Shown here one piece after another: positions 1-64,000 of a stretch of DNA of 64,000 nucleotides. The notes beneath the pieces were generated by a model that was not told the DNA's origin, ran no database searches, and was given only the letters and a program-made list of their open reading frames with translations. The stretch covers positions 1 through 64,000 of the forward strand of contig NZ_JAEQBB010000007.1 of the NCBI RefSeq assembly GCF_018616375.1. The letters run 5' to 3'. Source of the stretch: Exiguobacterium sp. J17977. Its GTDB lineage: Bacteria > Bacillota > Bacilli > Exiguobacteriales > Exiguobacteriaceae. The number at the start of each line of letters is the position of its first letter. Positions within the stretch are counted from its first letter, which is position 1. The translations under genes were made by a program, and so were the position numbers.

Positions 1-1
1 T

Positions 2-76
2 GCGGAAGTAGTTCAGTGGTAGAATACGACCTTGCCAAGGTCGGGGTCGCGGGTTCGAATCCCGTCTTCCGCTCCA
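2..76 (+). tRNA. tRNA-Gly (GCC)
   Basis: The sequence folds as a full cloverleaf. The seven-base acceptor stem GCGGAAG pairs with CTTCCGC, the T-arm reads GGTTCGAATCC, and CCA is encoded at the 3' end. The anticodon loop TTGCCAA gives anticodon GCC, which reads glycine codons GGC and GGU. It lies 15 bases upstream of tRNA-Ala and is probably the tail of a longer tRNA transcript that starts before the window. Confidence 0.97.
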
Positions 77-91
77 TATTATTCCCTTGAC

Positions 92-167
92 GGGGCCTTA
101 GCTCAGCTGGGAGAGCGCCTGCCTTGCACGCAGGAGGTCAGCGGTTCGATCCCGCTAGGCTCCACCA
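92..167 (+). tRNA. tRNA-Ala (TGC)
   Basis: A complete cloverleaf has anticodon TGC in the loop CTTGCAC and an encoded CCA. In the acceptor stem GGGGCCT/AGGCTCC the third pair is G-U, the known identity element for alanyl-tRNA synthetase. It is the last tRNA of the cluster, and a terminator follows 11 bases downstream. Confidence 0.97.
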
Positions 168-178
168 TTTGTTTTTTT

Positions 179-209
179 CTTAAGTTACTTATGACTTAAG
201 TTTTTTTTT
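179..209 (+). terminator. Terminator of the tRNA transcript
   Basis: The seven-base stem CTTAAGT/ACTTAAG (179-185 and 194-200) is followed directly by nine T residues. It is AT-rich, but the T run is long, and it sits just after tRNA-Ala. Confidence 0.75.
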
Positions 210-246
210 GCCTAAATCCATGAACCATTCACTTGAGAGTACAGAG

Positions 247-280
247 AAAGGCAGCCTGCCACCATTCAGGCTGCCTTTTT
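247..280 (+). terminator. Second tandem terminator, upstream of rocF
   Basis: A twelve-base stem AAAGGCAGCCTG/CAGGCTGCCTTT (247-258 and 267-278) ends in a T run. No gene lies between this hairpin and the preceding one, so it probably backs it up and insulates the arginase promoter from tRNA transcription. Confidence 0.8.
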
Positions 281-306
281 GTATGTTTATTCATCATTGT
301 GTGAAG

Positions 307-336
307 TTGAACCACGAGTTTGGTAGCGTTTACAAT
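307..336 (+). promoter_or_regulatory. SigA-type promoter of rocF
   Basis: A -35 box TTGAAC (307-312) and a -10 box TACAAT (331-336) are separated by 18 bases and lie about 30 bases before the arginase start. Confidence 0.65.
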
Positions 337-366
337 GGAAGTATAAACGTTCAAGGGGGAATGGGG

Positions 367-1269
367 ATGAATTGGTCATATATTGAAGTACCGTTACGTT
401 ATGGACAGGGGAAACATGGCGTAGAGCAAGGTCCATCAAAATTACGGGCGCTCGGTTTGGAAACACTGTTGCCAGCAGAAACGAAGCAACAGACGATTCG
501 TGTCTTACCTGAATCTGAAATGATTAACAGTGAAGAGCATTTGAAGCGGGCAGATGGGGTCTTATACACCGTCCAAGAACTCGCGGAGGTCGTCGATGCA
601 GACATTCAAGCGAAGCGATTCCCGTTGATCGTTGGGGGCGATCACAGCATGGCAATCGGAACGCTAGCGGGTCTTGCTAAAACAGGACCATACGGCGTCA
701 TCTGGGTCGATGCGCATGCTGACTTGAACACAGGTGAGACCTCACCGTCGGGCAATATTCACGGGATGCCACTTGCTGCGGCGATGGGGATGGGGGATAT
801 CCGTTTGACCGAGGTCGGTGGACGTGAACCGAAACTCGCGCCCGAACATTTGGTGTATATGGCACTTCGGGATATCGATGAAGGTGAGATGCGAGAAATC
901 AATCGACTCGGCATTAAAGTGATTACGGTCGAAGAGATTCGGACACGGGGCGTCGACGTCATGATGGACGAAGCGCTCGCTTATTTGCGTGCACGTGTGG
1001 ATCGCTTCTATCTCAGTTTTGATATGGACAGCTTGGACGCGAAACTGGTTCCAGGTACCGGCACACCGGTCGATCAAGGGTTGACCGCTGAAGAAGGCAA
1101 AGCCATCTTGGCTGAAGTGATGAAGGCTGACGATTTGATTGCGATTGAACTCGTAGAATTAAATCCGTCGCTCGACCATGATAACACAACGGCCCAGCTG
1201 GCGTTCGAGTTATGTAAGACAATTTTGAAATCCAAAGAAAACCTGTTATTGGAAAGTGAAACTGTCTGA
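367..1269 (+). CDS. rocF: Arginase
   Basis: Arginase hydrolyses arginine to ornithine and urea in the cytoplasm using two manganese ions. The 300-residue length is normal for the family. Metal-binding motifs are GGDHS (His93), DAHAD (Asp115, His117, Asp119) and SFDMDSLD (Asp219, Asp221), followed by PGTGTPV. I chose ATG 367 because GGGGGA at 355-360 lies six bases before it. The in-frame ATG at 361 abuts that site, and the still longer reading frame that opens at 208 runs through a terminator and promoter. The gene is a single unit with its own promoter and terminator, placed before sigW as in other Bacillales. Confidence 0.95.
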   Translation: MNWSYIEVPLRYGQGKHGVEQGPSKLRALGLETLLPAETKQQTIRVLPESEMINSEEHLKRADGVLYTVQELAEVVDADIQAKRFPLIVGGDHSMAIGTLAGLAKTGPYGVIWVDAHADLNTGETSPSGNIHGMPLAAAMGMGDIRLTEVGGREPKLAPEHLVYMALRDIDEGEMREINRLGIKVITVEEIRTRGVDVMMDEALAYLRARVDRFYLSFDMDSLDAKLVPGTGTPVDQGLTAEEGKAILAEVMKADDLIAIELVELNPSLDHDNTTAQLAFELCKTILKSKENLLLESETV

Positions 1270-1278
1270 CGACCTTAC

Positions 1279-1323
1279 AGTTTCCAAGTCTGTTTGCTAC
1301 AATGGACTTGGAAACTTTTTTTA
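1279..1323 (+). terminator. Terminator of rocF
   Basis: The twelve-base perfect stem AGTTTCCAAGTC/GACTTGGAAACT (1279-1290 and 1304-1315) is followed by a run of T residues. Confidence 0.85.
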
Positions 1324-1340
1324 TTGTCGTGCGATTTTAA

Positions 1341-1367
1341 TGAAACCTACATAGAGATCAATCCGTA
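1341..1367 (+). promoter_or_regulatory. SigW-type (ECF) autoregulatory promoter
   Basis: TGAAAC (1341-1346), a 17-base spacer and CGTA (1364-1367, continuing TAG) match the SigW consensus known from Bacillus subtilis. The site lies 43 bases before sigW, which fits the known autoregulation of that gene. Confidence 0.88.
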
Positions 1368-1410
1368 TAGAAGGATGACCGCATAGGTTGCGGAGAGGGG
1401 AAGTGGACTG

Positions 1411-1986
1411 ATGGAACGGCTGACCACCCGTTTAGTCGACGAATTAAGGTCGGGGAATCATGATTCGTTTGCTGAGCTGGTAGAACTGTACAAGGATGGT
1501 GTCTTTGCTGTCGCTTATAAGATATTATATGATCGAGGCGAAGCAGAAGATGCTGCCCAGGAGACGTTTATTCGGGCATACACCCGAATCGATACGTACG
1601 ATCCCCAGTACAAGTTCAAGACGTGGATTTACCGGATTGCGACAAACGTGGCAATCGACCGTCTGAGAAAGCGAAAGCCGGAGTACTCAATGGATGCTGA
1701 GATTGCGGGCACCGATGGCTTGACCTATCAGGACCACTTGGCTGATGAAGCACCCCAACCCGACGCCCAAGTCGTTCATCGCGAAATTCGAGGCGAGATG
1801 CATGAAGCGATTAAACAGCTGCCCGACAAGTATCGGATCCCATTGCTGTTGAAATACGTGGATGACTTATCGCTTAAGGAAATTAGCGTCATGATCGATA
1901 TGCCGGTTGCTACGGTTAAAACAAGGATCTTCCGGGGAAGAGAAATGTTAAAGACAATCTTTCAAAACAGGGAGGGGTTCAATTGA
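1411..1986 (+). CDS. sigW: ECF RNA polymerase sigma factor SigW
   Basis: This 191-residue group 4 sigma factor directs transcription of envelope-stress genes. Region 2 covers about residues 20-90 (ELVELYKDGVFAVAYKIL, then DAAQETFIRAY and the FKTWIYRIATN melting segment). Region 4 covers about 130-185 and ends in a helix-turn-helix (SLKEISVMIDMPVATVKTR). The start at 1411 is preceded by GAGAGGGG. It overlaps rsiW by four bases, so the pair is translationally coupled. Activity is expected to be controlled by RsiW sequestration, and transcription by the ECF promoter just upstream. Confidence 0.95.
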   Translation: MERLTTRLVDELRSGNHDSFAELVELYKDGVFAVAYKILYDRGEAEDAAQETFIRAYTRIDTYDPQYKFKTWIYRIATNVAIDRLRKRKPEYSMDAEIAGTDGLTYQDHLADEAPQPDAQVVHREIRGEMHEAIKQLPDKYRIPLLLKYVDDLSLKEISVMIDMPVATVKTRIFRGREMLKTIFQNREGFN

Positions 1987-2618
1987 CTCCTGAAGAAAAA
2001 GTACAACAATATTTGGAAGATGGCATCCTGCCCGAAGAATCTGACGAACTACGTCAATTGTTGGAGGACGACGAATTATATGAAGCATACCTCCACTACG
2101 AACGAATAGATGCCGAACTGAAGGCCTTACCACGGCCTAAACTATCCGATGATTTTACAGCCCGTGTCATGGCGTCCTTGCCGGATGCGAAAGCACGGGT
2201 CGAGGTCATACCGGTGACTCGATTTGAAGACAAAGTCCGGACAAAACGAAAGCCACAATCCAAATGGATGACGTGGTTCCGTAAGCACCCAGGATTGATG
2301 GCGGCCGCTCTCTTTTTTAGCTTGATGTCGAGTGCGACACTCGGTCTATGGAACGAATCGACGGAAACGATGACGTACACGAAAGTGCCGGGCATCGTTG
2401 TAACATCGAACGAAGTGGTCGTCCCACAAGGCGTTACCGTCGAGCGGGATATCACGGTCCAAGGCGGTGACCTTCGGATTGAAGGGACAGTCAACGGGAA
2501 CGCGACGGCCGTACATGGTCGGGCTTATCTGGCTAGTGCTGGCGAAGTCACAGGAGAACTCGAGCAAATCGATCGGATGTTTGAGTGGATGTGGTATTCG
2601 TTCAAACAAATCTTCTAA
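1983..2618 (+). CDS. rsiW: Anti-sigma-W factor RsiW lacking the zinc-binding cysteines
   Basis: This is a 211-residue single-pass membrane anti-sigma factor. The N-terminal part (about 1-65) is the cytoplasmic sigma-binding domain, the membrane helix lies at about 99-120 (GLMAAALFFSLMSSATLGLW), and the extracytoplasmic part ends in a region typical of RsiW (LASAGEVTGELEQID, FEWMWYSFKQ). In Bacillus RsiW is cut by PrsW and then RasP to release SigW. The protein contains no cysteine, so the usual His-x3-Cys-x2-Cys zinc site is gone. Start codon TTG 1983 follows AGGGAGGGG. Identification rests on position and the conserved C-terminus. Confidence 0.9.
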   Translation: MTPEEKVQQYLEDGILPEESDELRQLLEDDELYEAYLHYERIDAELKALPRPKLSDDFTARVMASLPDAKARVEVIPVTRFEDKVRTKRKPQSKWMTWFRKHPGLMAAALFFSLMSSATLGLWNESTETMTYTKVPGIVVTSNEVVVPQGVTVERDITVQGGDLRIEGTVNGNATAVHGRAYLASAGEVTGELEQIDRMFEWMWYSFKQIF

Positions 2619-2647
2619 AAGAAGGCGCCGGAGACGGCGTCTTTTTT
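2619..2647 (+). terminator. Terminator of sigW-rsiW
   Basis: A GC-rich hairpin GAAGGCGCCG-GAGA-CGGCGTCTT is followed by seven T residues, immediately after rsiW. Confidence 0.85.
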
Positions 2648-2702
2648 GTTCGTTTCAATCTGGTTTCGTTTTATCGTCTGGCGATGCGCGGTTTCGGAAA
2701 TG

Positions 2703-2711
2703 TGATATAAT
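2703..2711 (+). promoter_or_regulatory. Extended -10 promoter of cdaA
   Basis: TGATATAAT contains a perfect -10 box (2706-2711) with the TGn extension. No good -35 box is visible at the expected distance, as is common for extended -10 promoters. Confidence 0.6.
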
Positions 2712-2753
2712 GTAACTTGCACGAATTGGCTAGGTAGTTGAGGAGGGGAGCAT

Positions 2754-3614
2754 TTGCCGCTACTTGAACAGGTTTCATTCTTATCATTCTTTAGTCTTTC
2801 AGAGAACGTACATTGGTACGATTATTTGAATGACGTTTTAGATATTGTCGTCGTCACGTATGTCATCTATAAGTTGATGATGATTGTACGCGGGACAAAA
2901 GCGGTCCAATTGATTAAAGGGATATCCATCATCCTTGTCAGCTGGTTCCTCAGCGGATTCTTTGGGTTGAAGACGTTACAGTTCTTATTGAACCAGGTCA
3001 TCACCTACGGGTTACTTGGGATTATCATCATCTTCCAACCGGAACTGCGACGTGGGCTCGAGCATCTAGGACGAACGAGTAACTTGTTCGGTCGCACGAG
3101 CACGAGTGACGAGGATAAACAGCGTCAAATGATCGAGGCGATTGTCAGCTCGGCACAATATATGTCAAAACGTCGCATCGGTGCGCTGATTGCGATTGAA
3201 CGCGATACGGGCTTGAATGAATATGTCGAGACCGGGATCCGGATGGATTCACACATCACGTCACAACTGATTATCAACTTGTTCATTCCGAACACCCCGC
3301 TCCACGATGGGGCGATGATTATCCAAGACGGGAAAATTGCGGCAGCCGCCTGTTATTTGCCATTGTCGGAAAGTCCACATATCGATAAAGCGTTAGGCAC
3401 CCGACACCGGGCCGCCATCGGGGTCAGTGAAGTGACGGATAGCGTGACCCTCACCGTCTCTGAGGAAACAGGTGCCGTGTCGCTCGCGATTGCGGGTCGT
3501 CTGTATCGAGAGTTGGATGAGGAGGCGCTTCGCAATAAATTGATCCAAGAACTCGTTATTGAAGAAAAAGAGACGACACTCTCGTTCTTCAATAAAAAAG
3601 GGGGGGACAAGTAA
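2754..3614 (+). CDS. cdaA: Diadenylate cyclase CdaA (membrane c-di-AMP synthase)
   Basis: CdaA condenses two ATP into cyclic di-AMP, which controls potassium and osmolyte uptake and cell-wall homeostasis. The 286-residue protein has three N-terminal membrane helices (about residues 20-100), then a DAC domain with the DGA motif (LHDGAMI, Asp185) and the RHR motif (RHRAA, Arg217-Arg219). Start codon TTG 2754 is preceded by GGAGGGGA. The cdaA-cdaR-glmM order is the conserved Firmicute arrangement in which CdaR and GlmM bind and modulate the cyclase. Confidence 0.96.
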   Translation: MPLLEQVSFLSFFSLSENVHWYDYLNDVLDIVVVTYVIYKLMMIVRGTKAVQLIKGISIILVSWFLSGFFGLKTLQFLLNQVITYGLLGIIIIFQPELRRGLEHLGRTSNLFGRTSTSDEDKQRQMIEAIVSSAQYMSKRRIGALIAIERDTGLNEYVETGIRMDSHITSQLIINLFIPNTPLHDGAMIIQDGKIAAAACYLPLSESPHIDKALGTRHRAAIGVSEVTDSVTLTVSEETGAVSLAIAGRLYRELDEEALRNKLIQELVIEEKETTLSFFNKKGGDK

Positions 3615-4895
3615 GTGATTGATCAGTGGTTACAACATAAATGGTTTCTCCGCGTCATCGCACTTGCTTTAGCCATCCTGCTTTATTTCATGGTCGCCGA
3701 GACGAGCTCGTCGACCAACTCCACGAACGCGCTCCCGATTGTCGGACAAAGTTCGATGACGCTCGACGTTCCCGTCGAAGTGTTTTTCGATGAGGTGCAG
3801 TACGTGGCATATAATGTCCCAGAAGACATGAGCGTCGAGCTGCAAGGTCCGTCCAGCAGTTTGACGATGACTAAATTGGTGAAAGATTATCAAGTCTTCG
3901 TCGATTTAACGAACCTGGGGACAGGCTTCCATCGCGTTCCGGTCGAAGCACGCGGCTTTGGCGGAGACGTCAACGTCGAACTCGAGCGGGATACGGTGGA
4001 AATCTATATTGACCGCAAACAGACGGTCGAAGTCCCAGTCTCGGTCAACTTATTGAATAAAGATCAATTGCCGGAAGGCAAAGTGGTCGGCGACGCCGAC
4101 ATCGAACCGACGACGGTGAAAGTGTCGGGCGGTGCCAGCCGGATTCAAAACGTTCAAGAAATCACGTTGAACGTCGATGTCGCCAATCAAAGTCAAACGT
4201 TCACGCGGGAATTGACGCCTACGATTTTAGACGCCAATGGCAATCCGCTCAACGTGACCGTCGAACCGAACATCATCAGTGTGTCGGTCCCGGTCTATGA
4301 ACAGAGCGCCGTCTTCCCGATTGAAGCGGTGACGACGGGTGACGTGGCCGATGACTTCAGACTCGTCGACACGTTGCTCGAAGAGACGGAGGTCCGTGTC
4401 TTTGCGCCGCAAGACGTGCTCGATGCGATTGACACCGTGGAAACGGAGCCAATCGATTTGGACGGCATCGATAAGACCGGAAAAGTGACCGCGACGCTCG
4501 CTGTGCCGGACGGCGCCTCATCGCTTGAGACGAAGCAAGTAGAAGTCCAATTGCTCGTTCGAGCGGCGGATGAGACGCGAGACGACACGGGTGAATTGAC
4601 GGAACGGGTCCGTTTGACCGTGCCTGTCACCGTACGAGGGTACGACCGGACGAACTTTACGCTCCAAGCGCCTGAAGTCATCGGGGTCACCTTGTCCGGA
4701 AAACGTTCCCTCTTAGAGAGCATCACGTCGAACAGTGTGCGCGTCACATTAGATTTGACGGGCCTCCCGAGCGGGTTACACGGGGTCGACGTCGACTATG
4801 AAGTACCAAAAGGTGTGACTGTCATCTCACCGAAGACAATCGACATCGAGTTAACGAGCGTCGATGAACAAACCGAAACGTCCTCGATTCAATGA
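3615..4895 (+). CDS. cdaR: CdaA regulator CdaR (YbbR domains)
   Basis: CdaR is an extracytoplasmic regulator that interacts with the CdaA membrane part and alters c-di-AMP synthesis. The 426-residue protein has one N-terminal membrane anchor (about 10-27, FLRVIALALAILLYFMVAE) followed by repeated YbbR beta domains of about 80 residues each, recognisable by recurring segments such as VPVEVFFD, VPVSVNLL, FPIEAVTT and VPVTVRGY. GTG 3615 directly follows the cdaA stop codon and uses the G-rich site at about 3600-3606, so the two genes are coupled. The C-terminal tail is acidic. Confidence 0.92.
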   Translation: MIDQWLQHKWFLRVIALALAILLYFMVAETSSSTNSTNALPIVGQSSMTLDVPVEVFFDEVQYVAYNVPEDMSVELQGPSSSLTMTKLVKDYQVFVDLTNLGTGFHRVPVEARGFGGDVNVELERDTVEIYIDRKQTVEVPVSVNLLNKDQLPEGKVVGDADIEPTTVKVSGGASRIQNVQEITLNVDVANQSQTFTRELTPTILDANGNPLNVTVEPNIISVSVPVYEQSAVFPIEAVTTGDVADDFRLVDTLLEETEVRVFAPQDVLDAIDTVETEPIDLDGIDKTGKVTATLAVPDGASSLETKQVEVQLLVRAADETRDDTGELTERVRLTVPVTVRGYDRTNFTLQAPEVIGVTLSGKRSLLESITSNSVRVTLDLTGLPSGLHGVDVDYEVPKGVTVISPKTIDIELTSVDEQTETSSIQ

Positions 4896-4930
4896 GGCGT
4901 TCAATCATACAAAAGTGAGGAATTGAATTT

Positions 4931-6289
4931 ATGGGTAAATATTTTGGAACTGATGGAGTCCGCGGTGTCGCGAACTCAGAATTGACAGCAGAATTAGCTT
5001 ATCGCTTAGGTCGTGCGGGCGGTTACGTGTTATCGAAACACTTGCCAGCCGGCGAACAGCCAAAAGTATTGATTGGCCGTGACACACGTATTTCAGGTCA
5101 TATGCTTGAAGGCGCGCTCATCGCGGGTCTCTTATCAATCGGAGCCGAAGTGATGCGTCTCGGCGTCATCTCGACGCCAGGTGTCGCTTATTTGACGAAG
5201 TCGCTCGATGCGACGGCCGGTGTCATGATCTCGGCGTCACATAACCCGGTCGCGGATAACGGCATCAAGTTCTTCGGTAGCGACGGCTTCAAACTCGACG
5301 ACGCAACAGAAGCGGAAATCGAAGCGATTTTGGATGCGGCGGAAGACACGTTGCCACGTCCGGTCGGCAAAGACCTCGGCTTCGTCTCAGACTACTATGA
5401 AGGCGCACAAAAATACCTTCAAATGTTGAAACAGACGGTCGACGAAGATTTCGACGGTCTCCATATCGCCCTCGACTGCGCTCACGGTGCGACGAGCGGA
5501 TTGGCAGCACGTCTGTTTGCTGACCTCGAGGCGAACGTCTCGACGATCGGTAACTCGCCGAACGGCTTGAACATCAACGAAGGTGTCGGCTCGACACATC
5601 CTGAGCACTTGGCACAGTTCGTTCGTGAAAAAGGAGCGGACATGGGTCTCGCCTTTGACGGCGACGGCGACCGCTTGATTGCGATCGATGAGAACGGTGA
5701 TATCGTCGACGGCGATAAAATCATGTACATCTGCGGGAAGTACTTGAGCGAGAAAGGCCGTCTTAAAGACAACACGATCGTCGCGACGGTCATGAGTAAC
5801 CTCGGCTTCCATAAAGCGGTTGAAGATGCTGGTATGACGGCGCTTCAGACGGCGGTCGGTGACCGTTATGTCGTCGAAGAGATGAAGAAACACAACTACA
5901 CACTCGGTGGTGAACAGTCGGGTCACTTGATCTTCCTCGACCACTCGACGACAGGAGACGGCATGCTCTCTGGCGTTCAACTCGCCCAAATCGTGAAGAC
6001 GACAGGCCGCAAGCTGTCAGAACTCGCGGCTGAGATGCCGGTCTACCCACAAAAACTCGTCAACATCCGTGTCACGGACAAAAACGAGGCGATGAACGGC
6101 GACCGCGTCCTCGCGACGATTCAAGAAGCGGAAGCTGAAATGAACGGCAACGGCCGCATCCTCGTCCGCGCTTCTGGTACGGAGCCGCTCGTGCGTGTCA
6201 TGGCGGAAGCACCGACATCAGAAGAGTGTGACCGTTATGTCGAACGAATTGCACAAGTTGTCCGCGAAGATTACGGCGTAGAAGGATAA
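4931..6289 (+). CDS. glmM: Phosphoglucosamine mutase GlmM
   Basis: GlmM converts glucosamine-6-phosphate to glucosamine-1-phosphate for UDP-GlcNAc and peptidoglycan synthesis. The 452-residue length is standard. It shows the phosphoserine loop ISASHNP (Ser103), the magnesium loop DGDGDR, the sugar-binding GGEQSGH and the phosphate-binding RASGTEP near the C-terminus. It is third in the cdaA-cdaR-glmM operon, and GlmM is known to inhibit CdaA directly in related species. The start ATG 4931 follows GTGAGGA. A terminator and a new promoter separate it from glmS. Confidence 0.97.
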
Positions 6290-6313
6290 TTTTGTCGAAA
6301 TAGGGAATAAAAC

Positions 6314-6342
6314 AAGGGAATCCGTCTGCGGGTTCCCTTTTT
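6314..6342 (+). terminator. Terminator after glmM
   Basis: The stem AAGGGAATCC/GGGTTCCCTT (one mismatch) with a six-base loop is followed by T residues. It ends the cdaA-cdaR-glmM operon. Confidence 0.8.
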
Positions 6343-6378
6343 GTTTCCGTTTTGTCACTGTGAAATTATGTGATTTTC

Positions 6379-6407
6379 TTGACGAATGGAGGTGTGATTT
6401 GTACTAT
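6379..6407 (+). promoter_or_regulatory. SigA-type promoter of glmS
   Basis: TTGACG (6379-6384), a 17-base spacer and TACTAT (6402-6407) form a strong promoter. It starts the long leader that carries the glmS ribozyme. Confidence 0.75.
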
Positions 6408-6449
6408 TAAGAGCGTGCCCTTAGAAACGGAAGGACACCAAGTACGAAA

Positions 6450-6610
6450 CAAGCGCCAGAACTCTTCGGAGTTGACGAGGTTGGAGGTTATCGAGTTTTC
6501 GGCGGATGCCTCCTAGTCGCCTGTCACGACTACAAGCAAACCCTAAAAACGCCTGGGCGACCGGACGGCCAAAGGGGAGCGCGATGACAGCTCTTAGAAA
6601 AAGCCCGTTT
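6450..6610 (+). ncRNA. glmS ribozyme-riboswitch
   Basis: This cis-acting self-cleaving RNA uses glucosamine-6-phosphate as cofactor and lowers glmS mRNA when the product is plentiful. The core is almost identical to known glmS ribozymes: AGCGCCAGAACT, then GACGAGGTTGGAGGTTATCG, then TTTTCGGCGGATGCCTCC. The P3-P4 region follows, including a pyrimidine/purine segment near 6560-6600. By homology, cleavage is expected 5' of G6453. The distal boundary is approximate. Confidence 0.95.
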
Positions 6611-6648
6611 CCTTTTTCGAGAAATCGAAAATAAAGGGAGAATTTTGT

Positions 6649-8445
6649 ATGTGTGGAATTGTAGGAATGATTGGGAACACCGGAGCGAAGGAAATCCTTC
6701 TCAAAGGTCTTGAAAAACTCGAGTACCGTGGTTATGACTCGGCAGGTCTTGCTTTGATGCATGATAACGTGAACGTGCATAAAGAAGTCGGCCGGATCGC
6801 CGCGCTACGCGAAGTCGTCCCAGCAGAAGTAGATGGCACGATCGGAATCGGTCACACACGTTGGGCAACACACGGCGTGCCGAGCGTCCCGAACGCACAC
6901 CCGCACCAGAGCACGACGGGCCGTTTCACGCTCGTCCACAACGGTGTCATCGAGAACGACGAGCAAATCAAAGCGACACTCGACGTCCCGTTCTTGTCAG
7001 AGACGGACACGGAAGTCATCGTCCAGTTGATGGAGAAGAACTTCGTCGAACTCGGCGACGTCGAGGCGGCGTTCCGCAAGACGTTGGCTGAGCTCCACGG
7101 CTCGTATGCGATTGCGATGATCGACTCAGAGGACCAAGAGCGCCTCTACATCGGTAAGAACAAGTCACCGCTCCTCGTCGGACTCGGCGACGGCACGTTC
7201 AACGTCGTGGCGTCTGACGCGATGGCGATGCTCCAAGTGACGGACCAGTACCTCGAGCTCCACGACGGCGAAATCGTCATCTTGACGCGCGAATCTGCGA
7301 CGATCAAGACGCTCGACGGCGAGATCCTCGAGCGTGCGCCGTACACGGCCGAGATCGATGCGTCAGACATCGAGAAGGGCACGTACGCGCACTACATGTT
7401 GAAGGAGATGGACGAGCAACCGGCCGTCATCCGCAACATCATCCAGCACTACCAGAACGAGAACGGTGACATCGAGCTCACGGAAGGCGTGCGCTCGCTC
7501 GTCTCGGAAGCCGACCGCATCTATATCGTCGCCTGCGGTACGAGCTACCACGCCGGTCTCGTCGGCAAGCAATTGATTGAGCGCGTCGCAGGTGTGCCGA
7601 CAGAAGTACACGTCGCTTCGGAGTTCGGTTACAACATGCCACTCCTCACAGAGAAGCCGTTGTTCCTCTTTATCTCACAATCAGGTGAGACAGCGGACAG
7701 CCGTGCCGTCCTCGTCGAAGTGAAGAAGCGCGGCTACAAGGCGCTCACACTCACGAACGTTGCCGGTTCAACGCTCTCGCGTGAAGCGAACGAGACGATG
7801 CTCCTCCACGCCGGCCCGGAAATCGCGGTCGCGTCGACGAAAGCATACACGGCCCAAATCGCCGTGCTCGCGATTCTCGCCTATGACATCGCACGTGCGA
7901 ACGGCAAGAAGCTTCCGTTTGACCTCATGACAGAGCTCGCGCGCATCGCGACAATCATGGACTCGGTCATGGCTCAAAAAGAAATCTTTGAGCAGTTGGC
8001 GGACAAGTTCTTAAAAGAGTCACGCAACGCGTTCTTCCTCGGTCGTGGTATGGATTCATACGTCGGTCTCGAAGGAGCCCTCAAGCTCAAAGAGATCTCG
8101 TATATCCAAGCAGAAGGCTACCCAGGTGGAGAGCTCAAGCACGGACCGATCGCCTTGATTGAAGACGGTACACCGGTCATCACACTCGTCTCGCAACCGA
8201 ACACGCACCTCAACATCCGTGGAAACATCAAGGAAGTTGTCGCTCGTGGTGCCGTTGCCTGCACGATCTCGATGGAAGGCATGGAACACGAGAGCGATGC
8301 TTTCGTCTTGCCACGTGTTGAACCACTCCTTACACCGCTCGTGACAGTGTTACCACTTCAGCTCATCTCGTATTACGCGGCACTTGCGCGTGATTGCGAT
8401 GTTGACAAGCCACGTAACTTGGCGAAGTCGGTTACAGTCGAATAA
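6649..8445 (+). CDS. glmS: Glutamine-fructose-6-phosphate aminotransferase (isomerizing) GlmS
   Basis: GlmS makes glucosamine-6-phosphate from fructose-6-phosphate and glutamine, the first step of hexosamine synthesis. The 598-residue protein has an N-terminal glutaminase domain starting MCGIVG, with Cys1 as nucleophile after Met removal, plus HTRWATHG. Two SIS sugar-isomerase domains follow at about 290-430 and 460-590 ([39 protein letters not shown]). The start is set by AAGGGAG at about 6634-6640. Codon use is strongly biased to C-ending codons relative to neighbours, consistent with high expression. The ribozyme upstream controls it. Confidence 0.98.
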
Positions 8446-8450
8446 ATGAC

Positions 8451-8483
8451 AGGCCAAGATCTTTCGGGATCTTGGCCTTTTTT
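8451..8483 (+). terminator. Terminator of glmS
   Basis: A perfect eleven-base stem AGGCCAAGATC/GATCTTGGCCT is followed by a run of T residues. Confidence 0.9.
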
Positions 8484-8490
8484 GTTGTGA

Positions 8491-8519
8491 TTTACGTCAT
8501 GCGAACCGGCTTGTATACT
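8491..8519 (+). promoter_or_regulatory. Probable promoter of the leader ORF and MFS gene
   Basis: TTTACG (8491-8496), 17 bases, then TATACT (8514-8519). Transcription would begin near 8526, giving a leader of about 135 bases before the transporter start. Confidence 0.5.
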
Positions 8520-8548
8520 GAAGGTATTACGACTAAGGAGAGAACGCC

Positions 8549-8602
8549 ATGCAAATCCAACTACTTGACACATTCATCCTGCCGGAGGACGTGCGTTCAT
8601 AA
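8549..8602 (+). CDS. 17-codon leader peptide upstream of the MFS exporter
   Basis: A short ORF encodes MQIQLLDTFILPEDVRS. Its ribosome-binding site AAGGAG (8535-8540) is as good as those of real genes here. Its last codons (CCG GAG GAC) form one arm of a set of competing hairpins that involve the RBS of the exporter. The arrangement resembles translational-attenuation leaders of drug-resistance genes, but the peptide does not match any leader I recognise. Function is inferred from layout only. Confidence 0.5.
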   Translation: MQIQLLDTFILPEDVRS

Positions 8603-8653
8603 GTTGGCCACCTCCTCCGATGATGCACTGTATCGGAATAAACTATCGGAGGA
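8583..8653 (+). promoter_or_regulatory. Competing RNA stems that can hide the exporter RBS
   Basis: Three segments are mutually exclusive. A is CGGAGGA (8583-8589, inside the leader ORF), B is TCCTCCGAT (8613-8621), and C is ATCGGAGGA (8645-8653, the RBS of the MFS gene). B can pair perfectly with C over nine bases, hiding the RBS, or with A over seven bases, freeing it. Both loops are 23 bases long. Confidence 0.6.
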
Positions 8654-8662
8654 ACCATACCA

Positions 8663-9844
8663 TTGAAGATTCAACAGCTGTATTATGCGGTCACGAGTTC
8701 GCGCTCGCTCATCATTCAGATGGTGTTCACGTTGAACGCAATCTATTATGTGACAACCGCCGAGTTGAATGCGTTACAACTCGTCTTGATTGGAACGATA
8801 TTAGAAGTATCGATTTTACTATTCGAGCTGCCGACCGGGCTCGTCGCCGATTTATACGGGCGGAAACGGTCGATGGTCATCGGCATCGGGTTGATTGGAC
8901 TGGCCCACTTGCTAGAAGGAGGCATCCCTGATTTTTGGGCCATCGCGGTCGCGTCAGCGCTCTGGGGAATCGGCTGGACGTTCATCAGCGGGGCCGAACA
9001 GGCATGGATTGCCGATGAGATGGGGAATGACGGATTAGAACAAGTTTTTTTGCGAGGCGCTCAATATAGTTCGCTCGGTCGCTTCGTCGGAATCGGGCTC
9101 GCCGTGCTCCTCGCCGAAGTCACGTCCGTCCAAACGACGATCGTGCTCGCCGGGGGGATGTTGGTGATGCTCGCCATCATCGCATGGCGTGTCTTGCCAG
9201 AGACGCGATTCGAACCAATCACACGGGCCGATACATCGAACCTCGTGCAAGCGAAACGGACGGTTCGGGACGGATTCATCCATATCCGGGGCAATTCGAT
9301 TCTCGTCGGCTTGGCTGCCATCACGCTCGTCTGGGGACTTGCCAGTGAAGGATTTGACCGGTTATGGGGCGCGCATTTGATTGAGACGTTCCAGTTGTCG
9401 GAACAGGCGGCCGTCTATTGGTTCGGCTTGTTTTATGCCGTCGCGTTCCTACTCAACATGCTGGTGTTGAAAGGTGTCGAGATTTACGTCAAAGGACGCT
9501 ACGCGACGACGCTATTTTGGTTCAACGTGTTGCTCATCATCGCGATGCTTGCGTTCGCCTCAATCGGACAGTTCTGGCTGGCGGTGCTCCTCTATTGGAC
9601 GATTGCCGCACTGCGTAACGTACACTATCCGCTCATGAGCGTCATGACGAACGAACGGCTCCCGTCGAAAGGCCGCGCGACGATTTTATCGATGTTCGGT
9701 CAAGTCGACGCGTTCGGTCAAGTCGCCGGGGGTCCGCTGATTGGACTGCTCGCCTTGTACACGTCGATTCAAGCAGGGCTCGGGGCAGCAGCGCTCTTGC
9801 TCCTCCCGATGTTGGTTTTCTTGAGAAAAATCAAGCACCATTGA
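8663..9844 (+). CDS. MFS transporter (drug-exporter type)
   Basis: This 393-residue protein is a twelve-helix major facilitator. After the second helix it carries the motif A-like loop of drug:proton antiporters (ELPTGLVADLYGRKRS), and a second cytoplasmic loop equivalent lies in the C-terminal half. Start codon TTG 8663 is nine bases after GGAGGA (8648-8653). The substrate cannot be read from sequence. The attenuator-like leader suggests expression is induced by something that stalls or slows translation, such as a ribosome-targeting drug. It is a single gene ended by a strong terminator. Confidence 0.85.
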   Translation: MKIQQLYYAVTSSRSLIIQMVFTLNAIYYVTTAELNALQLVLIGTILEVSILLFELPTGLVADLYGRKRSMVIGIGLIGLAHLLEGGIPDFWAIAVASALWGIGWTFISGAEQAWIADEMGNDGLEQVFLRGAQYSSLGRFVGIGLAVLLAEVTSVQTTIVLAGGMLVMLAIIAWRVLPETRFEPITRADTSNLVQAKRTVRDGFIHIRGNSILVGLAAITLVWGLASEGFDRLWGAHLIETFQLSEQAAVYWFGLFYAVAFLLNMLVLKGVEIYVKGRYATTLFWFNVLLIIAMLAFASIGQFWLAVLLYWTIAALRNVHYPLMSVMTNERLPSKGRATILSMFGQVDAFGQVAGGPLIGLLALYTSIQAGLGAAALLLLPMLVFLRKIKHH

Positions 9845-9850
9845 GGCACA

Positions 9851-9884
9851 GACCGTCCCGTGATTCGTTCGGGGACGGTCTTTT
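9851..9884 (+). terminator. Terminator of the MFS gene
   Basis: GACCGTCCCG pairs with CGGGGACGGTC around a nine-base loop and is followed by TTTT. Confidence 0.8.
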
Positions 9885-9987
9885 AATGTGTCAAAGCGAT
9901 AACAAATCATCGCATCGGTCTCAAAAACGTCTCATCATCTCGATAGCAGGGTAACGTATAAAGATAAAGACGTAAGGGAGAGATTCG

Positions 9988-10548
9988 ATGAGACAGAAAA
10001 AATGGATGACCGGTTTGAGCGCGATATTGCTCGCTACGACGTTGGCAGCTTGTGGGGATGCCGCGGAGGAACAGACGAGCGATTCGACAGAAGAACATTC
10101 GGACCATTCGATGATGGACCATTCGGGATCTGGGGACGTGCCGAGCGGATTAAGTGAAGCGACAGATCCGACGTTCCCGGTCGGGTCGACCGCGATGATG
10201 ACGGCCGACCATATGCCGGGCATGGATGGCACCGAGGCGACAATCGTCGGCGCCTATGACACGACCGTCTATTCGGTCTCTTATACCCCGACGGATGGGG
10301 GCGACCCGGTCGAAGATCACAAGTGGGTCATTCACGAAGAACTCGACAATCCAGGCGAGGCACCGTTAGAAGAAGGGACCGAAGCCACGTTGGCCACGGA
10401 CCACATGGACGGAATGGACGGCGCCGCGGCGACGATCGATTCGGCCGAACAGACGACGGTGTATATGGTCGACTTCACGACGAACGATGGGGAAAACGTC
10501 ACGAACCACAAATGGGTCACAGAGGATGAACTCGGAGCCGTAAAATAA
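9988..10548 (+). CDS. ydhK: YdhK-family lipoprotein with two DUF1541 domains
   Basis: The 186-residue protein begins with a lipoprotein signal whose lipobox is LAAC (Cys22). An acidic His/Met-rich linker follows (EEHSDHSMMDHSGSGD), then two DUF1541 repeats. Each contains DHMxGMDGxxATI, TTVYxVxxT and HKWVxxEEL (about residues 70-122 and 130-186). The family is found on the outer face of Firmicute membranes and often near metal-resistance genes. The His/Met clusters make metal binding plausible but unproven. It stands alone here with its own terminator. Confidence 0.88.
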   Translation: MRQKKWMTGLSAILLATTLAACGDAAEEQTSDSTEEHSDHSMMDHSGSGDVPSGLSEATDPTFPVGSTAMMTADHMPGMDGTEATIVGAYDTTVYSVSYTPTDGGDPVEDHKWVIHEELDNPGEAPLEEGTEATLATDHMDGMDGAAATIDSAEQTTVYMVDFTTNDGENVTNHKWVTEDELGAVK

Positions 10549-10555
10549 AGATCAG

Positions 10556-10578
10556 CCTCAGGATATCCTGAGGTTTTT
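10556..10578 (+). terminator. Terminator of the ydhK-like gene
   Basis: The perfect hairpin CCTCAGG-ATAT-CCTGAGG is followed by five T residues. Confidence 0.85.
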
Positions 10579-10600
10579 ATTTATTTACGATGATTATTTA

Positions 10601-10629
10601 TTGATAAACGATAAAAATGAGATTATGAT
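10601..10629 (+). promoter_or_regulatory. Promoter of the DUF2975-XRE operon
   Basis: TTGATA (10601-10606), a 17-base spacer and TATGAT (10624-10629) are close to the SigA consensus. Confidence 0.65.
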
Positions 10630-10661
10630 GAAACTATCAAATGAAGTGAGGTGGTGTCATC

Positions 10662-11141
10662 ATGAAACGAGAGACGGTTTTTTTACGGTTGGCCGTATTC
10701 GTTCTGGCTGTCCCGATTGTGGCGGCCTGCTTGTTTTTGCTTCCGTACATTTGGCGCGAGGCGGTCGAGAGCGGGAGTTGGATTGAGGACTCGATTCGTC
10801 CGATCGTGATTGGCATGTACGCATCGGCCATCCCGTTCTTTATCGCCCTGTTTCAAACGTTCAGACTGCTCCGGTTGATTGACCGCGACGAGGGGTTCTC
10901 GTATCGGGCTGTCCAATCACTCCGCGCCATCAAGTTTTGTGCGTTGGCGATCACGGTCGTCTATATCGCGACGCTCCCGTTCTTCTTCTGGTTCGCCGAT
11001 CGGGATGATGCACCAGGCTTTCTCTTGATCGGACTCGTCCTCGTGTTTGCCGCGTTCGTTGTCGCCGTGTTCGCGGAACTGTTACAGAAACTATTGAAGC
11101 GTGCCATCGACATGAAGCAAGAAAATGATTTGACGGTTTGA
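10662..11141 (+). CDS. DUF2975 membrane protein (YoaS-like)
   Basis: A 159-residue protein with four predicted membrane helices (about 10-30, 45-67, 88-110 and 120-143). It matches the DUF2975 family, whose members are usually encoded beside a small XRE-type regulator, as here and in the yoaS-yozG pair of Bacillus subtilis. RBS AGGTGG precedes ATG 10662. Its role is unknown. The constant pairing suggests a membrane sensor or target for the regulator. Confidence 0.8.
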   Translation: MKRETVFLRLAVFVLAVPIVAACLFLLPYIWREAVESGSWIEDSIRPIVIGMYASAIPFFIALFQTFRLLRLIDRDEGFSYRAVQSLRAIKFCALAITVVYIATLPFFFWFADRDDAPGFLLIGLVLVFAAFVVAVFAELLQKLLKRAIDMKQENDLTV

Positions 11142-11151
11142 GGTGAGAGAG

Positions 11152-11358
11152 ATGGCGATTATCGTAAATCTTGATGTGATGTTGGCGAAACGAAAGATGA
11201 GTGTGACCGAGTTGTCCGAAAAAGTGGGCATCACGATAGCAAACTTGTCGATTTTAAAGACGGGTAAAGCGAAAGCAATCCGCTTCTCGACGCTCGAAGC
11301 GATTTGTCAGGCGCTCGACTGTCAGCCGGGCGACATTTTAGAATATCGGGAAGATTGA
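11152..11358 (+). CDS. Small XRE-family regulator (YozG-like)
   Basis: This 68-residue protein is essentially one Cro/C1-type helix-turn-helix domain (VTELSEKVGITIANLSILKT, then FSTLEAICQALDCQPGDIL). ATG 11152 is preferred to GTG 11143 because AGGTGA (11141-11146) is correctly spaced from it. The RBS overlaps the stop codon of the DUF2975 gene, so the two are coupled. It probably autoregulates the operon, as inferred from the family. Confidence 0.88.
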   Translation: MAIIVNLDVMLAKRKMSVTELSEKVGITIANLSILKTGKAKAIRFSTLEAICQALDCQPGDILEYRED

Positions 11359-11361
11359 TGG

Positions 11362-11384
11362 ACAGGGCGAACGCCCTGTTTTTT
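11362..11384 (+). terminator. Terminator of the DUF2975-XRE operon
   Basis: ACAGGGC-GAAC-GCCCTGT is followed by six T residues. Confidence 0.85.
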
Positions 11385-11392
11385 GTGGAGTT

Positions 11393-11418
11393 TGAAACAT
11401 TTTCCATCACGTTGCGTA
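11393..11418 (+). promoter_or_regulatory. SigW/ECF-type promoter
   Basis: TGAAAC (11393-11398), a 16-base spacer and CGTA (11415-11418, continuing TA) match the promoter seen before sigW. It lies 35 bases before a membrane-protein gene. Confidence 0.7.
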
Positions 11419-11453
11419 TAAGATAGGAAAGACGAATGAAAAGGGGAAACAAG

Positions 11454-12143
11454 ATGGTCCAGACATGGAATGAACGGGCGTACGAAGCACTGAAAGGAAA
11501 GAACTTGACGTTACTTGGATGGTCATTTGTCTGTGCGTTCATACTGGAGGCAGGAACAATAGTGGACCCGACGTTATACGGGATGACGACAGACACACTG
11601 TTCGCTAGTGGCATTTGGTTAATCGGCAGCGCGGTCGTTTCCTTCATGCTGTATCCGATCATCATCGGTTACCACTGGGTGTTACTGGGGACGGTACGAG
11701 GAGAGGAAAGTCAGTTCAAGCACGTGTTTCGACCGCTTCGTCAGCGGTATGACAAACATGTGGTGGCCACGATTGTCGTGACGGTATATCAACTGTTATG
11801 GACACTTCTCTTTCTCGTACCAGGCATCATCAAATATTTTTCTTATGCGTTCACGTTTTTTATTTTGCGCGATGAGCCTAATTTGTCCATCCGTGAGTCC
11901 ATCACTAAGTCGCGCGATTTAATGCGGGGGCGAAAAGGCGAGGCGTTCAAGTTGATCTTGCCGTTCATTCCCGTATATGTGCTCGGATTGACGCTGTTCT
12001 TCTACTTTAATACCGTTTTTCTCGCTGCATTGTCTTTATTCGTAGCGACCGCCCTCATCCGCCCGTTCATCGTCAGCCGTTTCGCCGTCATGTATGAAGA
12101 CGCACGCCACGAGTATGATGAGCAATGGAATCGGTCGGCGTGA
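11454..12143 (+). CDS. DUF975 family membrane protein, candidate SigW target
   Basis: A 229-residue protein with five or six membrane helices that fits the DUF975 family: LFLVPGIIKYFSYAFTFFIL, then LSIRESITKSRDLMRGRKGE. ATG 11454 is chosen over ATG 11436 because AAGGGG at 11441-11446 is correctly spaced. Function is unknown. The ECF promoter immediately upstream places it in the envelope-stress response, which fits a membrane protein. It is monocistronic. Confidence 0.85.
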   Translation: MVQTWNERAYEALKGKNLTLLGWSFVCAFILEAGTIVDPTLYGMTTDTLFASGIWLIGSAVVSFMLYPIIIGYHWVLLGTVRGEESQFKHVFRPLRQRYDKHVVATIVVTVYQLLWTLLFLVPGIIKYFSYAFTFFILRDEPNLSIRESITKSRDLMRGRKGEAFKLILPFIPVYVLGLTLFFYFNTVFLAALSLFVATALIRPFIVSRFAVMYEDARHEYDEQWNRSA

Positions 12144-12177
12144 AGCGCATCGGTTCCGGCGTATAAGTCCTCGGTCA

Positions 12178-12186
12178 TGATACAAT
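12178..12186 (+). promoter_or_regulatory. Extended -10 promoter of the FAD oxidoreductase
   Basis: TGATACAAT combines the TGn extension with -10 box TACAAT (12181-12186). Confidence 0.5.
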
Positions 12187-12211
12187 CTTCCTGACAGAAG
12201 GGGGAATGGAC

Positions 12212-13141
12212 ATGAACATCGGCATTATCGGAGCGGGATTGAGCGGGATTGTCGCAGCACGCGACCTCGCCCGTCACGGTCATACGGTTGAATTGATTGA
12301 AAAAAGTCGGAGCGTCGGGGGACGCTTGGCGACGAGACGAATTGGAGACGGCAAAGCCGATCACGGGGCGGTCTATTTCACTGTACGCGGGGAAGTACTC
12401 AAACAAGATGTCGCCGACTGGCAGACGAGAGGTTGGGTCAACGTGTGGTACGCCGATCCGTATCCGCGCTACGTCGCCGTTGATGGGATGAACGCCTTGG
12501 CCAAACGGTTGGCTGACGGGTTGACCGTCCAGTTGAACGAGCGGGCCGAGACGACCACGACCCGAGACGGTCAGGTCCGCGTCCAGACGGATATGACGAC
12601 GCGACAGTATGACCGTCTCCTCATCACGTCGCCGCTCCCGCAGACGCTCGACTTGCTCGCGGATTTTCCAGTCGATGCGGCTTTACGTGAATTGACGTAT
12701 GCCCCGACGTTCGTCGGTTTGTTCGAGTTCGGGAGCGAGGCGCCCATCGGTCCGGACGGGCTGCTCGATACAGGTTTGACGCCGGGTTTGCTGAAAATCA
12801 TCAACAACCGCCAAAAAGGCATCTCGGCGACCGAACTCGTCAGCGTCTATATGGACGAGTCGTGGAGCGAGAAGTGGTATGAACGGGCGGACGAAGACAC
12901 GCTTCGTGAGATTGAGCGTCTGTTGCAAACGGTGACGGGGTCGGCCGTGATTCAATCGAGACAGTTGAAACGATGGCGCTATGCGCAGGCGACCGACGTC
13001 TGGCATGAGCCGTACTATCAAGTGAACGACCACATCTATTTGGCCGGTGACGTCTTCCTCGAGCCGGACGACGCCTCAGGTCGAACGCGATTTGAGAGTG
13101 CATACATCTCAGGACTCCGCGTTGCGGAAGCGATGCGCTAA
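12212..13141 (+). CDS. FAD-dependent oxidoreductase (renalase-like amine oxidase fold)
   Basis: A 309-residue flavoprotein. The N-terminal Rossmann motif GIIGAGLSGIVAARDL ends in a conserved Glu that binds the FAD ribose (VELIEKS), followed by GGRLATRR, the second FAD signature of this group. The C-terminal segment YLAGDVF is the third FAD contact. The family includes bacterial renalase-like enzymes, and the substrate is not evident. ATG 12212 is chosen because AAGGGGG at about 12199-12205 abuts the alternative ATG 12206. The gene stands alone. Confidence 0.85.
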   Translation: MNIGIIGAGLSGIVAARDLARHGHTVELIEKSRSVGGRLATRRIGDGKADHGAVYFTVRGEVLKQDVADWQTRGWVNVWYADPYPRYVAVDGMNALAKRLADGLTVQLNERAETTTTRDGQVRVQTDMTTRQYDRLLITSPLPQTLDLLADFPVDAALRELTYAPTFVGLFEFGSEAPIGPDGLLDTGLTPGLLKIINNRQKGISATELVSVYMDESWSEKWYERADEDTLREIERLLQTVTGSAVIQSRQLKRWRYAQATDVWHEPYYQVNDHIYLAGDVFLEPDDASGRTRFESAYISGLRVAEAMR

Positions 13142-13163
13142 ACCTTCTTCGGAAGGTTTTTTT
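13141..13163 (+). terminator. Terminator of the FAD oxidoreductase
   Basis: AACCTTC-TTCG-GAAGGTT is followed by T residues and uses the last base of the stop codon. Confidence 0.85.
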
Positions 13164-13213
13164 CATGACTGTGCCGAATAATCAGACATACGAATTGGAG
13201 AGGGGAATCAGAC

Positions 13214-13687
13214 ATGGGCATGGTTGGCGCATACATGCGGGTATCGAGCGAAGAGTTGACAGAACTGCTTCAAGAGCCGGATCGCTTCGAAGAACTGTTG
13301 GAAGACGAAGAACGGCAGACCGATATCGATAAGGCGTGGCATGGCCTTTATTTTTTATTGACCGGGGAGACCGATTTGGACGAGATTGACCGTCATTCGC
13401 TCGGGAAGGCAGTCTTCGGTGGCGATGTGATCGACGACGAGACGGGCATCGCCTATTTGACACCGGGAGAGGTGGAGGACTTGTCGACCCGGCTTCAGTA
13501 CATCGAGCTGGATGCGCTAGAAGCGCGTTACGATGTCACGACGATGAACGAGCAGGAACTGTACCCGTTTGAACGCGAGTGGGGACTCGAGGAAAAAGAG
13601 TACTTATTGGACCAGTTCGATGAGTTGAAACGTGTCTTCGCCCAGGCGTCGAGACAGCGGGAGGCGCTCGTCACATGGATCGGGTAA
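13214..13687 (+). CDS. YfbM-family protein (DUF1877)
   Basis: A 157-residue acidic cytosolic protein. The family signature AWHGLYFLLTG lies at about residues 44-54, followed by the AVFGG motif and a typical late segment (YLLDQFDELKRVF). Its biochemical role is unknown across the family. RBS GAGAGGGGAATC precedes ATG 13214. It overlaps the next gene by 13 bases, so the two are probably co-translated. Confidence 0.82.
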   Translation: MGMVGAYMRVSSEELTELLQEPDRFEELLEDEERQTDIDKAWHGLYFLLTGETDLDEIDRHSLGKAVFGGDVIDDETGIAYLTPGEVEDLSTRLQYIELDALEARYDVTTMNEQELYPFEREWGLEEKEYLLDQFDELKRVFAQASRQREALVTWIG

Positions 13688-14178
13688 GCGTAAAGGCGTT
13701 ACGCCTTCAAGATGAGGCGTTGCTGTACGCGTTCGAACGTGCGAATCGCACACATTTCGAACGCTCGGTCCCGAGCCGAGGCGACGCCTACTATGAGCCG
13801 AAATCGTTCCATCAGGCGTTGCAGCAACTATTGAGCGAGCAGACGAATGGGGACGGATGCTATTATTTGATGTGGTGTGATGACACAATCGTCGGGCGTC
13901 TGAACGTCCATCACACCGATGCCAACACCGGCGAGGTCGGGTACCGGGTCGGAGCGGAGCATGAGGGACGCGGGTACGCGACGGCGGCCCTGCGCCAATT
14001 TCTGACGTTCGAGTTGCCTGGATTCAAACGATTGAGAGCCGAGACGACGAGCGACAACGTGGCGTCCCAGCGCGTATTAGTGCGTGCCGGCTTTAGACGT
14101 GATGGCGAGGCGCGACAGCTGGAATGGGCAGGACAAACGCTGACGTTTTATGAATATGTATATCAATTTGACCGATGA
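13675..14178 (+). CDS. GNAT acetyltransferase (RimJ/RimL type)
   Basis: A 167-residue N-acetyltransferase. Acetyl-CoA-binding motif A reads EHEGRGYATAALRQ, and the RimJ-like C-terminal motif reads NVASQRVLVRAGFRRDG. It starts inside the DUF1877 gene, with GGGAGGCG about ten bases before ATG 13675. The acceptor substrate is unknown. It may modify a protein N-terminus or a small amine, including an antibiotic. Confidence 0.85.
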   Translation: MDRVSVKALRLQDEALLYAFERANRTHFERSVPSRGDAYYEPKSFHQALQQLLSEQTNGDGCYYLMWCDDTIVGRLNVHHTDANTGEVGYRVGAEHEGRGYATAALRQFLTFELPGFKRLRAETTSDNVASQRVLVRAGFRRDGEARQLEWAGQTLTFYEYVYQFDR

Positions 14179-14202
14179 AGGAGCGACTTCATCGGTCTTT
14201 TT
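14170..14202 (+). terminator. Terminator of the DUF1877-GNAT operon
   Basis: GACCGATGAAG/CTTCATCGGTC is an eleven-base perfect stem followed by TTTTT. Confidence 0.88.
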
Positions 14203-14204
14203 AG

Positions 14205-14233
14205 TTGACCACCTTTAGTTTAGGGCATAAACT
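14205..14233 (+). promoter_or_regulatory. Promoter of the marR-mmpL operon
   Basis: TTGACC (14205-14210), a 17-base spacer and TAAACT (14228-14233). The -10 box lies inside the first operator copy. Confidence 0.6.
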
Positions 14234-14260
14234 ATATTTATCTAGTTTAGGGGGTAAACC
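14217..14260 (+). promoter_or_regulatory. Twin MarR operators
   Basis: Two copies of the palindrome AGTTTA-N5-TAAACY occur at 14217-14233 (spacer GGGCA) and 14244-14260 (spacer GGGGG), with starts 27 bases apart. The first covers the -10 region and the second overlaps the ribosome-binding site of the MarR gene. This suggests autorepression. Confidence 0.7.
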
Positions 14261-14264
14261 AAAA

Positions 14265-14708
14265 ATGAAAGAATTGATGCGGGAAGCCGTCCAGTTATTC
14301 GAGGAGGTCATGTTCCAAGGTGCGGAGCATGTCATCGAGGCGATGGACGGGGACGTCTGGCGCGACTATTCGCGGGAACAACTGCAGTTGCTCAAGTTGC
14401 TCGAACAGTTCGGACCGATTCAAGCCGGCCAATTGGCCCAAAAACAAGGGGTTCATAAGAGCGCCGTCTCCAACCGTTTAAAAAAGCTCGTCGACAAAGA
14501 CCTCGTCGTCAGTCGACGCGGGCATGATCAGCGTGAACGGTTGATTGAATTGACGGAAGCCGGTCACCGTGTCGTCGAAGAAGCGGATGCGGCCGTTTAC
14601 CGTTACGTCGAATCGTTACTCGACGGCAACATCGAAGAGACAGAAATCGAACAGTTCGTCCGGACGTTCCGGAAAATCAAACAGCTGCTTCGAATTGGGG
14701 AGGAATAA
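14265..14708 (+). CDS. MarR-family transcriptional regulator
   Basis: A 147-residue winged-helix regulator. The recognition region reads LAQKQGVHKSAVSNRLKKLV, and the wing motif is VSRRGHDQRERLIELTEAG. It probably represses its own operon with the transporter gene by binding the twin AGTTTA/TAAACT sites upstream. A longer reading frame opening at 14205 would run through the promoter. ATG 14265 lies ten bases after TAGGGGGT. The inducer is unknown. Confidence 0.9.
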   Translation: MKELMREAVQLFEEVMFQGAEHVIEAMDGDVWRDYSREQLQLLKLLEQFGPIQAGQLAQKQGVHKSAVSNRLKKLVDKDLVVSRRGHDQRERLIELTEAGHRVVEEADAAVYRYVESLLDGNIEETEIEQFVRTFRKIKQLLRIGEE

Positions 14709-14711
14709 CAC

Positions 14712-17366
14712 GTGCATAAAATCATCCAATGGCGCTGGGGTATCTTGATCGGTCTCATCGTCTTGACGGCCGCCTTATTTGTGGCGGCCCCGAACTTGAC
14801 GAAGCAGGCCGAACAAGCCGGTAGCTTCCAATTGTCAGACGATATGGACTCGCAGCGGGCGCAGGACATCTTGAACGCCGCCGGAAAGAGCGATAAGACG
14901 ATTTCGCTCGTCTATGAGTTCGAAACGCTCGGTGACGCCGAACGGGCCGATATTTCCCGGGTTATCGCTGAGATAGAACAAACCGACACGGTCGTCAAAG
15001 ACGTACTCAACCCGTTTGAAAGTGAAGAGACGGAAGCACAGCTCGTTTCGGAGGACGGCCGCATCGTGCTCGTCCCGATCACGGTCGAAGGATCGATGGA
15101 AGACATCAACGCTTTCGCGGACGACGTGCGGGCGAACATCCTCCCGGAAGACGAGACGGTCTACATCACCGGTGAGGAAATCATCAACAACGATGTGAAC
15201 TTGAGTGCGCAGGAAGGCTTGAAGAAGACGGAAATCATCACGGTCGTCCTCATTTTCGGACTGCTCCTACTCGTGTTCCGCTCCATCGTGACGCCGTTCA
15301 TCCCGCTCATCGCGGTCGGATTCACGTATTTATTGAGCCAATCGTTCGTCGCATTCTTCGTCGATTGGTTTGGTTTCCCGGTCTCGAACTACACGCAGAT
15401 TTTCCTCGTGGCGATTTTATTCGGGATTGGAACCGACTATTGCATCTTGCTCCTCAGCCGGTATAAAGAAGAGCTCGGCGCGGGTCACGCGATTGAAGAT
15501 GCCATCGTCAACACGTACAAAACGGCAGGGCGGACAGTCCTCATCAGCGGTCTCGCCGTGTTCGTCGGCTTTGCGGCTATCGGTTTCGCCGATTTCCCAA
15601 TCTTCAAATCAGCCGTCGCCGTCGCGGTCGGGATTGCCGTGCTCTTACTTATTCTCTTCACGGTCGTGCCGTTCTTTATGGCGACGCTCAAGCATCGTTT
15701 GTTCTGGCCCTCGAAAAAGGCGGGCGAACATCACGACAGCCGCCTCTGGGCCGGATTCAGCCGCATCTCGGTCAATCGACCGTTCGTCTCGATTCTCGTC
15801 GTCGCGTTGATCACTGTACCGGTGTTGTTCACGTATGACGATGCCCGGTCATTCAATACGGTCGATGAGATTGGTGACGATTATGATTCCGTACGCGGCC
15901 TCAACTTGATTTCGGAAGGATTCGGGCAAGGGGAGTCGCTGCCGGTCCAAGTCATTTTAAAACAAGACGGTGCGCTGTCTGAAGCAGAAATCCCATACAT
16001 CGAGAAATTCTCGAGTGAACTTGAAAACATCGATGGGGTGAGTGGCGTCCGTTCGGTGACGCGTCCGACCGGCGACGTCATCGATGACTTTTACGTGGAC
16101 ACCCAACTTGAGCAAGTGAGCGCCGGATTGACGGAAGCCGAGTCTGGCCTCGGTGACGTCCAGGATGGACTCACGCAAGTACAAACCGGTCTTGACGCCG
16201 TCGTCGGGCAACTCCCGTCCGGTTCAACGAACGCCGGTGCCCCGCTCGCGGAAGCGGCAGCGGGACTTGGCCAATTGAACGCGCAGCTCGGTCTGATTGG
16301 ACAAGGACTCACGGTAACGCAAAATATTCCGGCGACCGTAACGCAGCTCGGGCAAGTGTCGGCCGGTCTCGGTCAAATCGAGGCAGGCATTGACGAGGCA
16401 GCTACGGCATTGACGGCACAAGGTGCCCAAGCCGGGGAACTCGGAACGGGTCTCGGCCAACTCGCTACCGGTGTCGGCGAAGCGAACGCAGGGCTCGCTC
16501 AAATCGAGACAGGTCTCAATGACGCGGCAGCATTCCTATCAGATGTGAGTAGCTCGGACAGCCTGCGCGATACGGGCGTCTATCTACCGGAAGGGACGCT
16601 CACGTCAGATGAGTTCGCCCCAGCTGTCGAGCGCTACGTGTTTGACGACGGGACGGCGACACAGCTCGAGGTCATCCTCGAGATGGACCCATATTCGCCG
16701 GAAGCGATTGACACGGTCGAGACCGTGAAAGCGACGATGGACCGGATCGTCACGGATACACCGTTCGCGGAGGCAACGATTGGGTATGCCGGTATCTCTA
16801 GCATTAACAGCGACTTGAATGAGACGTCGACGAACGACTTCAATCGGACCGTCGCCATCATGCTCGTGACGCTGTTCATCGTCTTGACGGTATTGTTCCG
16901 GTCGATGATCATGCCGCTCTATATGATTGGCTCGCTCTTACTGACGTATTACACGTCAGCGGCCATCACCGAGCTCATCTTCGTCGAAGGACTCGGCTAT
17001 GACGGCATCAGTTGGGCCGTTCCGTTCTTCGGGTTCGTCATGTTGATTGCCCTTGGCATCGACTATTCGATTTTCCTGCTCGACCGATTCCGCGAGGAGT
17101 CGATGAACGGGATGACGGTGCGTGACGCGCTCGTCCATTCGATGACGAAGATGGGGACGGTCATCATGACCGCAGCCGTCATCCTCGCCGGAACGTTCGG
17201 GGCGATGATTCCGTCAGGCGTGCTCAGTCTCGTTCAGATTGCGACAATCGTCATCACCGGGCTATTGCTATACGGATTGATTGTGTTGCCACTGCTCATC
17301 CCGGCCATCACCGTCTCCTTCGGGGACGGGGTATGGTGGCCGTTCAAACCGAAACAAAAGAAATAA
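14712..17366 (+). CDS. MMPL-family RND transporter
   Basis: This 884-residue exporter has twelve membrane helices in two blocks of five or six (about 170-345 and 700-880), each preceded by a large extracytoplasmic domain. The helix-4 proton-relay region appears as GIGTDYCILLLSRYKEE and again as ALGIDYSIFLLDRFREE. Between about residues 465 and 615 lies a Gly/Gln/Ala-rich heptad-like repeat (GLGQLxxQ, GLGQIEAG, GLAQIETG), which probably forms a long coiled rod outside the cell. It probably exports lipids or drugs. GTG 14712 follows GGGGAGGAA three bases after marR. Confidence 0.92.
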   Translation: MHKIIQWRWGILIGLIVLTAALFVAAPNLTKQAEQAGSFQLSDDMDSQRAQDILNAAGKSDKTISLVYEFETLGDAERADISRVIAEIEQTDTVVKDVLNPFESEETEAQLVSEDGRIVLVPITVEGSMEDINAFADDVRANILPEDETVYITGEEIINNDVNLSAQEGLKKTEIITVVLIFGLLLLVFRSIVTPFIPLIAVGFTYLLSQSFVAFFVDWFGFPVSNYTQIFLVAILFGIGTDYCILLLSRYKEELGAGHAIEDAIVNTYKTAGRTVLISGLAVFVGFAAIGFADFPIFKSAVAVAVGIAVLLLILFTVVPFFMATLKHRLFWPSKKAGEHHDSRLWAGFSRISVNRPFVSILVVALITVPVLFTYDDARSFNTVDEIGDDYDSVRGLNLISEGFGQGESLPVQVILKQDGALSEAEIPYIEKFSSELENIDGVSGVRSVTRPTGDVIDDFYVDTQLEQVSAGLTEAESGLGDVQDGLTQVQTGLDAVVGQLPSGSTNAGAPLAEAAAGLGQLNAQLGLIGQGLTVTQNIPATVTQLGQVSAGLGQIEAGIDEAATALTAQGAQAGELGTGLGQLATGVGEANAGLAQIETGLNDAAAFLSDVSSSDSLRDTGVYLPEGTLTSDEFAPAVERYVFDDGTATQLEVILEMDPYSPEAIDTVETVKATMDRIVTDTPFAEATIGYAGISSINSDLNETSTNDFNRTVAIMLVTLFIVLTVLFRSMIMPLYMIGSLLLTYYTSAAITELIFVEGLGYDGISWAVPFFGFVMLIALGIDYSIFLLDRFREESMNGMTVRDALVHSMTKMGTVIMTAAVILAGTFGAMIPSGVLSLVQIATIVITGLLLYGLIVLPLLIPAITVSFGDGVWWPFKPKQKK

Positions 17367-17370
17367 TCGC

Positions 17371-17401
17371 AAGCGGGCGTCTTATCGAGATGCCCGCTTT
17401 T
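17371..17401 (+). terminator. Terminator of the marR-mmpL operon
   Basis: AAGCGGGC and GCCCGCTT pair with extra interior pairs around a short loop, and TTTT follows. Confidence 0.75.
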
Positions 17402-17465
17402 GGGATAGATTTGTTTCGTTTAGGGAACAGATGAACGAACAGAAATTTAAAAGGAGGAATCGCGT

Positions 17466-17750
17466 ATGGCCATTACAATCACTGCGATTTTGAAGGCACA
17501 TCCAGGGAAAGAGGAGGCGTTACGGCAAGCGCTTGACGAGGTCATCCCCCCGTCGAGACAAGAAGCAGGATGTTTGACGTATGTGCTCCATGAGTCAATC
17601 GACGCCCCAGGGACGTTCGTATTTTATGAACAATATGAAGACGAGACGGCGCTTGACCATCACATCAACTCACCACATTATCAAGCATACCGAAAGGCAG
17701 CAGAGACGCTGCTCGCCGTCCGTGAGGTGTATCGTCTGCGTGAAGTCTGA
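17466..17750 (+). CDS. ABM-domain monooxygenase-like protein
   Basis: A 94-residue dimeric alpha-beta barrel of the antibiotic biosynthesis monooxygenase (YgiN-like) superfamily. It shows AHPGKEEALRQAL, then REAGCLTYVLHES-like and FYEQYEDETALDHHI segments. Such proteins oxidise quinols or aldehydes, or bind haem breakdown products, and which applies here is not evident. A very strong RBS (AAAGGAGG) precedes ATG 17466. It lies 14 bases before the VOC-domain gene and is probably co-transcribed with it. Confidence 0.85.
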   Translation: MAITITAILKAHPGKEEALRQALDEVIPPSRQEAGCLTYVLHESIDAPGTFVFYEQYEDETALDHHINSPHYQAYRKAAETLLAVREVYRLREV

Positions 17751-17764
17751 AAGGAGTCAATCCG

Positions 17765-18649
17765 ATGATTACCCAATCGATTATCCCGTGCATTTGGTTT
17801 GAAGGTGACGTCGAGGCGATTGCGGAGTGGTACGTGTCGAAGTTCCCGGATTCGTTCGTCGACTATACGACGAAACTGACGGACACGCCATCAGGTGAGA
17901 CGACGGTTGTGACCGTCTCACTGGCGGGACAGTTCTTTCAGCTGCTCGGGGCGGGTCCGTTGAAGAAACGCAACCCGTCCATCTCGTACATGGTCACGTT
18001 TCCGACGTCGGAAGAAGTGGAGACGCTGTGGAGCGAGCTTATGGAGGGGGCAGAGGTGCTCATGCCGCTCGACACGTATGACTTCAGCGAGCGCTACGGC
18101 TGGCTGACAGACAAGTACGGTGTCTCCTGGCAAATCATGCATAGCGGCGGGATGGATATCCAGACGGTGACCCCATGCTTTTTATTCGTCGGGGACGTCT
18201 TCGGCCGCGCTGAGGCGGCGATGAACGACTGGATTTCTATCTTCCCGGATTCGTACGTGCTCGAAGACCATATGATTCGTTACGAGGCGACAGACGGTCC
18301 CGAGTTGGAAGGGAAGCTCAATTACGCCCGCTTCGTCTTGTCCGGACGCGAGTTCGTCGCCATGGACAGCGCGGAGAATCATCAATTCGCCTTCAATGAG
18401 ATGCAGTCGCTGATCGCGTTTTGTGAGACACAATCTGAGATTGATGACTACTGGTCCAAACTGTCGGCTGTCCCGGAAGCGGAACAGTGCGGCTGGCTCC
18501 AAGACCGGTATGGCGTCTCCTGGCAAATCGTGCCGTGGGAGATGGAAGAGATGTTGATGACCGGTACAAAGGAGCAGTTGGCGCGCGTGACCGAGGCGTT
18601 CTTGCCGATGAAGAAAATCGATGTCGCCGTGTTACGAAACGTCTACTGA
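17765..18649 (+). CDS. Two-domain PhnB/VOC-superfamily protein
   Basis: A 294-residue protein made of two related glyoxalase-fold halves (about 1-130 and 138-275). Each half begins with a CxWF/CFLF beta strand and ends with an almost identical signature, YGWLTDKYGVSWQIM and CGWLQDRYGVSWQIV. It matches PhnB-like proteins formerly called 3-demethylubiquinone methyltransferases. Enzyme activity is unknown, although fused-dimer VOC proteins often bind or inactivate small molecules. RBS AAAGGAG precedes ATG 17765. Confidence 0.85.
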   Translation: MITQSIIPCIWFEGDVEAIAEWYVSKFPDSFVDYTTKLTDTPSGETTVVTVSLAGQFFQLLGAGPLKKRNPSISYMVTFPTSEEVETLWSELMEGAEVLMPLDTYDFSERYGWLTDKYGVSWQIMHSGGMDIQTVTPCFLFVGDVFGRAEAAMNDWISIFPDSYVLEDHMIRYEATDGPELEGKLNYARFVLSGREFVAMDSAENHQFAFNEMQSLIAFCETQSEIDDYWSKLSAVPEAEQCGWLQDRYGVSWQIVPWEMEEMLMTGTKEQLARVTEAFLPMKKIDVAVLRNVY

Positions 18650-18653
18650 CAAA

Positions 18654-18688
18654 AACAAGCCGTCCCGATTACTTCGGGGCGGCTTGTT
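18654..18688. terminator. Shared terminator between convergent genes
   Basis: AACAAGCCGtCCCG pairs with CGGGgCGGCTTGTT. The hairpin overlaps the stop codon of the minus-strand LtaS-like gene and can serve both directions. Confidence 0.75.
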
Positions 18689-20498
18689 TGTCGTTTGCTG
18701 TGAAGTCGGACAGCGCGTCCTTCTCAATCACTGTATCGGATAAGCGAAGCTGTTCGGCGGCCTCGTCAATATACGGTTCACATCCTTGAAGCGGTAACTG
18801 ATCACCGGTCTCGACCGAATAACACATGCCGCTGCCGACCGACTCCGTCAAGTCCGGGACGAAATAGAGGTCGTCGTAGCGAAAGGAGCCGTTCCGGAAC
18901 ACGGTCAAATTGGGCTCATCATCGAGGAGCGAATTTCCAAGCATGTACGTCGGTGTCATCCCGAGCAAATCGAGGATGGTCGGGGCCAGGTCGACTTGAC
19001 CGCCGCTCGCCTGCACCGTCTGACCTCGTTCGAGTCCGGCCGGTTTGATGAACAACGGCACGGAGCGGTCAAGCTGGAACAAATCGACCGTGGAGTCGGC
19101 ATCTGCTTTTACGGCCATCTCGCCACCGGCAACGGTCAACCCGCTGTCGTGGTCGCCGTAAAAGACGACGAGGGTGTTGTCCCACTTCTCGTCTGCTTTT
19201 AATTGTTCGACCATGAGACCGACGGCGGTATCGCTGTAGTGGACAGTATGGTAATAGTCCTCGAGGAGCGGGTCGTCGTACCCCGACAAATCCAATCGTT
19301 TTTCCTCGTCCGGAATCTCATATGGCGTATGGCTCGTCAACGCGACCATGAAGGAGTAGAACGGCTCGTCCAACGTGTCTAGAAGGTCGACCGATGTCGT
19401 CAGGAACTCCTTGTCGCCGACGGCCATGCCGATGACAGGCTCGGCCGGGTAATCGTCTTGATGGAAGAAGTGGTTGTAGCCGATTTGTTCATAGAAGTTG
19501 GCGCGGTTCCAAAACTCCTTATCAAACGCATGCATCGCGGCCGTGTCATAACCAGCGCGCCGTAATTGCTCAGGCAAGGCGTCAAACGTATTCGTCGCAT
19601 ACTGCGTGTATACCGAGCCCGATTTGACAGGGTATAGCGAGGCGTTGACGGTAAATTCCGCATCCGACGTCCGGCCCTCGTGTGTCTGATGATAAAAATT
19701 TGGAAAGTACAGCATCTCATCGCGAAGCGCATTCAAATTCGGGGTCAGTTCTTGGCCGTTGACGGTCTGGCCGATCACGGACGTTTGGAATGACTCGAGC
19801 TGGACGACGATGACGTTCGTGTCGGCTGTAGCCTCGACCGGTTCGGTCACCAACGCTTCGATTTGGTTGTGCTCCCGTTCCGTCAGGTCGTCACCTAGGT
19901 TCAGTGCGTCGCGAAGACCACGGAACGTATCGAGCCCGTGATAGCCCCAAAATCCGAGCTGATAATACTCGCGCATGTTCGAAATGGGACTCTTCCGATT
20001 GTCTGCTTCCGCATAATGCATGGTGGTCGGAACGGTAAAGACGATGAGTCCGACAAGAAAACCGGCTCCCGCCAAACGGCGGCCAAGGCGTTTCGATTCT
20101 GTGACCGGGTGTCGTTTCATATAGACGAGGACGGCGGAATAGATGAGCAAATCCGTGAACAAGATGAAGTCGGGTGCTTGAATCAATGTCAGAAAGCCGC
20201 CGCCGACGTCGCCCATCTGGCCGATGTCGGAGAGCAAAGCGACCGACAGCAAGTTGCCGAAATAGCGGTAATACCAGACGTCCGAGATGAGGAGCGTGCT
20301 GTGCAGAAATAGCGACGCGAGTAAAATCCAACGGCGTGTCTGCGGTTTGACGAGTAGCGCCCAACTCGTCATCATCAAAATGGTCGCTAGGTTGATGAAT
20401 AAAAAGCTGACATCGAACGCGCTCGCGGTCAATAAGCTGAAGAGGAACAGCTTGGCGAGGGAAAGCGATAAGTAACTCCAATAATCAAGATATTTCAT
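18669..20498 (-). CDS. LtaS-family phosphoglycerol transferase (sulfatase fold)
   Basis: A 609-residue membrane enzyme of the lipoteichoic acid synthase family, which polymerises glycerol-phosphate from phosphatidylglycerol. Five N-terminal membrane helices lie within residues 1-190, then an extracytoplasmic sulfatase-fold domain with VVQLESF (metal Glu), GRTSDAEF (catalytic Thr) and YGDHDSG (metal Asp-His). Start ATG 20498 uses GGAGG seven bases upstream; a longer frame lacks an RBS. Unlike most LtaS proteins it carries two late cysteines (GMCYSV and GCEPY), which could form a disulfide. It could be a paralogue rather than the main LtaS. Confidence 0.9.
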   Translation of the reverse strand: MKYLDYWSYLSLSLAKLFLFSLLTASAFDVSFLFINLATILMMTSWALLVKPQTRRWILLASLFLHSTLLISDVWYYRYFGNLLSVALLSDIGQMGDVGGGFLTLIQAPDFILFTDLLIYSAVLVYMKRHPVTESKRLGRRLAGAGFLVGLIVFTVPTTMHYAEADNRKSPISNMREYYQLGFWGYHGLDTFRGLRDALNLGDDLTEREHNQIEALVTEPVEATADTNVIVVQLESFQTSVIGQTVNGQELTPNLNALRDEMLYFPNFYHQTHEGRTSDAEFTVNASLYPVKSGSVYTQYATNTFDALPEQLRRAGYDTAAMHAFDKEFWNRANFYEQIGYNHFFHQDDYPAEPVIGMAVGDKEFLTTSVDLLDTLDEPFYSFMVALTSHTPYEIPDEEKRLDLSGYDDPLLEDYYHTVHYSDTAVGLMVEQLKADEKWDNTLVVFYGDHDSGLTVAGGEMAVKADADSTVDLFQLDRSVPLFIKPAGLERGQTVQASGGQVDLAPTILDLLGMTPTYMLGNSLLDDEPNLTVFRNGSFRYDDLYFVPDLTESVGSGMCYSVETGDQLPLQGCEPYIDEAAEQLRLSDTVIEKDALSDFTANDKQAAPK

Positions 20499-20589
20499 GA
20501 AAGGCCTCCAAACGGTACGGACAAAGTGTGTTCTCTGTCTTGTACCTGTTCGAAGACGGCGAAAAACATGAGGGTGTGCGAATCCAATA

Positions 20590-20616
20590 AAAAAAGTGAG
20601 GCGCGTGGCCTCACTT
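20590..20616 (-). terminator. Terminator of the VOC gene
   Basis: Read on the minus strand, AAGTGAGGC and GCCTCACTT pair around a five-base loop and are followed by a T run. The stem includes the stop codon. Confidence 0.85.
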
Positions 20617-21009
20617 GATGACAAACGTGTCCCGGAGCTCGATAATCGTGCCTTCCGGGGCTTTCAGTTTACTTAAGTGCCCATCGACGACGAAGTAGAT
20701 GTTCCCGCCGTGTTTCGGTAAGAACGTCACACCGAGGTCTTCGAGGCGCCGCACTTCGGTTTCGAGATCATCGACGTACAAAGCGAAGTGGACCGGACCG
20801 GCCACATGCTTCGAATACGGTGACAACGTCTCATCGACTTTCGCCGTCTGGAGCTCGATGTAAAAGTCGCCAAGTTTGAGCCAGCTGTTGTAAGCGCGCG
20901 TATGAAAGTCGGGCGACTCCTGAACGAGCTCGAAGCCGAGCGCCTCATAAAATCGTTTGGACGCCTCATAGTCGGGCGTCTGGATGCAAAGATGGTGGAT
21001 TTGTTTCAT
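20611..21009 (-). CDS. VOC/glyoxalase-family protein
   Basis: A 132-residue single VOC module pair (beta-alpha-beta3). It begins MKQIHHLCIQTPDYEASKRF, with the first metal-ligand His at the usual place, and ends LKAPEGTIIELRD, with the Glu ligand. It resembles small glyoxalase or bleomycin-resistance-like proteins, and its substrate is unknown. The start at 21009 follows GGAGTG. The longer upstream frame would read through sequence without an RBS. Confidence 0.82.
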   Translation of the reverse strand: MKQIHHLCIQTPDYEASKRFYEALGFELVQESPDFHTRAYNSWLKLGDFYIELQTAKVDETLSPYSKHVAGPVHFALYVDDLETEVRRLEDLGVTFLPKHGGNIYFVVDGHLSKLKAPEGTIIELRDTFVIK

Positions 21010-21052
21010 TGTGTCACTCCTTTGCTTCATTTTACTGAATCGACGTCCGGAA

Positions 21053-21078
21053 CGAAACTTTTCTTTACGTGAGACGTA
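21053..21078 (+). promoter_or_regulatory. Possible ECF-type promoter
   Basis: CGAAAC (21053-21058), a 16-base spacer and CGTA (21075-21078, continuing TC). It differs from the sigW promoter by one base in the -35 hexamer. Confidence 0.45.
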
Positions 21079-21099
21079 TCGAACATCGAGGAGGGAATA

Positions 21100-21189
21100 A
21101 TGATGAAGATGCAATTCGAATTGATGGAAGAAGATAATGACAAAACCTTGCCGAAACACAGGCAGGACATGGAAGGGGTGCGCCGATGA
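21100..21189 (+). CDS. Small 29-residue protein coupled to a GNAT gene
   Basis: A short charged ORF beginning MMKMQFELMEEDNDK follows a strong RBS (GAGGAGGG, 21088-21095). Its stop codon overlaps the start of the next gene (ATGA). It may be a small protein or only a translational coupler that loads ribosomes onto the acetyltransferase gene, which has a weaker RBS of its own (GGAAGGGGTG). Confidence 0.5.
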   Translation: MMKMQFELMEEDNDKTLPKHRQDMEGVRR

Positions 21190-21665
21190 CTAACGATACG
21201 CTGACGATTCAACTTGTCGATGACACGAACCGGGAGGCTGTTGTTGCCTTGACCGTCGCCTCTGATCAAGCCCGATTTATTGAAACGAACACCGAATCGC
21301 TCCGCGAGATGGAAACCGATCTTAAATACGCGTGGGAGTGCTATGCGCTTTGTCGCGATGCGCATCCCGTCGGCTTCATGATGATTGGGGCCGAGAATAA
21401 AGAGGAACGTTACGTCTGGATCGACCGATTTATGATTGATGTGACAGAACAAGGGAAAGGCATCGGTTCAACATGTTTACAACTTGCGATTCAGTGGATG
21501 CAAGAACGCTTTGATGTTGATGACATCGTCCTCAGTCTGCATCCGACGAATGAACCAGCGAAGCGGTTCTATGCGAAGGTTGGATTTGTCGACAGCGGCC
21601 TGATTGATGAATGGAACGGAGAAGAAATTTGGGTGTATCACGTCAAACAGGGACAGCCGTCATAA
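21186..21665 (+). CDS. GNAT acetyltransferase (BltD/PaiA-like)
   Basis: A 159-residue GNAT protein. Motif A reads DVTEQGKGIGSTCLQLA, preceded by WIDRFMI, and the C-terminal part reads NEPAKRFYAKVGFVDSG. The WIDRFMID-type strand is typical of spermine/spermidine acetyltransferases such as BltD, so a polyamine-like substrate is plausible. The gene is coupled to the short ORF before it. Its 3' end overlaps the convergent minus-strand gene by six bases. Confidence 0.82.
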   Translation: MTNDTLTIQLVDDTNREAVVALTVASDQARFIETNTESLREMETDLKYAWECYALCRDAHPVGFMMIGAENKEERYVWIDRFMIDVTEQGKGIGSTCLQLAIQWMQERFDVDDIVLSLHPTNEPAKRFYAKVGFVDSGLIDEWNGEEIWVYHVKQGQPS

Positions 21666-21680
21666 GTCGGCCGTCCCTGT
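21647..21680. terminator. Shared hairpin between convergent genes
   Basis: ACAGGGAC and GTCCCTGT pair, with a further GCCG/CGGC inside. T runs on both sides are short, so termination efficiency is uncertain. Confidence 0.5.
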
Positions 21681-21926
21681 GTTTGTGGACGTTGTGTGTT
21701 GGGCAGCATTGCCCGCCATAAAAAAGAGGATAATCGCGGCCACTCCGAAAATCGAGATGAACACGTTTTGAAGCAGCACATCGACGATCAACGGCTCGCT
21801 CGGGAACGTACCCGTCGCGACTTGAGCATTCCAGCGGGTGAATGTGGCAATCCGTTCGAGCGTATACAACAGACCAGACATAAATAGGCAAGCGGTGGCA
21901 GCCAGTAATCGCGTCAATCGATTCAA
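21660..21926 (-). CDS. Small two-helix membrane protein
   Basis: An 88-residue protein with two predicted membrane helices (about 5-22 and 52-72) and a hydrophilic Thr-rich C-terminus. I chose TTG 21926 because AGGAGGT lies six bases upstream; the longer frame has no RBS. I do not recognise the family. It lies tail-to-tail with the acetyltransferase gene. Confidence 0.6.
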   Translation of the reverse strand: MNRLTRLLAATACLFMSGLLYTLERIATFTRWNAQVATGTFPSEPLIVDVLLQNVFISIFGVAAIILFFMAGNAAQHTTSTNTGTADL

Positions 21927-21989
21927 GAAATGACCTCCTAATATTTGATATCCTGATTTTACCATTTACTATCGGTAGGAGGGAAGGAC

Positions 21990-22478
21990 TTATCGCTTCA
22001 CCGTGAGCGGTCGCAATTGCTTGACCCGAGCCAACACGATCCAGCCGAGCACGGCCCCGGTCACACTCGAGGCGAGGAAGGCCGGGAAGAAGAATAGTGC
22101 GCCGAACTCCGTCCCCATCAATAACTTGGCGTATGGAACGGCGACGAGCGAGGCGATGATTCCCGTCCCGATGACTTCACCGAAGGCGGCGAAGGCGACA
22201 CGGTTCGTTCTCATATAAAAGATACCGGCGAGCAGTGCGCCAATCATGCCACCCGGGAACGCGAGGAGCGACCCGGTGCCGGTCATGACGCGGACGAGTC
22301 CGGTCACGAACGCGACGAGAACGGCTCCAATCGGGCCGACGGTGACGGCGGCGATAACGTTCACCATATGCTGAATCGGATAAGCACGGGCGACACCGGT
22401 CGGAATCGAGATGAACAGGGAACCGATGACGGCGATGGCGACGAGCATCGCCATCCAAGTGAGTTGTTGAATGCGCAT
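21990..22478 (-). CDS. thiW: ThiW, S component of a thiazole ECF transporter
   Basis: A 162-residue membrane protein with five predicted helices, matching ThiW, a substrate-binding S subunit of energy-coupling-factor transporters assigned to the thiazole moiety of thiamin. It shows the family's early segment SIPTGVARAYPIQHMVNVIA and GLVRVMTGTGSLLAFPGGMIG. The start at 22478 follows AAGGAGA. A TPP riboswitch plus terminator lies directly upstream, so expression should fall when thiamin pyrophosphate is abundant. No other thiamin gene lies next to it in this window. Confidence 0.9.
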   Translation of the reverse strand: MRIQQLTWMAMLVAIAVIGSLFISIPTGVARAYPIQHMVNVIAAVTVGPIGAVLVAFVTGLVRVMTGTGSLLAFPGGMIGALLAGIFYMRTNRVAFAAFGEVIGTGIIASLVAVPYAKLLMGTEFGALFFFPAFLASSVTGAVLGWIVLARVKQLRPLTVKR

Positions 22479-22495
22479 GAATAAGTCTCCTTTCA

Positions 22496-22533
22496 AAATG
22501 AAAACGCCACTTCTCCAAGTGGAAAAGTGGCGT
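22496..22533 (-). terminator. Attenuator terminator of the TPP riboswitch
   Basis: On the minus strand ACGCCACTT and AAGTGGCGT form a nine-base stem followed by TTTTCATTTT, between the riboswitch and thiW. This is the expected premature terminator. Confidence 0.8.
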
Positions 22534-22554
22534 GGAAAGACAGACGAATCCCAC

Positions 22555-22638
22555 ACCACTTCCCTACGCTGGTATGAGCCAGATCAGGTTCGAAGGGTCC
22601 GGCGTATGCCGTCTCAGCCCGAAGGCTCCCCTAGTGGT
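22555..22638 (-). ncRNA. TPP riboswitch (THI element)
   Basis: Read on the minus strand the element contains AGGGGAGCC, GGGCTGAGACGG, the core GACCCTTCGAACCTGATCTG and a final CAGCGTAGGGAAGTGG, enclosed by a CCACT/AGTGG P1 stem. These are the invariant thi-box segments. It controls thiW by transcription attenuation. Confidence 0.96.
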
Positions 22639-22652
22639 CGTTTATTAACATG

Positions 22653-22661
22653 AGTATAGCA
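22653..22661 (-). promoter_or_regulatory. Extended -10 promoter of thiW
   Basis: On the minus strand TGCTATACT carries the TGn extension and -10 box TATACT, 15 bases before the riboswitch. Confidence 0.55.
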
Positions 22662-22666
22662 TATCG

Positions 22667-22987
22667 TCATTGGACGCGGTCGAGCTTTCGCGGTCGGAAC
22701 GTGACATAGATGATGCCGACGAACAGGCCGTACAACAAAAGGGAGAAGACGAGATTGATTAACCATGGGAGTGTCCCCATGAACACGGCGACGGAAGCGT
22801 TTTGAAACCAGACGAGCGCGAGCGACAGCCCGATGAAGCTGATGACAAGCGTTGTCCAAAAGCCGATGTCCCGGCGCTTGAACAGACGCCAGACGAGCAG
22901 CCCGATGAGGACACTGACGACGGCCGTCGCCCCTAAATACATATACAAGATGGCATCGACCGGGTATGAGTAATACACAACGTCCAT
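22667..22987 (-). CDS. Small three-helix membrane protein
   Basis: A 106-residue hydrophobic protein with three predicted helices (about 13-33, 43-63 and 72-95) and a basic C-terminus (FRPRKLDRVQ). The start at 22987 is set by AGGAGGAAACG. A much longer frame would extend into the divergent kinase-like gene and is not credible. I do not recognise a family. Confidence 0.6.
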   Translation of the reverse strand: MDVVYYSYPVDAILYMYLGATAVVSVLIGLLVWRLFKRRDIGFWTTLVISFIGLSLALVWFQNASVAVFMGTLPWLINLVFSLLLYGLFVGIIYVTFRPRKLDRVQ

Positions 22988-23029
22988 ATCGTTTCCTCCT
23001 AGGAGATGATGAAAGAAAGGGTGAACAGG

Positions 23030-23998
23030 ATGAGACAGGCAATCCCATGGCGTGACCGAGCGTTTCGTGAACGGTTCGATCGATGGATTGACGCAAACGT
23101 GCCGAGTGCGACGTGGCACGTGATCAAGGACACCGATTTGACGTATTTGGTTGTTGGCCAGGTCGACGCAGAACGTTACTTCGCCAAAGCGGTGACCGAC
23201 ATCAGCCGCGGCGAGGCCGGGCTGTCGGCGTTTCTTGCCGAGCGGCATCCGGGTGTCGTCCCTGACGTCATCGCCATCGATTCAGCCCGGAATTGGTTGC
23301 TCATGCGCGACATCGGCGGAGTGGCGTTACGTGAACGGCCGGACGTGAGTCGATATGAAACCGCGTTGCGCCAATACGCACAGTTGCAGCGGCAGGAGAT
23401 CGACCAAATCGAGACCTATTTGTCTTACGGCCTCCCGGACCGGCGACCGGCCAAGTTGAAGGATGAAATTCAAACGTATCTGCCTGAGCTCTGTGCCGGG
23501 CTCGAGCCATACCAAGCCGAGGCCATACTTGTGCTTGAAGACGAACTGATTGCCATGTGTGACGAGCTGGCGACCGGGATGCCGATGAGCCTCGAGCACG
23601 GTGATTTGCACGGTGGCAATATCTTCTGGCGGGAACGGACGAACGATTTGTGTATCCTCGACTGGGGCGACGCGACGGTCACGCATCCGTTTTTCAGCGT
23701 GCGCGTGTTCTGGAACGCGTTGTACGATCTATTGCCGGAAGAGGACGAGGTCGCCTGGTATGAACAGATTCAAACGATGCGCGCGGTTTACTTAGAAGCG
23801 TGGAGCGGCGTCGCGTCCGACGACGTGCTTTGGCGTCACCTGTTGATTGCCGAAGAGCTCGGTTGCGTCTACCGGGCCTTGTCGTGGCACCTATACGTGA
23901 CAAAATATCGGCACGATGTAGCTGAGTCGAGCGATAAGCCGGCGCAATGGCTCAACTTGTTACTCGAGTACCGGGACTTGAAACGAAGTGTCCGATAA
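23030..23998 (+). CDS. APH/choline-kinase-family phosphotransferase
   Basis: A 322-residue protein with the bilobal APH fold. The Brenner-type motif LEHGDLHGGNIFW supplies catalytic Asp and metal Asn, and CILDWGDATV supplies the second metal Asp. An ATP-lobe segment (LLMRDIGGVALRERP) lies at about residue 90. Members phosphorylate aminoglycosides, choline, homoserine or sugars, and this one is too divergent to assign. ATG 23030 is chosen because AAGGGTG is correctly spaced. It is divergent from the small membrane protein and convergent with a lipoprotein gene, with almost no gap. Confidence 0.82.
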   Translation: MRQAIPWRDRAFRERFDRWIDANVPSATWHVIKDTDLTYLVVGQVDAERYFAKAVTDISRGEAGLSAFLAERHPGVVPDVIAIDSARNWLLMRDIGGVALRERPDVSRYETALRQYAQLQRQEIDQIETYLSYGLPDRRPAKLKDEIQTYLPELCAGLEPYQAEAILVLEDELIAMCDELATGMPMSLEHGDLHGGNIFWRERTNDLCILDWGDATVTHPFFSVRVFWNALYDLLPEEDEVAWYEQIQTMRAVYLEAWSGVASDDVLWRHLLIAEELGCVYRALSWHLYVTKYRHDVAESSDKPAQWLNLLLEYRDLKRSVR

Positions 23999-23999
23999 G

Positions 24000-24746
24000 T
24001 CATTCATACTTCTGAAGTAAGGTTTCGTAATCCGTCTCGTTCCAAAACAGCGGGGCAATCGACTCCGGCCCTTTGAAGATTTCACCGTCTTGGTCGTAGA
24101 CGATGGCGTAACCGCCCTCGACTTCAAAGACGATTAAATCGGCCTTCACTTCCTTGACCCCGTTCCCAGCGATGATGATATCTTCGAGCGGGTCGCGCGC
24201 CACTTGTACGCCCCATTCGTCGAGCTCGACGATGAGCGCGGACGTATAGGCGTGGCGGTTATAAAGCGCCTGGAACTCGTCTTGTGTCAAGACGACGTCC
24301 GTCGGCGGGGCACTCGTTCCGTATTTTCGTTTCTCAATCTCTTCGACGAATTGAAGGAACGACGCTTCTTGCCAAAACAGCGGCGCGACCGACTCGGGAC
24401 CGTTGGCGATGTCTCCATTTTCACTCTCATAGACGGTAGCGTACGTGCCGTCGTCGAGTTTGAACGGATGGATATCGGCGTATGTATGATGGATGCCGTC
24501 GCCGGCGATGACGACGTGCTCGAACGTCTCGCGGAACGGGGTGATTCCATCGTTCTCGAGGGCCTTCAAGAGCGGCGGGACTTTTTCGTATTGGTCGAAC
24601 ACGTCCTTGAAGTCTTCGCGCGTCCATGTGGTGATTTCTTCGGGCGATGGCTCGTTTGTATCAGCCGGGACGATTGGTTTCTCGACTGGATCCGTGCATC
24701 CGGTAAGCAAGAACACACTGAATCCGAGCAAGCCTAGGCGTTTCAT
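24000..24746 (-). CDS. Lipoprotein with an internally duplicated domain
   Basis: A 248-residue predicted lipoprotein (lipobox LTGC, Cys17). After a short linker it contains two copies of a domain of about 100 residues (about 43-130 and 147-247). Each copy ends with a matching block: VIAGDGI then GPESVAPLFWQE in the first, IIAGNGV then GPESIAPLFWNE in the second. I do not recognise a named family. The start at 24746 has an AGGAGGTT RBS. It is probably exposed on the outer membrane face. Confidence 0.75.
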   Translation of the reverse strand: MKRLGLLGFSVFLLTGCTDPVEKPIVPADTNEPSPEEITTWTREDFKDVFDQYEKVPPLLKALENDGITPFRETFEHVVIAGDGIHHTYADIHPFKLDDGTYATVYESENGDIANGPESVAPLFWQEASFLQFVEEIEKRKYGTSAPPTDVVLTQDEFQALYNRHAYTSALIVELDEWGVQVARDPLEDIIIAGNGVKEVKADLIVFEVEGGYAIVYDQDGEIFKGPESIAPLFWNETDYETLLQKYE

Positions 24747-24838
24747 TAATCAAACCTCCTAAGAAAGTTACATTTTTTCCCTATTATCAATGAGCGTAGC
24801 ACGTTTACGTCTTTGTGAGAACCTGGGTACTTTCTCGT

Positions 24839-25534
24839 TCAGGGGTGTCGCTGTAAGTAGCGGTCGAGTGCCTCGTGAAACCTTTGTTGCTGCTCGACCG
24901 GGATGTCATGCTCGGATGCGGCCCCATAGCGAATCAGATGATAGAGCGAGGCGTCGATGTCCGTCAGTTCGATGCGCTCGAACCAGTCGATGAGCGTCTC
25001 ATTCGTCCGAAGCTTTAGCTCAGGGGCGAGCGAGGCGTTGAACGTGATCAGCCAATCTCTCAGTTCGATATTCGTGAGCAGCGGGAACGTCTGTGCCTCG
25101 ATCGAGGCGTCCGCGTTGAGAGACAGTGGCGCAAAGGTATTCTGTCTAGTAGAGAATACGAATCCTTTTCCCCGTCGACGACGCAGCCATCGACGCACGC
25201 CATAGACGGTCAACCCGATGGCGGCAAGGAAGGCGAACAATGTGCCGAGTCCGCCGGGGGCATCACCATTCCCGCTACCAAATTTGAATTTGAGCATGTC
25301 TTGCTTCTCTTGCCGTTCTCCAGCTTTTCCAGGCTCATCGGTCGAACCTAAATCAATACCATCTTTTGGTGGAGGATTCTCATCTTCTTCTCTGCCCATC
25401 TCGGTCACGCTAACTGGAGACGAGGTGTTAATCGTTTGAAACCAACTGAACGTCTCCTTACTGACGAAGACGAACGTCACGACGAGACAAGCTGTCACAA
25501 TCAAGAACCCGATAAATCGAGACGACCACTTCAT
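24839..25534 (-). CDS. DUF4129-type membrane protein
   Basis: A 231-residue protein with an N-terminal membrane helix (about 6-26), a low-complexity Glu/Pro/Gly linker, a second helix (about 88-108) followed by a very basic stretch (RRWLRRRRGKG), and a C-terminal cytosolic domain resembling DUF4129. DUF4129 proteins normally sit with MoxR, DUF58 and transglutaminase genes. Here the gene is divergent from moxR, which supports the assignment. The start at 25534 follows GGAGGGG. Confidence 0.65.
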   Translation of the reverse strand: MKWSSRFIGFLIVTACLVVTFVFVSKETFSWFQTINTSSPVSVTEMGREEDENPPPKDGIDLGSTDEPGKAGERQEKQDMLKFKFGSGNGDAPGGLGTLFAFLAAIGLTVYGVRRWLRRRRGKGFVFSTRQNTFAPLSLNADASIEAQTFPLLTNIELRDWLITFNASLAPELKLRTNETLIDWFERIELTDIDASLYHLIRYGAASEHDIPVEQQQRFHEALDRYLQRHP

Positions 25535-25569
25535 ATTTCCCCTCCTAACCGGAATATTCAGACTATTCA

Positions 25570-25598
25570 TTGTCTATATTACCATAAACAGGTAAAAT
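25570..25598 (+). promoter_or_regulatory. Promoter of moxR-DUF58
   Basis: TTGTCT (25570-25575), a 17-base spacer and TAAAAT (25593-25598), about 35 bases before moxR. Confidence 0.5.
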
Positions 25599-25632
25599 TC
25601 GAATAAGACATCTACCAACGGAGGGGAACGAA

Positions 25633-26553
25633 ATGGGAATCGAAGCAGTCATTAAACAGTTGAATGAAGTGTACTTAGGAAAAGAGGAGGTCGTCCGGCT
25701 CTGCTGCACGGCGCTTCTCGCCGAAGGGCACATCTTGCTTGAGGACGTTCCGGGCACGGGGAAGACGTTGCTCGCCAAAGCGATTGCCGGCAGTTTTGAC
25801 GGATCATTCTCGCGCATCCAATTCACTGCCGACTTGCTCCCGTCCGACGTCATCGGGACCGACTACTTCAATATGCAGACGCAAGGCTTTGACCATCGGC
25901 AAGGTCCGATTTTCGCGAACATCGTCCTGATTGATGAAATCAACCGGGCCGTCCCGCGCACCCAGTCCGCGCTGCTCGAAGCGATGGAGGAACGACAAGT
26001 CTCGATCGGCGGGAAGACTTATCCGATGCCGAAACCGTTTTTCGTCATCGCGACGCAGAACCCGATTGAATCGGCCGGGACGTTCCCGCTCCCGGACGCG
26101 CAACTCGACCGGTTCCTCATCTCGATTCCGGTCGGCTATCCGGACGCCGCCGAAGAGCGGGAGCTGTTGCTGCAAGTATTGACCGAGACGCGCAAACACA
26201 TTGAAGCCGTGACGTCACTCGCCTCCCTGCAAGAAGCACAAGCCGAGACGAGACAAGTCGCGATTCAAGACGATGTGCTCGATTATATGCTCGGTCTCGT
26301 CCATGCGACCCGGGCGCATTCGTCTGTCGAGGTCGGGGTCAGCCCGCGCGGCGCGATTGCGTTGCTCCGCGCGTGTCAAAGCTATGCCTATTTGGCCGGC
26401 CGACTATATGTCATCCCGGAAGACGTTAAAGCCGTGGCGCCGTACGTGCTTGCCCATCGCATCAGCTTGACGCTCGAAGGCGGCATCAAGTCGACCAAAG
26501 CGAACGTCATCGCCCACATTTTAGACACCGTGCCCGTTCCGGTCGAGGGCTGA
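25633..26553 (+). CDS. MoxR-type AAA+ ATPase
   Basis: A 306-residue AAA+ chaperone-like ATPase. It has Walker A EDVPGTGKTLLAKA (about 37-50), Walker B NIVLIDEINRA (about 98-108), sensor 1 FVIATQNP and an arginine-finger region PLPDAQLDRF. MoxR proteins act in assembly or activation of partner proteins, often through a DUF58 or VWA partner. It is followed two bases later by the DUF58 gene. Start ATG 25633 follows GGAGGGG. Confidence 0.92.
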   Translation: MGIEAVIKQLNEVYLGKEEVVRLCCTALLAEGHILLEDVPGTGKTLLAKAIAGSFDGSFSRIQFTADLLPSDVIGTDYFNMQTQGFDHRQGPIFANIVLIDEINRAVPRTQSALLEAMEERQVSIGGKTYPMPKPFFVIATQNPIESAGTFPLPDAQLDRFLISIPVGYPDAAEERELLLQVLTETRKHIEAVTSLASLQEAQAETRQVAIQDDVLDYMLGLVHATRAHSSVEVGVSPRGAIALLRACQSYAYLAGRLYVIPEDVKAVAPYVLAHRISLTLEGGIKSTKANVIAHILDTVPVPVEG

Positions 26554-26555
26554 CA

Positions 26556-27608
26556 ATGATTCTGTCCACGCACGCTTGGTTGCAGCGCCGGCTCCTCCCT
26601 ATATATCTCGTGAGCGGAGCCATACTCGTGTTCTTCCCGTACGTATACGGATTCGGTTACATATGCTTCATTGTAGCGAGTGCGATTTGGATGCTCGAGC
26701 GGACGCGGCAACAACTTGAGCGGCACATCGATCTCCGGTTCACGCAATACGAAGAATTGCTGTTTGTTGGAGATGAGAGCCGGCTCGTGTTGGTGGTTGA
26801 TGGGGTTGACGAGTTGGACCGGCTCGGACTGCCGCTACGGATTCGCTTGAAAGCGAGCTCAGGAATCAGCTTTCCGGCGCATGAGCGCCTTCCGAACGTG
26901 CTCGACTATGTGGTCGATGTCAGTCGGGCTCGGCATGAATTGGTCGTGCGCGCTGAGTATCGCGGACCAGCCACGTTCGAGGAATGCGTCATCGCCGTCA
27001 CGCTCCCGTTCCGACTCGGGACGTATTTATATGAACGACCAGTCGATACAGAGTGGACCGTCCTTCCGTCGCTGCTGTTGCATCCACCGGTCGGGACGAA
27101 ACGGTTAGCGCTCGGGGACCGGCCGCTCTTGGCGTCACCGCTCCGAAATCCGTTGCAACTAATCGGGGCGAAACCGTATGAAGGGGAACCGGTGAAGGAA
27201 ATCGATTGGTATGCGACGGCGAAACTCGGACGCCTGCAGTCGAAAGTGTTTCAACAGACGACGCTCGATACGTTCACGTTCGCCTTGGATTTGAATGGTC
27301 CGTCTGGTTATACGCTCCATCACGACTTCGAATCGCTCATCAGCCAAACCGCCTTCGTCACGTCACGCCTGTTAAAAGAGGACTGCAAAATCGAATTGTT
27401 CTTGAATCGATTCAATGAGGATGGGACGATGCTCCACGTCCCGCTTCAGGAAGGGGAGCGCGGCATGCGATTCATCTTGCTGCAGTTGGCGACCATCCAC
27501 CCCGGCAATCACTTCATCTCGACCGATGCCTTTACCCGGATGGTCGAGCGAAAACGATTAAAGCAAAGCCACCTCGTCTCGTTCAATCAACACAATCTGT
27601 ACGATTGA
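26556..27608 (+). CDS. DUF58-domain protein, MoxR partner
   Basis: A 350-residue protein with two N-terminal membrane helices (about 12-48), a beta-rich middle, and the DUF58 signature near residue 209 (PYEGEPVKEIDWYATAK). A VWA-like remainder follows. In other bacteria DUF58 proteins work with the adjacent MoxR ATPase, sometimes in envelope or osmotic stress. It starts two bases after moxR. The usual transglutaminase gene of such operons is missing. Confidence 0.85.
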   Translation: MILSTHAWLQRRLLPIYLVSGAILVFFPYVYGFGYICFIVASAIWMLERTRQQLERHIDLRFTQYEELLFVGDESRLVLVVDGVDELDRLGLPLRIRLKASSGISFPAHERLPNVLDYVVDVSRARHELVVRAEYRGPATFEECVIAVTLPFRLGTYLYERPVDTEWTVLPSLLLHPPVGTKRLALGDRPLLASPLRNPLQLIGAKPYEGEPVKEIDWYATAKLGRLQSKVFQQTTLDTFTFALDLNGPSGYTLHHDFESLISQTAFVTSRLLKEDCKIELFLNRFNEDGTMLHVPLQEGERGMRFILLQLATIHPGNHFISTDAFTRMVERKRLKQSHLVSFNQHNLYD

Positions 27609-27672
27609 ACAGGGGAATGTCGGATTTTGGCGAACTCTTTACGTATGAATTGGGTCAAAAGGAGAGAGACAT

Positions 27673-28212
27673 ATGCCAAAACGGAAATTTGCCAATCGTC
27701 GAGACTGGGAACGCATCTTACAACATCGCTACGCGCAAATGGAGGTCCATGATGACCGTTTCTCCGGGACCGTCGCCTTGTTTCAAATCGACGCGGTCCG
27801 CGCCCCTCAATATAAGATGCACAAAGGAGAAGAGTTCATCGTCGCCGATGCCGGTTACGGCTGGCTCCAATATTTCCCGGACGACGAGCCGTTCGGTGTG
27901 ACCGTCATGTTTAATGAGGAAGGGCAAATCGTTCAATGGTACATCGATATCGTCGAAGCGATCGGATATGAGGATGGAATCCCGTATATGGACGACTTGT
28001 TGCTCGACATCCTCATCTTCCCGAACGGGGACGTCGTCCGTAAAGACGAGGACGAGTTCGAGGAAGCGACGGAGGCCGGAGAACTGACGCCGGAGCTCGT
28101 CGAACAGGGCTGGCGTGACTTCCATGCGACGCTCGACCGGATTGAACGTCGGGACTTCGTCTACTTCGACTTGGCGAACGGACATTACACCGAGTTGAAG
28201 CAAAAGCTGTAA
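27673..28212 (+). CDS. DUF402 nucleoside di-/triphosphatase-like protein
   Basis: A 179-residue DUF402 protein related to Ntdp phosphatases, which use divalent metals to hydrolyse nucleoside tri- and diphosphates. The conserved block reads VTVMFNEEGQIVQWYIDIVE, then YMDDLLLDILIFPNGDVV with a run of Asp residues suited to metal binding, and a DEDEFEEA tail. The start is fixed by AAAAGGAGAGAG. It stands between DUF58 and the CAT fusion with no clear terminator on either side. Confidence 0.82.
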   Translation: MPKRKFANRRDWERILQHRYAQMEVHDDRFSGTVALFQIDAVRAPQYKMHKGEEFIVADAGYGWLQYFPDDEPFGVTVMFNEEGQIVQWYIDIVEAIGYEDGIPYMDDLLLDILIFPNGDVVRKDEDEFEEATEAGELTPELVEQGWRDFHATLDRIERRDFVYFDLANGHYTELKQKL

Positions 28213-28261
28213 AGCGTTTGCTCCCTTTGGTACAGTGAAAGAAAAAACAGGGGGACGCATT

Positions 28262-29389
28262 ATGAAAATCATCAATACCGAGACGTGGTCGCGCAAGAAG
28301 CACTACGAATTCTTCAAGGCGTTCGACGCTCCGCATTTCAACGTGACGGCGAGCGTCGATGTGACGAAGTTACATACACACGCCAAACGGACCGGCCAGT
28401 CGTTCTTCAAACTGTTCTTGTACGGTGCCGTCAAGACGGCGAATGCCGTGCCTGAGCTTCGCTATCGGATTCGCGGGGACGAGGTCATCGAGCACGACGT
28501 CGTGCATCCGTCGTTCACCGTCATGATGGATGATGACGTCTTCAACTTTTGCACGGCGACGTATAAAGAGGCGTTTCCAGACTTTCTTGAAGAAGTGACG
28601 GATCGGATGAGCGGGGCAAAACAAGAAGTGGCCGTTGGTGACGATGAGCCGGACAGCCTGCTTTATATCACGAGCGTGCCTTGGGTCACGTTCACGAGCA
28701 TCAGTCATCCGACGAACGACCAGCAACACGATACCGTGCCGCGCATCGCCTGGGGGAAATTCACCGCAACCGGCGACCGGATGACGATGCCGCTCTCGGT
28801 CCAAGCCCACCATGCCCTCGTCGATGGCGTCCATGTCGGCCGCTATTACGAGTTGTTGCAAGCGTGGCTCGATGACTTGAGCGACTTGGAAGTCCAAACC
28901 CCAGTAGAGGAAGGACTCGACGAGGCGATTCGTCTCCGTGAGAACGGTGAGCTCGAACGGGCGAAGCAGCTGTTGCTCATGTTACTCCGTCAAGACGAGA
29001 AGAATCCGCGCCTGCACGCCCATTGCGCCTGGTGTTATGACTCGCTCGGGGAAGAGCGTCAGGCCGTCCCGCATTACGAACGGGCAATCCGGCTCGGACT
29101 CGCCGGAGACGAGCTCCGTGAGACGTATATCGGACTCGGCAGCACGTATCGGGCGCTCGGCCGCTACGAGGATGCCGAGGCGTTGTTCGCCAAAGCGATT
29201 GAACAGTTCCCCGACATCGGGGCGCTCAAAGCGTTCCAAGCGATGACCGATTACAATCTCGGGCGTCACAAGGAAGCGATTGGCACGTTGCTCGAGCTGC
29301 TCGCCAGCCCGGAGCCAGATGACAGCATCAAACGGTATCGTCGCGCCATCGCGTTCTATGCGCGCAATCTTGACGAGACGTACGACTAA
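28262..29389 (+). CDS. Chloramphenicol acetyltransferase-TPR fusion protein
   Basis: A 375-residue protein built of two modules. Residues 1-206 are a type A chloramphenicol acetyltransferase domain (WSRKKHYEFF near the start, HPSFTVMMDDD, and the active-site segment VQAHHALVDGVHVGRYYELL with catalytic His). Residues about 218-375 are TPR repeats of the kind found in stand-alone tetratricopeptide proteins (EAIRLRENGELERAKQLLL, LHAHCAWCYDSLGEE, GLGSTYRALGRYEDA). No stop or RBS separates them. ATG 28262 follows AGGGGGA. Chloramphenicol activity is plausible but unproven, and the TPR part may bind a protein partner. Confidence 0.8.
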   Translation: MKIINTETWSRKKHYEFFKAFDAPHFNVTASVDVTKLHTHAKRTGQSFFKLFLYGAVKTANAVPELRYRIRGDEVIEHDVVHPSFTVMMDDDVFNFCTATYKEAFPDFLEEVTDRMSGAKQEVAVGDDEPDSLLYITSVPWVTFTSISHPTNDQQHDTVPRIAWGKFTATGDRMTMPLSVQAHHALVDGVHVGRYYELLQAWLDDLSDLEVQTPVEEGLDEAIRLRENGELERAKQLLLMLLRQDEKNPRLHAHCAWCYDSLGEERQAVPHYERAIRLGLAGDELRETYIGLGSTYRALGRYEDAEALFAKAIEQFPDIGALKAFQAMTDYNLGRHKEAIGTLLELLASPEPDDSIKRYRRAIAFYARNLDETYD

Positions 29390-29399
29390 GGAGAACCGA

Positions 29400-29834
29400 A
29401 TGATCACAGTGCAACCAATCACAGACCAAAACTGGTATACGTGCTGTCAGCTCACACTGACTGACGCACAACAAACGTATATGGAGCCGAACGCGATCTC
29501 ATTGCTGCAAGCGGTGTACGAACCGACGCTCGAGGCCCGCGCCATTTATGAGGACGAGACGATGGTCGGTTTCCTCATGTACAACACCGCACTCGAGGAG
29601 TTGGACGCACGCTGGGTGTATCGCATCATGGTCGATCACGCGCACCAAGGGAAAGGCATTGGCCGTCAGGCGACCGAACTCATGCTCGAAGAGATGGGGC
29701 AGTTCGGTGCCGAACCGATCGTTGTCGGCTACCATCCTGACAATATCGGCGCGCATCGCTTATATGAAAGCTTGGGCTTTGTCGATGAAGGCGATCGCTT
29801 CGGGCGGGAGATGGCGGTCATTCGCCGTGCATGA
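29400..29834 (+). CDS. GNAT acetyltransferase (spermine/spermidine type)
   Basis: A 144-residue GNAT protein with WVYRIMVDHAHQGKGIGRQA (motif A) and NIGAHRLYESLGFVDEG (motif B). It is a paralogue of the protein at 21186, sharing the layout of BltD/PaiA polyamine acetyltransferases. It starts ten bases after the CAT-TPR gene with an AAGGAGA RBS, so the two acetyltransferases are probably co-expressed. Confidence 0.83.
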   Translation: MITVQPITDQNWYTCCQLTLTDAQQTYMEPNAISLLQAVYEPTLEARAIYEDETMVGFLMYNTALEELDARWVYRIMVDHAHQGKGIGRQATELMLEEMGQFGAEPIVVGYHPDNIGAHRLYESLGFVDEGDRFGREMAVIRRA

Positions 29835-29835
29835 C

Positions 29836-29860
29836 AAGACGAGGCAACTCGTCTTTTTTT
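29836..29860 (+). terminator. Terminator of the CAT-TPR/GNAT unit
   Basis: AAGACGAG-GCAA-CTCGTCTT is followed by a T run. Confidence 0.88.
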
Positions 29861-29873
29861 AAAGACAAATTGA

Positions 29874-29902
29874 TTGACCCATCAAAGTTACCGTGTTATA
29901 TT
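29874..29902 (+). promoter_or_regulatory. Promoter of the quinone-stress MarR gene
   Basis: TTGACC (29874-29879), a 17-base spacer and TATATT (29897-29902). It runs straight into the operator. Confidence 0.7.
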
Positions 29903-29921
29903 TATCTCGAATTAAAGATAA
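29902..29921 (+). promoter_or_regulatory. MhqR-type operator 1
   Basis: TTATCTCGAATTAAAGATAA is an imperfect palindrome (ATCT...AGAT) very like the MhqR box of Bacillus subtilis. It lies at the transcription start and should block the promoter. Confidence 0.8.
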
Positions 29922-29965
29922 TGAAATTTAAAGTATAGTTTTCTCTCGGCAGAGGAGGGGAACAC

Positions 29966-30400
29966 ATGGAAGAACGACAAACGTTGAAAGCCATCACGGT
30001 GTTGCTTCGAGCCTCGCAATCGATTCAAGACGTGGTCAAGCATGAAGTCGCCGAGTACGGGCTGAATCCGACCGAGTTCTCGGTCCTGGAATTGCTGTAC
30101 CATAAAGGCGACCAACCGATTCAAACGATCGGCAAAAAGGTGTTATTGACGAGTGGGAGCATGACGTACATCATCGACCGGCTCGAAGCGAAAGGCTATT
30201 TGATCCGCAAAGCCTGTCCGAGCGATCGGCGCGTCACGTATGCGGCGCTGACTGAAGAAGGGCAGGCACTTATGTCATGCATCTTTCCAGCCCATGAACG
30301 ACGAATGGACGAGCTGTTCGACGGACTCGATTTAGCAGACACGATTACTCAATTGAAGACGGTCGGCAAACGCGCCGAGGCGTCAAAAAAATTTAATTAA
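29966..30400 (+). CDS. mhqR: MarR-family repressor, MhqR-like
   Basis: A 144-residue winged-helix regulator (LNPTEFSVLELLYHKGDQ, KVLLTSGSMTYIIDRLEAKG recognition helix, wing CPSDRRVTYAALTEEG). MhqR represses dioxygenase and reductase genes and is released by quinones and catechols. Support here comes from two MhqR-like boxes flanking the gene and from the downstream ring-cleaving dioxygenase and FMN reductase. RBS GAGGGGA precedes ATG 29966. Only one cysteine is obvious (KACPSD), so direct thiol sensing cannot be assumed. Confidence 0.85.
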   Translation: MEERQTLKAITVLLRASQSIQDVVKHEVAEYGLNPTEFSVLELLYHKGDQPIQTIGKKVLLTSGSMTYIIDRLEAKGYLIRKACPSDRRVTYAALTEEGQALMSCIFPAHERRMDELFDGLDLADTITQLKTVGKRAEASKKFN

Positions 30401-30420
30401 TTATCTCGAAATCAAGATTT
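30401..30420 (+). promoter_or_regulatory. MhqR-type operator 2
   Basis: TTATCTCGAAATCAAGATTT differs from operator 1 at only a few positions. It lies between the repressor stop codon and the dioxygenase RBS, so the two downstream genes may have their own regulated promoter. Confidence 0.8.
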
Positions 30421-30432
30421 TAAGGAGCGATT

Positions 30433-31428
30433 ATGATGAACCATGTAAAAGGCATTCACCACGTGACGGCGATTACGAGCAGCGCCGAGAAGAACTACGA
30501 CTTCTTTACGAACATCCTTGGGATGCGTCTCGTCAAAAAGACGGTCAACCAAGACGACATTCAGACGTACCACTTATTTTTTGCCGACGACAAAGGTAGC
30601 GCCGGAACGGATATGACGTTCTTCGATTTCCCAGGCATCCCGAAAGGTGTGCACGGGACGAACGAAATCGCCAAGACGTCGTTCCGCGTCCCGACCGACG
30701 AGGCGCTCACGTATTGGGAACGTCGCTTCAACCGCCTCGGCGTGAAGCATGAAGGGATTCAAGAGCAGTTCGGCAAGAAGACGCTCGCGTTCGTCGACTT
30801 CGACGAGCAGGCGTACCAGCTCATCTCGGATGAGTTCAACGTCGGCGTCGCCTCAGGCGAACCGTGGCAAAACGGCCCGGTCCCGCTCGAGTACGCCATC
30901 ACGGGTCTCGGTCCAATCTTTATCCGCATCGCGGACTTTACGTATTTCAAACAAGTGATGGAGCAAGTCATGTTGTTCGAAGAAATCGGACAAGAAGGCG
31001 ACGCGCATCTCTTTGAAGGAGGTGAGGGTGGAAACGGAGCGCAAGTCGTCGTCATCCATGACGAGACGTCACCAGTCGCGCGCCAAGGGTTCGGAACCGT
31101 GCACCACGTCGCTTTCCGTGTCGATGACCGCAGTGTCCTCGATGAATGGACGGCACGATTGCAACAGTTCGGGTTACCGACATCAGGCTATGTCGACCGC
31201 TTCTTCTTTGAATCGTCTTACGCACGCGTCGCGCCGCAAATCCTGTTCGAATGGGCAACGGACGGACCAGGGTTCATGGGCGATGAGCCGTATGAGACGA
31301 TCGGTGAGAAATTGTCACTCCCGCCGTTCTTAGAGCCGAAGCGGGAACAGATTGAAGCGATGGTTCGACCGATTGATACGGTCAGAAGTACAAAAACGTT
31401 TGAGAAAGAATATGAGGGAATGAAATGA
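30433..31428 (+). CDS. Ring-cleaving dioxygenase (MhqO/MhqE/MhqA family)
   Basis: A 331-residue extradiol-type dioxygenase of two VOC modules. Metal ligands appear in GIHHVTAI (His), GTVHHVAFRVDD (His) and PQILFEWATDGPGF (Glu), with the family's typical VKKTVNQDDIQTYHLFFAD. These enzymes open hydroquinone-type rings and protect against quinones. ATG 30433 and ATG 30436 both fit AAGGAG. The gene is preceded by an MhqR box and overlaps the next possible start by four bases. Confidence 0.92.
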   Translation: MMNHVKGIHHVTAITSSAEKNYDFFTNILGMRLVKKTVNQDDIQTYHLFFADDKGSAGTDMTFFDFPGIPKGVHGTNEIAKTSFRVPTDEALTYWERRFNRLGVKHEGIQEQFGKKTLAFVDFDEQAYQLISDEFNVGVASGEPWQNGPVPLEYAITGLGPIFIRIADFTYFKQVMEQVMLFEEIGQEGDAHLFEGGEGGNGAQVVVIHDETSPVARQGFGTVHHVAFRVDDRSVLDEWTARLQQFGLPTSGYVDRFFFESSYARVAPQILFEWATDGPGFMGDEPYETIGEKLSLPPFLEPKREQIEAMVRPIDTVRSTKTFEKEYEGMK

Positions 31429-31490
31429 ACTTTTTAAATCGTTTGTTCGGTAAACAAGAAGAACCAACCAACTCACAAGGAGGAACTAAC

Positions 31491-32054
31491 ATGTTGAAAA
31501 TTGGAATCGTACTCGGATCTACTCGTGAAGGACGCGTCAGCCCACAAGTCGGAGAATGGGTGAAAGAACTCGCGAACAAACGCGGTGACGCTAACTATGA
31601 AATCATCGATATCGCAGACTACAGCCTTCCGCTTCTCGGCGAACCAGGCGGCGACGCATCAGGTGCTGCGGCATGGTCTGAGAAAATCGCAGAGATGGAC
31701 GGCTTCGTCTTCATCGTCCAAGAATACAACCACTCAATCACAGGCGCGCTCAAAAATGCTCTCGACTACTTACGCAACGAATGGCATAACAAAGCAGCCG
31801 GAATCGTCTCGTACGGTTCAGTCGGTGGCGCACGTGCGACAGAACACTTGCGCGGCGTGTTGAGTGAACTCTTGGTCGCTCACGTCCGTGTCCACCCAGC
31901 GCTCTCGCTCTTCACAGACTTCGAGAACGGGACACATTTCGCACCGAAAGACGTTCAAGTTCAATCGGTTAACGATATGCTCGACCAGCTCGTCCCGTGG
32001 ACAGAAGCGATGCAGACGGTCCGCACGAAAGCGGCAGAAGCTGCAAACAACTAA
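31491..32054 (+). CDS. NADPH-dependent FMN reductase
   Basis: A 187-residue flavodoxin-fold reductase. The FMN phosphate loop GIVLGSTREGR starts at about residue 4, and VQEYNHSITGALKNALDYL is the second FMN contact. It is likely to reduce quinones by two electrons, complementing the dioxygenase. ATG 31491 has a perfect AAGGAGG seven bases upstream. An in-frame ATG at 31425, overlapping the dioxygenase stop, would add 22 residues (MNFLNRLFGKQEE...), and both starts may be used. Confidence 0.9.
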   Translation: MLKIGIVLGSTREGRVSPQVGEWVKELANKRGDANYEIIDIADYSLPLLGEPGGDASGAAAWSEKIAEMDGFVFIVQEYNHSITGALKNALDYLRNEWHNKAAGIVSYGSVGGARATEHLRGVLSELLVAHVRVHPALSLFTDFENGTHFAPKDVQVQSVNDMLDQLVPWTEAMQTVRTKAAEAANN

Positions 32055-32059
32055 TCGAC

Positions 32060-32094
32060 AAACGATCGCCTAAACGAGGGCGATCGTTTTTTTT
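32060..32094 (+). terminator. Terminator of the quinone-stress unit
   Basis: AAACGATCGCC/GGCGATCGTTT is an eleven-base perfect stem followed by T residues. Confidence 0.92.
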
Positions 32095-32183
32095 GGCGTT
32101 TCTTTTCAATGAAGGGGACGTCGTGTATCGTGGGTAAAAGAAGGGAAGAGGAAAAAATACATATGATTGAAGGAGGAATCGTG

Positions 32184-33251
32184 ATGAAATGGATGATTTA
32201 TGGGGCGAACGGCTATACGGGTGAACTGATTGCCCGCCAAGCGCTGAAACAAGGGATGACACCGGTGCTCGCGGGTCGGCGTGCGGATGCAATCGCCAAG
32301 CTCGGGGAGGAGCTCGGATGCGAGACGCGCGTCTTCAACTTGTCGTTTGATAAGGCGACACGTCAATTGGAAGACATCGACCTCGTGTTACATTGCGCCG
32401 GCCCGTTCGCTGATACGAGTCGGCCGATGGTCGAGGCGTGTCTCGCCTCGAAGACACATTACTTGGATATTACCGGGGAGATTGAGGTGTTCGAATACAT
32501 CCACTCGAAAAAACGGGCCAAGCTCGCGCAAGAGGCGGGCGTGTTGCTCTGTTCGGGTGTCGGCTTCGACGTCATTCCGACCGACTGTGTGGCCCGGAAG
32601 CTGAAAGAGTTGATGCCGGACGCGACGAATCTCGCACTCGGCTTCTCGGCCGCCGCCGGAATCTCGCGCGGGACGCTGAAGACGGCCATCCGCGGACTCG
32701 GCTCGAGCAGTGCCGAACGAAAAGATGGCGAGTTGACACCGTTCCCACTTGGGGCGAAGCGTCGTCACATTGATTTCGGGCGCGGCAAGAAAACGGCCAT
32801 CGCCATTCCATGGGGCGACGTCTCGACCGCCTATTATACGACGGGCATCCCGAACATTACGACGTGGGTCCCGGTTCCTACGGTTTACGCTTACGGGGCG
32901 CGTTTGTTGTCGTGGTTCGGTCCAATCCTCGGCAGCGACGCGGTGCAAGGTAAACTGCTCCGTTATGTCGATGAACATGTGAGCGGACCGAACGAGTCAG
33001 AACGGGAACGCTCCTCGACATATGTCTGGGGCGAGGCGACGAATGCCTCAGGACGTAAAGTGATCGTCCGCATCAAGACGGCGAGCACGTATGCCTTCAC
33101 AGTGTACGGGGCGCTTGAAGTTGTGTCACGACTTGTCGGTTCAGGCCGTGTCATCCCTGGCAGTTTCACACCGGCGATGCTGTTCGGATCACACTTCATC
33201 GAAGAGATTGAAGGATCATCCTCGTTTGTCGTCGACGAGGTCCGACTTTGA
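32184..33251 (+). CDS. Saccharopine dehydrogenase-like NAD(P)-binding protein
   Basis: A 355-residue protein with an N-terminal Rossmann fold (MIYGANGYTGELIARQAL, then LAGRR) and a C-terminal domain typical of trans-acting enoyl reductase/saccharopine dehydrogenase-like proteins (HYLDITGEIEVFEYI, GVGFDVIPTDCVA). The family acts on diverse substrates, so true saccharopine activity is unlikely. ATG 32184 uses AGGAGG seven bases upstream rather than the earlier ATG 32163. It overlaps the NUDIX gene by four bases. Confidence 0.88.
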   Translation: MKWMIYGANGYTGELIARQALKQGMTPVLAGRRADAIAKLGEELGCETRVFNLSFDKATRQLEDIDLVLHCAGPFADTSRPMVEACLASKTHYLDITGEIEVFEYIHSKKRAKLAQEAGVLLCSGVGFDVIPTDCVARKLKELMPDATNLALGFSAAAGISRGTLKTAIRGLGSSSAERKDGELTPFPLGAKRRHIDFGRGKKTAIAIPWGDVSTAYYTTGIPNITTWVPVPTVYAYGARLLSWFGPILGSDAVQGKLLRYVDEHVSGPNESERERSSTYVWGEATNASGRKVIVRIKTASTYAFTVYGALEVVSRLVGSGRVIPGSFTPAMLFGSHFIEEIEGSSSFVVDEVRL

Positions 33252-33748
33252 GTGAGCAGTGGGATTTAGTCGACGGAGAGCGGCGTCCGCTCGGCAAGAC
33301 GCATGTGCGCGGCGAACAGTTGGCCGCAGACACGTACCATACGGTCATCGAAGTGTTCACGTTTGATGCGGATGGACGCGTGTTGCTCTCGCAACGTCAT
33401 CCAGACAAGACGTACCCACTCCTTTGGGAAGGAACAGGGGGCTCCATCCTTGCCGGTGAAACGAGCCGAGACGGTGCTGTTCGTGAACTTGGGGAAGAAA
33501 TCGGTCTCTCGATCGAGCCTGACCAGTTGGAATGGGTGGCGACGTTACGTCGTGAGACATATTTTCTAGATTTGTATCGATATCGAAGTGAGACGCCCCT
33601 CGACCTTGAGAGATTGATGCTGCAGACAGACGAAGTCATCGCGGTCCGTCTCGTCGAGTGGTCGGACATGATGGCCATGGCTGATCTCGTCCCATCTGTC
33701 CGGGAACGATTGCTTCGCTTTGAATCAGACTTACGCCTTGCCTTGTAA
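33248..33748 (+). CDS. NUDIX hydrolase
   Basis: A 166-residue protein with a complete NUDIX box near residues 62-84 (GGSILAGETSRDGAVRELGE then EIGL). N-terminal WDLVDGERRPLG and HVRGEQL resemble the isopentenyl-diphosphate isomerase-like NUDIX subgroup. The substrate is unknown. The start TTG 33248 overlaps the preceding stop codon (TTGA), indicating coupling. Confidence 0.85.
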   Translation: MSEQWDLVDGERRPLGKTHVRGEQLAADTYHTVIEVFTFDADGRVLLSQRHPDKTYPLLWEGTGGSILAGETSRDGAVRELGEEIGLSIEPDQLEWVATLRRETYFLDLYRYRSETPLDLERLMLQTDEVIAVRLVEWSDMMAMADLVPSVRERLLRFESDLRLAL

Positions 33749-33815
33749 CGGAATCACAATCTGTTCGCAATCGAAGTGTGGTAAACTCAGGGGAGATTAG
33801 TGGGGAGGGAACGAG

Positions 33816-34610
33816 ATGAGACGCTTAGAACTAGCCAGGCGGATCGAACGCATCAAAGCGGAAGGGACGTCTGCCTATATTCGGCATCGAAAGCAGGCCC
33901 CTCCCTATGAAGGTTCGGAATTGATTGTCGAAAACAAGGGCCACGTCTTCCGGATGGGCACGACGAGCTTCGCGGTCGGCTTCGGCTTGAACCGACCGAC
34001 CAGCTTTTACGATTTGCACCAGATGGAGAAATGGGTACGTGGCAAGAACGTGTCCCGCCTACATATTGAGGTCTGTCCGCTCGCGGACATGTCACTCATC
34101 CGGTTGCTCCAAGAGCGAAACTATACGCTCGACCACTTCCTGGACGTGTGGTTGCTCGACGTGAATACGTTCGTGTTTCCAGATATGGAGCATGCGGTCG
34201 AACGCGTGCACGCCGATAACGTGAACGAATGGGCCCGGGCCATCGCGGCCGGCTTCGCCGAGACGGGGACGGTCATGCAAGAGACGATTGATACCGCGAA
34301 AGGGTTCTATGCGCTCCCCGAAAACGAGGCGTTTCTCGTCCGCGAGGGCGAGACGGCCGTCGCCGGCGGGATTCTAGCCGTCCAGGACGGGATGGGTGAA
34401 CTGTTTTTGACGAGCACGATTCCGGCTTATCGGGGCAAAGGCTATCAGAAGCAACTCATCTTGGAACGGGTCGCGGCTGCGAAAGCAGCCGGATGCGAGT
34501 ACGTGACCGTGACGACAAAAGTCGATACGGCCTCGGGGCGGAATATGGAGCGCTTAGGGTTCATTCCGTTTTATCAGAAAGCGGTCATGAAAAGTCCAAT
34601 CCTCAAATAA
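33816..34610 (+). CDS. GNAT acetyltransferase, two-domain
   Basis: A 264-residue protein with an N-terminal degenerate GNAT-like half (about 1-120) and a C-terminal active-looking GNAT domain (FLTSTIPAYRGKGYQKQLI motif A; VDTASGRNMERLGF motif B). The substrate is unknown. RBS GGGGAGGGA precedes ATG 33816. Confidence 0.8.
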   Translation: MRRLELARRIERIKAEGTSAYIRHRKQAPPYEGSELIVENKGHVFRMGTTSFAVGFGLNRPTSFYDLHQMEKWVRGKNVSRLHIEVCPLADMSLIRLLQERNYTLDHFLDVWLLDVNTFVFPDMEHAVERVHADNVNEWARAIAAGFAETGTVMQETIDTAKGFYALPENEAFLVREGETAVAGGILAVQDGMGELFLTSTIPAYRGKGYQKQLILERVAAAKAAGCEYVTVTTKVDTASGRNMERLGFIPFYQKAVMKSPILK

Positions 34611-34637
34611 ACAGGTCGCCCCGCGGGGCGACCTGTT
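34610..34637. terminator. Palindromic terminator between convergent genes
   Basis: A 28-base perfect palindrome runs from AACAGGTCGCCCC to GGGGCGACCTGTT. The T run is better on the minus side (TTTATTTG), so it mainly ends the SDR transcript. Confidence 0.75.
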
Positions 34638-34642
34638 GTCCG

Positions 34643-35428
34643 TTAAAGTAATGATTCGGCACCGTCGACGTACACCTCGGAGCCGGTGACGTGACTCGAC
34701 ATGTTGCTCGCGAAGAACAATACGACGTCCGCGACTTGTTTGGCCGTGCCTGACTTGCCGGCAAGCGGTTGATTCCCTTCCGGATACTCAATTGGGATGA
34801 CGACTTCTTCAAGCAAGGCGTCATCGCGGTTTGTCGAGTCATCGATGTTCGTATCGATGGCTCCCGGGCAAATCGAGTTGACGCGAATGCCGAATTGGGC
34901 AAGCTCGGCCGCCGCCATTTTGGCGAATCCGGTCTGGCCAGCTTTCGTCGTTGCATAGCCGCTAAACCCAAAGTTTTTGAAGTAACGGTTCCCGTTGATG
35001 GACGACGTGATGATGACACTGCCGCCTCGTTCTTTTAAATGAGGAATGGCATGTTTCACCGTCAAGAATGTACCCGTCAAGTTTGTCTCGACGACACCGT
35101 TCCAATCTTCGAGCGACAAGTGCTCGATTGGTGTGATGGTACCGTTCCGTCCTGCGTTCGCAAAGACGATATCGACACGGCCGAAGCGTTCAACCGTCTG
35201 CTCATACGCTCGTTTCATCTCGTCTTCGTTTCCGACGTCGGCACTGATACCGATGGCCCGCTCTTCTCCAATCAGACTCGCGAGTTGCTCCGCGTCCTCT
35301 AAATTCAAATCGACGATGGCGACTTTCGCCCCGGCTTGAACGAACCGGATGACGGTGGCACGTCCGATTCCAGATGCCGCGCCAGTGATGAATGCGACCT
35401 TACCCGATAACAATGTATTTGAAATCAT
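34643..35428 (-). CDS. Short-chain dehydrogenase/reductase
   Basis: A 261-residue classical SDR. It shows the NAD(P) motif TGAASGIG (about 16-23), acidic IVDLN after beta 2 (favouring NAD), the FANAG motif and the catalytic Ser-Tyr-Lys set (TSSING, YATTK). The C-terminal GSEVYVDGAESL is typical. The substrate is unknown. RBS AAAGGAG precedes ATG 35428. Confidence 0.92.
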   Translation of the reverse strand: MISNTLLSGKVAFITGAASGIGRATVIRFVQAGAKVAIVDLNLEDAEQLASLIGEERAIGISADVGNEDEMKRAYEQTVERFGRVDIVFANAGRNGTITPIEHLSLEDWNGVVETNLTGTFLTVKHAIPHLKERGGSVIITSSINGNRYFKNFGFSGYATTKAGQTGFAKMAAAELAQFGIRVNSICPGAIDTNIDDSTNRDDALLEEVVIPIEYPEGNQPLAGKSGTAKQVADVVLFFASNMSSHVTGSEVYVDGAESLL

Positions 35429-35513
35429 TCAATTCGCTCCTTTCAGCTTCCTGTTCTCATATTCCACCGTTCTATGAAACCTAAGCCCGTTTTCTGAAAA
35501 AAGGTGAAATGGC

Positions 35514-35828
35514 TCAATCAGGTTGAACGTGAATCGATACCGCGATTTTTAACTTGGCGTCGCGATCGAGTTCGACCGTGACGATTTGTCCGACACGAAG
35601 TTGTTGCACATCGTTCGCGTCCCCGGTCACTTTCGTTCGTTCGTTGATTAAAACCGTATGCAGCGTCAACTCGTCATCTGACAAGTCTTGGGGTCCAATC
35701 ATCAGCTGTGGGATGTCAATCTGCTCAATCCGTCCTTCGATTTGATGGTCGTCCCATGTGCTGACCCAATAAACAGCAACTAAAAAAAGACCGATAAATG
35801 CCAGAGCAAAGATGAGTCGGGTTCTCAT
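35514..35828 (-). CDS. Membrane-anchored small protein, DUF3221-like
   Basis: A 104-residue protein with one N-terminal membrane helix or uncleaved signal (about 4-24) and a beta-rich extracytoplasmic part (IEGRIEQIDIPQLMIG, VLINERTKVTG, LRVGQIVTVELD) that looks like a small OB-fold. Function is unknown. The start at 35828 has GGAGGAACACC upstream. It is a single gene. Confidence 0.65.
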   Translation of the reverse strand: MRTRLIFALAFIGLFLVAVYWVSTWDDHQIEGRIEQIDIPQLMIGPQDLSDDELTLHTVLINERTKVTGDANDVQQLRVGQIVTVELDRDAKLKIAVSIHVQPD

Positions 35829-35975
35829 GGTGTTCCTCCTCTGTGCGATTCCGGTACGATGGTTTCCAGTAGTTATTTACCCGGATTTCAGGAATTGTAT
35901 AGGGTCTTTTTTACAGGATTTTGAATTGTTCGTGATGAATAAGACAAGACAATTTGAAGAGCGGAGGGGCTGGGA

Positions 35976-36281
35976 ATGGTGTTAATCGGGATGATTGGGT
36001 TAATCGTTTTAAGCTTGGTGGCATTCGGCTGGTGGACAATCGGGTTTCCACGGCGACGGATGTGGGGCGGTGCGTTGCTGCTCGTTGTCGCGTTTCTGTT
36101 TTCACCATTGTTGCTCGTCGTGAGCGGTGAACGCTTCGGATTTGATGGTGTCGTCGCGGGACTGGTCGGATTATCTTGTGTCGTCGGGGGCGGGTTCTTC
36201 TTTCTCACACTCGGATGGACCGGCCGACCGCAGAAAATCCGCAAGGTACGGACTCTGTCAGAGGACCCTGATTTGTTTTGA
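35976..36281 (+). CDS. Small three-helix membrane protein
   Basis: A 101-residue hydrophobic protein with helices at about 3-20, 30-50 and 62-82 and a charged tail (KIRKVRTLSEDPDLF). A good RBS (GGAGGGG) precedes ATG 35976. No family is recognised. Confidence 0.6.
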   Translation: MVLIGMIGLIVLSLVAFGWWTIGFPRRRMWGGALLLVVAFLFSPLLLVVSGERFGFDGVVAGLVGLSCVVGGGFFFLTLGWTGRPQKIRKVRTLSEDPDLF

Positions 36282-36287
36282 ACCGGG

Positions 36288-36317
36288 TTGTCATCCGACT
36301 TCTGAAACCCGTACAGT
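36288..36317 (+). promoter_or_regulatory. Promoter of the S66-peptidase operon
   Basis: TTGTCA (36288-36293), an 18-base spacer and TACAGT (36312-36317), about 30 bases before the start codon. Confidence 0.6.
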
Positions 36318-36347
36318 GAAGGCATCGAACTTGATGGAGGAATGACT

Positions 36348-37361
36348 ATGTTGACGAAGAAGCACCCCCCGGCGTTACGTCCGGGAGACACGATTGGCAT
36401 CATCACGCCGTCGTTCCCGGCACCGGTACGGTTTCCGGAACGATATGCGCGCGGAATCGAACAGTTGAAACGGATGGGATTCATCGTTCGGGAAGGTTCA
36501 TGTACGTACCGTTCAGAAGGATATCGCTCAGCCTCGATTCGAGAACGGGCCGAAGAGGTCAACGCGTTATTGCGTGACCCGGACGTCAAAGCGATCATCA
36601 GCACGATTGGCGGGACGAACTCGAACTCGCTTTTGCCGTATATCGATTATGAGACGTTGCGACGACAGCCGAAAATCATTATGGGTTATAGCGATGTGAC
36701 AGCCCTTCTCCTCGCTTGTTATACACAGACGGGAGTGACCACGTTTTACGGTCCGGCCATCGTGCCGTCGTTTGGGGAGTACGAGACGATGTTTGCCGAC
36801 GGAGAACGGTATGTGCGAGAGGTGCTCAGTTTAGAACGGACGCCACCGTATACGCTCGATGTGCCCCGAGAGTGGACCGAAGAGATGATTGATTGGTCGA
36901 CCCAAGACCGGGAGAAGACGTTTCGTCCGAATGAAGGCTGGCTTACCTTGCGCGACGGGCAGGCCCGTGGCAAGCTGATAGGCGGGAACATGAACACGAT
37001 GACCGGCTTTTTAAAGTCTGATTATTTTCCTGATGTGACCGGGGCGATTCTCTTTTTAGAAGACTCGTTCAAGACGATGGCGGACGAGGAACGTTCCCTC
37101 AGCATGCTCAAGCTCGCCGGGGTGTTCGACGTCATCAGCGGTCTCGTCATCGGGAAGCATGAACATTTCGATGCGGCCGGCGCACCGTTCTCGTTTGAGG
37201 ACTTGCTGCTCGAAGTGCTCGGAGACGTCGACTTCCCGATTTTGACGAACGTCGATATCGGGCATACGTTCCCGTCCCATGTGTTTCCGATTGGCATCGA
37301 GGTCGAACTCGATGCGACGAAGGGGACCATCACCTTTTTAGAGAACGGGGTGACACCATGA
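36348..37361 (+). CDS. S66 serine peptidase (LD-carboxypeptidase, MccF-like)
   Basis: A 337-residue S66 peptidase. The nucleophile motif is MGYSDVTAL (Ser), preceded by TIGGTNSNSLLPYID, and the Glu/His parts of the triad appear in FLEDSF and DIGHTFPS. Family members cleave L,D-bonds in peptidoglycan peptides or, as MccF, inactivate microcin C-type acyl-adenylates. The overall pattern is closer to MccF-like Gram-positive members. ATG 36348 is eight bases from GGAGG. It begins a tightly packed operon with a NUDIX gene, a tiny membrane ORF and a GNAT gene. Confidence 0.88.
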   Translation: MLTKKHPPALRPGDTIGIITPSFPAPVRFPERYARGIEQLKRMGFIVREGSCTYRSEGYRSASIRERAEEVNALLRDPDVKAIISTIGGTNSNSLLPYIDYETLRRQPKIIMGYSDVTALLLACYTQTGVTTFYGPAIVPSFGEYETMFADGERYVREVLSLERTPPYTLDVPREWTEEMIDWSTQDREKTFRPNEGWLTLRDGQARGKLIGGNMNTMTGFLKSDYFPDVTGAILFLEDSFKTMADEERSLSMLKLAGVFDVISGLVIGKHEHFDAAGAPFSFEDLLLEVLGDVDFPILTNVDIGHTFPSHVFPIGIEVELDATKGTITFLENGVTP

Positions 37362-37951
37362 TTGAGTTCATCACAATCGTCGACCACCGTCGGAAGAAAA
37401 TCGGCTTGAAATCACGAGCAGACGTCCATCGGGACGGGGATTGGCATGAGACGTTCCACTGCTGGATGACCGATCGCGACCGCCTCCTGTTACAGCTTCG
37501 CAGCGACACGAAGGCGGACTTTCCCGCGCTGTTCGATATCACGGCCGCCGGGCACTTGAGCGCCGGGGAGACCGTCCGTGACGGGGTACGCGAGATTCAA
37601 GAAGAGTTAGGACTCGAATTGACGCTCGACCAACTGACCCCGCTCGGCGTCTTCGAAGACATCATCGAGACGGATACGTTTTTAGACCGCGAGTTCGCGC
37701 ACACGTACGTCTATGCGTATGATGGCGAAGCGTTCATGTTGGACGAAACAGAAGTAGCCGATGTCGTCTCGGTCGAGATCACGGCGCTACACGCACTGAT
37801 TGACGAGACGCGCGCTGAGGTAGAGACGACCTCGGTCATCTCGGGAGAGACGAGGTCGGTGACGAAACAGCATCTCGTTCCACATCCGATGAGTTACTGG
37901 AAGCAAGTGCTGGCAGGTGTAAAAGCCGCTCAAGAGGAACGCCATGATTGA
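37358..37951 (+). CDS. NUDIX hydrolase
   Basis: A 197-residue NUDIX protein with the box GHLSAGETVRDGVREIQEEL-GLEL at about residues 68-91 and the N-terminal HRDGDWHETFHCW segment seen in IPP-isomerase-like NUDIX proteins. It starts at an ATG overlapping the peptidase stop (ATGA). The substrate is unknown, with a nucleotide or activated metabolite likely. Confidence 0.87.
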   Translation: MIEFITIVDHRRKKIGLKSRADVHRDGDWHETFHCWMTDRDRLLLQLRSDTKADFPALFDITAAGHLSAGETVRDGVREIQEELGLELTLDQLTPLGVFEDIIETDTFLDREFAHTYVYAYDGEAFMLDETEVADVVSVEITALHALIDETRAEVETTSVISGETRSVTKQHLVPHPMSYWKQVLAGVKAAQEERHD

Positions 37952-38027
37952 AGTCCTATGGCAACTGCTTCACGTCTTACTCGTGGTCGGGGTGGGCGGA
38001 TTGCTCATTTGGTGTTTTCGTAAGTAA
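37944..38027 (+). CDS. 27-residue single-helix membrane peptide
   Basis: A short ORF encodes MIEVLWQLLHVLLVVGVGG... with one membrane helix and a basic end (CFRK). It overlaps the NUDIX stop (start 37944, stop 37949-37951) and is preceded by AGAGGAA. It is too short for most gene finders, but its hydrophobic, membrane-helix composition and coupling suggest a real small protein. Confidence 0.5.
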   Translation: MIEVLWQLLHVLLVVGVGGLLIWCFRK

Positions 38028-38042
38028 AGAGGGGGAAGAAAG

Positions 38043-38630
38043 ATGGAGGCAGGACAAGACACGATTCCGCTCGCTTTAGAGACGGAACGTCTGTATTTAC
38101 GGGCACCGCTCGCCGAGACGGATGCGCGGGTCGTCAACGAGTCGATTCGTGGCTCGCATGAAGAGCTGAAGCGATGGCTCCCGTTCGCGCAAGAAGTACC
38201 GCTATTGTCAGAGACGGAAGCGAATTTACAACAGGCGCAAAACTTGTACGCAACAGGTGAAAGCTTCCGGTATCTCATCTTTTTACGGGAGACGGGGACG
38301 TTTGTGGGGACGGTCAGCCTGTTCGGAATTGATTGGGATGTCCCGAAAGCGGAAATCGGATATTGGCTCGATTCGACGCATACCGGTCGTGGTTATATGA
38401 CGGAAGCGGTCGAGACGGTCGTCCGCTTCGGTTTCGCCCAGTTCGATTTCAAACGGATCGAGATTCGCTGCGAGTCGACGAACGAAGGCAGTCGCTTGAT
38501 TCCGGAACGGCTCGGCTTTCAGCTAGAAGGCATACTCCGGAACGAAGACTTGTCCGCCGATGGGATGCGGCTGACGGACACGGCTGTGTATGGTCTGTTA
38601 CCGGGCGAGCTTATACCGCTAGCGACATGA
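38043..38630 (+). CDS. GNAT acetyltransferase (RimJ/RimL type)
   Basis: A 195-residue RimJ-like acetyltransferase (TERLYLRAPLAETDA at the start; IGYWLDSTHTGRGYMTEAV motif A; ESTNEGSRLIPERLGFQLEG motif B). It is last in the S66-peptidase operon, with AGAGGGGGAAG before ATG 38043. MccE-like acetyltransferases that acetylate processed microcin C belong to the same broad group, so a detoxifying role beside an MccF-like protein is conceivable but unproven. Its end overlaps the convergent GNAT gene by 20 bases. Confidence 0.85.
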   Translation: MEAGQDTIPLALETERLYLRAPLAETDARVVNESIRGSHEELKRWLPFAQEVPLLSETEANLQQAQNLYATGESFRYLIFLRETGTFVGTVSLFGIDWDVPKAEIGYWLDSTHTGRGYMTEAVETVVRFGFAQFDFKRIEIRCESTNEGSRLIPERLGFQLEGILRNEDLSADGMRLTDTAVYGLLPGELIPLAT

Positions 38631-39075
38631 TGTGTTGCGGGCCGATGGGGCCGTCGATTCGACGACCTGTGTCGACGAACCCGACCGCTTGATAGAGGGA
38701 AAAGGCGGCCTCGTTCTTCAGATTGACCGATAGCACGACCTCGTGTTTATGAGGAAAGTGCGCTCGTACATAGTTCGGCAACTGATGGAGTGCCGCTTTG
38801 GCATGGCCGTTTCCTTGCGCCGAATGGGTGATTGAGAACATCGAGAGCAGCAATGCGTCGTCTGCCTCCGTATATGACGCGACCCGTTCCGTATCGTGGA
38901 GCAAAAAGAAACCGACGGGCTCTTCAGCCACTATGACGATGGGATGAATCCCGTCTGCGAGCGGGGACTCGAGATCGATCGGGAGCGTCGTATACTTTTC
39001 TTGTTCGAGCGGTAACGTGAATGTGTTCAAGACGGGCCAATGGGCCTCGCGAAGTGGTTCAAGTCTCGTCGTCAT
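38611..39075 (-). CDS. GNAT acetyltransferase
   Basis: A 154-residue GNAT protein (motif A around FSITHSAQGNGHAKAAL; C-terminal NLKNEAAFSLYQAVGFVDTG). The start at 39075 is set by GGAGGATTT. The long upstream extension of the frame lies over a divergent gene and is not credible. It faces the preceding GNAT gene tail-to-tail with overlapping ends and has no room for a separate terminator. Confidence 0.82.
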   Translation of the reverse strand: MTTRLEPLREAHWPVLNTFTLPLEQEKYTTLPIDLESPLADGIHPIVIVAEEPVGFFLLHDTERVASYTEADDALLLSMFSITHSAQGNGHAKAALHQLPNYVRAHFPHKHEVVLSVNLKNEAAFSLYQAVGFVDTGRRIDGPIGPQHIMSLAV

Positions 39076-39144
39076 GATAAATCCTCCTCCAAAATCAGCT
39101 GTCTCCACCAGTATACCGAAATATAAAGTGAAGGGAACGAACGC

Positions 39145-39945
39145 GTGATGCATCCAGTGATTACTTATGTCCAACATCCACCGCTCCAAGATTTGTATCG
39201 AGCCTTCATGGACGGTTTTTCCGATTACATGATTCGCTTTGATATAGATGAAGCTCAGTTCGAGGCCGTCTTCCTCGTCCGCGACCAAAACCAGCCGACG
39301 CGTTCCATCGTCGCCTATGCGGACGGGCGGCCCGTCGCCGTCATGTTGAGCGGTGTGGCGCACCTCGATACGGGATGGGTCACTCGTTGCGGCGGCTTGG
39401 CCGTTGCCCCCGATTATCGGCATCTCGGCATCGCTTATGAATTGATGCGACAGTTCGATGAACAGGCGACGGGGAAGCGTCTGCTTGAGGTCATTCAAGG
39501 GAACGATCCCGCGCTCGCCCTCTATGACCGACTCGGGTACCGTGTCGTCCGAGAGATTATGTACTTTCAATCCGTACCGACCGAGACGAACGCGACACGG
39601 GAACCGGCACCGATCCTTGAACTGTTCGATACGTATTATCCGGCAGCGGGGCACACACCGATTTGGCAAGTCGATGTCCGCACGACGCAACAACAGACCG
39701 AGCTCGTTCGAGTGAGCGAAGGCGAGACAAGCGGAGCACTGCTCTTCCGGGGCAATTTGTTGCTTGATGTGTTTGGTCGCGACGAGGACGCCGAATGGTT
39801 ATTGCGTGCGGCCGCGGCTGAAGGACCGATTCGCCTGACGTTGACGTCGGACCGCTCGGCGCTTCTCACGGCAGCACGACAGCTCGGGTTCGTCCAGGAC
39901 AAAATTGCTCAATTCGAGATGAGTAAACCCGGGGTGGAGACGTGA
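39145..39945 (+). CDS. GNAT acetyltransferase with duplicated domain
   Basis: A 266-residue protein. The first half is a clear GNAT domain (CGGLAVAPDYRHLGIAYELM motif A; NDPALALYDRLGYRVVREI motif B). The second half (about 150-266) looks like a degenerate second copy (LVRVSEGETSGALLF, SALLTAARQLGFVQD). Start GTG 39145 is spaced eight bases from AAGGGA, and the adjacent ATG 39148 is equally possible. It overlaps the next small ORF. Confidence 0.8.
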   Translation: MMHPVITYVQHPPLQDLYRAFMDGFSDYMIRFDIDEAQFEAVFLVRDQNQPTRSIVAYADGRPVAVMLSGVAHLDTGWVTRCGGLAVAPDYRHLGIAYELMRQFDEQATGKRLLEVIQGNDPALALYDRLGYRVVREIMYFQSVPTETNATREPAPILELFDTYYPAAGHTPIWQVDVRTTQQQTELVRVSEGETSGALLFRGNLLLDVFGRDEDAEWLLRAAAAEGPIRLTLTSDRSALLTAARQLGFVQDKIAQFEMSKPGVET

Positions 39946-40124
39946 TGCGCGTCCTGTTGCCTGTCCTCATGATTGGTCTGATCGTCGGGAACTTGTTCAC
40001 GATTCTCGGCCTGACGACGAACCTGCCCTCGGGCCTTGATCGTCTATTTTTGTTCGGCGGACCGGCATTGACCATCCTGGCCGCCGTCAGTATCGTCGTC
40101 ATCGTCCTGCAACGCAGGCGATGA
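39945..40124 (+). CDS. Small two-helix membrane protein
   Basis: A 59-residue protein with two predicted membrane helices and a basic end (VLQRRR). Its ATG at 39945 overlaps the TGA of the GNAT gene, suggesting coupling. No family is recognised. Confidence 0.55.
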   Translation: MRVLLPVLMIGLIVGNLFTILGLTTNLPSGLDRLFLFGGPALTILAAVSIVVIVLQRRR

Positions 40125-40217
40125 TGCCTGACAGCACATATGAAATTTCAATGAAGTTTATGGATGGGGAGTTCACGGTTTTGATACGTTCGACATACAA
40201 ATGAAATGCTTCATATA

Positions 40218-40246
40218 TTGAACTTTTCAGGCGTGGATGCTATATT
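40218..40246 (+). promoter_or_regulatory. Promoter of the M23 peptidase
   Basis: TTGAAC (40218-40223), a 17-base spacer and TATATT (40241-40246). A weak hairpin TAGCTT/AAGCTA follows in the 5' untranslated region. Confidence 0.7.
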
Positions 40247-40306
40247 CGCACTTGTAGCTTTTTAATCAAGCTAGCGAATCATCCAATCTGGAGGTTTTAT
40301 CAATAT

Positions 40307-41299
40307 ATGTGGAAACAACTACTCGTCACCGTCGGTACAGGCGTCCTGATCCTATCAGGGACTTCAGCCGTATCCGCGGATCAAATTACCCCGCAAGACC
40401 TCGTCAAAACGACGAAATCGCTTCAACAGACCGAACAACGGATTCAAACGTCGAAACAATCGGTCGCCAAAGCCAAGCGTCAAGTCGAAACGATTGATCA
40501 GAGTGCGAAAGCAATCGATCAAAAAATCGAGCAGACCAAATCAAAACTCGCGTCATATGAGACGGCCTTGAATCCCGAGACGGCTGACAAGTCTCTGTTC
40601 GAACAAGTGTTGTCGAACGTCCTGCCGAGCGCAAAGGCAGAGGCGGCCGAGTCTGAAAAGACGAAGAGTGATTTGCAAGCCAAACAAGCCGAGACGAAAC
40701 AATCGTTAAAGGCGCTTGAGACGAAACAGGCTGACGTGAAAGCAGAACGACAAAAAGCCCGCTCGGCTCACGTGGCTGCATATAAGCAGCTGAAAGGGCA
40801 AGCGGCCCAATTGAAAGACTTGAAGCAACAAACGGCGGCGCTTGCGCCTGACAAGTTTATGATGCCGGCGACAGGACGTCTGTCACAAGGTTACGGACCG
40901 GCGAGCGGCCAGTTCGGATATACGTTCCATAACGGGCTCGATATCGCGGCGAACGTCGGCACACCGATTTATGCAGCGGCGGCTGGAACGGTCACGGACG
41001 TCAAATCGGGCGGCCCTTATGGGAAGCACGTCTTCATCGAGCATGAAATCGATGGAGAGAAGTGGACGACGGTCTACGCCCATATGCATAAAATCGAAGT
41101 GAAGACAGGCCAGACGTTGCTCCAAGGCGAAGGCATTGGCCAAATCGGCAATACGGGCAACTCGTCAGGTCCGCACCTCCATTTCGAAGTGCATCAAGGA
41201 GAATACGCTTATTCATCAAGTTCGGCCGGCAACACGGTCAACCCGATGGACGTCGCCGAAGTGCTCGGTGGCGCGTCGCCCATCAAAGCGACATATTGA
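40307..41299 (+). CDS. Secreted M23 (LytM) peptidase with coiled coil
   Basis: A 330-residue exported protein. Residues 1-25 are a signal peptide (LLVTVGTGVLILSGTSAVSA), about 30-180 is a long Lys/Gln-rich coiled coil, and about 190-320 is the LytM zinc endopeptidase with ligands in HNGLDIA (HxxxD) and HLHFEVH (HxH). It resembles cell-separation or elongation hydrolases of the CwlO/EnvC group. The RBS GGAGG is 12 bases from ATG 40307, rather far. Confidence 0.92.
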   Translation: MWKQLLVTVGTGVLILSGTSAVSADQITPQDLVKTTKSLQQTEQRIQTSKQSVAKAKRQVETIDQSAKAIDQKIEQTKSKLASYETALNPETADKSLFEQVLSNVLPSAKAEAAESEKTKSDLQAKQAETKQSLKALETKQADVKAERQKARSAHVAAYKQLKGQAAQLKDLKQQTAALAPDKFMMPATGRLSQGYGPASGQFGYTFHNGLDIAANVGTPIYAAAAGTVTDVKSGGPYGKHVFIEHEIDGEKWTTVYAHMHKIEVKTGQTLLQGEGIGQIGNTGNSSGPHLHFEVHQGEYAYSSSSAGNTVNPMDVAEVLGGASPIKATY

Positions 41300-41326
41300 C
41301 GCAACGATTCGTTGCGTCATTTTTTT
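41297..41326 (+). terminator. Terminator of the M23 peptidase
   Basis: TGACGCAACG-ATT-CGTTGCGTCA is a perfect ten-base stem followed by seven T residues. The stem includes the stop codon. Confidence 0.92.
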
Positions 41327-41796
41327 GTGTCTCCCGGCTCGTCTTGGCTCGTCCGCAGTTCAATCAATTTTCGGAACGCCTCATCGCGGTCGAACGTGCT
41401 GAACCAGCGGAAGTCGTCGTGGTCGAGAATCCGGTAATGTTGACTGACCATATTCTGTTGAATCCGGTATTTCCCTTGGTGCTCGATCGTCGTCCACCAG
41501 ACGTGTCCGCCCAACGTTTTCGTCGCCAGGCTCGGGTCGGTATGGGCGACGAGTCGAATGAACTCGATCGGTTGATCCCCAATCAACGAGTGGAGGTAGG
41601 GACTTTGATTGAAAAGGGCGCAGATGGCGACCGTCGTCGTCCAGTTGGCGTTCAGACGTCGCTTCTCGATTTGAATCAATGTTTTTTTCGAGATGCCGAC
41701 AAGCGTACATAGTTCTTCTTGGGATAATCCTTGCTCGGTGCGAATCAGTTTGAGCTTGCTAGAAATCAGTTCAGAAAACGTCTCTTTTGTATGCAT
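41317..41796 (-). CDS. XRE-family regulator with C-terminal domain
   Basis: A 159-residue protein. Residues about 12-66 form a Cro/C1-type helix-turn-helix (LKLIRTEQGLSQEELCTLVG). The C-terminal half (HVWWTTIEHQGKYRIQQN, QHYRILDHDDFRWFSTFD) is an unassigned domain that may bind a ligand. The start at 41796 has TAGGAGCAGGT. Its promoter overlaps a GTGTA-N4-TACAC palindrome that could be its own operator. Confidence 0.82.
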   Translation of the reverse strand: MHTKETFSELISSKLKLIRTEQGLSQEELCTLVGISKKTLIQIEKRRLNANWTTTVAICALFNQSPYLHSLIGDQPIEFIRLVAHTDPSLATKTLGGHVWWTTIEHQGKYRIQQNMVSQHYRILDHDDFRWFSTFDRDEAFRKLIELRTSQDEPGDTKK

Positions 41797-41809
41797 ACCT
41801 GCTCCTAAA

Positions 41810-41832
41810 GTGTATTTTTACACAGTGTATCA
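41810..41832 (-). promoter_or_regulatory. Extended -10 promoter with palindromic operator
   Basis: On the minus strand TGATACACT (41832-41824) is an extended -10 element. Just downstream lies the perfect palindrome GTGTA-TTTT-TACAC (41810-41823), a candidate autoregulatory site. Confidence 0.5.
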
Positions 41833-41887
41833 TGCGGTATGGAAAGATGGAAGATATCGGATGAAGAAGGCCGCCTCCTCGACCATC

Positions 41888-41918
41888 AAAAAAACGAAAG
41901 GAGATGGACTCCTTTCGT
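41888..41918 (-). terminator. Terminator of the TraR/DksA-like gene
   Basis: On the minus strand ACGAAAGGAG and CTCCTTTCGT form a ten-base stem followed by seven T residues. Confidence 0.9.
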
Positions 41919-41935
41919 TCGTTCACTGACTGTTG

Positions 41936-42478
41936 TTATTCACGTGTCGGGTCGTGATTGCCTTCACTATCGGCAATCGTATCCGAACTCCCGAAATCTT
42001 CGACTTGGCTGAACGCATCCGTGCTTTGCCCCGGTTCGTCCGTCCCGTCGAGTTGCTTCCGGGCGGCCGTCTCAGACGGGTTGAGCACATCCTCTTCGAC
42101 CGGACGTTCGCGGTCGGTCAAGTGCTCGTTCTCTTCTTGTTCGCGCGCGTGCTTGATACAGAGTGTCGCCTCAGGGATGATTTCAAGACGGTCCAACTCG
42201 ATATCTTCGCCGCACACCTCACATTTGCCATACGTCCCGTTCTCGATGGCGAGCAACGCCTTGTCGACGTCGCTCAAGAACTCTTCATCGAGCTCGGTGA
42301 GCGCTTGATCGCGCTCGCGTAAGAAGAGTTCTTCTCCTGAGTCGGCCGGGTGGTTATCGTAGTGTGACAATTCCCCTTCGTCATACACTTCTTCCCGATT
42401 TTCCATATATCCTTCGGTCTTCGCTTTCTCTTTTAACAGACGTTCCTTAAACGTATCAATCTGCTGTTGTGTCAACAT
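41936..42478 (-). CDS. TraR/DksA-type zinc-finger protein (YteA-like)
   Basis: A 180-residue protein of the YteA group. It shows an N-terminal helix pair, the diagnostic GELSHYDNHPADSGEELF segment, and ALLAIENGTYGKCEVCGEDI, where two cysteines form half of a zinc site; a later Cys occurs in TLCIKHA. The acidic C-terminal tail (DRERPVEEDVLNP) is typical. YteA-like proteins are linked to sporulation in Bacillus, and their role in non-sporulating relatives is unknown. The start at 42478 follows GGAGAG; a GTG three codons upstream is less well spaced. Confidence 0.85.
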   Translation of the reverse strand: MLTQQQIDTFKERLLKEKAKTEGYMENREEVYDEGELSHYDNHPADSGEELFLRERDQALTELDEEFLSDVDKALLAIENGTYGKCEVCGEDIELDRLEIIPEATLCIKHAREQEENEHLTDRERPVEEDVLNPSETAARKQLDGTDEPGQSTDAFSQVEDFGSSDTIADSEGNHDPTRE

Positions 42479-42632
42479 GCGGTCCACTCTCCAGTTCTGA
42501 TTTCATTAATATTAGCATTTCCCATTTTACGTCGGGACAAACCTTTCGATTGGCAAAGGCGATTTCTAAACGCTTTGGAAAACGGGTATGATAAAAGAGA
42601 CGGAACGATGATTGTGAAGGAGGGAATGGACC

Positions 42633-43157
42633 ATGAGAAAAGTGGAGGTCGTCCCGTATGATCCGATATGGGAGACGACATTTAAGGAAGAGGCGGCCAA
42701 GCTCGAGCACTTGTTTGAAGGGGAAGTCGTCGCCATCCATCACATTGGGAGCACGTCGGTGCCGGGACTCGATGCGAAACCGATTATCGACATCATGCCG
42801 GTCGTGCGGGACATCGAGCGGATTGACGATTGGGTCGGGCACATGGAAGCGCTCGGATACCGAAGTTTCGGCGAACATGGGATTCCGAGACGGCGTTTCT
42901 TTGCCAAGGGAGAAGACGTGCGGACGGTTCACGTCCATATGTTCGAGGACGGGGATGAAGGCGTGACGCGCCATCTCGCGTTCCGAGATTACTTGATGAC
43001 GTTCCCGGACGTACGAGACGAGTATGCGGCCCTCAAACAGCAATTGGCGACCCAGCACCCAAAGGATATCGAGAGCTATATCCAAGGGAAACAAGACTGG
43101 GTGTCCGCGACCGAGCAAGAGGCGACGATTTGGTATCTGTCCCGCCAACAAGTTTGA
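42633..43157 (+). CDS. GrpB/UPF0157 nucleotidyltransferase-fold protein
   Basis: A 174-residue UPF0157 protein. The family signature HIGSTSVPGLDAKPIIDIM (about 37-55) is a minimal nucleotidyltransferase motif, followed by FAKGEDVRTVHVHMFEDG and FRDYLMTFPDVRDEYAALK. Related domains are fused to dephospho-CoA kinase in actinobacteria. The substrate is unknown. RBS GAAGGAGGG precedes ATG 42633. Its stop codon forms part of the next gene's ECF promoter. Confidence 0.88.
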   Translation: MRKVEVVPYDPIWETTFKEEAAKLEHLFEGEVVAIHHIGSTSVPGLDAKPIIDIMPVVRDIERIDDWVGHMEALGYRSFGEHGIPRRRFFAKGEDVRTVHVHMFEDGDEGVTRHLAFRDYLMTFPDVRDEYAALKQQLATQHPKDIESYIQGKQDWVSATEQEATIWYLSRQQV

Positions 43158-43181
43158 AACGTTTTGCCGTTTCATCTCGTA
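43155..43181 (+). promoter_or_regulatory. SigW/ECF-type promoter
   Basis: TGAAAC (43155-43160), a 17-base spacer and CGTA (43178-43181) have exactly the geometry of the sigW promoter. The site begins in the stop codon of the UPF0157 gene, 33 bases before a membrane-protein gene. Confidence 0.65.
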
Positions 43182-43213
43182 AAGAAAGTTAATCAGTTAA
43201 AGGGGGTCATGAG

Positions 43214-43531
43214 ATGAAACGATTTCTCGGGAAATGTATTGAGTATGCGTTTGTCGCACTCGTGTTTGTCGGCTTGTTTTTAGGATTGCGCTACGGGGTC
43301 TCGCAGTACGTGGGGAGCGCTGATGAACTCCGTTACTACGGATTAGTTTTCCTCGGCACCGCCTTTCTCGTCTTCCCGGCGTCGCTGTTTGGAGGCTATT
43401 TCTTGGCCCGTCCGATTCAACACCGTTTGAACGGGAAAGATTCCACTTATGCAGGCCATACGCTTCGCGGAAATGAAAAACCGCACGGGGTCACGGAAGA
43501 TCGAAATCATCCGTTTGGCGGAGGCAGCTGA
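43214..43531 (+). CDS. Two-helix membrane protein, candidate SigW target
   Basis: A 105-residue protein with two membrane helices (about 10-30 and 45-68) and a hydrophilic Gly/His-rich C-terminus (KPHGVTEDRNHPFGGGS). No family is recognised. RBS AAGGGGG precedes ATG 43214. The ECF promoter and membrane nature suggest a part in envelope stress. Its last base overlaps the GNAT start, so the two are coupled. Confidence 0.62.
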   Translation: MKRFLGKCIEYAFVALVFVGLFLGLRYGVSQYVGSADELRYYGLVFLGTAFLVFPASLFGGYFLARPIQHRLNGKDSTYAGHTLRGNEKPHGVTEDRNHPFGGGS

Positions 43532-43995
43532 TGGTCCGCCTGCAGCGGACCGAGAATGCGGCGTTAATCGCGGCATTGAATCAGCCTATCCATGAACATC
43601 ATCTTCAGTTGGCGCCGGCTTTCTTTGCGGCGTACGATCACGCCTCGATGGAAGCGGCGTTTTTGGAGATGATGGCGCGAGACGATTATCATTTCTTCAC
43701 AGCAGAGGTCGATGGGGACACGGTCGGCTACGTCTGTTTTCAAGAGCGGGTAAGTGAGGCGAACGCGTTTCGGCAAGCTGTCCGGACACTCTACGTGCAT
43801 CAAATTAGCATTAACCCGGAGGCAAAGCGGCGAGGGTATGGACGCTTGGTCATGGAAGAAGTGGAACGCTATGCCGTCGCGCACGGATTCCCATCGATCG
43901 AACTGGATTATTGGTCGGTGAACGAAGCGGCGGCAGCGTTTTATAGCCAAATCGGCTTTCAACCGAAGCGACAGTTCGTCATCAAGCATCTCTAA
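43531..43995 (+). CDS. GNAT acetyltransferase
   Basis: A 154-residue GNAT protein with YVHQISINPEAKRRGYGRLV (motif A) and SVNEAAAAFYSQIGFQPK (motif B). ATG 43531 overlaps the preceding TGA, placing it under the same candidate ECF promoter. The substrate is unknown. Confidence 0.85.
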   Translation: MVRLQRTENAALIAALNQPIHEHHLQLAPAFFAAYDHASMEAAFLEMMARDDYHFFTAEVDGDTVGYVCFQERVSEANAFRQAVRTLYVHQISINPEAKRRGYGRLVMEEVERYAVAHGFPSIELDYWSVNEAAAAFYSQIGFQPKRQFVIKHL

Positions 43996-44055
43996 AGTAG
44001 AAGATTAGTCTTGGCGTAACATAATGGCGCCACATATGTAATAGAGGAGGATTTG

Positions 44056-44358
44056 ATGGAGACAATCATTTTGATTATCGGGATCGTTGGGACGATTTCG
44101 CTCATGCTGTTCATGTCGAATCAATGGATGGGGTATGGCAAAGGCAATATCATCATGACGCTCGATGAGCACTACACAAACTTGAACGAATATGTGCCGG
44201 CGATTTTGACGAAGCTGTATGAAGACGGGAAGTCGGCCCATTATCTCGGCGATCGGAAGTTCGAGGTGGACGGGAAACCGTACGTCCTCGTCGAACGCAC
44301 CGTCCCAATCGGTCGCGTCCCGACCCAGCAGACCGTGCTCATGCCAGACAAAAAATAA
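44056..44358 (+). CDS. Membrane-anchored hypothetical protein
   Basis: A 100-residue protein with an N-terminal membrane helix (about 3-22) and a soluble part (LNEYVPAILTKLYEDGKSAH, YVLVERTVPIGRVPTQQTVL). ATG 44056 lies five bases after AGGAGG; TTG 44053 is too close. No family is recognised. Confidence 0.65.
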   Translation: METIILIIGIVGTISLMLFMSNQWMGYGKGNIIMTLDEHYTNLNEYVPAILTKLYEDGKSAHYLGDRKFEVDGKPYVLVERTVPIGRVPTQQTVLMPDKK

Positions 44359-44384
44359 GCCACGCCTTCAGGCGCGGCTTATTT
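44353..44384. terminator. Bidirectional terminator
   Basis: AAATAAGCCaCGCC and GGCGcGGCTTATTT pair around TTCA, with T runs on both strands. It serves the hypothetical gene and the convergent pirin gene. Confidence 0.88.
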
Positions 44385-45241
44385 TATTTGACGGCCGGAG
44401 GACCGAACGCACCGGCATGATAGTCGCGGAACGCCTGGCGAATCTCCTCTTCGGTATTCATGACAAACGGACCGTGGGCGATATAGTCTTCGCGAATCGG
44501 CTTGCCCGAATAGACGAGCAGTTTCGCGCGTGATGTCGCTTGAAGGCGGACCACACTCTCGCTGTCGGTCGTCTCGTCATACGTGAGCGTCGCCACGTGA
44601 GTCTTCGAGAGCGGTGTCGCCGACGTCCCGACTTTGACGGAGCCGGCGAGGATGTAGACGAACGCGTTATGATTCGTCGGGATGACATGCTCATAGGCGG
44701 CCCCGTTTCGCAAGCTCACCTCGCTCATCGTGATGGGTACGAGACTGTCCATCGGTCCGGTCACCCCGGCGATGTCACCCGAATAGACGCGTACATGTCC
44801 TCCGTCAATCGGCACGAGTGGTGCCTCTTCGACATATACGTTTTGGTAAGACGTCGTCGTCGTTTTAAGTGCTTTCGGCAAGTTGAGCCATAGTTGAAGC
44901 GTATGAATCAAGTCGTCGTCGACGGCCTCCTCGGCATGCCGTGCCGCCCAGCCGGCATTCATATATTGGACGTCACCCGCATCCAAAATCGAATGTCCGC
45001 CATGGTTATCGATATGTTCAAGTCGTCCGTCGATCACGTAGGTGATGGTCTGGAAGCCGCGGTGTGGGTGGTCTGAGAACGTCCCACGTTTGAACCAGTC
45101 CTCGGCCATCAAGATGAACGGATCGAACTCGTCTTTTCGTTCCGGGGGCAAGACCCAACCTTGCTGCACGTGCGGATATCCGTTTTGTTTATAGGCGACC
45201 GGCCAATGGCTGGCGACGTCGCGCTCGAATCGTTTCGTCAT
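44384..45241 (-). CDS. Pirin-family cupin protein
   Basis: A 285-residue bicupin. The N-terminal cupin has metal ligands in DHPHRGFQTITYVIDG and later HGGHSILDAGDVQYMNAG, followed by the C-terminal cupin (GAAYEHVIPTNHNAFVYILAG). Family members include quercetin 2,3-dioxygenases and redox-linked regulators, and activity here is unassigned. The start at 45241 uses GGAGAC. It is a single gene sharing its terminator with the convergent neighbour. Confidence 0.93.
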   Translation of the reverse strand: MTKRFERDVASHWPVAYKQNGYPHVQQGWVLPPERKDEFDPFILMAEDWFKRGTFSDHPHRGFQTITYVIDGRLEHIDNHGGHSILDAGDVQYMNAGWAARHAEEAVDDDLIHTLQLWLNLPKALKTTTTSYQNVYVEEAPLVPIDGGHVRVYSGDIAGVTGPMDSLVPITMSEVSLRNGAAYEHVIPTNHNAFVYILAGSVKVGTSATPLSKTHVATLTYDETTDSESVVRLQATSRAKLLVYSGKPIREDYIAHGPFVMNTEEEIRQAFRDYHAGAFGPPAVK

Positions 45242-45323
45242 CACACTGTCTCCTTTGCACCGTTTGCTGTCATTGTCGCATAGCGAGCCAAGGAGGCTTT
45301 CTGATTTTGCCTATACAACGTGC

Positions 45324-45355
45324 AAAGCCAGACCGGCGTGAGCTGGTCTGGCTTT
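45324..45355 (-). terminator. Weak terminator of the lipoprotein gene
   Basis: AAAGCCAGACC and GGTCTGGCTTT form an eleven-base stem. The T run after it is short, so efficiency is doubtful. Confidence 0.55.
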
Positions 45356-45365
45356 GAAAGTGAAG

Positions 45366-46640
45366 TCAGTTGTTTGCTTTTCCGATGGAAAGGTCGTGCC
45401 AACGTTCGGCGTCGGCGCGGAGCAATTTGAAATGTGAGCCTGTCTTCGTGTTTGTCAAAATCACATCGTCTTCCGTATAACTGATATCGAACGTTTGGGC
45501 GCAAATGCCCTCGAACACCGTCAAATAAGGGGTCGGCGCCGGAGTTCCGGCCGTCGCGACGGCTTTTGAGCGTTCGATAGCTTGGAACACGAACTGGACG
45601 GTCTCGGCGTTGGCATGATGTAAGAATGGTGCATCTTTTGCCTCTGTGCCAATCAAAGCCAGTTCATGGGCAACGACGTGACGGCGATGCGCGAACTGTT
45701 GCCGCATTTTTGTTTTCAAGCGATCCCCCTGCAATAACGTCTCTTCTTTATAGGTGATGGACACGACTTGTTTAAAAGGCTTGCCATCGCGGACGAAGGA
45801 GAAGCTGAACAATGGATAACGTTCGTTCGGCACGAGCTTGTTCGGGAGCGTGCTTGCCTGTCGTGCCCCGAGCACCCGATCGTAGCTAGCGTCCTTTGGT
45901 CGCAGGACGTCTTCGTACAACGTTTGATCGGATGACAGGTGAATCCCGTACTGTCGTGCTTCTTGAGACACTTCGGTCCCTAGACCAAGGGACAGGAACG
46001 GTTGACGTGACGCTTCGTTGATTGGCAACGTGACGGTCTCACGTGATTCAGGTGATTCGAACGTGAACTCGAATGAGCCGTTGAACGGCATCGTCACATG
46101 GACGAGCGTCTGCTCGAACCCGTGTCGTTTCGGATAAGGCTCATTGCCGACCGGTTTTTTCATCTCCTCGGTGAAATGGACCTGTTCGTGCGGTTGCGCG
46201 ACGCGAAGCTTCGATGTCGCAGAAGAGGAGACAGCCTGGTCGCGGTACGGAACGAGGCTATCCGGCAACGTATCGATTTGTTTCATATAGGTAATGGAAT
46301 CGGCTTGGCATTGGACATAGGTTTGATTTTCCACTTCAAAAAATGTGGCGGTCGGAAAGACTTCGGTCGAGGCCGTCGTCGTGAGTGGTTGGCTCAATTT
46401 GACGGTGCCAATCAAGAGACGCTCTCCGTCAGGTACACGGGAGATGGCGTCCTCCGGGTAACAAGCATCCAGGACGTTCGTCCGGTCGGACTCGGTCATC
46501 TCGATTTGTTGACCAGAAGGCAGAGTGGCGCGACCTTGATAGTACTCTGGAGCCGTATGTAAACGAAATGCATGTTCTTCTTCGCATCCGAACAGGACGA
46601 ACAACATGGCGAGCGTACAAAGAATCAGGTACTTTTTCAC
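45366..46640 (-). CDS. Large lipoprotein of unknown family
   Basis: A 424-residue predicted lipoprotein (signal YLILCTLAMLFVLFGC, lipobox LFGC). The mature part has no motif I recognise. It is mixed alpha/beta with a central FEFTFESPESRETVTLPIN and a late GICAQTFDISYTEDDVILTN segment. GTG 46640 is chosen because GGAG lies eight bases upstream; the frame can also open at GTG 46649. Monocistronic. Confidence 0.65.
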   Translation of the reverse strand: MKKYLILCTLAMLFVLFGCEEEHAFRLHTAPEYYQGRATLPSGQQIEMTESDRTNVLDACYPEDAISRVPDGERLLIGTVKLSQPLTTTASTEVFPTATFFEVENQTYVQCQADSITYMKQIDTLPDSLVPYRDQAVSSSATSKLRVAQPHEQVHFTEEMKKPVGNEPYPKRHGFEQTLVHVTMPFNGSFEFTFESPESRETVTLPINEASRQPFLSLGLGTEVSQEARQYGIHLSSDQTLYEDVLRPKDASYDRVLGARQASTLPNKLVPNERYPLFSFSFVRDGKPFKQVVSITYKEETLLQGDRLKTKMRQQFAHRRHVVAHELALIGTEAKDAPFLHHANAETVQFVFQAIERSKAVATAGTPAPTPYLTVFEGICAQTFDISYTEDDVILTNTKTGSHFKLLRADAERWHDLSIGKANN

Positions 46641-46737
46641 GGGGTGCACTCCTTTTAATGATTAACTTTCATCATTTTAGCACCATTTTTTGTGACTTTA
46701 GTCTTAGGAAAATTAATGCGATTTTTTTAAAAAAAAT

Positions 46738-46768
46738 CAAAAAACCCGCTCAACTTGAACTGAGCGGG
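46738..46768 (-). terminator. Terminator downstream of the aldo/keto reductase gene
   Basis: CCCGCTCA/TGAGCGGG with an eight-base loop. On the minus strand it is followed by TTTTTTGATTTTTTTT. It lies about 160 bases after the stop codon of the reductase gene, leaving an unusually long 3' region. Confidence 0.85.
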
Positions 46769-46779
46769 CTTGTTTTACA

Positions 46780-46926
46780 CTTATGGATATGAAATGGAAT
46801 TTCTTAATCTGACACGTGTCGATTTTTGACGAATTAACGTTGTAATGACGACATTCTCGAAAATACCGAAAATCTTCGAAAATAATGAAGTGGGATTAAA
46901 AAGGTTTTATTTGTTTATTTTTACCT
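46780..46926. other. AT-rich non-coding stretch with phased repeats
   Basis: No ORF is credible here. The stretch is visibly more AT-rich than its surroundings. It holds a perfect ten-base palindrome GACACGTGTC (46811-46820) and three direct copies of CGAAAAT starting at 46858, 46867 and 46877. It may be a 3' untranslated region, a small RNA gene or a protein-binding site. Confidence 0.4.
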
Positions 46927-47823
46927 TCAATCTACGTCACGACCGCGAGCTGCCTTCAAAATTTCGAACCATTCTTCTCGCGTCAGGTCAATCTGCAGGG
47001 CGTCGACGGCAGTCCGAACTCGTTCAATTTTCCCAGAACCGACGATTGGCATGATTTTGGCCGGATGCTTCAAGAGCCATGCGTAGACGACGGCATCGAT
47101 GCCGTCTGCTTGATGCCGCTCGCTGATTTCCTCTAATTTTTCACGCAACGGTGCGTAAGCGGCCTCGGTGAACAGTTGTCCGCCGGCGAGAGGACTCCAC
47201 GCCATGAGCGGCATCCGTTTCTCGTGACATAGGTCGACAGTACCATCTTCAAAATGCTTCAGTTGCATCGGCGAGAGCTCGAGCTGGTTCGTCACAAGTT
47301 GGAACGGTAAGCGTGATTGCAATAACTGTTGGGTCGCCGGCACGTGGTTCGACACACCGAACGTACGCACTTTTCCGCTTCGTTGCAACGTGATGAACGC
47401 CTCAGCTACTTCGTCCGGGTCCATGAGCGGGTCGGGACGGTGAATCAAAAGTGTGTCAATCTGGTCGATGGCGAGCTCTTGTAGCGAGCGCTCGGCTTGA
47501 CGGATGATATGTTCTTTCGTCGTATCATAATGGTTGATGGATTGGCCAGGGTTGAAAGAGCCTGTCAGCTTGATGCCGGTCTTCGTCACGATCTCGATTT
47601 GATCGCGGAGTGATGGCTTGAGACGAAGCGCTTCGCCGAACAATCCTTCACACGTATAACCGCCGTATATATCGGCATGATCGAACGTCGTGATGCCGAG
47701 TTCGATACATTGTTCGATGAAAGCGAGGCGTTCCTGCGGGCTCATGTCCCATTCGGCCAAACGCCACATGCCGTGAATGATTCGTGAGAATGATAAGTCT
47801 TCTGTCAGTTCAATGCGTTGCAT
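46927..47823 (-). CDS. Aldo/keto reductase (YdhF-like)
   Basis: A 298-residue NADPH-dependent oxidoreductase with the aldo/keto reductase tetrad: Asp and Tyr in FDHADIYGGY, Lys in VTKTGI, His in LLIHRPDPL. SNHVPATQQLL and GSGKIERV are cofactor-site segments. It is closest in pattern to YdhF-type reductases. The start at 47823 follows GAGGAGGAATT; the longer upstream frame has no RBS. Confidence 0.92.
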   Translation of the reverse strand: MQRIELTEDLSFSRIIHGMWRLAEWDMSPQERLAFIEQCIELGITTFDHADIYGGYTCEGLFGEALRLKPSLRDQIEIVTKTGIKLTGSFNPGQSINHYDTTKEHIIRQAERSLQELAIDQIDTLLIHRPDPLMDPDEVAEAFITLQRSGKVRTFGVSNHVPATQQLLQSRLPFQLVTNQLELSPMQLKHFEDGTVDLCHEKRMPLMAWSPLAGGQLFTEAAYAPLREKLEEISERHQADGIDAVVYAWLLKHPAKIMPIVGSGKIERVRTAVDALQIDLTREEWFEILKAARGRDVD

Positions 47824-47976
47824 GGTAAATTCCTCCTCATTGTTTGTCGCTTTCATTATAAGGATAAAACAGGGGGGCGTCACTTTTGGGGCGTATTGGA
47901 AGGACATTAACCGAGTCAAACTGAAGCGATTTCAGTTATGATGAGACAGAGATGATCAGAAAAAGAGGAGTGACTT

Positions 47977-48588
47977 ATGAATCATTACGAACAATATGCG
48001 GACGTCACGTTTGAGCAACAAGGTCAGGAAACGTACGTGACCGCCGCTCATGCCGATCTCGAACTGCACGGGATCGGGCGCAGTGCCGCCGTGTTTCGCA
48101 TAAAAGACACGCGACTCGTCATCAAAGTGTTCTTTCCAGATTATACGCATATCGCGGCCGAAGAGGCTGTGATTTACCGAACGCTCGAAGGATTGCCTCA
48201 ATTCCCACGTTTGTATGAAGCGGGTGTGAATTATATCGTCATCGACTACATCGAGGGCAAGACGCTATTCGAATGTTTGACGGAAGGGATTTGGATTGAT
48301 GCGTCGTATATTCAGCAAGTCGATGCAGCGCTCATCGCGGCACGAAACCTCGGGCTGACGCCGTCGGATGTTCATTTGCGCAATTTGATTTTGACGCCGG
48401 AAGGCCGTATTTATTTAATCGACTTGGCCCGCTTCCGCCAAGGACAGCACGTCGATCACCAATGGGAAGACTTGAAGCGGATGTATCGGTTATATCGGCT
48501 CCGTTTCATGCCGAAGCGCTATTCAGAGCGTTTGTTGAATGGAGTTGCCTATTTATACCGGACGTTTGTGAACGACCCGAGACACTAG
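47977..48588 (+). CDS. Small protein-kinase-fold protein (YrzF-like)
   Basis: A 203-residue kinase-fold protein. A VIKVFFPDY strand carries the ATP-binding Lys, YIVIDYIEGKTLFE is the hinge region, GLTPSDVHLRNLIL replaces the HRD loop (Asp and Asn retained) and LIDLARF replaces DFG (Asp retained). It resembles Bacillus YrzF and RIO-like atypical kinases. Catalysis is plausible because Lys, Asp, Asn and Asp are all present, but the target is unknown. Confidence 0.82.
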   Translation: MNHYEQYADVTFEQQGQETYVTAAHADLELHGIGRSAAVFRIKDTRLVIKVFFPDYTHIAAEEAVIYRTLEGLPQFPRLYEAGVNYIVIDYIEGKTLFECLTEGIWIDASYIQQVDAALIAARNLGLTPSDVHLRNLILTPEGRIYLIDLARFRQGQHVDHQWEDLKRMYRLYRLRFMPKRYSERLLNGVAYLYRTFVNDPRH

Positions 48589-48605
48589 TCGACGGTCGTT
48601 TTTCT
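48571..48605 (+). terminator. Terminator of the kinase-like gene
   Basis: AACGACC/GGTCGTT form a seven-base stem around a 16-base loop that contains the stop codon, followed by TTTTT-like sequence. Confidence 0.6.
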
Positions 48606-48669
48606 TTTGAAGATTAGGGAACAAACAGGGTGTGACTGTCACTTCGTTTTGGAAAAGGAGGCTATTTGT

Positions 48670-48996
48670 ATGCATCGGATTTATGCAAATGAATTGGAGA
48701 CGTTACGTGACTGTGTGGAGACATGTAATTACTGTCTCGAGTCGTGCCTGGAAGAACATGACGTCAAGATGATGGTTGATTGCATCCGGCTCGACCGGGA
48801 GTGCGCCGCCATCTGTTCGTTTCTCGCCGAGGCGATGACGAGAGATTCGGCGTTCGTGCCCGAACTCGCCCGGGCTTGTGCCGTCGTCTGTAAGGCATGT
48901 GCCCAAGAGTGCGAGAAACATAAGCATGCCCATTGCCAAGAATGTGCGCGCGTCTGTGTCGAGTGCGCCTCGATGTGCGATCGTTTGGCAGCATAA
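48670..48996 (+). CDS. Cysteine-rich four-helix-bundle copper-binding protein (DUF326)
   Basis: A 108-residue protein with 16 cysteines, mostly spaced as CxxxC or CxxC along helices (CVETCNYCLESC, CAVVCKACAQEC, CQECARVCVECASMC). This is the pattern of Csp3-type copper-storage four-helix bundles (DUF326), which bind many Cu(I) ions in the tube. No export signal is present, so it is cytosolic. RBS AAGGAGG precedes ATG 48670. A short palindrome GTGACTGTCAC (48632-48642) lies upstream and might be a metal-regulator site. Confidence 0.88.
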   Translation: MHRIYANELETLRDCVETCNYCLESCLEEHDVKMMVDCIRLDRECAAICSFLAEAMTRDSAFVPELARACAVVCKACAQECEKHKHAHCQECARVCVECASMCDRLAA

Positions 48997-49000
48997 TATG

Positions 49001-49031
49001 AAAAAGTCAGTCAAAACGGCTGACTTTTTTT
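49001..49031 (+). terminator. Terminator of the copper-binding protein gene
   Basis: AAAAAGTCAG and CTGACTTTTT pair around a nine-base loop and are followed by T residues. Confidence 0.88.
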
Positions 49032-49074
49032 ATGTGGGAGCGAATCGTCACGTGTATTTTGAAATCGAGATAAG

Positions 49075-49080
49075 TATAAT
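49075..49080 (+). promoter_or_regulatory. -10 box of the following GNAT gene
   Basis: A perfect TATAAT, with no convincing -35 box. If used, transcription starts near 49087, which excludes the in-frame ATG at 49079 as translation start. Confidence 0.45.
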
Positions 49081-49108
49081 GAAGAAAACGTATGAAAGTG
49101 GTGTTCTC

Positions 49109-49621
49109 ATGATTCGCAATTGCCGACGCGACGACCTTCAAGCCGTCCTACATATTTATAATGATGCCATCGTCAACAGTACCGCCGTCTATCACTACGA
49201 GCCGGTGACGCTTCAAAATCGAATCGCTTGGTACGAGGAGAAAAAAACATCTGGACTTCCAATCATCGTATGGGAGGAAGGGGACGTCGTGATGGGCTTT
49301 GCCACGTTTGGACCGTTTCGCCCGTGGCCGGCCTATCATTATACGGTCGAACACTCGGTGTACGTGCATCCGGGCTACCGCAGCAAAGGCATCGGTAACA
49401 AGCTGCTCCGAGAAATCATCCGCATCGGGGAAGAGCGGGATGTGAAGACGATGATCGGTGGCATCGATGCCGCCAATATCGCGAGCGTCAAAGCGCATGA
49501 AAAGTTAGGGTTCGTCCATTCCGGCACGATTAAAAAAGCCGGTTACAAATTCGGGAAATGGCTCGACTTATCGTTTTATCAACTCGATTTGAAAGGTCCC
49601 GAGGCGCCGCAAGAAGGCTGA
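49109..49621 (+). CDS. GNAT acetyltransferase (phosphinothricin-acetyltransferase-like)
   Basis: A 170-residue GNAT of the Pat/YncA group: IYNDAIVNSTAVYHYEPVTL near the start, HSVYVHPGYRSKGIGNKLL (motif A) and NIASVKAHEKLGFVHSG (motif B), ending WLDLSFYQLDL as in phosphinothricin and methionine-sulfoximine acetyltransferases. ATG 49109 is chosen because a -10 box overlaps the earlier ATG. Its RBS (GTGGTG) is weak. Confidence 0.88.
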   Translation: MIRNCRRDDLQAVLHIYNDAIVNSTAVYHYEPVTLQNRIAWYEEKKTSGLPIIVWEEGDVVMGFATFGPFRPWPAYHYTVEHSVYVHPGYRSKGIGNKLLREIIRIGEERDVKTMIGGIDAANIASVKAHEKLGFVHSGTIKKAGYKFGKWLDLSFYQLDLKGPEAPQEG

Positions 49622-49687
49622 CCGCTAGCTGTCGATGTTCTGAAAATACGATATACTGGGGACAGTGAATCGAATGGAGGAATCGGC

Positions 49688-50026
49688 ATGACAGAACTAC
49701 CAAATTGCCCGAAATGTCAATCAACATACGTGTATGAGGACGGGAGCTTGCTCGTCTGTCCGGAATGTGCGTACGAGTGGTCACCGAGCGAGGCGGCCGA
49801 GGCAGAAGCGGACGCGCAAATCAAAGACGCGAACGGAAACGTGCTCCAAGACGGGGACACGGTCACGGTCATCAAAGATTTGAAAGTGAAAGGGACGTCG
49901 CTCGTCGTCAAACAAGGCACGAAAGTGAAGGGCATCCGTCTCGTCGACGGGGATCATGACATCGACTGCAAGATTGACGGCTTCGGCGCGATGAAGCTCA
50001 AATCGGAGTTCGTAAAAAAAATCTAA
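49688..50026 (+). CDS. PhnA/YjdM-family zinc-ribbon protein
   Basis: A 112-residue protein. An N-terminal zinc ribbon (CPKC...CPEC, about residues 7-30) is followed by the compact PhnA C-terminal domain ([39 protein letters not shown]). Despite the old 'alkylphosphonate uptake' name, the family is not part of C-P lyase and its role is unclear. A GGAGGAATC RBS precedes ATG 49688. Confidence 0.93.
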
Positions 50027-50065
50027 AAAAAGCGTGTTGATCCGCGAAGGATCAACACGCTTTTT
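50026..50065. terminator. Bidirectional terminator
   Basis: AAAAAAGCGTGTTGATCC and GGATCAACACGCTTTTT form a long perfect stem with a five-base loop and T runs on both strands. Confidence 0.95.
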
Positions 50066-50070
50066 ACTGT

Positions 50071-51528
50071 TCATGAAAAGAATGGTTTGTATTCGCGACG
50101 TTCGTGCATGACGGATACCCATTGGAGCGTCGTGAACTCCTCGAGCACCCATTCGCCGTTGAAACGGCCAAGACCAGAATCTTTCTCACCACCGAATGGC
50201 AAGTGCGGCTCATCGTTTACCGATTGGTCGTTGACGTGAATCATCCCCGTCTCGACTTGGCGGGCGAACTCGGTCGCGCGATAGATTGAACCGTGGACGG
50301 CACCGCTCAGTCCGTACGGGAGTTCGTTCGAGAGTTTCAGCGCCTCGGCGTCGTCTTTGAATGACAGAATGACGGCGACCGGCCCGAAAATCTCATTTTT
50401 CGCGAGTGGCATGTCGTTCGTGACACCGCTCACGACGGTCGGTTCGAGCACGTTCCCGTCAGCGTTGCCGCCGATCTGGAGCGTCGCACCGGCGTCGACC
50501 GTCTGCTTGATTTGATCGAGAATACGGTCGACTTGATCATGATCGATGAGCGGTCCGACTTGTGTATCCGATTCGTTCGGATTGCCGAACTTCAAGGCGC
50601 GAACTCGCTCGACAAATTTTTCGAGGAACGCATCATGAATCGACTCGGCGACGAGAATCCGGTTCGTCGACATACAAATCTGCCCTTGGTGATAGAACTT
50701 CGAGTAGACTGCTGATTCAACGGCACGGTCGATGTCGGCGTCGTCTAACACGACGAAGACGTTATTCCCGCCGAGTTCGAGCGCTGTTTTCTTCAACAGG
50801 CGTCCGGCCTTCTCGGCGATGCCTTTGCCGACCTCGGTCGAACCAGTGAACGAGATGAGTTTTGGTACCGGGTGCTCGACGATTGCGTCCCCAATCTCCG
50901 AACCGCGACCGACGACGACGTTCAAGACGCCTTTCGGAAGGCCTGCTTCTTCAAATAACGAAGCGAACAGGAGACCGCCCGTGACCGGTGTCGCCGTTGC
51001 CGGTTTGACGACGACGGTATTGCCCGTCGCGAGCGCGGAGACGATGGAGCGGACCGCGAGGTGGAACGGGAAGTTCCATGGGCTGATGACGCCGATGACG
51101 CCGAGTGGTTTCCGGTAGACCCGGTTCTCTTTGTTCGGGACAATCGACGGCTTGATGAGGCCGTCCATGCGGAACGGGAACGTCGCCGCTTCCTTGATGA
51201 TTGCCATCGATGCTAAAAATTCACCTTCTGCTTTAATGCGCGTGCTTCCCGACTCTTTGACGAGCCACTCGATGATGTCTTCTTTATGTTGTAACGTCAC
51301 TTCGGCGAACTTCTCAATCAAGGCGCGTCGGTTTTGTGGGAGCATCGTCGCCCATTCGGCTTGTGCTCCTTTGGCGACATCGTACGCTTTATCGAGATCA
51401 GATTCGTCGGCCGACCGGATGGAGAATAACGTTTCGTCCGTGAACGGATTGGTGTTATCAATCGATTTGTCGCTCGATCCCTCGACCCACTGGCCATCAA
51501 TGTACATCTTCGTAAAATCAGTATGCAT
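50071..51528 (-). CDS. Aldehyde dehydrogenase
   Basis: A 485-residue NAD(P)-dependent ALDH. It shows the oxyanion Asn segment GVISPWNFPFHLA, cofactor Lys in VVVKPAT, glycine motif FTGSTEVGKGI, catalytic Glu in LELGGNN and catalytic Cys in GQICMS. The pattern is nearest to benzaldehyde/vanillin dehydrogenase-like ALDHs (YfmT group), but the substrate is not certain. ATG 51528 is nine bases from GGAG; TTG 51534 is too close. Confidence 0.93.
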   Translation of the reverse strand: MHTDFTKMYIDGQWVEGSSDKSIDNTNPFTDETLFSIRSADESDLDKAYDVAKGAQAEWATMLPQNRRALIEKFAEVTLQHKEDIIEWLVKESGSTRIKAEGEFLASMAIIKEAATFPFRMDGLIKPSIVPNKENRVYRKPLGVIGVISPWNFPFHLAVRSIVSALATGNTVVVKPATATPVTGGLLFASLFEEAGLPKGVLNVVVGRGSEIGDAIVEHPVPKLISFTGSTEVGKGIAEKAGRLLKKTALELGGNNVFVVLDDADIDRAVESAVYSKFYHQGQICMSTNRILVAESIHDAFLEKFVERVRALKFGNPNESDTQVGPLIDHDQVDRILDQIKQTVDAGATLQIGGNADGNVLEPTVVSGVTNDMPLAKNEIFGPVAVILSFKDDAEALKLSNELPYGLSGAVHGSIYRATEFARQVETGMIHVNDQSVNDEPHLPFGGEKDSGLGRFNGEWVLEEFTTLQWVSVMHERREYKPFFS

Positions 51529-51605
51529 GTTCAAACACTCCTTTATGTTTTTGCTTCACCTTAAGAAGTATTCACCTGATTTGAAAAATTAAACCTATCG
51601 ATGCG

Positions 51606-51658
51606 CAACTAGCTTGTTTTACAAAGTAGTTGCATCTGGTAGTACCTTCCATTACTAT
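51606..51658 (+). promoter_or_regulatory. Promoter and operator of the padR operon
   Basis: TTGCAT (51630-51635), 17 bases, TACTAT (51653-51658). The -35 box is overlapped by an interrupted palindrome at 51606-51632 (CAACTA...TTGT-TTT-ACAA...TAGTTG), a likely PadR autoregulatory site. Confidence 0.6.
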
Positions 51659-51698
51659 TATGTATAACAAGTTAGTTTGATGAAAGTGAGGTCACGCC

Positions 51699-52052
51699 AT
51701 GGCGATGAGTCAGATGTTGAAAGGATTGCTCGAAGGGTGCCTGTTGGCCATCATCGATAAAGGAGAGACGTACGGCTATGAGATGTCGGAGAAGTTGCAG
51801 GCGTACGGATTCACGATGGTGAGCGAGGGCAGTATCTATCCGGTGTTGTTGCGGATGAAGAAAGACGGCTGGGTCGAGACGATTCAAAAAACACTGCCGT
51901 CCGGAGGGCCGAAGCGAAAGTATTACATCTTAACGGAGGCGGGGCAGCAAGAATTGCTCGCCTTCAAACAACGTTGGGCGGAAGTGTCAAGCGGCGTCGA
52001 CCGCGTACTCGGAGAGGGGAATGAAGATGGAACTTTCAAAAAAGAGTCGTGA
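51699..52052 (+). CDS. PadR-family regulator
   Basis: A 117-residue winged-helix repressor. The characteristic GLLEGCLLAIIDKGETYGYEM and SEGSIYPVLLRMKKDGW are followed by PKRKYYILTEAGQQELLAF. It overlaps the HAAS-domain gene downstream, a very common PadR/HAAS pairing in Bacillota. It probably represses its own operon. RBS GTGAGG precedes ATG 51699. Confidence 0.93.
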   Translation: MAMSQMLKGLLEGCLLAIIDKGETYGYEMSEKLQAYGFTMVSEGSIYPVLLRMKKDGWVETIQKTLPSGGPKRKYYILTEAGQQELLAFKQRWAEVSSGVDRVLGEGNEDGTFKKES

Positions 52053-52782
52053 TTTTTTGGATGACTTGGCGGTATATCTCATGTCGAGCGGGAAATCGGA
52101 AGGAGAAGTGCAAGAAGTTGTCGCCGAACTGAAAGATCACCTCGAGGAAGCGGAGCGAGCAGGCAAAAGCGTGGACGATGTCGTCGGCCAAAGTCCGAAA
52201 GCCTACATGCAGCATCTCGGCCGTGAGATGGCGTTTGATGGGAAAGGGTTTTTCAAAATCATCGCCATGATTATCCCGAACGTGTTCGCGTACATCATCA
52301 TCGCCAACTTCATTCAAGGCGAGATGACGTTCTCGACGGTCCAGTTGATTGGCTTCCCGCTCGTCGCCGTCCTGTTCTTGCTGGCCGCCGCACAAGCGTT
52401 CCGTAATCTGTCGGTCCGTTCGAAAGCAAACCCATTCAAAAACGGGGCGACGTACATCGCGCTCGCCGCGATGCCGATGACGTTGTTCCTTGGACTGATG
52501 GTACTCGACATCTTCGTCGAGACCCCGACGATCGTGTTCGGCCCGACCGGTCAACTCGTGTTGTTCGGACTGGCCGTCGTCACGTTGCTCACCGTCTCGG
52601 TATGGACGAAGACGTGGATCAATCTGATTATTCCGCTGCTCTTATTCGGGCCGCAATACGCGTTGGCGCAGACGAGTTTACCGCTCGAGCAACAGTTGAT
52701 CTTCTCGATGCTGATTCTGTTCGTCGGGATGGGAATCTTCTTGTTCGTCTGGTGGAAAAAGAATCAACAGGGGCAAGCCTGA
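52027..52782 (+). CDS. HAAS-domain membrane protein
   Basis: A 251-residue protein. Residues about 1-70 form a HAAS helical domain (FLDDLAVYLMSSGKSEGEVQEVVAELKDHL pattern, split around residue 20), followed by six membrane helices (about 82-245). HAAS proteins are usually regulated by the adjacent PadR. ATG 52027 is properly spaced from GGAGAGGGGA, with ATG 52021 a close alternative. The gene overlaps padR by 26 bases and the next gene by one. Confidence 0.82.
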   Translation: MELSKKSRDFLDDLAVYLMSSGKSEGEVQEVVAELKDHLEEAERAGKSVDDVVGQSPKAYMQHLGREMAFDGKGFFKIIAMIIPNVFAYIIIANFIQGEMTFSTVQLIGFPLVAVLFLLAAAQAFRNLSVRSKANPFKNGATYIALAAMPMTLFLGLMVLDIFVETPTIVFGPTGQLVLFGLAVVTLLTVSVWTKTWINLIIPLLLFGPQYALAQTSLPLEQQLIFSMLILFVGMGIFLFVWWKKNQQGQA

Positions 52783-53138
52783 TGCTCGGACGAATCATCT
52801 TCATCATCCTGTTGTGTCTGCCGTGGGGCTTTTTCGTGACAGCGGCAGACTTTCTCTGGGGGAATGCGCTCGGGTATGTCGTGATTCCGGTTGTTATGTG
52901 GTCGGGTGTGTGGTGGTTTGGTCGGCGTGGGGTGTTCCTATGGCTCGCATGCGGGCTCGTCGTATCTTATTTCATTTCCACGGCGATGGTTTGGCGTGTC
53001 GACGGGGCGTGGGATTACTTCTTTAAGCCGTTCAATCAGTTCATCGTTATGAACATCTGGACGATGGTGTTCGCGATTGGTGTTGGCTTGGCGTCCTTTT
53101 ATCGTTGGGTATTTCGAAAAACACGCGAATCCGCTTAA
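52782..53138 (+). CDS. Four-helix membrane protein of the padR operon
   Basis: A 118-residue, Trp-rich hydrophobic protein with about four membrane helices. Its ATG 52782 overlaps the TGA of the HAAS gene (TGATG), so it is the third cistron of the operon. A longer frame upstream lies inside the HAAS gene. No family is recognised. Confidence 0.65.
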   Translation: MLGRIIFIILLCLPWGFFVTAADFLWGNALGYVVIPVVMWSGVWWFGRRGVFLWLACGLVVSYFISTAMVWRVDGAWDYFFKPFNQFIVMNIWTMVFAIGVGLASFYRWVFRKTRESA

Positions 53139-53196
53139 TCTCGGACACGGTTGGGAATAGGCAACTGAACGCCAATAGAGAAAGAAGGGAATTCCG

Positions 53197-54144
53197 TTGC
53201 CAGTCAATCCGACGATTCAATTTTACTTGAACCAGTTTCAAAATCAGCTCCCGGCCGCATATGACCAATTGGATCCGCTCGAATTAAGACGACAAGAAGA
53301 CGCAATGATGACCCGGTTTCAACATAGAGAGCATGTATATCACGTCGAGGAGCGCTCGATTCCACTTCCGAATCGTTCACTGCCAATCCGCATCTATCGG
53401 TCGAGTCGGACGCTTGGCCCGGCCCTCATCTATTATCATGGGGGCGGTTATGTCACGGGAAGTCTCGACACGCATGATGCGATTTGCCGGACGATCGCGA
53501 ACGAAGCCGATTGTACCGTCATCTCGGTTGGTTACCGACTCGCGCCAGAACATAAATTCCCGACGGCCGTCTACGACAGTTATGAGGCGCTCGTGTGGAT
53601 CGCGGATCACGCCTCGGAGCTTGAAATTGATGCCGAGCGCATCGCCGTCGGCGGTGACAGCGCCGGGGGGACGCTCGCCACGGTCAGCGCTTTGATGGCC
53701 ATCGAGCAAGGCCGTCCCCTCGCCATGCATCAGTTGTTATTTTATCCGGTGACGGGGACCGAGGAGAATCTGCCGTTATCGTTAATCGAGTATGCGACCG
53801 GCTATTTGCTCGACGAGGCGTTGATTCGTTGGTTCCAACACCAATATTTTCATGACGAGACTGAGTTGACCCACCCATACGCCTCGCCGATTGTGTCGCC
53901 ACATTTGGCGAAACTGCCGCCGACGACGCTGTTGACGGCCGAGTATGACCCGCTCCGTGATCTCGGACGAGCGTACGCCAACAAGTTAATCAGTCTCGGT
54001 GTCCCGGTGACGTATCAAAATTATGGGGGCTTGATTCACGGATTCGTCAACTATTACACGTACGTGCCGGAAGCGCGACGAGCCGTCAAAGAAGCGGCAC
54101 AGTCGCTCAGACATGCCTTCTATACACAAAAAACTCGCCCCTAA
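53197..54144 (+). CDS. Alpha/beta hydrolase of the hormone-sensitive-lipase (HSL) family
   Basis: A 315-residue esterase-like protein. The HSL oxyanion motif YYHGGGYVTGS (about residues 79-89), nucleophile elbow GGDSAGGTLA, acid in LLTAEYDPLRDLG and His in YGGLIHGF complete the triad. There is no signal peptide, so it is cytosolic and probably acts on short-chain esters. TTG 53197 follows AAGGGA. Confidence 0.93.
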   Translation: MPVNPTIQFYLNQFQNQLPAAYDQLDPLELRRQEDAMMTRFQHREHVYHVEERSIPLPNRSLPIRIYRSSRTLGPALIYYHGGGYVTGSLDTHDAICRTIANEADCTVISVGYRLAPEHKFPTAVYDSYEALVWIADHASELEIDAERIAVGGDSAGGTLATVSALMAIEQGRPLAMHQLLFYPVTGTEENLPLSLIEYATGYLLDEALIRWFQHQYFHDETELTHPYASPIVSPHLAKLPPTTLLTAEYDPLRDLGRAYANKLISLGVPVTYQNYGGLIHGFVNYYTYVPEARRAVKEAAQSLRHAFYTQKTRP

Positions 54145-54155
54145 GGCGAGTTTTT
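54127..54155. terminator. Bidirectional terminator
   Basis: AAACTCGCC and GGCGAGTTT pair around CCTAA, with A/T runs on either side, between convergent genes. Confidence 0.88.
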
Positions 54156-54156
54156 C

Positions 54157-54999
54157 TCATGCTTTCGATAAATAAGGGAAGCGACAACCTTCCGGGAAAA
54201 ATTGTCCTTCGTTCATGCGAATCATCCATTGGCCGTCGCGGGACGGACGTTGCTCCACACCGTCCAGGTCCGGCGTGAATTTAAAGACGATTTCGGTGAT
54301 GCCTTCAAATGAGAGCAGGGCCACGACGTCACGCATATCGACAGGCCGCGGCGACAGCACGGCATACAAGTTTAAGCGCGAGCGCTCAATCATATAAATG
54401 ACATGGACGTCATCGAAACGATACACGTCCTCGTCCATCCCTTGATAGTAATGGAACATCCAAATGTGCATGTCGTCTGTCGTATACAGACGCGGTGAAA
54501 ACGGGAGTGACTCCAGTTTGAAACGACGCCACTGTTCGGCATCGACGTCGACATGTTCGAGTGGGGAAGCCGATCCCGAGACTGAAACGAATAGCTCCGG
54601 TTCGGGTTGGACGGAGAACCCCTGTTGCTCGTAAAACGGTGCAACCCCTTCGTCACAAGCCAAAAAATAAGGTAACCCATCCGTGTCATGCTGCTTGAAC
54701 AAGTGTTTAAAGATGCGGGTGGCGAGTCCTTGTCCTTGTCGGATCTCGTCCGTCATGACCGTTCCGATTTGATACGCTTCGCGCGCGGTTCCGTCCATCA
54801 TCACTGTCATTCGGCTCATCCCGACGTTCGAGATGACATTCCGATAGAACGTCAAGGAATAACAGCGATAGTGGTCAGTCCATTCGCCAGCGTTGTACCA
54901 CTCGCGAAAATCGATGCCGAACGTCTCGTCGGCTAAGTAAAAAAACGATTCGAGTTCTTTGTTCGAATATTCGAGGTTGGTGATTGGTTTTTTTGGCAT
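54157..54999 (-). CDS. GNAT acetyltransferase, two-domain
   Basis: A 280-residue protein. The N-terminal half is a GNAT domain (YQIGTVMTDEIRQGQGLATRI motif A; CDEGVAPFYEQQGF motif B). The C-terminal half (about 150-280) is an unassigned alpha/beta domain, possibly a degenerate second GNAT. The start at 54999 has GGAGCGAGCC upstream. The substrate is unknown. Confidence 0.8.
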   Translation of the reverse strand: MPKKPITNLEYSNKELESFFYLADETFGIDFREWYNAGEWTDHYRCYSLTFYRNVISNVGMSRMTVMMDGTAREAYQIGTVMTDEIRQGQGLATRIFKHLFKQHDTDGLPYFLACDEGVAPFYEQQGFSVQPEPELFVSVSGSASPLEHVDVDAEQWRRFKLESLPFSPRLYTTDDMHIWMFHYYQGMDEDVYRFDDVHVIYMIERSRLNLYAVLSPRPVDMRDVVALLSFEGITEIVFKFTPDLDGVEQRPSRDGQWMIRMNEGQFFPEGCRFPYLSKA

Positions 55000-55015
55000 A
55001 TGGCTCGCTCCTTTT

Positions 55016-55044
55016 TTGAACTTCTATGTCTGTTCCTGTACATT
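55016..55044 (+). promoter_or_regulatory. Promoter of the HAD nucleotidase gene
   Basis: TTGAAC (55016-55021), 17 bases, TACATT (55039-55044), ending 27 bases before the start codon. Confidence 0.65.
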
Positions 55045-55070
55045 AGAGGCAGAGAGGGGTAATACAGATT

Positions 55071-55781
55071 ATGAAACGATATGACGCTATTTTATTCGAT
55101 GTCGACGACACGTTGTTAGACTTTAAACAGAGCGAGCACGTCGCTTTGGAGCAGTTGCTCGCGGCACATAACGTTCGGATGACCGATGAACTGAAACAAC
55201 AGTATGTGACAATCAATAACGGATTATGGCGCGCGTTCGAGCGCGGCGAGGTCGGACGGGAAGACGTCTTGATGGGCCGCCACACGCAACTGTTCGACAC
55301 GCTCGGCATCACCATCGATGCCCATGAAGTTGAACAGCGCTATCGCGATCATTTACACGACGGCGTGCACATCATCGATGGGGCACTCGAGCTCGTGCAA
55401 ACGCTAAGTGAGCAGTATCCGCTCTATATCGTCACGAACGGTGTGACGGAGACGCAGTTCAAGCGGCTCGAAGCGTCGGGACTGCTCCCTTATTTCAAGG
55501 ACGTGTTCGTCTCCGACGCGACCGGATCGCAAAAGCCGATGAAACCGTTCTTCGATTACGTGTTCGACCGCGTGCCGAACGTGGCACCGGAACGAGGGCT
55601 CATCGTCGGTGACTCGCTGACGGCCGATATCGCCGGCGGACGTATGTATGGGCTCGACACGTGCTGGTACAACCCGCACGAGATTGCGGCGTCGGTCGAG
55701 ACGACGTATGAGATTCAAGACTTGCACGAGTTGACATCGATTCTATCCGGCTCAGCGGTCGATAAAGTGGGGCGGCAATGA
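55071..55781 (+). CDS. HAD-family noncanonical nucleotidase (YjjG/YfnB type)
   Basis: A 236-residue HAD phosphatase. Motif I is LFDVDDTLLDF (Asp nucleophile), motif II VTNGVTETQ, the motif III Lys lies in ATGSQKPMKPFFDY, and motif IV is IVGDSLTADIAGG. This pattern matches YjjG-type 5'-nucleotidases, which remove mutagenic pyrimidine nucleotides. The 3' end overlaps the convergent NUDIX gene by 30 bases, pairing two sanitation-type enzymes tail-to-tail. Confidence 0.9.
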   Translation: MKRYDAILFDVDDTLLDFKQSEHVALEQLLAAHNVRMTDELKQQYVTINNGLWRAFERGEVGREDVLMGRHTQLFDTLGITIDAHEVEQRYRDHLHDGVHIIDGALELVQTLSEQYPLYIVTNGVTETQFKRLEASGLLPYFKDVFVSDATGSQKPMKPFFDYVFDRVPNVAPERGLIVGDSLTADIAGGRMYGLDTCWYNPHEIAASVETTYEIQDLHELTSILSGSAVDKVGRQ

Positions 55782-56198
55782 TTGCGGCAACGCGTAGAGC
55801 GTCTCTGGGAAGAGCGGCAAATCACGAAGCGCGTCGAGTGGCTGCCAACGATAGATGAGGTGATCCCCTTCCGGGCCATGGAAGTCTCCATGACGGAGTG
55901 GGAGGTCACCCGATACATAAAAGTACATGCCGATCTCATGGACCGTGCGCTCCAAATACGTGAAGAAGTTTTCGGACACGAACGCGAACGTCGTTCCCGT
56001 CAGTGTCGCTTCGAGTTCTTCTTGCAGTTCACGTGTCAATGCGTGTTCGGCCTCTTCACCGATGCCGACGCGGCCGCCCGGTAACGCCCAAAAGTCATCG
56101 TTCACGTTCCGATGAACGAGCAAATGACCGTCCTGGACCCAGATACCGGCGACGCGATAATTGAACGTGCCGTGCTCGGTCGGAAATACGATATCCAT
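55752..56198 (-). CDS. NUDIX hydrolase
   Basis: A 148-residue NUDIX protein with box GGRVGIGEEAEHALTRELQE-ELEATL at about residues 41-65 and the N-terminal FPTEHGTFNYRVAGIWVQDG. The substrate is probably a nucleotide derivative. ATG 56198 is eight bases from GGAGTG; ATG 56204 is too close. Confidence 0.88.
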   Translation of the reverse strand: MDIVFPTEHGTFNYRVAGIWVQDGHLLVHRNVNDDFWALPGGRVGIGEEAEHALTRELQEELEATLTGTTFAFVSENFFTYLERTVHEIGMYFYVSGDLPLRHGDFHGPEGDHLIYRWQPLDALRDLPLFPETLYALPQSLPPHFIDR

Positions 56199-56251
56199 GT
56201 TCATCACTCCATTCCATAAGCTACACCTAGTATACGCCAAGGAGGAAGGTC

Positions 56252-56854
56252 ATGTTTCAATCACATGCAGTCTATGAAGGAGAAGATTTTCGGGATGAGA
56301 CGCTCCGTGACGTTCAACTCACGCAAACGACGTTCGAGAACTGTCGCTTCACCTATATCGATGCGACCGAGTTCGAGAGCGAGCAGTGCCGTTTCATCAA
56401 CTGTGACTTCACCGATTCAAAGTGGAACGCCTCACGCCATAGCGGTAGCTCGTTCTTGAACTGTCAGTTCAACGGGGCGAATCTGTTTTTGAGCGAGTTC
56501 GACCAGTGCAAGATGACGGGGTCGTCGTTTGAGTCAAGCACGTTTGAAGGGGTCATCGTGCGTGAGGGGGATTGGTCGTTCGTCAATCTGCGTCACGCCC
56601 CGCTCCGGAAGATGGATTGGTCCGGTGTCCGGTTGACCGAGGCCGATTTATACGGTGCGGATTTGAAAGAATCACGCTGGACGAACGCTGTCTTGTCCCG
56701 CGCCGTCTTGCAGCATGCCGACTGCACTGGTGCCGATTTTGTAGGGGCCGAGATGGATGGGGTCGATTTCTCGGACGTCATCCTGAAGCAAGCGACGATT
56801 GACGTGATGCAGGCCGTCCAAATCGCCCGCTCGCTCGGGGCGAACGTCATATGA
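56252..56854 (+). CDS. Pentapeptide-repeat protein, Qnr-like
   Basis: A 200-residue right-handed beta-helix protein made of A(D/N)LxX repeats, for example TTFENCRFTYIDATEF, FINCDFTDSKW, CQFNGANLFLSEFDQC and LTEADLYGADLKESRW. Length and the break near the middle resemble Qnr/Mfp proteins, which mimic DNA and shield gyrase from quinolones. That function is inferred from fold only. A strong AAGGAGGAA RBS precedes ATG 56252. It overlaps the aminoglycoside adenylyltransferase gene by four bases. Confidence 0.85.
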   Translation: MFQSHAVYEGEDFRDETLRDVQLTQTTFENCRFTYIDATEFESEQCRFINCDFTDSKWNASRHSGSSFLNCQFNGANLFLSEFDQCKMTGSSFESSTFEGVIVREGDWSFVNLRHAPLRKMDWSGVRLTEADLYGADLKESRWTNAVLSRAVLQHADCTGADFVGAEMDGVDFSDVILKQATIDVMQAVQIARSLGANVI

Positions 56855-57690
56855 CCAATGAGCAAGTGGTCGAACAATTGACGTCCGTGGCCAAGCAACG
56901 GGAAGACGTCCGTGTCCTTATCTTGAACGGGTCGCTCGTCAATCCGAACGTGTCGACGGACCGGTTTCAAGACGTCGATGTCACCTGCTTTGTCGAAGAT
57001 GTGGACACGTTCATCGAAGATCGCTCATGGATGATGCCGCTCGGGGAAGTGTTGATTATGCAGACGCCAGATGAGGTTCCGGGCAAGGGAAACTACGACC
57101 GATTTGCTTTCCTCGTCCAGTTCGCCGCCGGTCATCGCGTCGATTTGACTGTCCGCCCGCTGCGTGACGTGCAAGCGACGATTCAAGCGGATTCACTCAG
57201 TCTCGTCCTCATCGATAAAGACGGGATTGCCGGGCGACCGGTCCCGTCTGACGACACGTACCGCATCAAGCCTCCGAGTCGATTCGACTATGAGCAGTGT
57301 TGGAACGAGTTTTGGTGGGTGTCGCTTTACGTCGTCAAAGGCATCAAGCGGGGACAGTTGTTATATGCATACGACCATGTGACAATCATGCGGGCGATGC
57401 TCCGTCAGATGCTGTCGTGGGAAGTCGGATTCGAGACGGGTTTCACCGTGAACGCCGGGAAGGCCGGTGACGCTCTGGCCCCATATATGGATGCGGCAGA
57501 GTGGGACGACTATCTTCATACATTTCCGACAATCGAGACGACTTCTATTGAGGCAGCACATACAGCGTTGGTCGAACAGTTCGAACGCACGAGCAGGCGG
57601 GTCGCCGAACGAGCGGGATATTCGTTTCGTGCAGAGGAAGCACGCCGAATTCGTGACGCCTTTTCGACGCTTTGGGGTTCGAACGATTAA
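56851..57690 (+). CDS. aadK: Aminoglycoside 6-adenylyltransferase-like protein (AadK/ANT(6))
   Basis: A 279-residue nucleotidyltransferase of the ANT(6) streptomycin adenylyltransferase family. The catalytic region reads LILNGSLVNPNV then FQDVDVTCFVED (DxD metal ligands), with FAAGHRVDLTVRPL supplying the third Asp. QCWNEFWWVSLYVVKGIKRG is a family hallmark. ATG 56851 overlaps the pentapeptide-repeat stop codon. No mobile element flanks the pair, so this looks like an intrinsic chromosomal gene of the kind seen in Bacillus. Confidence 0.9.
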   Translation: MTNEQVVEQLTSVAKQREDVRVLILNGSLVNPNVSTDRFQDVDVTCFVEDVDTFIEDRSWMMPLGEVLIMQTPDEVPGKGNYDRFAFLVQFAAGHRVDLTVRPLRDVQATIQADSLSLVLIDKDGIAGRPVPSDDTYRIKPPSRFDYEQCWNEFWWVSLYVVKGIKRGQLLYAYDHVTIMRAMLRQMLSWEVGFETGFTVNAGKAGDALAPYMDAAEWDDYLHTFPTIETTSIEAAHTALVEQFERTSRRVAERAGYSFRAEEARRIRDAFSTLWGSND

Positions 57691-57738
57691 GTTTTGGTCG
57701 AGTCGGGAAAAGCCCCTCTATAGAAGGGGGAATGACGC

Positions 57739-57891
57739 TTGAATCCGTATACGACGTTCATCGCGCTCCTAGTAGGGAGTTTACTCTTATTTGTCGGCAT
57801 CCGGACGAAAAAATGGCCGATTGTTGTCGTGGCCTTATTTCCGCTTGGACTCGTGGCCTTCAACTTATTTTTACTCATTACTGGACGCTAG
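57739..57891 (+). CDS. 50-residue two-helix membrane protein
   Basis: A small ORF begins MNPYTTFIALLVGSLLLFVG, has a short basic turn (RTKKW), a second membrane helix and ends ITGR. TTG 57739 is eight bases from AAGGGGG. It is followed at once by a strong terminator, so it is the last cistron after aadK. No family is recognised. Confidence 0.6.
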   Translation: MNPYTTFIALLVGSLLLFVGIRTKKWPIVVVALFPLGLVAFNLFLLITGR

Positions 57892-57919
57892 AAGACTGTT
57901 TTCATCAGTCTTCTTTTTT
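57890..57919 (+). terminator. Terminator after the small membrane protein
   Basis: AGAAGACTG and CAGTCTTCT pair around a six-base loop and are followed by six T residues. Confidence 0.92.
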
Positions 57920-58111
57920 GTATAGTCGATTTTTTGCGAGCGAGATAAACGAGATACGTTTAGATTGTGCCGGGACCGGGCAATCTTCAATAAAATCGAT
58001 TTACATCCATTTTCTCCCTTCTAAAGAAACAATTAGTATGTTTACGCGTTGCTCACCGTCAAACGGACCAATTCACACCAAGATAGATTTGCTCACCAAG
58101 GAGGTGTCCGA
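57920..58111 (+). promoter_or_regulatory. Long leader region of the Pel locus
   Basis: This 190-base gap precedes the glycosidase gene. It contains a stem AGATTG/CAATCT with inner CCGG pairs (57962-57986), a weak promoter candidate TTTACA-N16-TAAAGA (58000-58027), and two direct copies of TTGCTCACC (58049-58057 and 58089-58097), 40 bases apart. No known riboswitch core was recognised. Confidence 0.35.
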
Positions 58112-58939
58112 GTGCGACGATTGTGGCTTACCGGCTTATTGCTCATCTTCTATTTGGGAGGATGTACGACGCGAGAGCCGTTTGATTTTGATGAGATTCA
58201 CTCTTATAAGATTTTCTACAACATGCCGACCGAGGCGATTATCGAGGATATGGCGCGCTACGACCTCGTCATCATCGAACCGATTTGGTATACACCGGAA
58301 CAGATCGAGACGATTCGGTCAAATGGGACGAAAGTGCTCGGGTATATCAACGTGATGGAGGCAGATTCGTGGAATCGAGCGCTGATCGGTCAAATGGACA
58401 AGGACGACTACTTTTATCGGGACGGGGAACGGATTTACTTTCCGAAGTGGGACTCGTATTTGACCGATATTAGTTCGGCCGACTTTCGCAAAATTTTAAT
58501 CCGTGAGATTCAAAAACAAGTCATCAACAAACATCTGGACGGTATTTTCCTTGATACGGTCGGGGACATCGATGACGTCCATTTGGACTATCCAGAAGAC
58601 TTAGCAGAACAGTTGGCAGGGCTCGAGAAATTCTTACAGGCGATTGAGCGTACGTATCCCGGCGTCCCGGTCGTTCAAAATTGGGGAATCGAGACGCTCG
58701 AACGGACGAGTGCCCCGTACGTGGAAGGCTTCATGTGGGAAGGCTTCAACTACACTGAAATCACATCTGATTCGTGGTCGATGGAGATGCTCGACCGGAT
58801 GAACGTGATTCAAGATGAGTATGGGATTGCCGTCCTCACCGTGTCTGATCAAGAAGAGGCGACGAGTCGTGATTTGGCCGAAGCGAACGGCTTTATCCAT
58901 TATCATGAACCAACGTATTACAATACGTGGGATTTTTAG
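58112..58939 (+). CDS. Lipoprotein glycoside hydrolase, PelA hydrolase-domain type
   Basis: A 275-residue predicted lipoprotein (lipobox LGGC) followed by a TIM-barrel domain of the endo-alpha-1,4-polygalactosaminidase (GH114-like) group, related to the hydrolase half of Pseudomonas PelA. Candidate catalytic and binding segments are GYINVMEAD (from Gly77), DGIFLDTVGDIDD (Asp148) and VVQNWG. GTG 58112 follows a perfect AAGGAGG. It lies 109 bases before pelD with no obvious terminator. It probably trims or releases Pel polymer at the outer membrane face. Confidence 0.85.
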   Translation: MRRLWLTGLLLIFYLGGCTTREPFDFDEIHSYKIFYNMPTEAIIEDMARYDLVIIEPIWYTPEQIETIRSNGTKVLGYINVMEADSWNRALIGQMDKDDYFYRDGERIYFPKWDSYLTDISSADFRKILIREIQKQVINKHLDGIFLDTVGDIDDVHLDYPEDLAEQLAGLEKFLQAIERTYPGVPVVQNWGIETLERTSAPYVEGFMWEGFNYTEITSDSWSMEMLDRMNVIQDEYGIAVLTVSDQEEATSRDLAEANGFIHYHEPTYYNTWDF

Positions 58940-59048
58940 GTGTTGATTAGGGTATGGGGAAATAGAAGATGTCGTGATCCGTTACTTAAGTTCGACTGGC
59001 TAGTTGCTAAACTGGTCCAGATGAACCAATCGCGAGGAGGGGATTATC

Positions 59049-60269
59049 ATTTTATACGCTCAAGACCGTCCATGGCTAAAATGGGTTGAGATTCTTGTCG
59101 TGTTCGCGCTATTGATCGGAGTCGATTTATTCTTTAATCTAGGCACGATTCAAAATGAGTTGAACTTGTTTTATGCGGCCGCCATCTTATTTGCTTTACG
59201 ATACGGCACCATCTTCGGCTTAATCAGCTTTGGCATTTTGCTCCTCTATAAAGTGTTATACACAGGTTTAATAGGAGGGGATATCTTCCTCTTGTTCTAC
59301 GATACAAACTCACTTCTTACACTGTTTTATTACTTCGCCATCACTGTCATCGTCGGGTTGTTCAGCACCTCATTTCGAGAGCGTTATGAAATCAGTCAGT
59401 TCCGAAATGAAGAACTGAAAGATGAGAACACGTATTTGAAAGAGACCGTCGATTTACTCAACACTTCGCAAACCACACTCCGTCAAAAACTACTTCAGTC
59501 CGAATACAGCTTGAACCAATTATATGAACTTGCCGTCTCGCTCGACTTGCCGCACCCGGAACTAATTCGGAGCGAAACGATTCGTCTGTTGAAAAAGACG
59601 TTCTTAGCGACCGATGTCGCGATTTATCACGTCGACCGCTCGCAAAAGTCGATGCGCCTCTTGATTCGCCAAACCGAAAAGAAAGAGTTCCCGCAAACAA
59701 TTTTCCTCGATGAGGCGTCGAGCATGTTCAAACGATTCTTCCAAGTCCAAGAGACGACACTCCGTCAACTCGATGACGAAGATTCGGATCCGATGTTGCT
59801 CGCACCAATCGTCGTGGACGGGCAGACGCGTGAAGTCGTCGTCATCAAGCGCTTGCCGCTCCGCAAATTGACGACCGATGACTTGCACGTCTTGAATATC
59901 TTGTTCTCTTGGATCGGGACACGCATTCAAAACGCCGAGAACCTGATTCGCAAAGAACAGCACGAGAAGATGCATAAAGGGACCTCGTTTTATAAGAAAG
60001 AGGCGTTCACGGAACTTGTCGCCATTCAAGAACAAAAGAAACTTCACCACGGGCAGCCGTATATCGTGCTCGATTATGCGCTCGGCTATGAACCGGTCTC
60101 ACTTGAGAGTATCGAAGCCATCGTCCACTCGTATTTACGGGAAATCGATGTCGTCGGCTACGATCCGGAAGAAAACAAGCTGTTGTTGTTGCTCCCTGGG
60201 ACGAGCGAAGAACACCGTCAACGGATTTATGATCGGATCGAAGGGATTTTGATCCAGAAGGGAGTGTGA
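59049..60269 (+). CDS. pelD: PelD-like c-di-GMP receptor, apparent ATT start
   Basis: A 406-residue inner-membrane protein. The N-terminus RPWLKWVEILVVFALLIGVD and three further helices (to about residue 110) are followed by a coiled coil, a GAF domain (about 180-300), and a C-terminal degenerate GGDEF domain. In that domain REID (Arg364 to Asp367) keeps the RxxD inhibitory-site motif, while the GGDEF residues are replaced by PEENK five residues later. It should bind c-di-GMP without making it and activate Pel polymerisation. GAGGAGGGGA (59034-59043) is spaced for ATT 59049. The first conventional codon, GTG 59100, has no RBS and would cut into the conserved N-terminus. Confidence 0.85.
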   Translation: MLYAQDRPWLKWVEILVVFALLIGVDLFFNLGTIQNELNLFYAAAILFALRYGTIFGLISFGILLLYKVLYTGLIGGDIFLLFYDTNSLLTLFYYFAITVIVGLFSTSFRERYEISQFRNEELKDENTYLKETVDLLNTSQTTLRQKLLQSEYSLNQLYELAVSLDLPHPELIRSETIRLLKKTFLATDVAIYHVDRSQKSMRLLIRQTEKKEFPQTIFLDEASSMFKRFFQVQETTLRQLDDEDSDPMLLAPIVVDGQTREVVVIKRLPLRKLTTDDLHVLNILFSWIGTRIQNAENLIRKEQHEKMHKGTSFYKKEAFTELVAIQEQKKLHHGQPYIVLDYALGYEPVSLESIEAIVHSYLREIDVVGYDPEENKLLLLLPGTSEEHRQRIYDRIEGILIQKGV

Positions 60270-60273
60270 CGGT

Positions 60274-61212
60274 ATGGAGCCGACCGTTCGTCTCGGATTG
60301 ATTGTGATGTATGTCGTTCACGCCGTGCTCGCCTTCGTCTTGTTAATCGCATTGAAACGAAAGATGAAAGCAGCGGACTATGGGGTCGCGGTGGCGGCCC
60401 TCAGTTTCGGTCTGTTCCTCCCGTTCGTGGCTGAACTTGCCGTCTATGCGGTGTATCGTTTGGCCGAACGTTTTGGTCGGAGCGGTTTGATTGAAGACTA
60501 TGACGACTATATCGACTTCAAAGTCGTCAACTATGAACAGATTCGACATGAAGCGAACAGTAGCACGAATTTGTTGCCGCTCACCGATGCCATCAATTCC
60601 AAAGATCCGGCCATCCGGAAACATTCGATTTTGACGCACGTCAATCAGTCAATTGACCAGCAAGGGAAGTATTTGCAGATGGGTCTCGAGAGTACGGACA
60701 GTGAGACCGTCCACTATGCGGCGGCGACGATGAACATCTTGATCGATCAGTATGAACAAGAACTGAAGCTGGCGAAACGCGAGTATGACTTAGGAAATCC
60801 TGAGACGATTCAACGACTCGCGACGATTTATAAACGGATGATTCATAGCGAACTCATCACCGAGGTCATGTTGAAAGACAAACAGACCGCGTGGCTCGAA
60901 GAATTGTTAAAAGTGAAGACGCTCTATCCGCCGGCCCCGTGGATTTACGAGGATTTGAACGAGATTTATGTCACGTTACAACGACCGAAAGAGCAATTGG
61001 ACATCCTGAAGGAGTATGTCCATCATTTCCCGGAACGAATCGAGGCCCATCTCATGCTCATCAACTTTTATTATGAGCGGGAGCGTTGGAACGAAGTGAA
61101 GGCGGTCATGTTTATGATGCAGACCCAGTTCTCGCTCGACGATGTGCCGTATGAGTACCGACTGTTGTTTGAAGAATGGAGTGACACGACATCATGGAAA
61201 AACGAACTGTAA
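60274..61212 (+). CDS. pelE: PelE-like membrane TPR protein
   Basis: A 312-residue protein with two N-terminal membrane helices (about 5-26 and 40-62) and a cytosolic helical-repeat region (about 80-312; for example ETIQRLATIYKRMIHSEL, WIYEDLNEIYVTLQRPKEQL). PelE proteins join PelD and PelG in the membrane complex and activate the PelF glycosyltransferase. It starts four bases after pelD and overlaps pelA by 19 bases. Identification depends on topology and position, since PelE is poorly conserved. Confidence 0.82.
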   Translation: MEPTVRLGLIVMYVVHAVLAFVLLIALKRKMKAADYGVAVAALSFGLFLPFVAELAVYAVYRLAERFGRSGLIEDYDDYIDFKVVNYEQIRHEANSSTNLLPLTDAINSKDPAIRKHSILTHVNQSIDQQGKYLQMGLESTDSETVHYAAATMNILIDQYEQELKLAKREYDLGNPETIQRLATIYKRMIHSELITEVMLKDKQTAWLEELLKVKTLYPPAPWIYEDLNEIYVTLQRPKEQLDILKEYVHHFPERIEAHLMLINFYYERERWNEVKAVMFMMQTQFSLDDVPYEYRLLFEEWSDTTSWKNEL

Positions 61213-63041
61213 TCTCATTCTCGCTCTTCATCGTCTTATTTCTAGTCATCGTCGGTGCGATTCAATACTTACGAATTCACTCGCTGCACACACTACTGCC
61301 GAACGTCGCCGAGCAACAGGTGAATATCGATCAATTGAAGAGTGAAGCGTCAGCGAAAGCAGGCGAGCACCAGCTTCAAATTTATCTCGTCCGGGATGAA
61401 GGTGATTTGGCGGTCGGGACGGCGGACAATCTGCTGCGAGGTTTGCAGTACGCGAAGCTCGAGGTCCGTGAAGTCAGCCCTGGCGCCGTCGGGTCGATTG
61501 CACCGTCCCCATACACGATTATCATCTTTACCGGAGAAGATTCATCGAGATGGCCGTTCGTCGCGATGAAGCGTTACGTCGAACAAGGCGGGAACCTTGT
61601 GTTCGCGAACCGGTTCAAAAATCCGGCGTGGAACGAGTTGACCGGGATTGAAGAAATCGGGGAATATGTGCCGGATGTATACGGCTTAAACTTTGAAGAG
61701 ACGATTTTTCCGGGTTATGTCGATTTGAACCCCCCGGAAGATCTGTTCGTCCATAGCGTCGTCGACTTCGCCATTGCGGATGATGCCAACGTCATGTTGT
61801 CAGCTGAAGGCTTCCCCATCCTTTGGGAATACCGTGTTGGTGAAGGGAACGTCCTGTATTGGAATACGACAATCACGAACCAAAAGATGATTCGCGGCTT
61901 GTTCGTGCAGACACTCGGCACGATGCCCCCGGCGTTCGTCACGGCACAAGCGGCCATCAAACTCATGTATATCGATGATTTCCCGGCGCCGGTCATGGAC
62001 GGGAAGATGAAAGATGTCTCCGCCACACCACTCGATAAATCGGTCAAAGACTTCTTCGCCGAGAATTGGTGGGAAGACATGGTCGATTTAGCGAAAGACG
62101 ACGATGTGATTTATACAGGTGCGATGATTGGAACGTATGAGGAAGAAATGGAACTGGTTGATGAACAGTTGATTAAGCGCGGTGAGTTTCCGATGCTGTA
62201 TTTTGGACGTAAACTGATTGCCCACGGCGGAGAAATCGGGTTACATGGTTATAATCACCAATCGCTCGTCACGGCCGATGAACCGATTGATCCGACGTAT
62301 GGCTATATCCCGTGGAAAGATAAAGAAGAGATGAAGCGGTCGTTGTTACAGGCTGAATCCGTGTTCGCGAACTATTTCCCGGCCGAGACGCTTAAGTCAT
62401 ACGTCCCGCCATCGAATGCGCTCAATCGGACTGGTGTCGATGCAATCGCAGAGGCGTTACCTAACCTTCGCACGATTGCCTCCCTTTACACCGGGGAACC
62501 CGAGAATGGGGACTTCGTGCAAGAGTTCGAGTTTGATGCAACGCATCCAAACCTTTATCATTTCCCGCGCGTGTCGAGTGATTACGGGGAAGAGCGAGGT
62601 TCGATTTTCCAAATGGTCGACGCCATCGCCAACTTCGGTTTATTCTCACACTTTATTCACCCGGATGATGTCATCGACCCCGATCGGGCTTTCGGACGAG
62701 ATTGGGACACGATGTTTGCGAGCCTGCGCAAAATCGTCCATGACGTGAAAGATCAATATCCGCATCTCGAGGCGTATACGCAACATTATGCAACCGAGAA
62801 GATGATCACCTACCAACAAGCTGATTTGAACGTCACGTTCGATGAGTCGACGGTCTATTTGGCCGGGGAAGGGCTAATCAACCCGTCTCATTTCACGATT
62901 CGCCTGAAACCGGGCCAGTCGCTCGAGACAGGAAAATTTGACTTCGGGACGGTCGAGCAATGGGAAGCCGACCGCCCACTCTATCTCGTCAAATTGACGT
63001 CGGCGAATGCTGAAATCGCCATCAAGGGGGAAGCGCAATGA
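61194..63041 (+). CDS. pelA: Membrane-anchored Pel deacetylase (PelA deacetylase half, DUF2194)
   Basis: A 615-residue protein with an N-terminal anchor (about 8-25), a flavodoxin/glutaminase-like domain (about 60-250) and a polysaccharide-deacetylase domain. The metal/catalytic motifs are YIDDFPAP (Asp261-Asp262), GLHGYNHQS (His351, His355) and YVPPSN. A C-terminal beta domain follows. It should remove acetyl groups from the GalNAc-rich Pel polymer. It lacks the hydrolase domain of Gram-negative PelA, which is encoded separately at 58112. It is coupled to pelE and pelF by overlaps. Confidence 0.88.
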   Translation: MEKRTVISFSLFIVLFLVIVGAIQYLRIHSLHTLLPNVAEQQVNIDQLKSEASAKAGEHQLQIYLVRDEGDLAVGTADNLLRGLQYAKLEVREVSPGAVGSIAPSPYTIIIFTGEDSSRWPFVAMKRYVEQGGNLVFANRFKNPAWNELTGIEEIGEYVPDVYGLNFEETIFPGYVDLNPPEDLFVHSVVDFAIADDANVMLSAEGFPILWEYRVGEGNVLYWNTTITNQKMIRGLFVQTLGTMPPAFVTAQAAIKLMYIDDFPAPVMDGKMKDVSATPLDKSVKDFFAENWWEDMVDLAKDDDVIYTGAMIGTYEEEMELVDEQLIKRGEFPMLYFGRKLIAHGGEIGLHGYNHQSLVTADEPIDPTYGYIPWKDKEEMKRSLLQAESVFANYFPAETLKSYVPPSNALNRTGVDAIAEALPNLRTIASLYTGEPENGDFVQEFEFDATHPNLYHFPRVSSDYGEERGSIFQMVDAIANFGLFSHFIHPDDVIDPDRAFGRDWDTMFASLRKIVHDVKDQYPHLEAYTQHYATEKMITYQQADLNVTFDESTVYLAGEGLINPSHFTIRLKPGQSLETGKFDFGTVEQWEADRPLYLVKLTSANAEIAIKGEAQ

Positions 63042-64000
63042 AAATCGGACTTGTCTTAGAGGGCAGTTATCCGTACGTGAGCGGAGGCGTCTCAAGCTGG
63101 ACGCAGACGTTGATCGAGGAGATGCCCGAGGTGTCGTTTGAAATCATTTCAATTCAACCGACCGAGAAACGACCGGAAGATATGAAATACGAGTTTCCCC
63201 CGAACGTCTCCGGCATCACCCATCTGTATTTAAACGACGTGGGCGAGCGAGCGAAGGGACGATTGAAGTGGGACGCCGACGACGAACAGAACGTGTCGGA
63301 CTGGCTCATGTTAAGAAGTCCGAACCGGCAGGCGCTGCGCTTACTCGGGAAAGAAGTGCCTTCGAGCGAGACGTTTTTCGCGAGCGAGTTCTTTTGGCGC
63401 AACGTCAAGGCCGCCTATGCCGAAGAGATGAACGGCGGTTCGTTCATTGACTATTTCTGGATGTGGCAAAGCATGTATACGCCGATTTTACGGGTGCTCC
63501 ATCAGCCGCTCCCGAAAGTCGACCTCGTCCATTCGGTATCGACAGGTTATGCCGGTGTGGTCGCTTCCTACATGAAAGAGACACAAGGAATTCCGTTCAT
63601 TTTGACCGAGCATGGCATCTATTCCCGTGAACGCGAAGAAGAGATTTTACAGTCATATTGGATTCCGGCGCCGTATAAGCCGAGATGGGTGCGTTTCTTC
63701 CATCACTTATCCCGCGAAGCGTATAACGCGGCCGATGAGATTATCACCTTGTTCGAGCGGAACCGTGAATATCAGGAATGGATCGGCGCACCGAGTGAGA
63801 AGACGAAGATTATCGCCAACGGGATTGCCGACCGGCAAATCCAGGCGACGGTCGATCGGACGGAGCACGACCTCTTTCAAATCGGTGCCATCGTCCGCCT
63901 AGTCCCGATTAAAGACTTGAAGACGATGATATACGCCGCCAAGATTTTGCAGGAGCGGCATCGTCTGTTCAAACTGACAATCATGGGTCCGCTCGATGAG
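63038..64000 (+). CDS. pelF: PelF-like GT4 glycosyltransferase (3' end outside window)
   Basis: The first 321 residues of a cytosolic glycosyltransferase. It begins MKIGLVLEGSYPYVSGGVSS, the PelF/DUF3492 signature, followed by LVHSVSTGYAGVVASYMK and ILTEHGIYSREREEEIL, then the start of the GT4 domain (KIIANGIADRQI, IGAIVRLVPIKDLKTMI). PelF uses UDP-GalNAc/GlcNAc to extend the Pel chain. ATG 63038 overlaps the pelA stop (ATGA). PelG, the membrane transporter, is expected just beyond the window. Confidence 0.93.
   Translation, partial: MKIGLVLEGSYPYVSGGVSSWTQTLIEEMPEVSFEIISIQPTEKRPEDMKYEFPPNVSGITHLYLNDVGERAKGRLKWDADDEQNVSDWLMLRSPNRQALRLLGKEVPSSETFFASEFFWRNVKAAYAEEMNGGSFIDYFWMWQSMYTPILRVLHQPLPKVDLVHSVSTGYAGVVASYMKETQGIPFILTEHGIYSREREEEILQSYWIPAPYKPRWVRFFHHLSREAYNAADEIITLFERNREYQEWIGAPSEKTKIIANGIADRQIQATVDRTEHDLFQIGAIVRLVPIKDLKTMIYAAKILQERHRLFKLTIMGPLDE

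Follow-up and report, generated by a model that had tools for sequence, protein, structure and literature searches.

Pel is a sticky biofilm exopolysaccharide. In Pseudomonas aeruginosa, the pelABCDEFG genes encode one fused periplasmic PelA together with PelB and PelC; according to the available text of PMC7112168 and PMC12345266, PelA has both hydrolase and deacetylase activities, and PelDEFG form a synthesis complex with a c-di-GMP-type PelD. For Gram-positive bacteria, the available text of PMC7112168 (2020) describes separate hydrolase and deacetylase genes as the norm, that is, the PelA orthologs retain the deacetylase domain only (PelADA), while many pel operons contain or adjoin a pelAH-like hydrolase gene, commonly in divergent orientation. 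In Bacillus cereus ATCC 10987 (same text), pelAH is divergent from the core genes, galE flanks the operon, and PelD has an RxxD I-site and a degenerate GGDEF domain. The clusters of Streptococcus and Clostridia, as far as PMC7112168 and PMC12345266 describe them, share the core pelDEADAFG but have an epimerase-fused PelD and CotH and DUF4832 gene neighbours; the surface-associated hydrolase of S. intermedius, SIR_1591, combines DUF4832 with a TIM barrel and is predicted to have a transmembrane helix. In the text available of PMC7112168 and PMC9894940, biofilm mass rises in B. cereus as well as in P. aeruginosa when the hydrolase activity is lost, and P. aeruginosa then also lacks the secreted form of Pel. 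For Exiguobacterium, in the accessible parts of two papers, PMC6158405 mentions pel in a reference title only and PMC13233415 mentions no pel gene.

Gene content and order of the locus

The window (the whole stretch of 64,000 nucleotides that was analysed, from contig NZ_JAEQBB010000007.1 of Exiguobacterium sp. J17977) contains in its last part pelAH (58112–58939), pelD (59049–60269), pelE (60274–61212), pelADA (61194–63041) and pelF (from 63038 to a stop at contig position 64456, the window end at 64000 cutting the gene), all on the + strand and in the order hydrolase, PelD, PelE, DUF2194 deacetylase and PelF given in the preliminary description. The pelG gene that was to be sought past 64000 is present at contig 64416–65885, also on the + strand and with a Pfam PelG match (PF16933, 452.5 bits), so that pelD-pelE-pelADA-pelF-pelG follow one another on a single strand as in the Gram-positive pelDEADAFG operon. 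The overlapping or nearly adjacent genes described earlier are found from pelD onward (a gap of 4 bases between pelD and pelE, then overlaps of 19, 4 and 41 bases), but the gap between pelAH and pelD is larger, at 109 bases. The same six genes occur in identical order in the 10 Exiguobacterium genomes with an upstream, co-oriented pelAH (hereafter type A), and the corresponding site lacks the block in the 9 remaining genomes of the genus sample; therefore, the set is not a chance assembly. On sequence grounds, the six genes are very probably a complete Gram-positive Pel exopolysaccharide cassette, which is the best explanation of the whole, in-line hydrolase included.

PelD consists of a hydrophobic N-terminal part, a GAF domain (Pfam, 40 bits) and a degenerate GGDEF domain, in which the I-site REID lies five residues ahead of PEENK; the RxxD I-site is kept in all 10 type A proteins. 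In a profile search of the PDB, the only plausible match was that of the C-terminal part to a GGDEF-type structure (E 8.9e-6), and no PelD entry was among the 5 matches listed. The gene appears to start at an ATT rather than at the GTG at 59100, and this apparent ATT start recurs in 9/10 type A loci. PelE, which matched no Pfam or NCBIfam family, was assigned by position and profile homology; in most loci, a profile homolog occupies the place between the pelD and pelADA genes. PelADA has an N-terminal hydrophobic segment and a DUF2194 polysaccharide deacetylase domain (Pfam, 303.5 bits), and no other catalytic domain; it aligns to structure 9zau, the PelADA of B. cereus, with E 1.9e-151 and keeps the motifs YIDDF, HGYNH, VPPSN, FPR and HPDD, for which the roles of the catalytic residues were transferred by motif from PMC13254593. 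The product at 61194 was thus correctly described as a PelA-type deacetylase. PelF, a glycosyltransferase, reaches 226.8 bits with its in-window part only against the NCBIfam PelF equivalog NF038011 (cut-off 100).

The locus is like that of B. cereus ATCC 10987 in core genes and order, in the separate hydrolase gene, in a PelADA without hydrolase domain and in the I-site and degenerate GGDEF of PelD, as far as PMC7112168 describes these. Compared with P. aeruginosa, the PelA activities are divided between two proteins, and neither pelB nor pelC is among the six genes. The split of PelA into two genes, as stated in the preliminary description, is right as to gene identities, but it is not new, being the published Gram-positive rule (PMC7112168, available text). 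By homology, PelF would polymerise UDP-GalNAc, PelG together with PelD and PelE would move the chain across the membrane, c-di-GMP bound at the PelD I-site would presumably turn synthesis on, and the membrane-anchored PelADA would deacetylate the chain as it emerges.

The hydrolase and its position across genomes

PelAH is a 275 aa glycoside hydrolase with a GTG start behind AAGGAGGTG and a lipobox LGGC (Cys18). Its PelA-hydrolase-like domain sits behind the export signal, and a lipid anchor probably holds the protein at the outer surface of the membrane. The GTG start and the lipobox were found by pattern and by inspection by eye in 10/10 type A proteins, in agreement with the earlier prediction of a lipoprotein, and the lipobox is absent from all 13 AH matches outside type A. 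Since the AlphaFold2 models of PelAH and PelD were poor (seven-row alignments; mean pLDDT 43.7 and 47.4, unusable), both proteins were compared with the PDB by sequence profiles. PelAH matched the PelA hydrolase structures 5tcb, 5tsy and 9cgy with E 1.9e-6 as a single sequence and 1.6e-13 as a profile, which bears out the PelA-like hydrolase proposed at 58112. With pelG present and PelA-type structures matched by both products, neither point speaks against the preliminary description. The FLDT and WE motifs are kept in all 10 type A proteins, and Glu210 would be the equivalent of B. cereus E213. PelAH is a predicted PelA-type hydrolase that would cleave Pel, the PDB match being a distant one.

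It could be argued that the upstream hydrolase is an adjacent, separately transcribed gene acting on another glycan, the Pel operon being pelDEADAFG only. This would fit the 109-base gap before pelD, set against 4 bases or overlaps at the other junctions, and also the Pfam result, as PelAH exceeds the cut-off for GH114 (36.7 bits, cut-off 27) and GHL15 alike. However, PelA hydrolases top the structure ranking by sequence, before other GH114-type enzymes; pelAH is present in 10/10 type A loci and, type B copies (see below) excepted, is missing like the rest of the block from the remaining 9 genomes of the genus; and relatives flank 13/43 of the other pel loci. An independent hydrolase is therefore rather improbable, and the six-gene cassette with pelAH is preferred.

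The co-oriented upstream pelAH was found in 10/19 Exiguobacterium genomes. In the remaining 43 of the 53 loci examined, pelAH is divergent in 9, downstream in 4 and not found in 30, within a reach of about 6 kb upstream and about 5 kb downstream in which strongly diverged copies would be missed; among the 53 loci, L071 is a pelADA fragment only, L101 contains pelADA and pelF only, and in L090 the contig ends just upstream of pelD, where a pelAH may therefore exist. The profiles of D, E and G drifted, also drawing in GGDEF proteins, epimerases, CotH kinases and further proteins, and counting was therefore confined to entries at the pel position. A further search gave 12 genomes over the DUF2194 cut-off, from which 9 additional loci were inspected (G000 and G062, already included, and G654, a 227-aa frame, being left out); two of the nine have weak AH-like matches, both downstream of pelG, and in one locus (L217) only about 2 kb is visible upstream of pelD. 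At the empty site, a translated search of the gap in five genomes for pel remnants gave chance-level matches only.

The nearest relatives of type A are the type B loci of Exiguobacteriaceae (L068–L070, L072–L076), with a homologous D-E-ADA-F-G core, which form its sister group (95/93 in the PelADA tree, and more weakly, 89/90, in the PelG tree) but differ in a divergent pelAH without lipobox motif. The type B layout also occurs outside Exiguobacteriaceae in G029, in whose family 1/11 genomes was over the cut-off, namely G029 itself, with no further locus. As judged from sequence motifs and gene orientation, the co-oriented, putative lipoprotein pelAH does set the type A clade apart from these divergent, non-lipobox relatives. 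The distinct layout claimed earlier stands with respect to the nearest relatives, and B. cereus (available text of PMC7112168) differs as well in its divergent pelAH, although a co-oriented pelAH may figure in the supplements of PMC7112168. A lipid-anchored PelAH would trim the chain at the exit site, on the same membrane as the synthesis machine; in-line position and probable anchor together would thus tie trimming to synthesis in both expression and place.

The unlinked second hydrolase gene

A second hydrolase gene is present in 10/10 type A genomes and in 0/9 other Exiguobacterium genomes (seven without any match; G012 and G016 matched only by type B pelAH), and it lies 184–212 kb from the pel locus in the seven genomes with both on one contig. 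Its product carries a signal peptide of the ordinary type; it also has a repeat linker of Thr-Lys-Pro and a basic tail. This second gene is a further difference from the system of B. cereus ATCC 10987 as the available text of PMC7112168 describes it, PelAH of B. cereus being compared by description. The 19 genomes do not count as independent, since the 10 carriers fall in one 12-member clade, and the second hydrolase may share only ancestry with the cassette and have no role in Pel. Against this, the two clade members without cassette, G009 and G018, lack the second hydrolase as well, exactly at its site in the relatives, and on the seven-gene tree three changes are required, for which one gain followed by two losses is the best reading, whereas two suffice on the rpoB tree. 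Mere shared ancestry is accordingly unlikely, while keeping a larger share of probability than the independent pelAH considered above.

The reading slightly favoured is that of two dedicated Pel hydrolases, co-inherited and co-lost although about 200 kb apart: a tethered enzyme, co-encoded with the synthesis genes, would trim chains where they exit, and a secreted one probably cuts the polymer at a greater distance, within wall or matrix. Synthesis may in addition be reduced by the apparent AUU start codon of pelD. This bears on the reason why Pel systems retain a hydrolase beside the synthase. In this clade the task of the hydrolase has apparently been shared out to one anchored and one free enzyme; exit-site trimming and matrix cutting would thus be separable by two deletions in one Gram-positive host.

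Possible precursor supply and expression signals

In type A, galE is unlinked: two matches over the cut-off lie elsewhere in the genome, none adjoining the locus, and they could supply the precursor. An epimerase-like gene adjoins pelG in 7/8 type B loci, as judged by profiles subject to drift, and this difference, together with a polymer chemistry that is unreadable from sequence, would suit a related polymer other than Pel, e.g., fully acetylated or made of a different sugar. Such a product is very unlikely, since all core proteins are present, the PelADA catalytic motifs are kept and the two galE matches exist; Pel itself is retained as the predicted product.

Ahead of pelAH, a terminator-like stem with T run on the + strand (57890..57924; stem AGAAGACTG...CAGTCTTCT, 891–915 in L003, with a T-rich tail) may end the upstream unit, in a scan in which terminator-like sites were at chance level (10 found, 10.4 expected) and promoter-like sites near it. 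A single transcript may run from pelAH onward, but the 109-base gap before pelD could hold a second promoter. A search around pelAH (57600–59150) for known RNA elements, c-di-GMP riboswitches among them, found none. Across the 20 kb that make up L003, a single Rfam match reaches gathering level, a TPP riboswitch located before tenA.

Composition of the pel locus and its likeness to PelA

Judged real and complete, the pel locus of Exiguobacterium sp. J17977 is for the most part of a type already known; it is a variant specific to its lineage, with a two-hydrolase arrangement that can be tested. The source contig is 177 kb long in a genome of 2.94 Mb, and the window takes up its bases 1-64000. 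On the forward strand lie pelAH (58112-58939; Pfam GH114 at 36.7 bits and GHL15 at 33.7 bits), pelD (59049-60269; GAF, 40 bits), pelE (60274-61212), pelADA (61194-63041; DUF2194, 303.5 bits) and pelF (63038-64456, its end past the window; PelF equivalog, 226.8 bits). PelE, encoded between pelD and pelADA, matched no family in Pfam and NCBIfam. The preliminary description had proposed looking for a pelG after base 64000, and it is found at 64416-65885 of the contig (PelG family, 452.5 bits). galE is not beside the locus, and two matches above the cut-off lie elsewhere in the genome. Promoter-like sites (11 found, 7.6 expected, standard deviation 2.6) and terminator-like sites (10 found, 10.4 expected) were near chance. 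In the PelADA search, the named relatives are six Exiguobacterium contigs, the nearest being E. chiriqhucha RW-2 (97%), followed by sp. s146 (96%).

Residues 44-613 of PelADA align with 9zau at E 1.9e-151 in a PDB sequence search, the entry being the B. cereus PelADA structure (PMC13254593); the catalytic motifs named in the accessible part of that paper (YIDDF, HGYNH, VPPSN, FPR and HPDD) are present at matching positions. All five strict patterns are satisfied in 10 of 10 proteins of type A, that is, Exiguobacterium loci with a lipobox-bearing pelAH upstream of pelD on the same strand, and less fully in the nine proteins of type B layout, namely eight from Exiguobacteriaceae loci with a divergent pelAH (type B) and one from L102, outside this family. 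The eight type B PelADA (L068-L070, L072-L076) gave no match to the strict YIDDF pattern, unlike type A and L102, and the two of them that were checked gave none to the looser Y[IVL]DD either.

For PelAH, PelA structures rank first in a single-sequence PDB search (5tcb, E 1.9e-6), and a 13-sequence profile places 5tcb, 5tsy and 9cgy (E 1.6e-13 to 1.2e-12) above the GH114-type entries; between them stands an AI-designed barrel, none of whose stretches passes the threshold alone. The products at 58112 and 61194 match PelA-type structures, as first supposed, rather than structures of unrelated families. None of the predicted structure models of PelAH and PelD was usable.

The split of hydrolase and deacetylase into two genes, noticed at the outset, is present here. 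As far as the accessible text of PMC7112168 goes, PelA orthologs of Gram-positive bacteria consist of the deacetylase domain alone, and pelAH-like genes lie inside or beside many Gram-positive pel operons, commonly divergent in bacilli; therefore the split was already known and its novelty falls away. Among the listed matches for Exiguobacterium and pel in the literature, there was no account of this locus.

The I-site and start codon of PelD

The C-terminus of PelD carries REID, followed after five residues by PEENK in place of GGDEF. All 10 type A PelD proteins share REID, and each of the nine loci of type B layout has REID or REVD. According to the part of PMC7112168 available, B. cereus PelD likewise has an intact RxxD I-site and a degenerate GGDEF, and sequence methods cannot connect it to P. 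aeruginosa PelD; in agreement, no PelD entry was among the matches of our PDB searches with PelD.

The pelD frame appears, from its sequence, to start at ATT 59049, preceded by a strong AGGAGGGG site. This start is favoured because the stretch from the ATT to a later GTG is conserved and relatives have ATG or Met at that codon: the first codon is ATT in nine of the ten type A loci and ATG in one (L063 of genome G015), and in the PelD alignment the start column holds Met in the three type B proteins, while L102 PelD begins at the same column. As a start codon AUU is rare; infC is a known example.

Placement of pelAH and the fixed site of the cassette

The survey drew on 19 genus genomes and 398 Bacilli genomes, in overlapping sets, and gave 53 loci, among which L071 and L101 are without most pel genes, and the sequence of L090 stops shortly before pelD. 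A PelAH-like gene turned up at 23 loci and not at the other 30. It is upstream of pelD and co-oriented in 10/53, every one Exiguobacterium, divergent upstream in 9/53, and downstream on the opposite strand in 4/53. The lipobox LGGC is present in 10/10 co-oriented PelAH vs 0/13 others. In nine extra loci from a 398-genome phylum sample, weak hits were obtained in two, both downstream of pelG. Trees of PelADA and PelG show types A and B each as a single group, the two being sisters. G015 holds both types, and G008 holds type A and a long-PelD type, an epimerase domain being seen in the latter's relative L108.

Several loci showed further peculiarities. The type B pelAH of G012 (L068 5929-6723) is truncated relative to its relatives, with one in-frame TAA counted in the genome search. 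L092 has a long PelG gene (12265-15381), in which Pfam recognises a fusion of PelG with a CotH kinase domain; those of L090, L093 and L096-L098, from other Bacilli, are also long, judged by length only. L077 (G141:C1:554588-558066) is a single locus with two tandem DUF2194 genes, and L071 (G006:C3:96167-96718) is a lone fragment of a second PelADA-like gene with no pelF or pelG nearby, its genome carrying type A.

Nine genus genomes lack type A; in them a pel-free gap of about 0.5-0.94 kb, its contents examined in five, separates the gene at 56851 from tenA. In the J17977 genome a TPP riboswitch precedes tenA. Just ahead of the pel unit, a short frame at 57739-57891 (TTG start, by eye) encodes a small hydrophobic protein, its DNA being conserved in pel-free genomes too. 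About 4 kb beyond pelG is a gene for a PAS-GGDEF protein (L003 12802-14397), a possible source of c-di-GMP; it occupies the same site in eight of the nine genomes that lack type A, and the stretch from the ninth stops short of it.

A second hydrolase accompanying type A

The J17977 genome encodes a second GH114-type hydrolase of 486 aa (C1:74130-75590; L004 9631-11091), with an apparent signal peptide, a Thr-Lys-Pro-Ala-rich linker, encoded with a 24-base tandem repeat array of 12.4 copies, and a Lys/His-rich tail. The search with PelAH found a hydrolase of this sort, 46-48% identical, in 10/10 type A genomes vs 0/9 others, of which seven were matchless and G012 and G016 matched via type B pelAH only; linker and tail were read in eight of the ten carriers, and the hydrolase domain alone was recovered from the other two. 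Such co-occurrence has a chance of 1/C(19,10) = 1.1e-5, a value that takes no account of the genomes' common ancestry. Three groups stand apart in the hydrolase tree: type A PelAH, type B PelAH and the second hydrolase.

The ten carriers fall within one 12-member clade in both the rpoB and seven-gene trees, and the remaining members, G009 and G018, are without the cassette and without the second hydrolase. Four type A genomes were inspected (G000, G004, G005, G017), and in each the gene stands immediately before upp; in G009, G018, G012 and G016 the preceding gene adjoins upp. Since 184-212 kb separate the two hydrolase genes (seven genomes with both on one contig) and G009 and G018 retain the neighbours of both sites, the joint absence is not easily one deletion. 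The seven-gene tree, whose genes flank the cassette, forces three changes, most simply a single gain with two losses; in the rpoB tree the well-supported branches require just two changes, so one loss depends on the seven-gene tree.

By homology, PelF would polymerise the chain, PelADA deacetylate it and PelG, PelD and PelE export it, with synthesis presumably controlled by c-di-GMP. The layout suggests that PelAH may be made together with the exit site and held near it, and that the second hydrolase may act farther out. In the accessible portions of the respective papers, hydrolase activity produces secreted Pel in P. aeruginosa (PMC9894940), deletion of pelAH gives more biofilm in B. cereus (PMC7112168), and deletion of the S. 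intermedius hydrolase gene gives no phenotype (PMC12345266), which cautions against one fixed hydrolase role.
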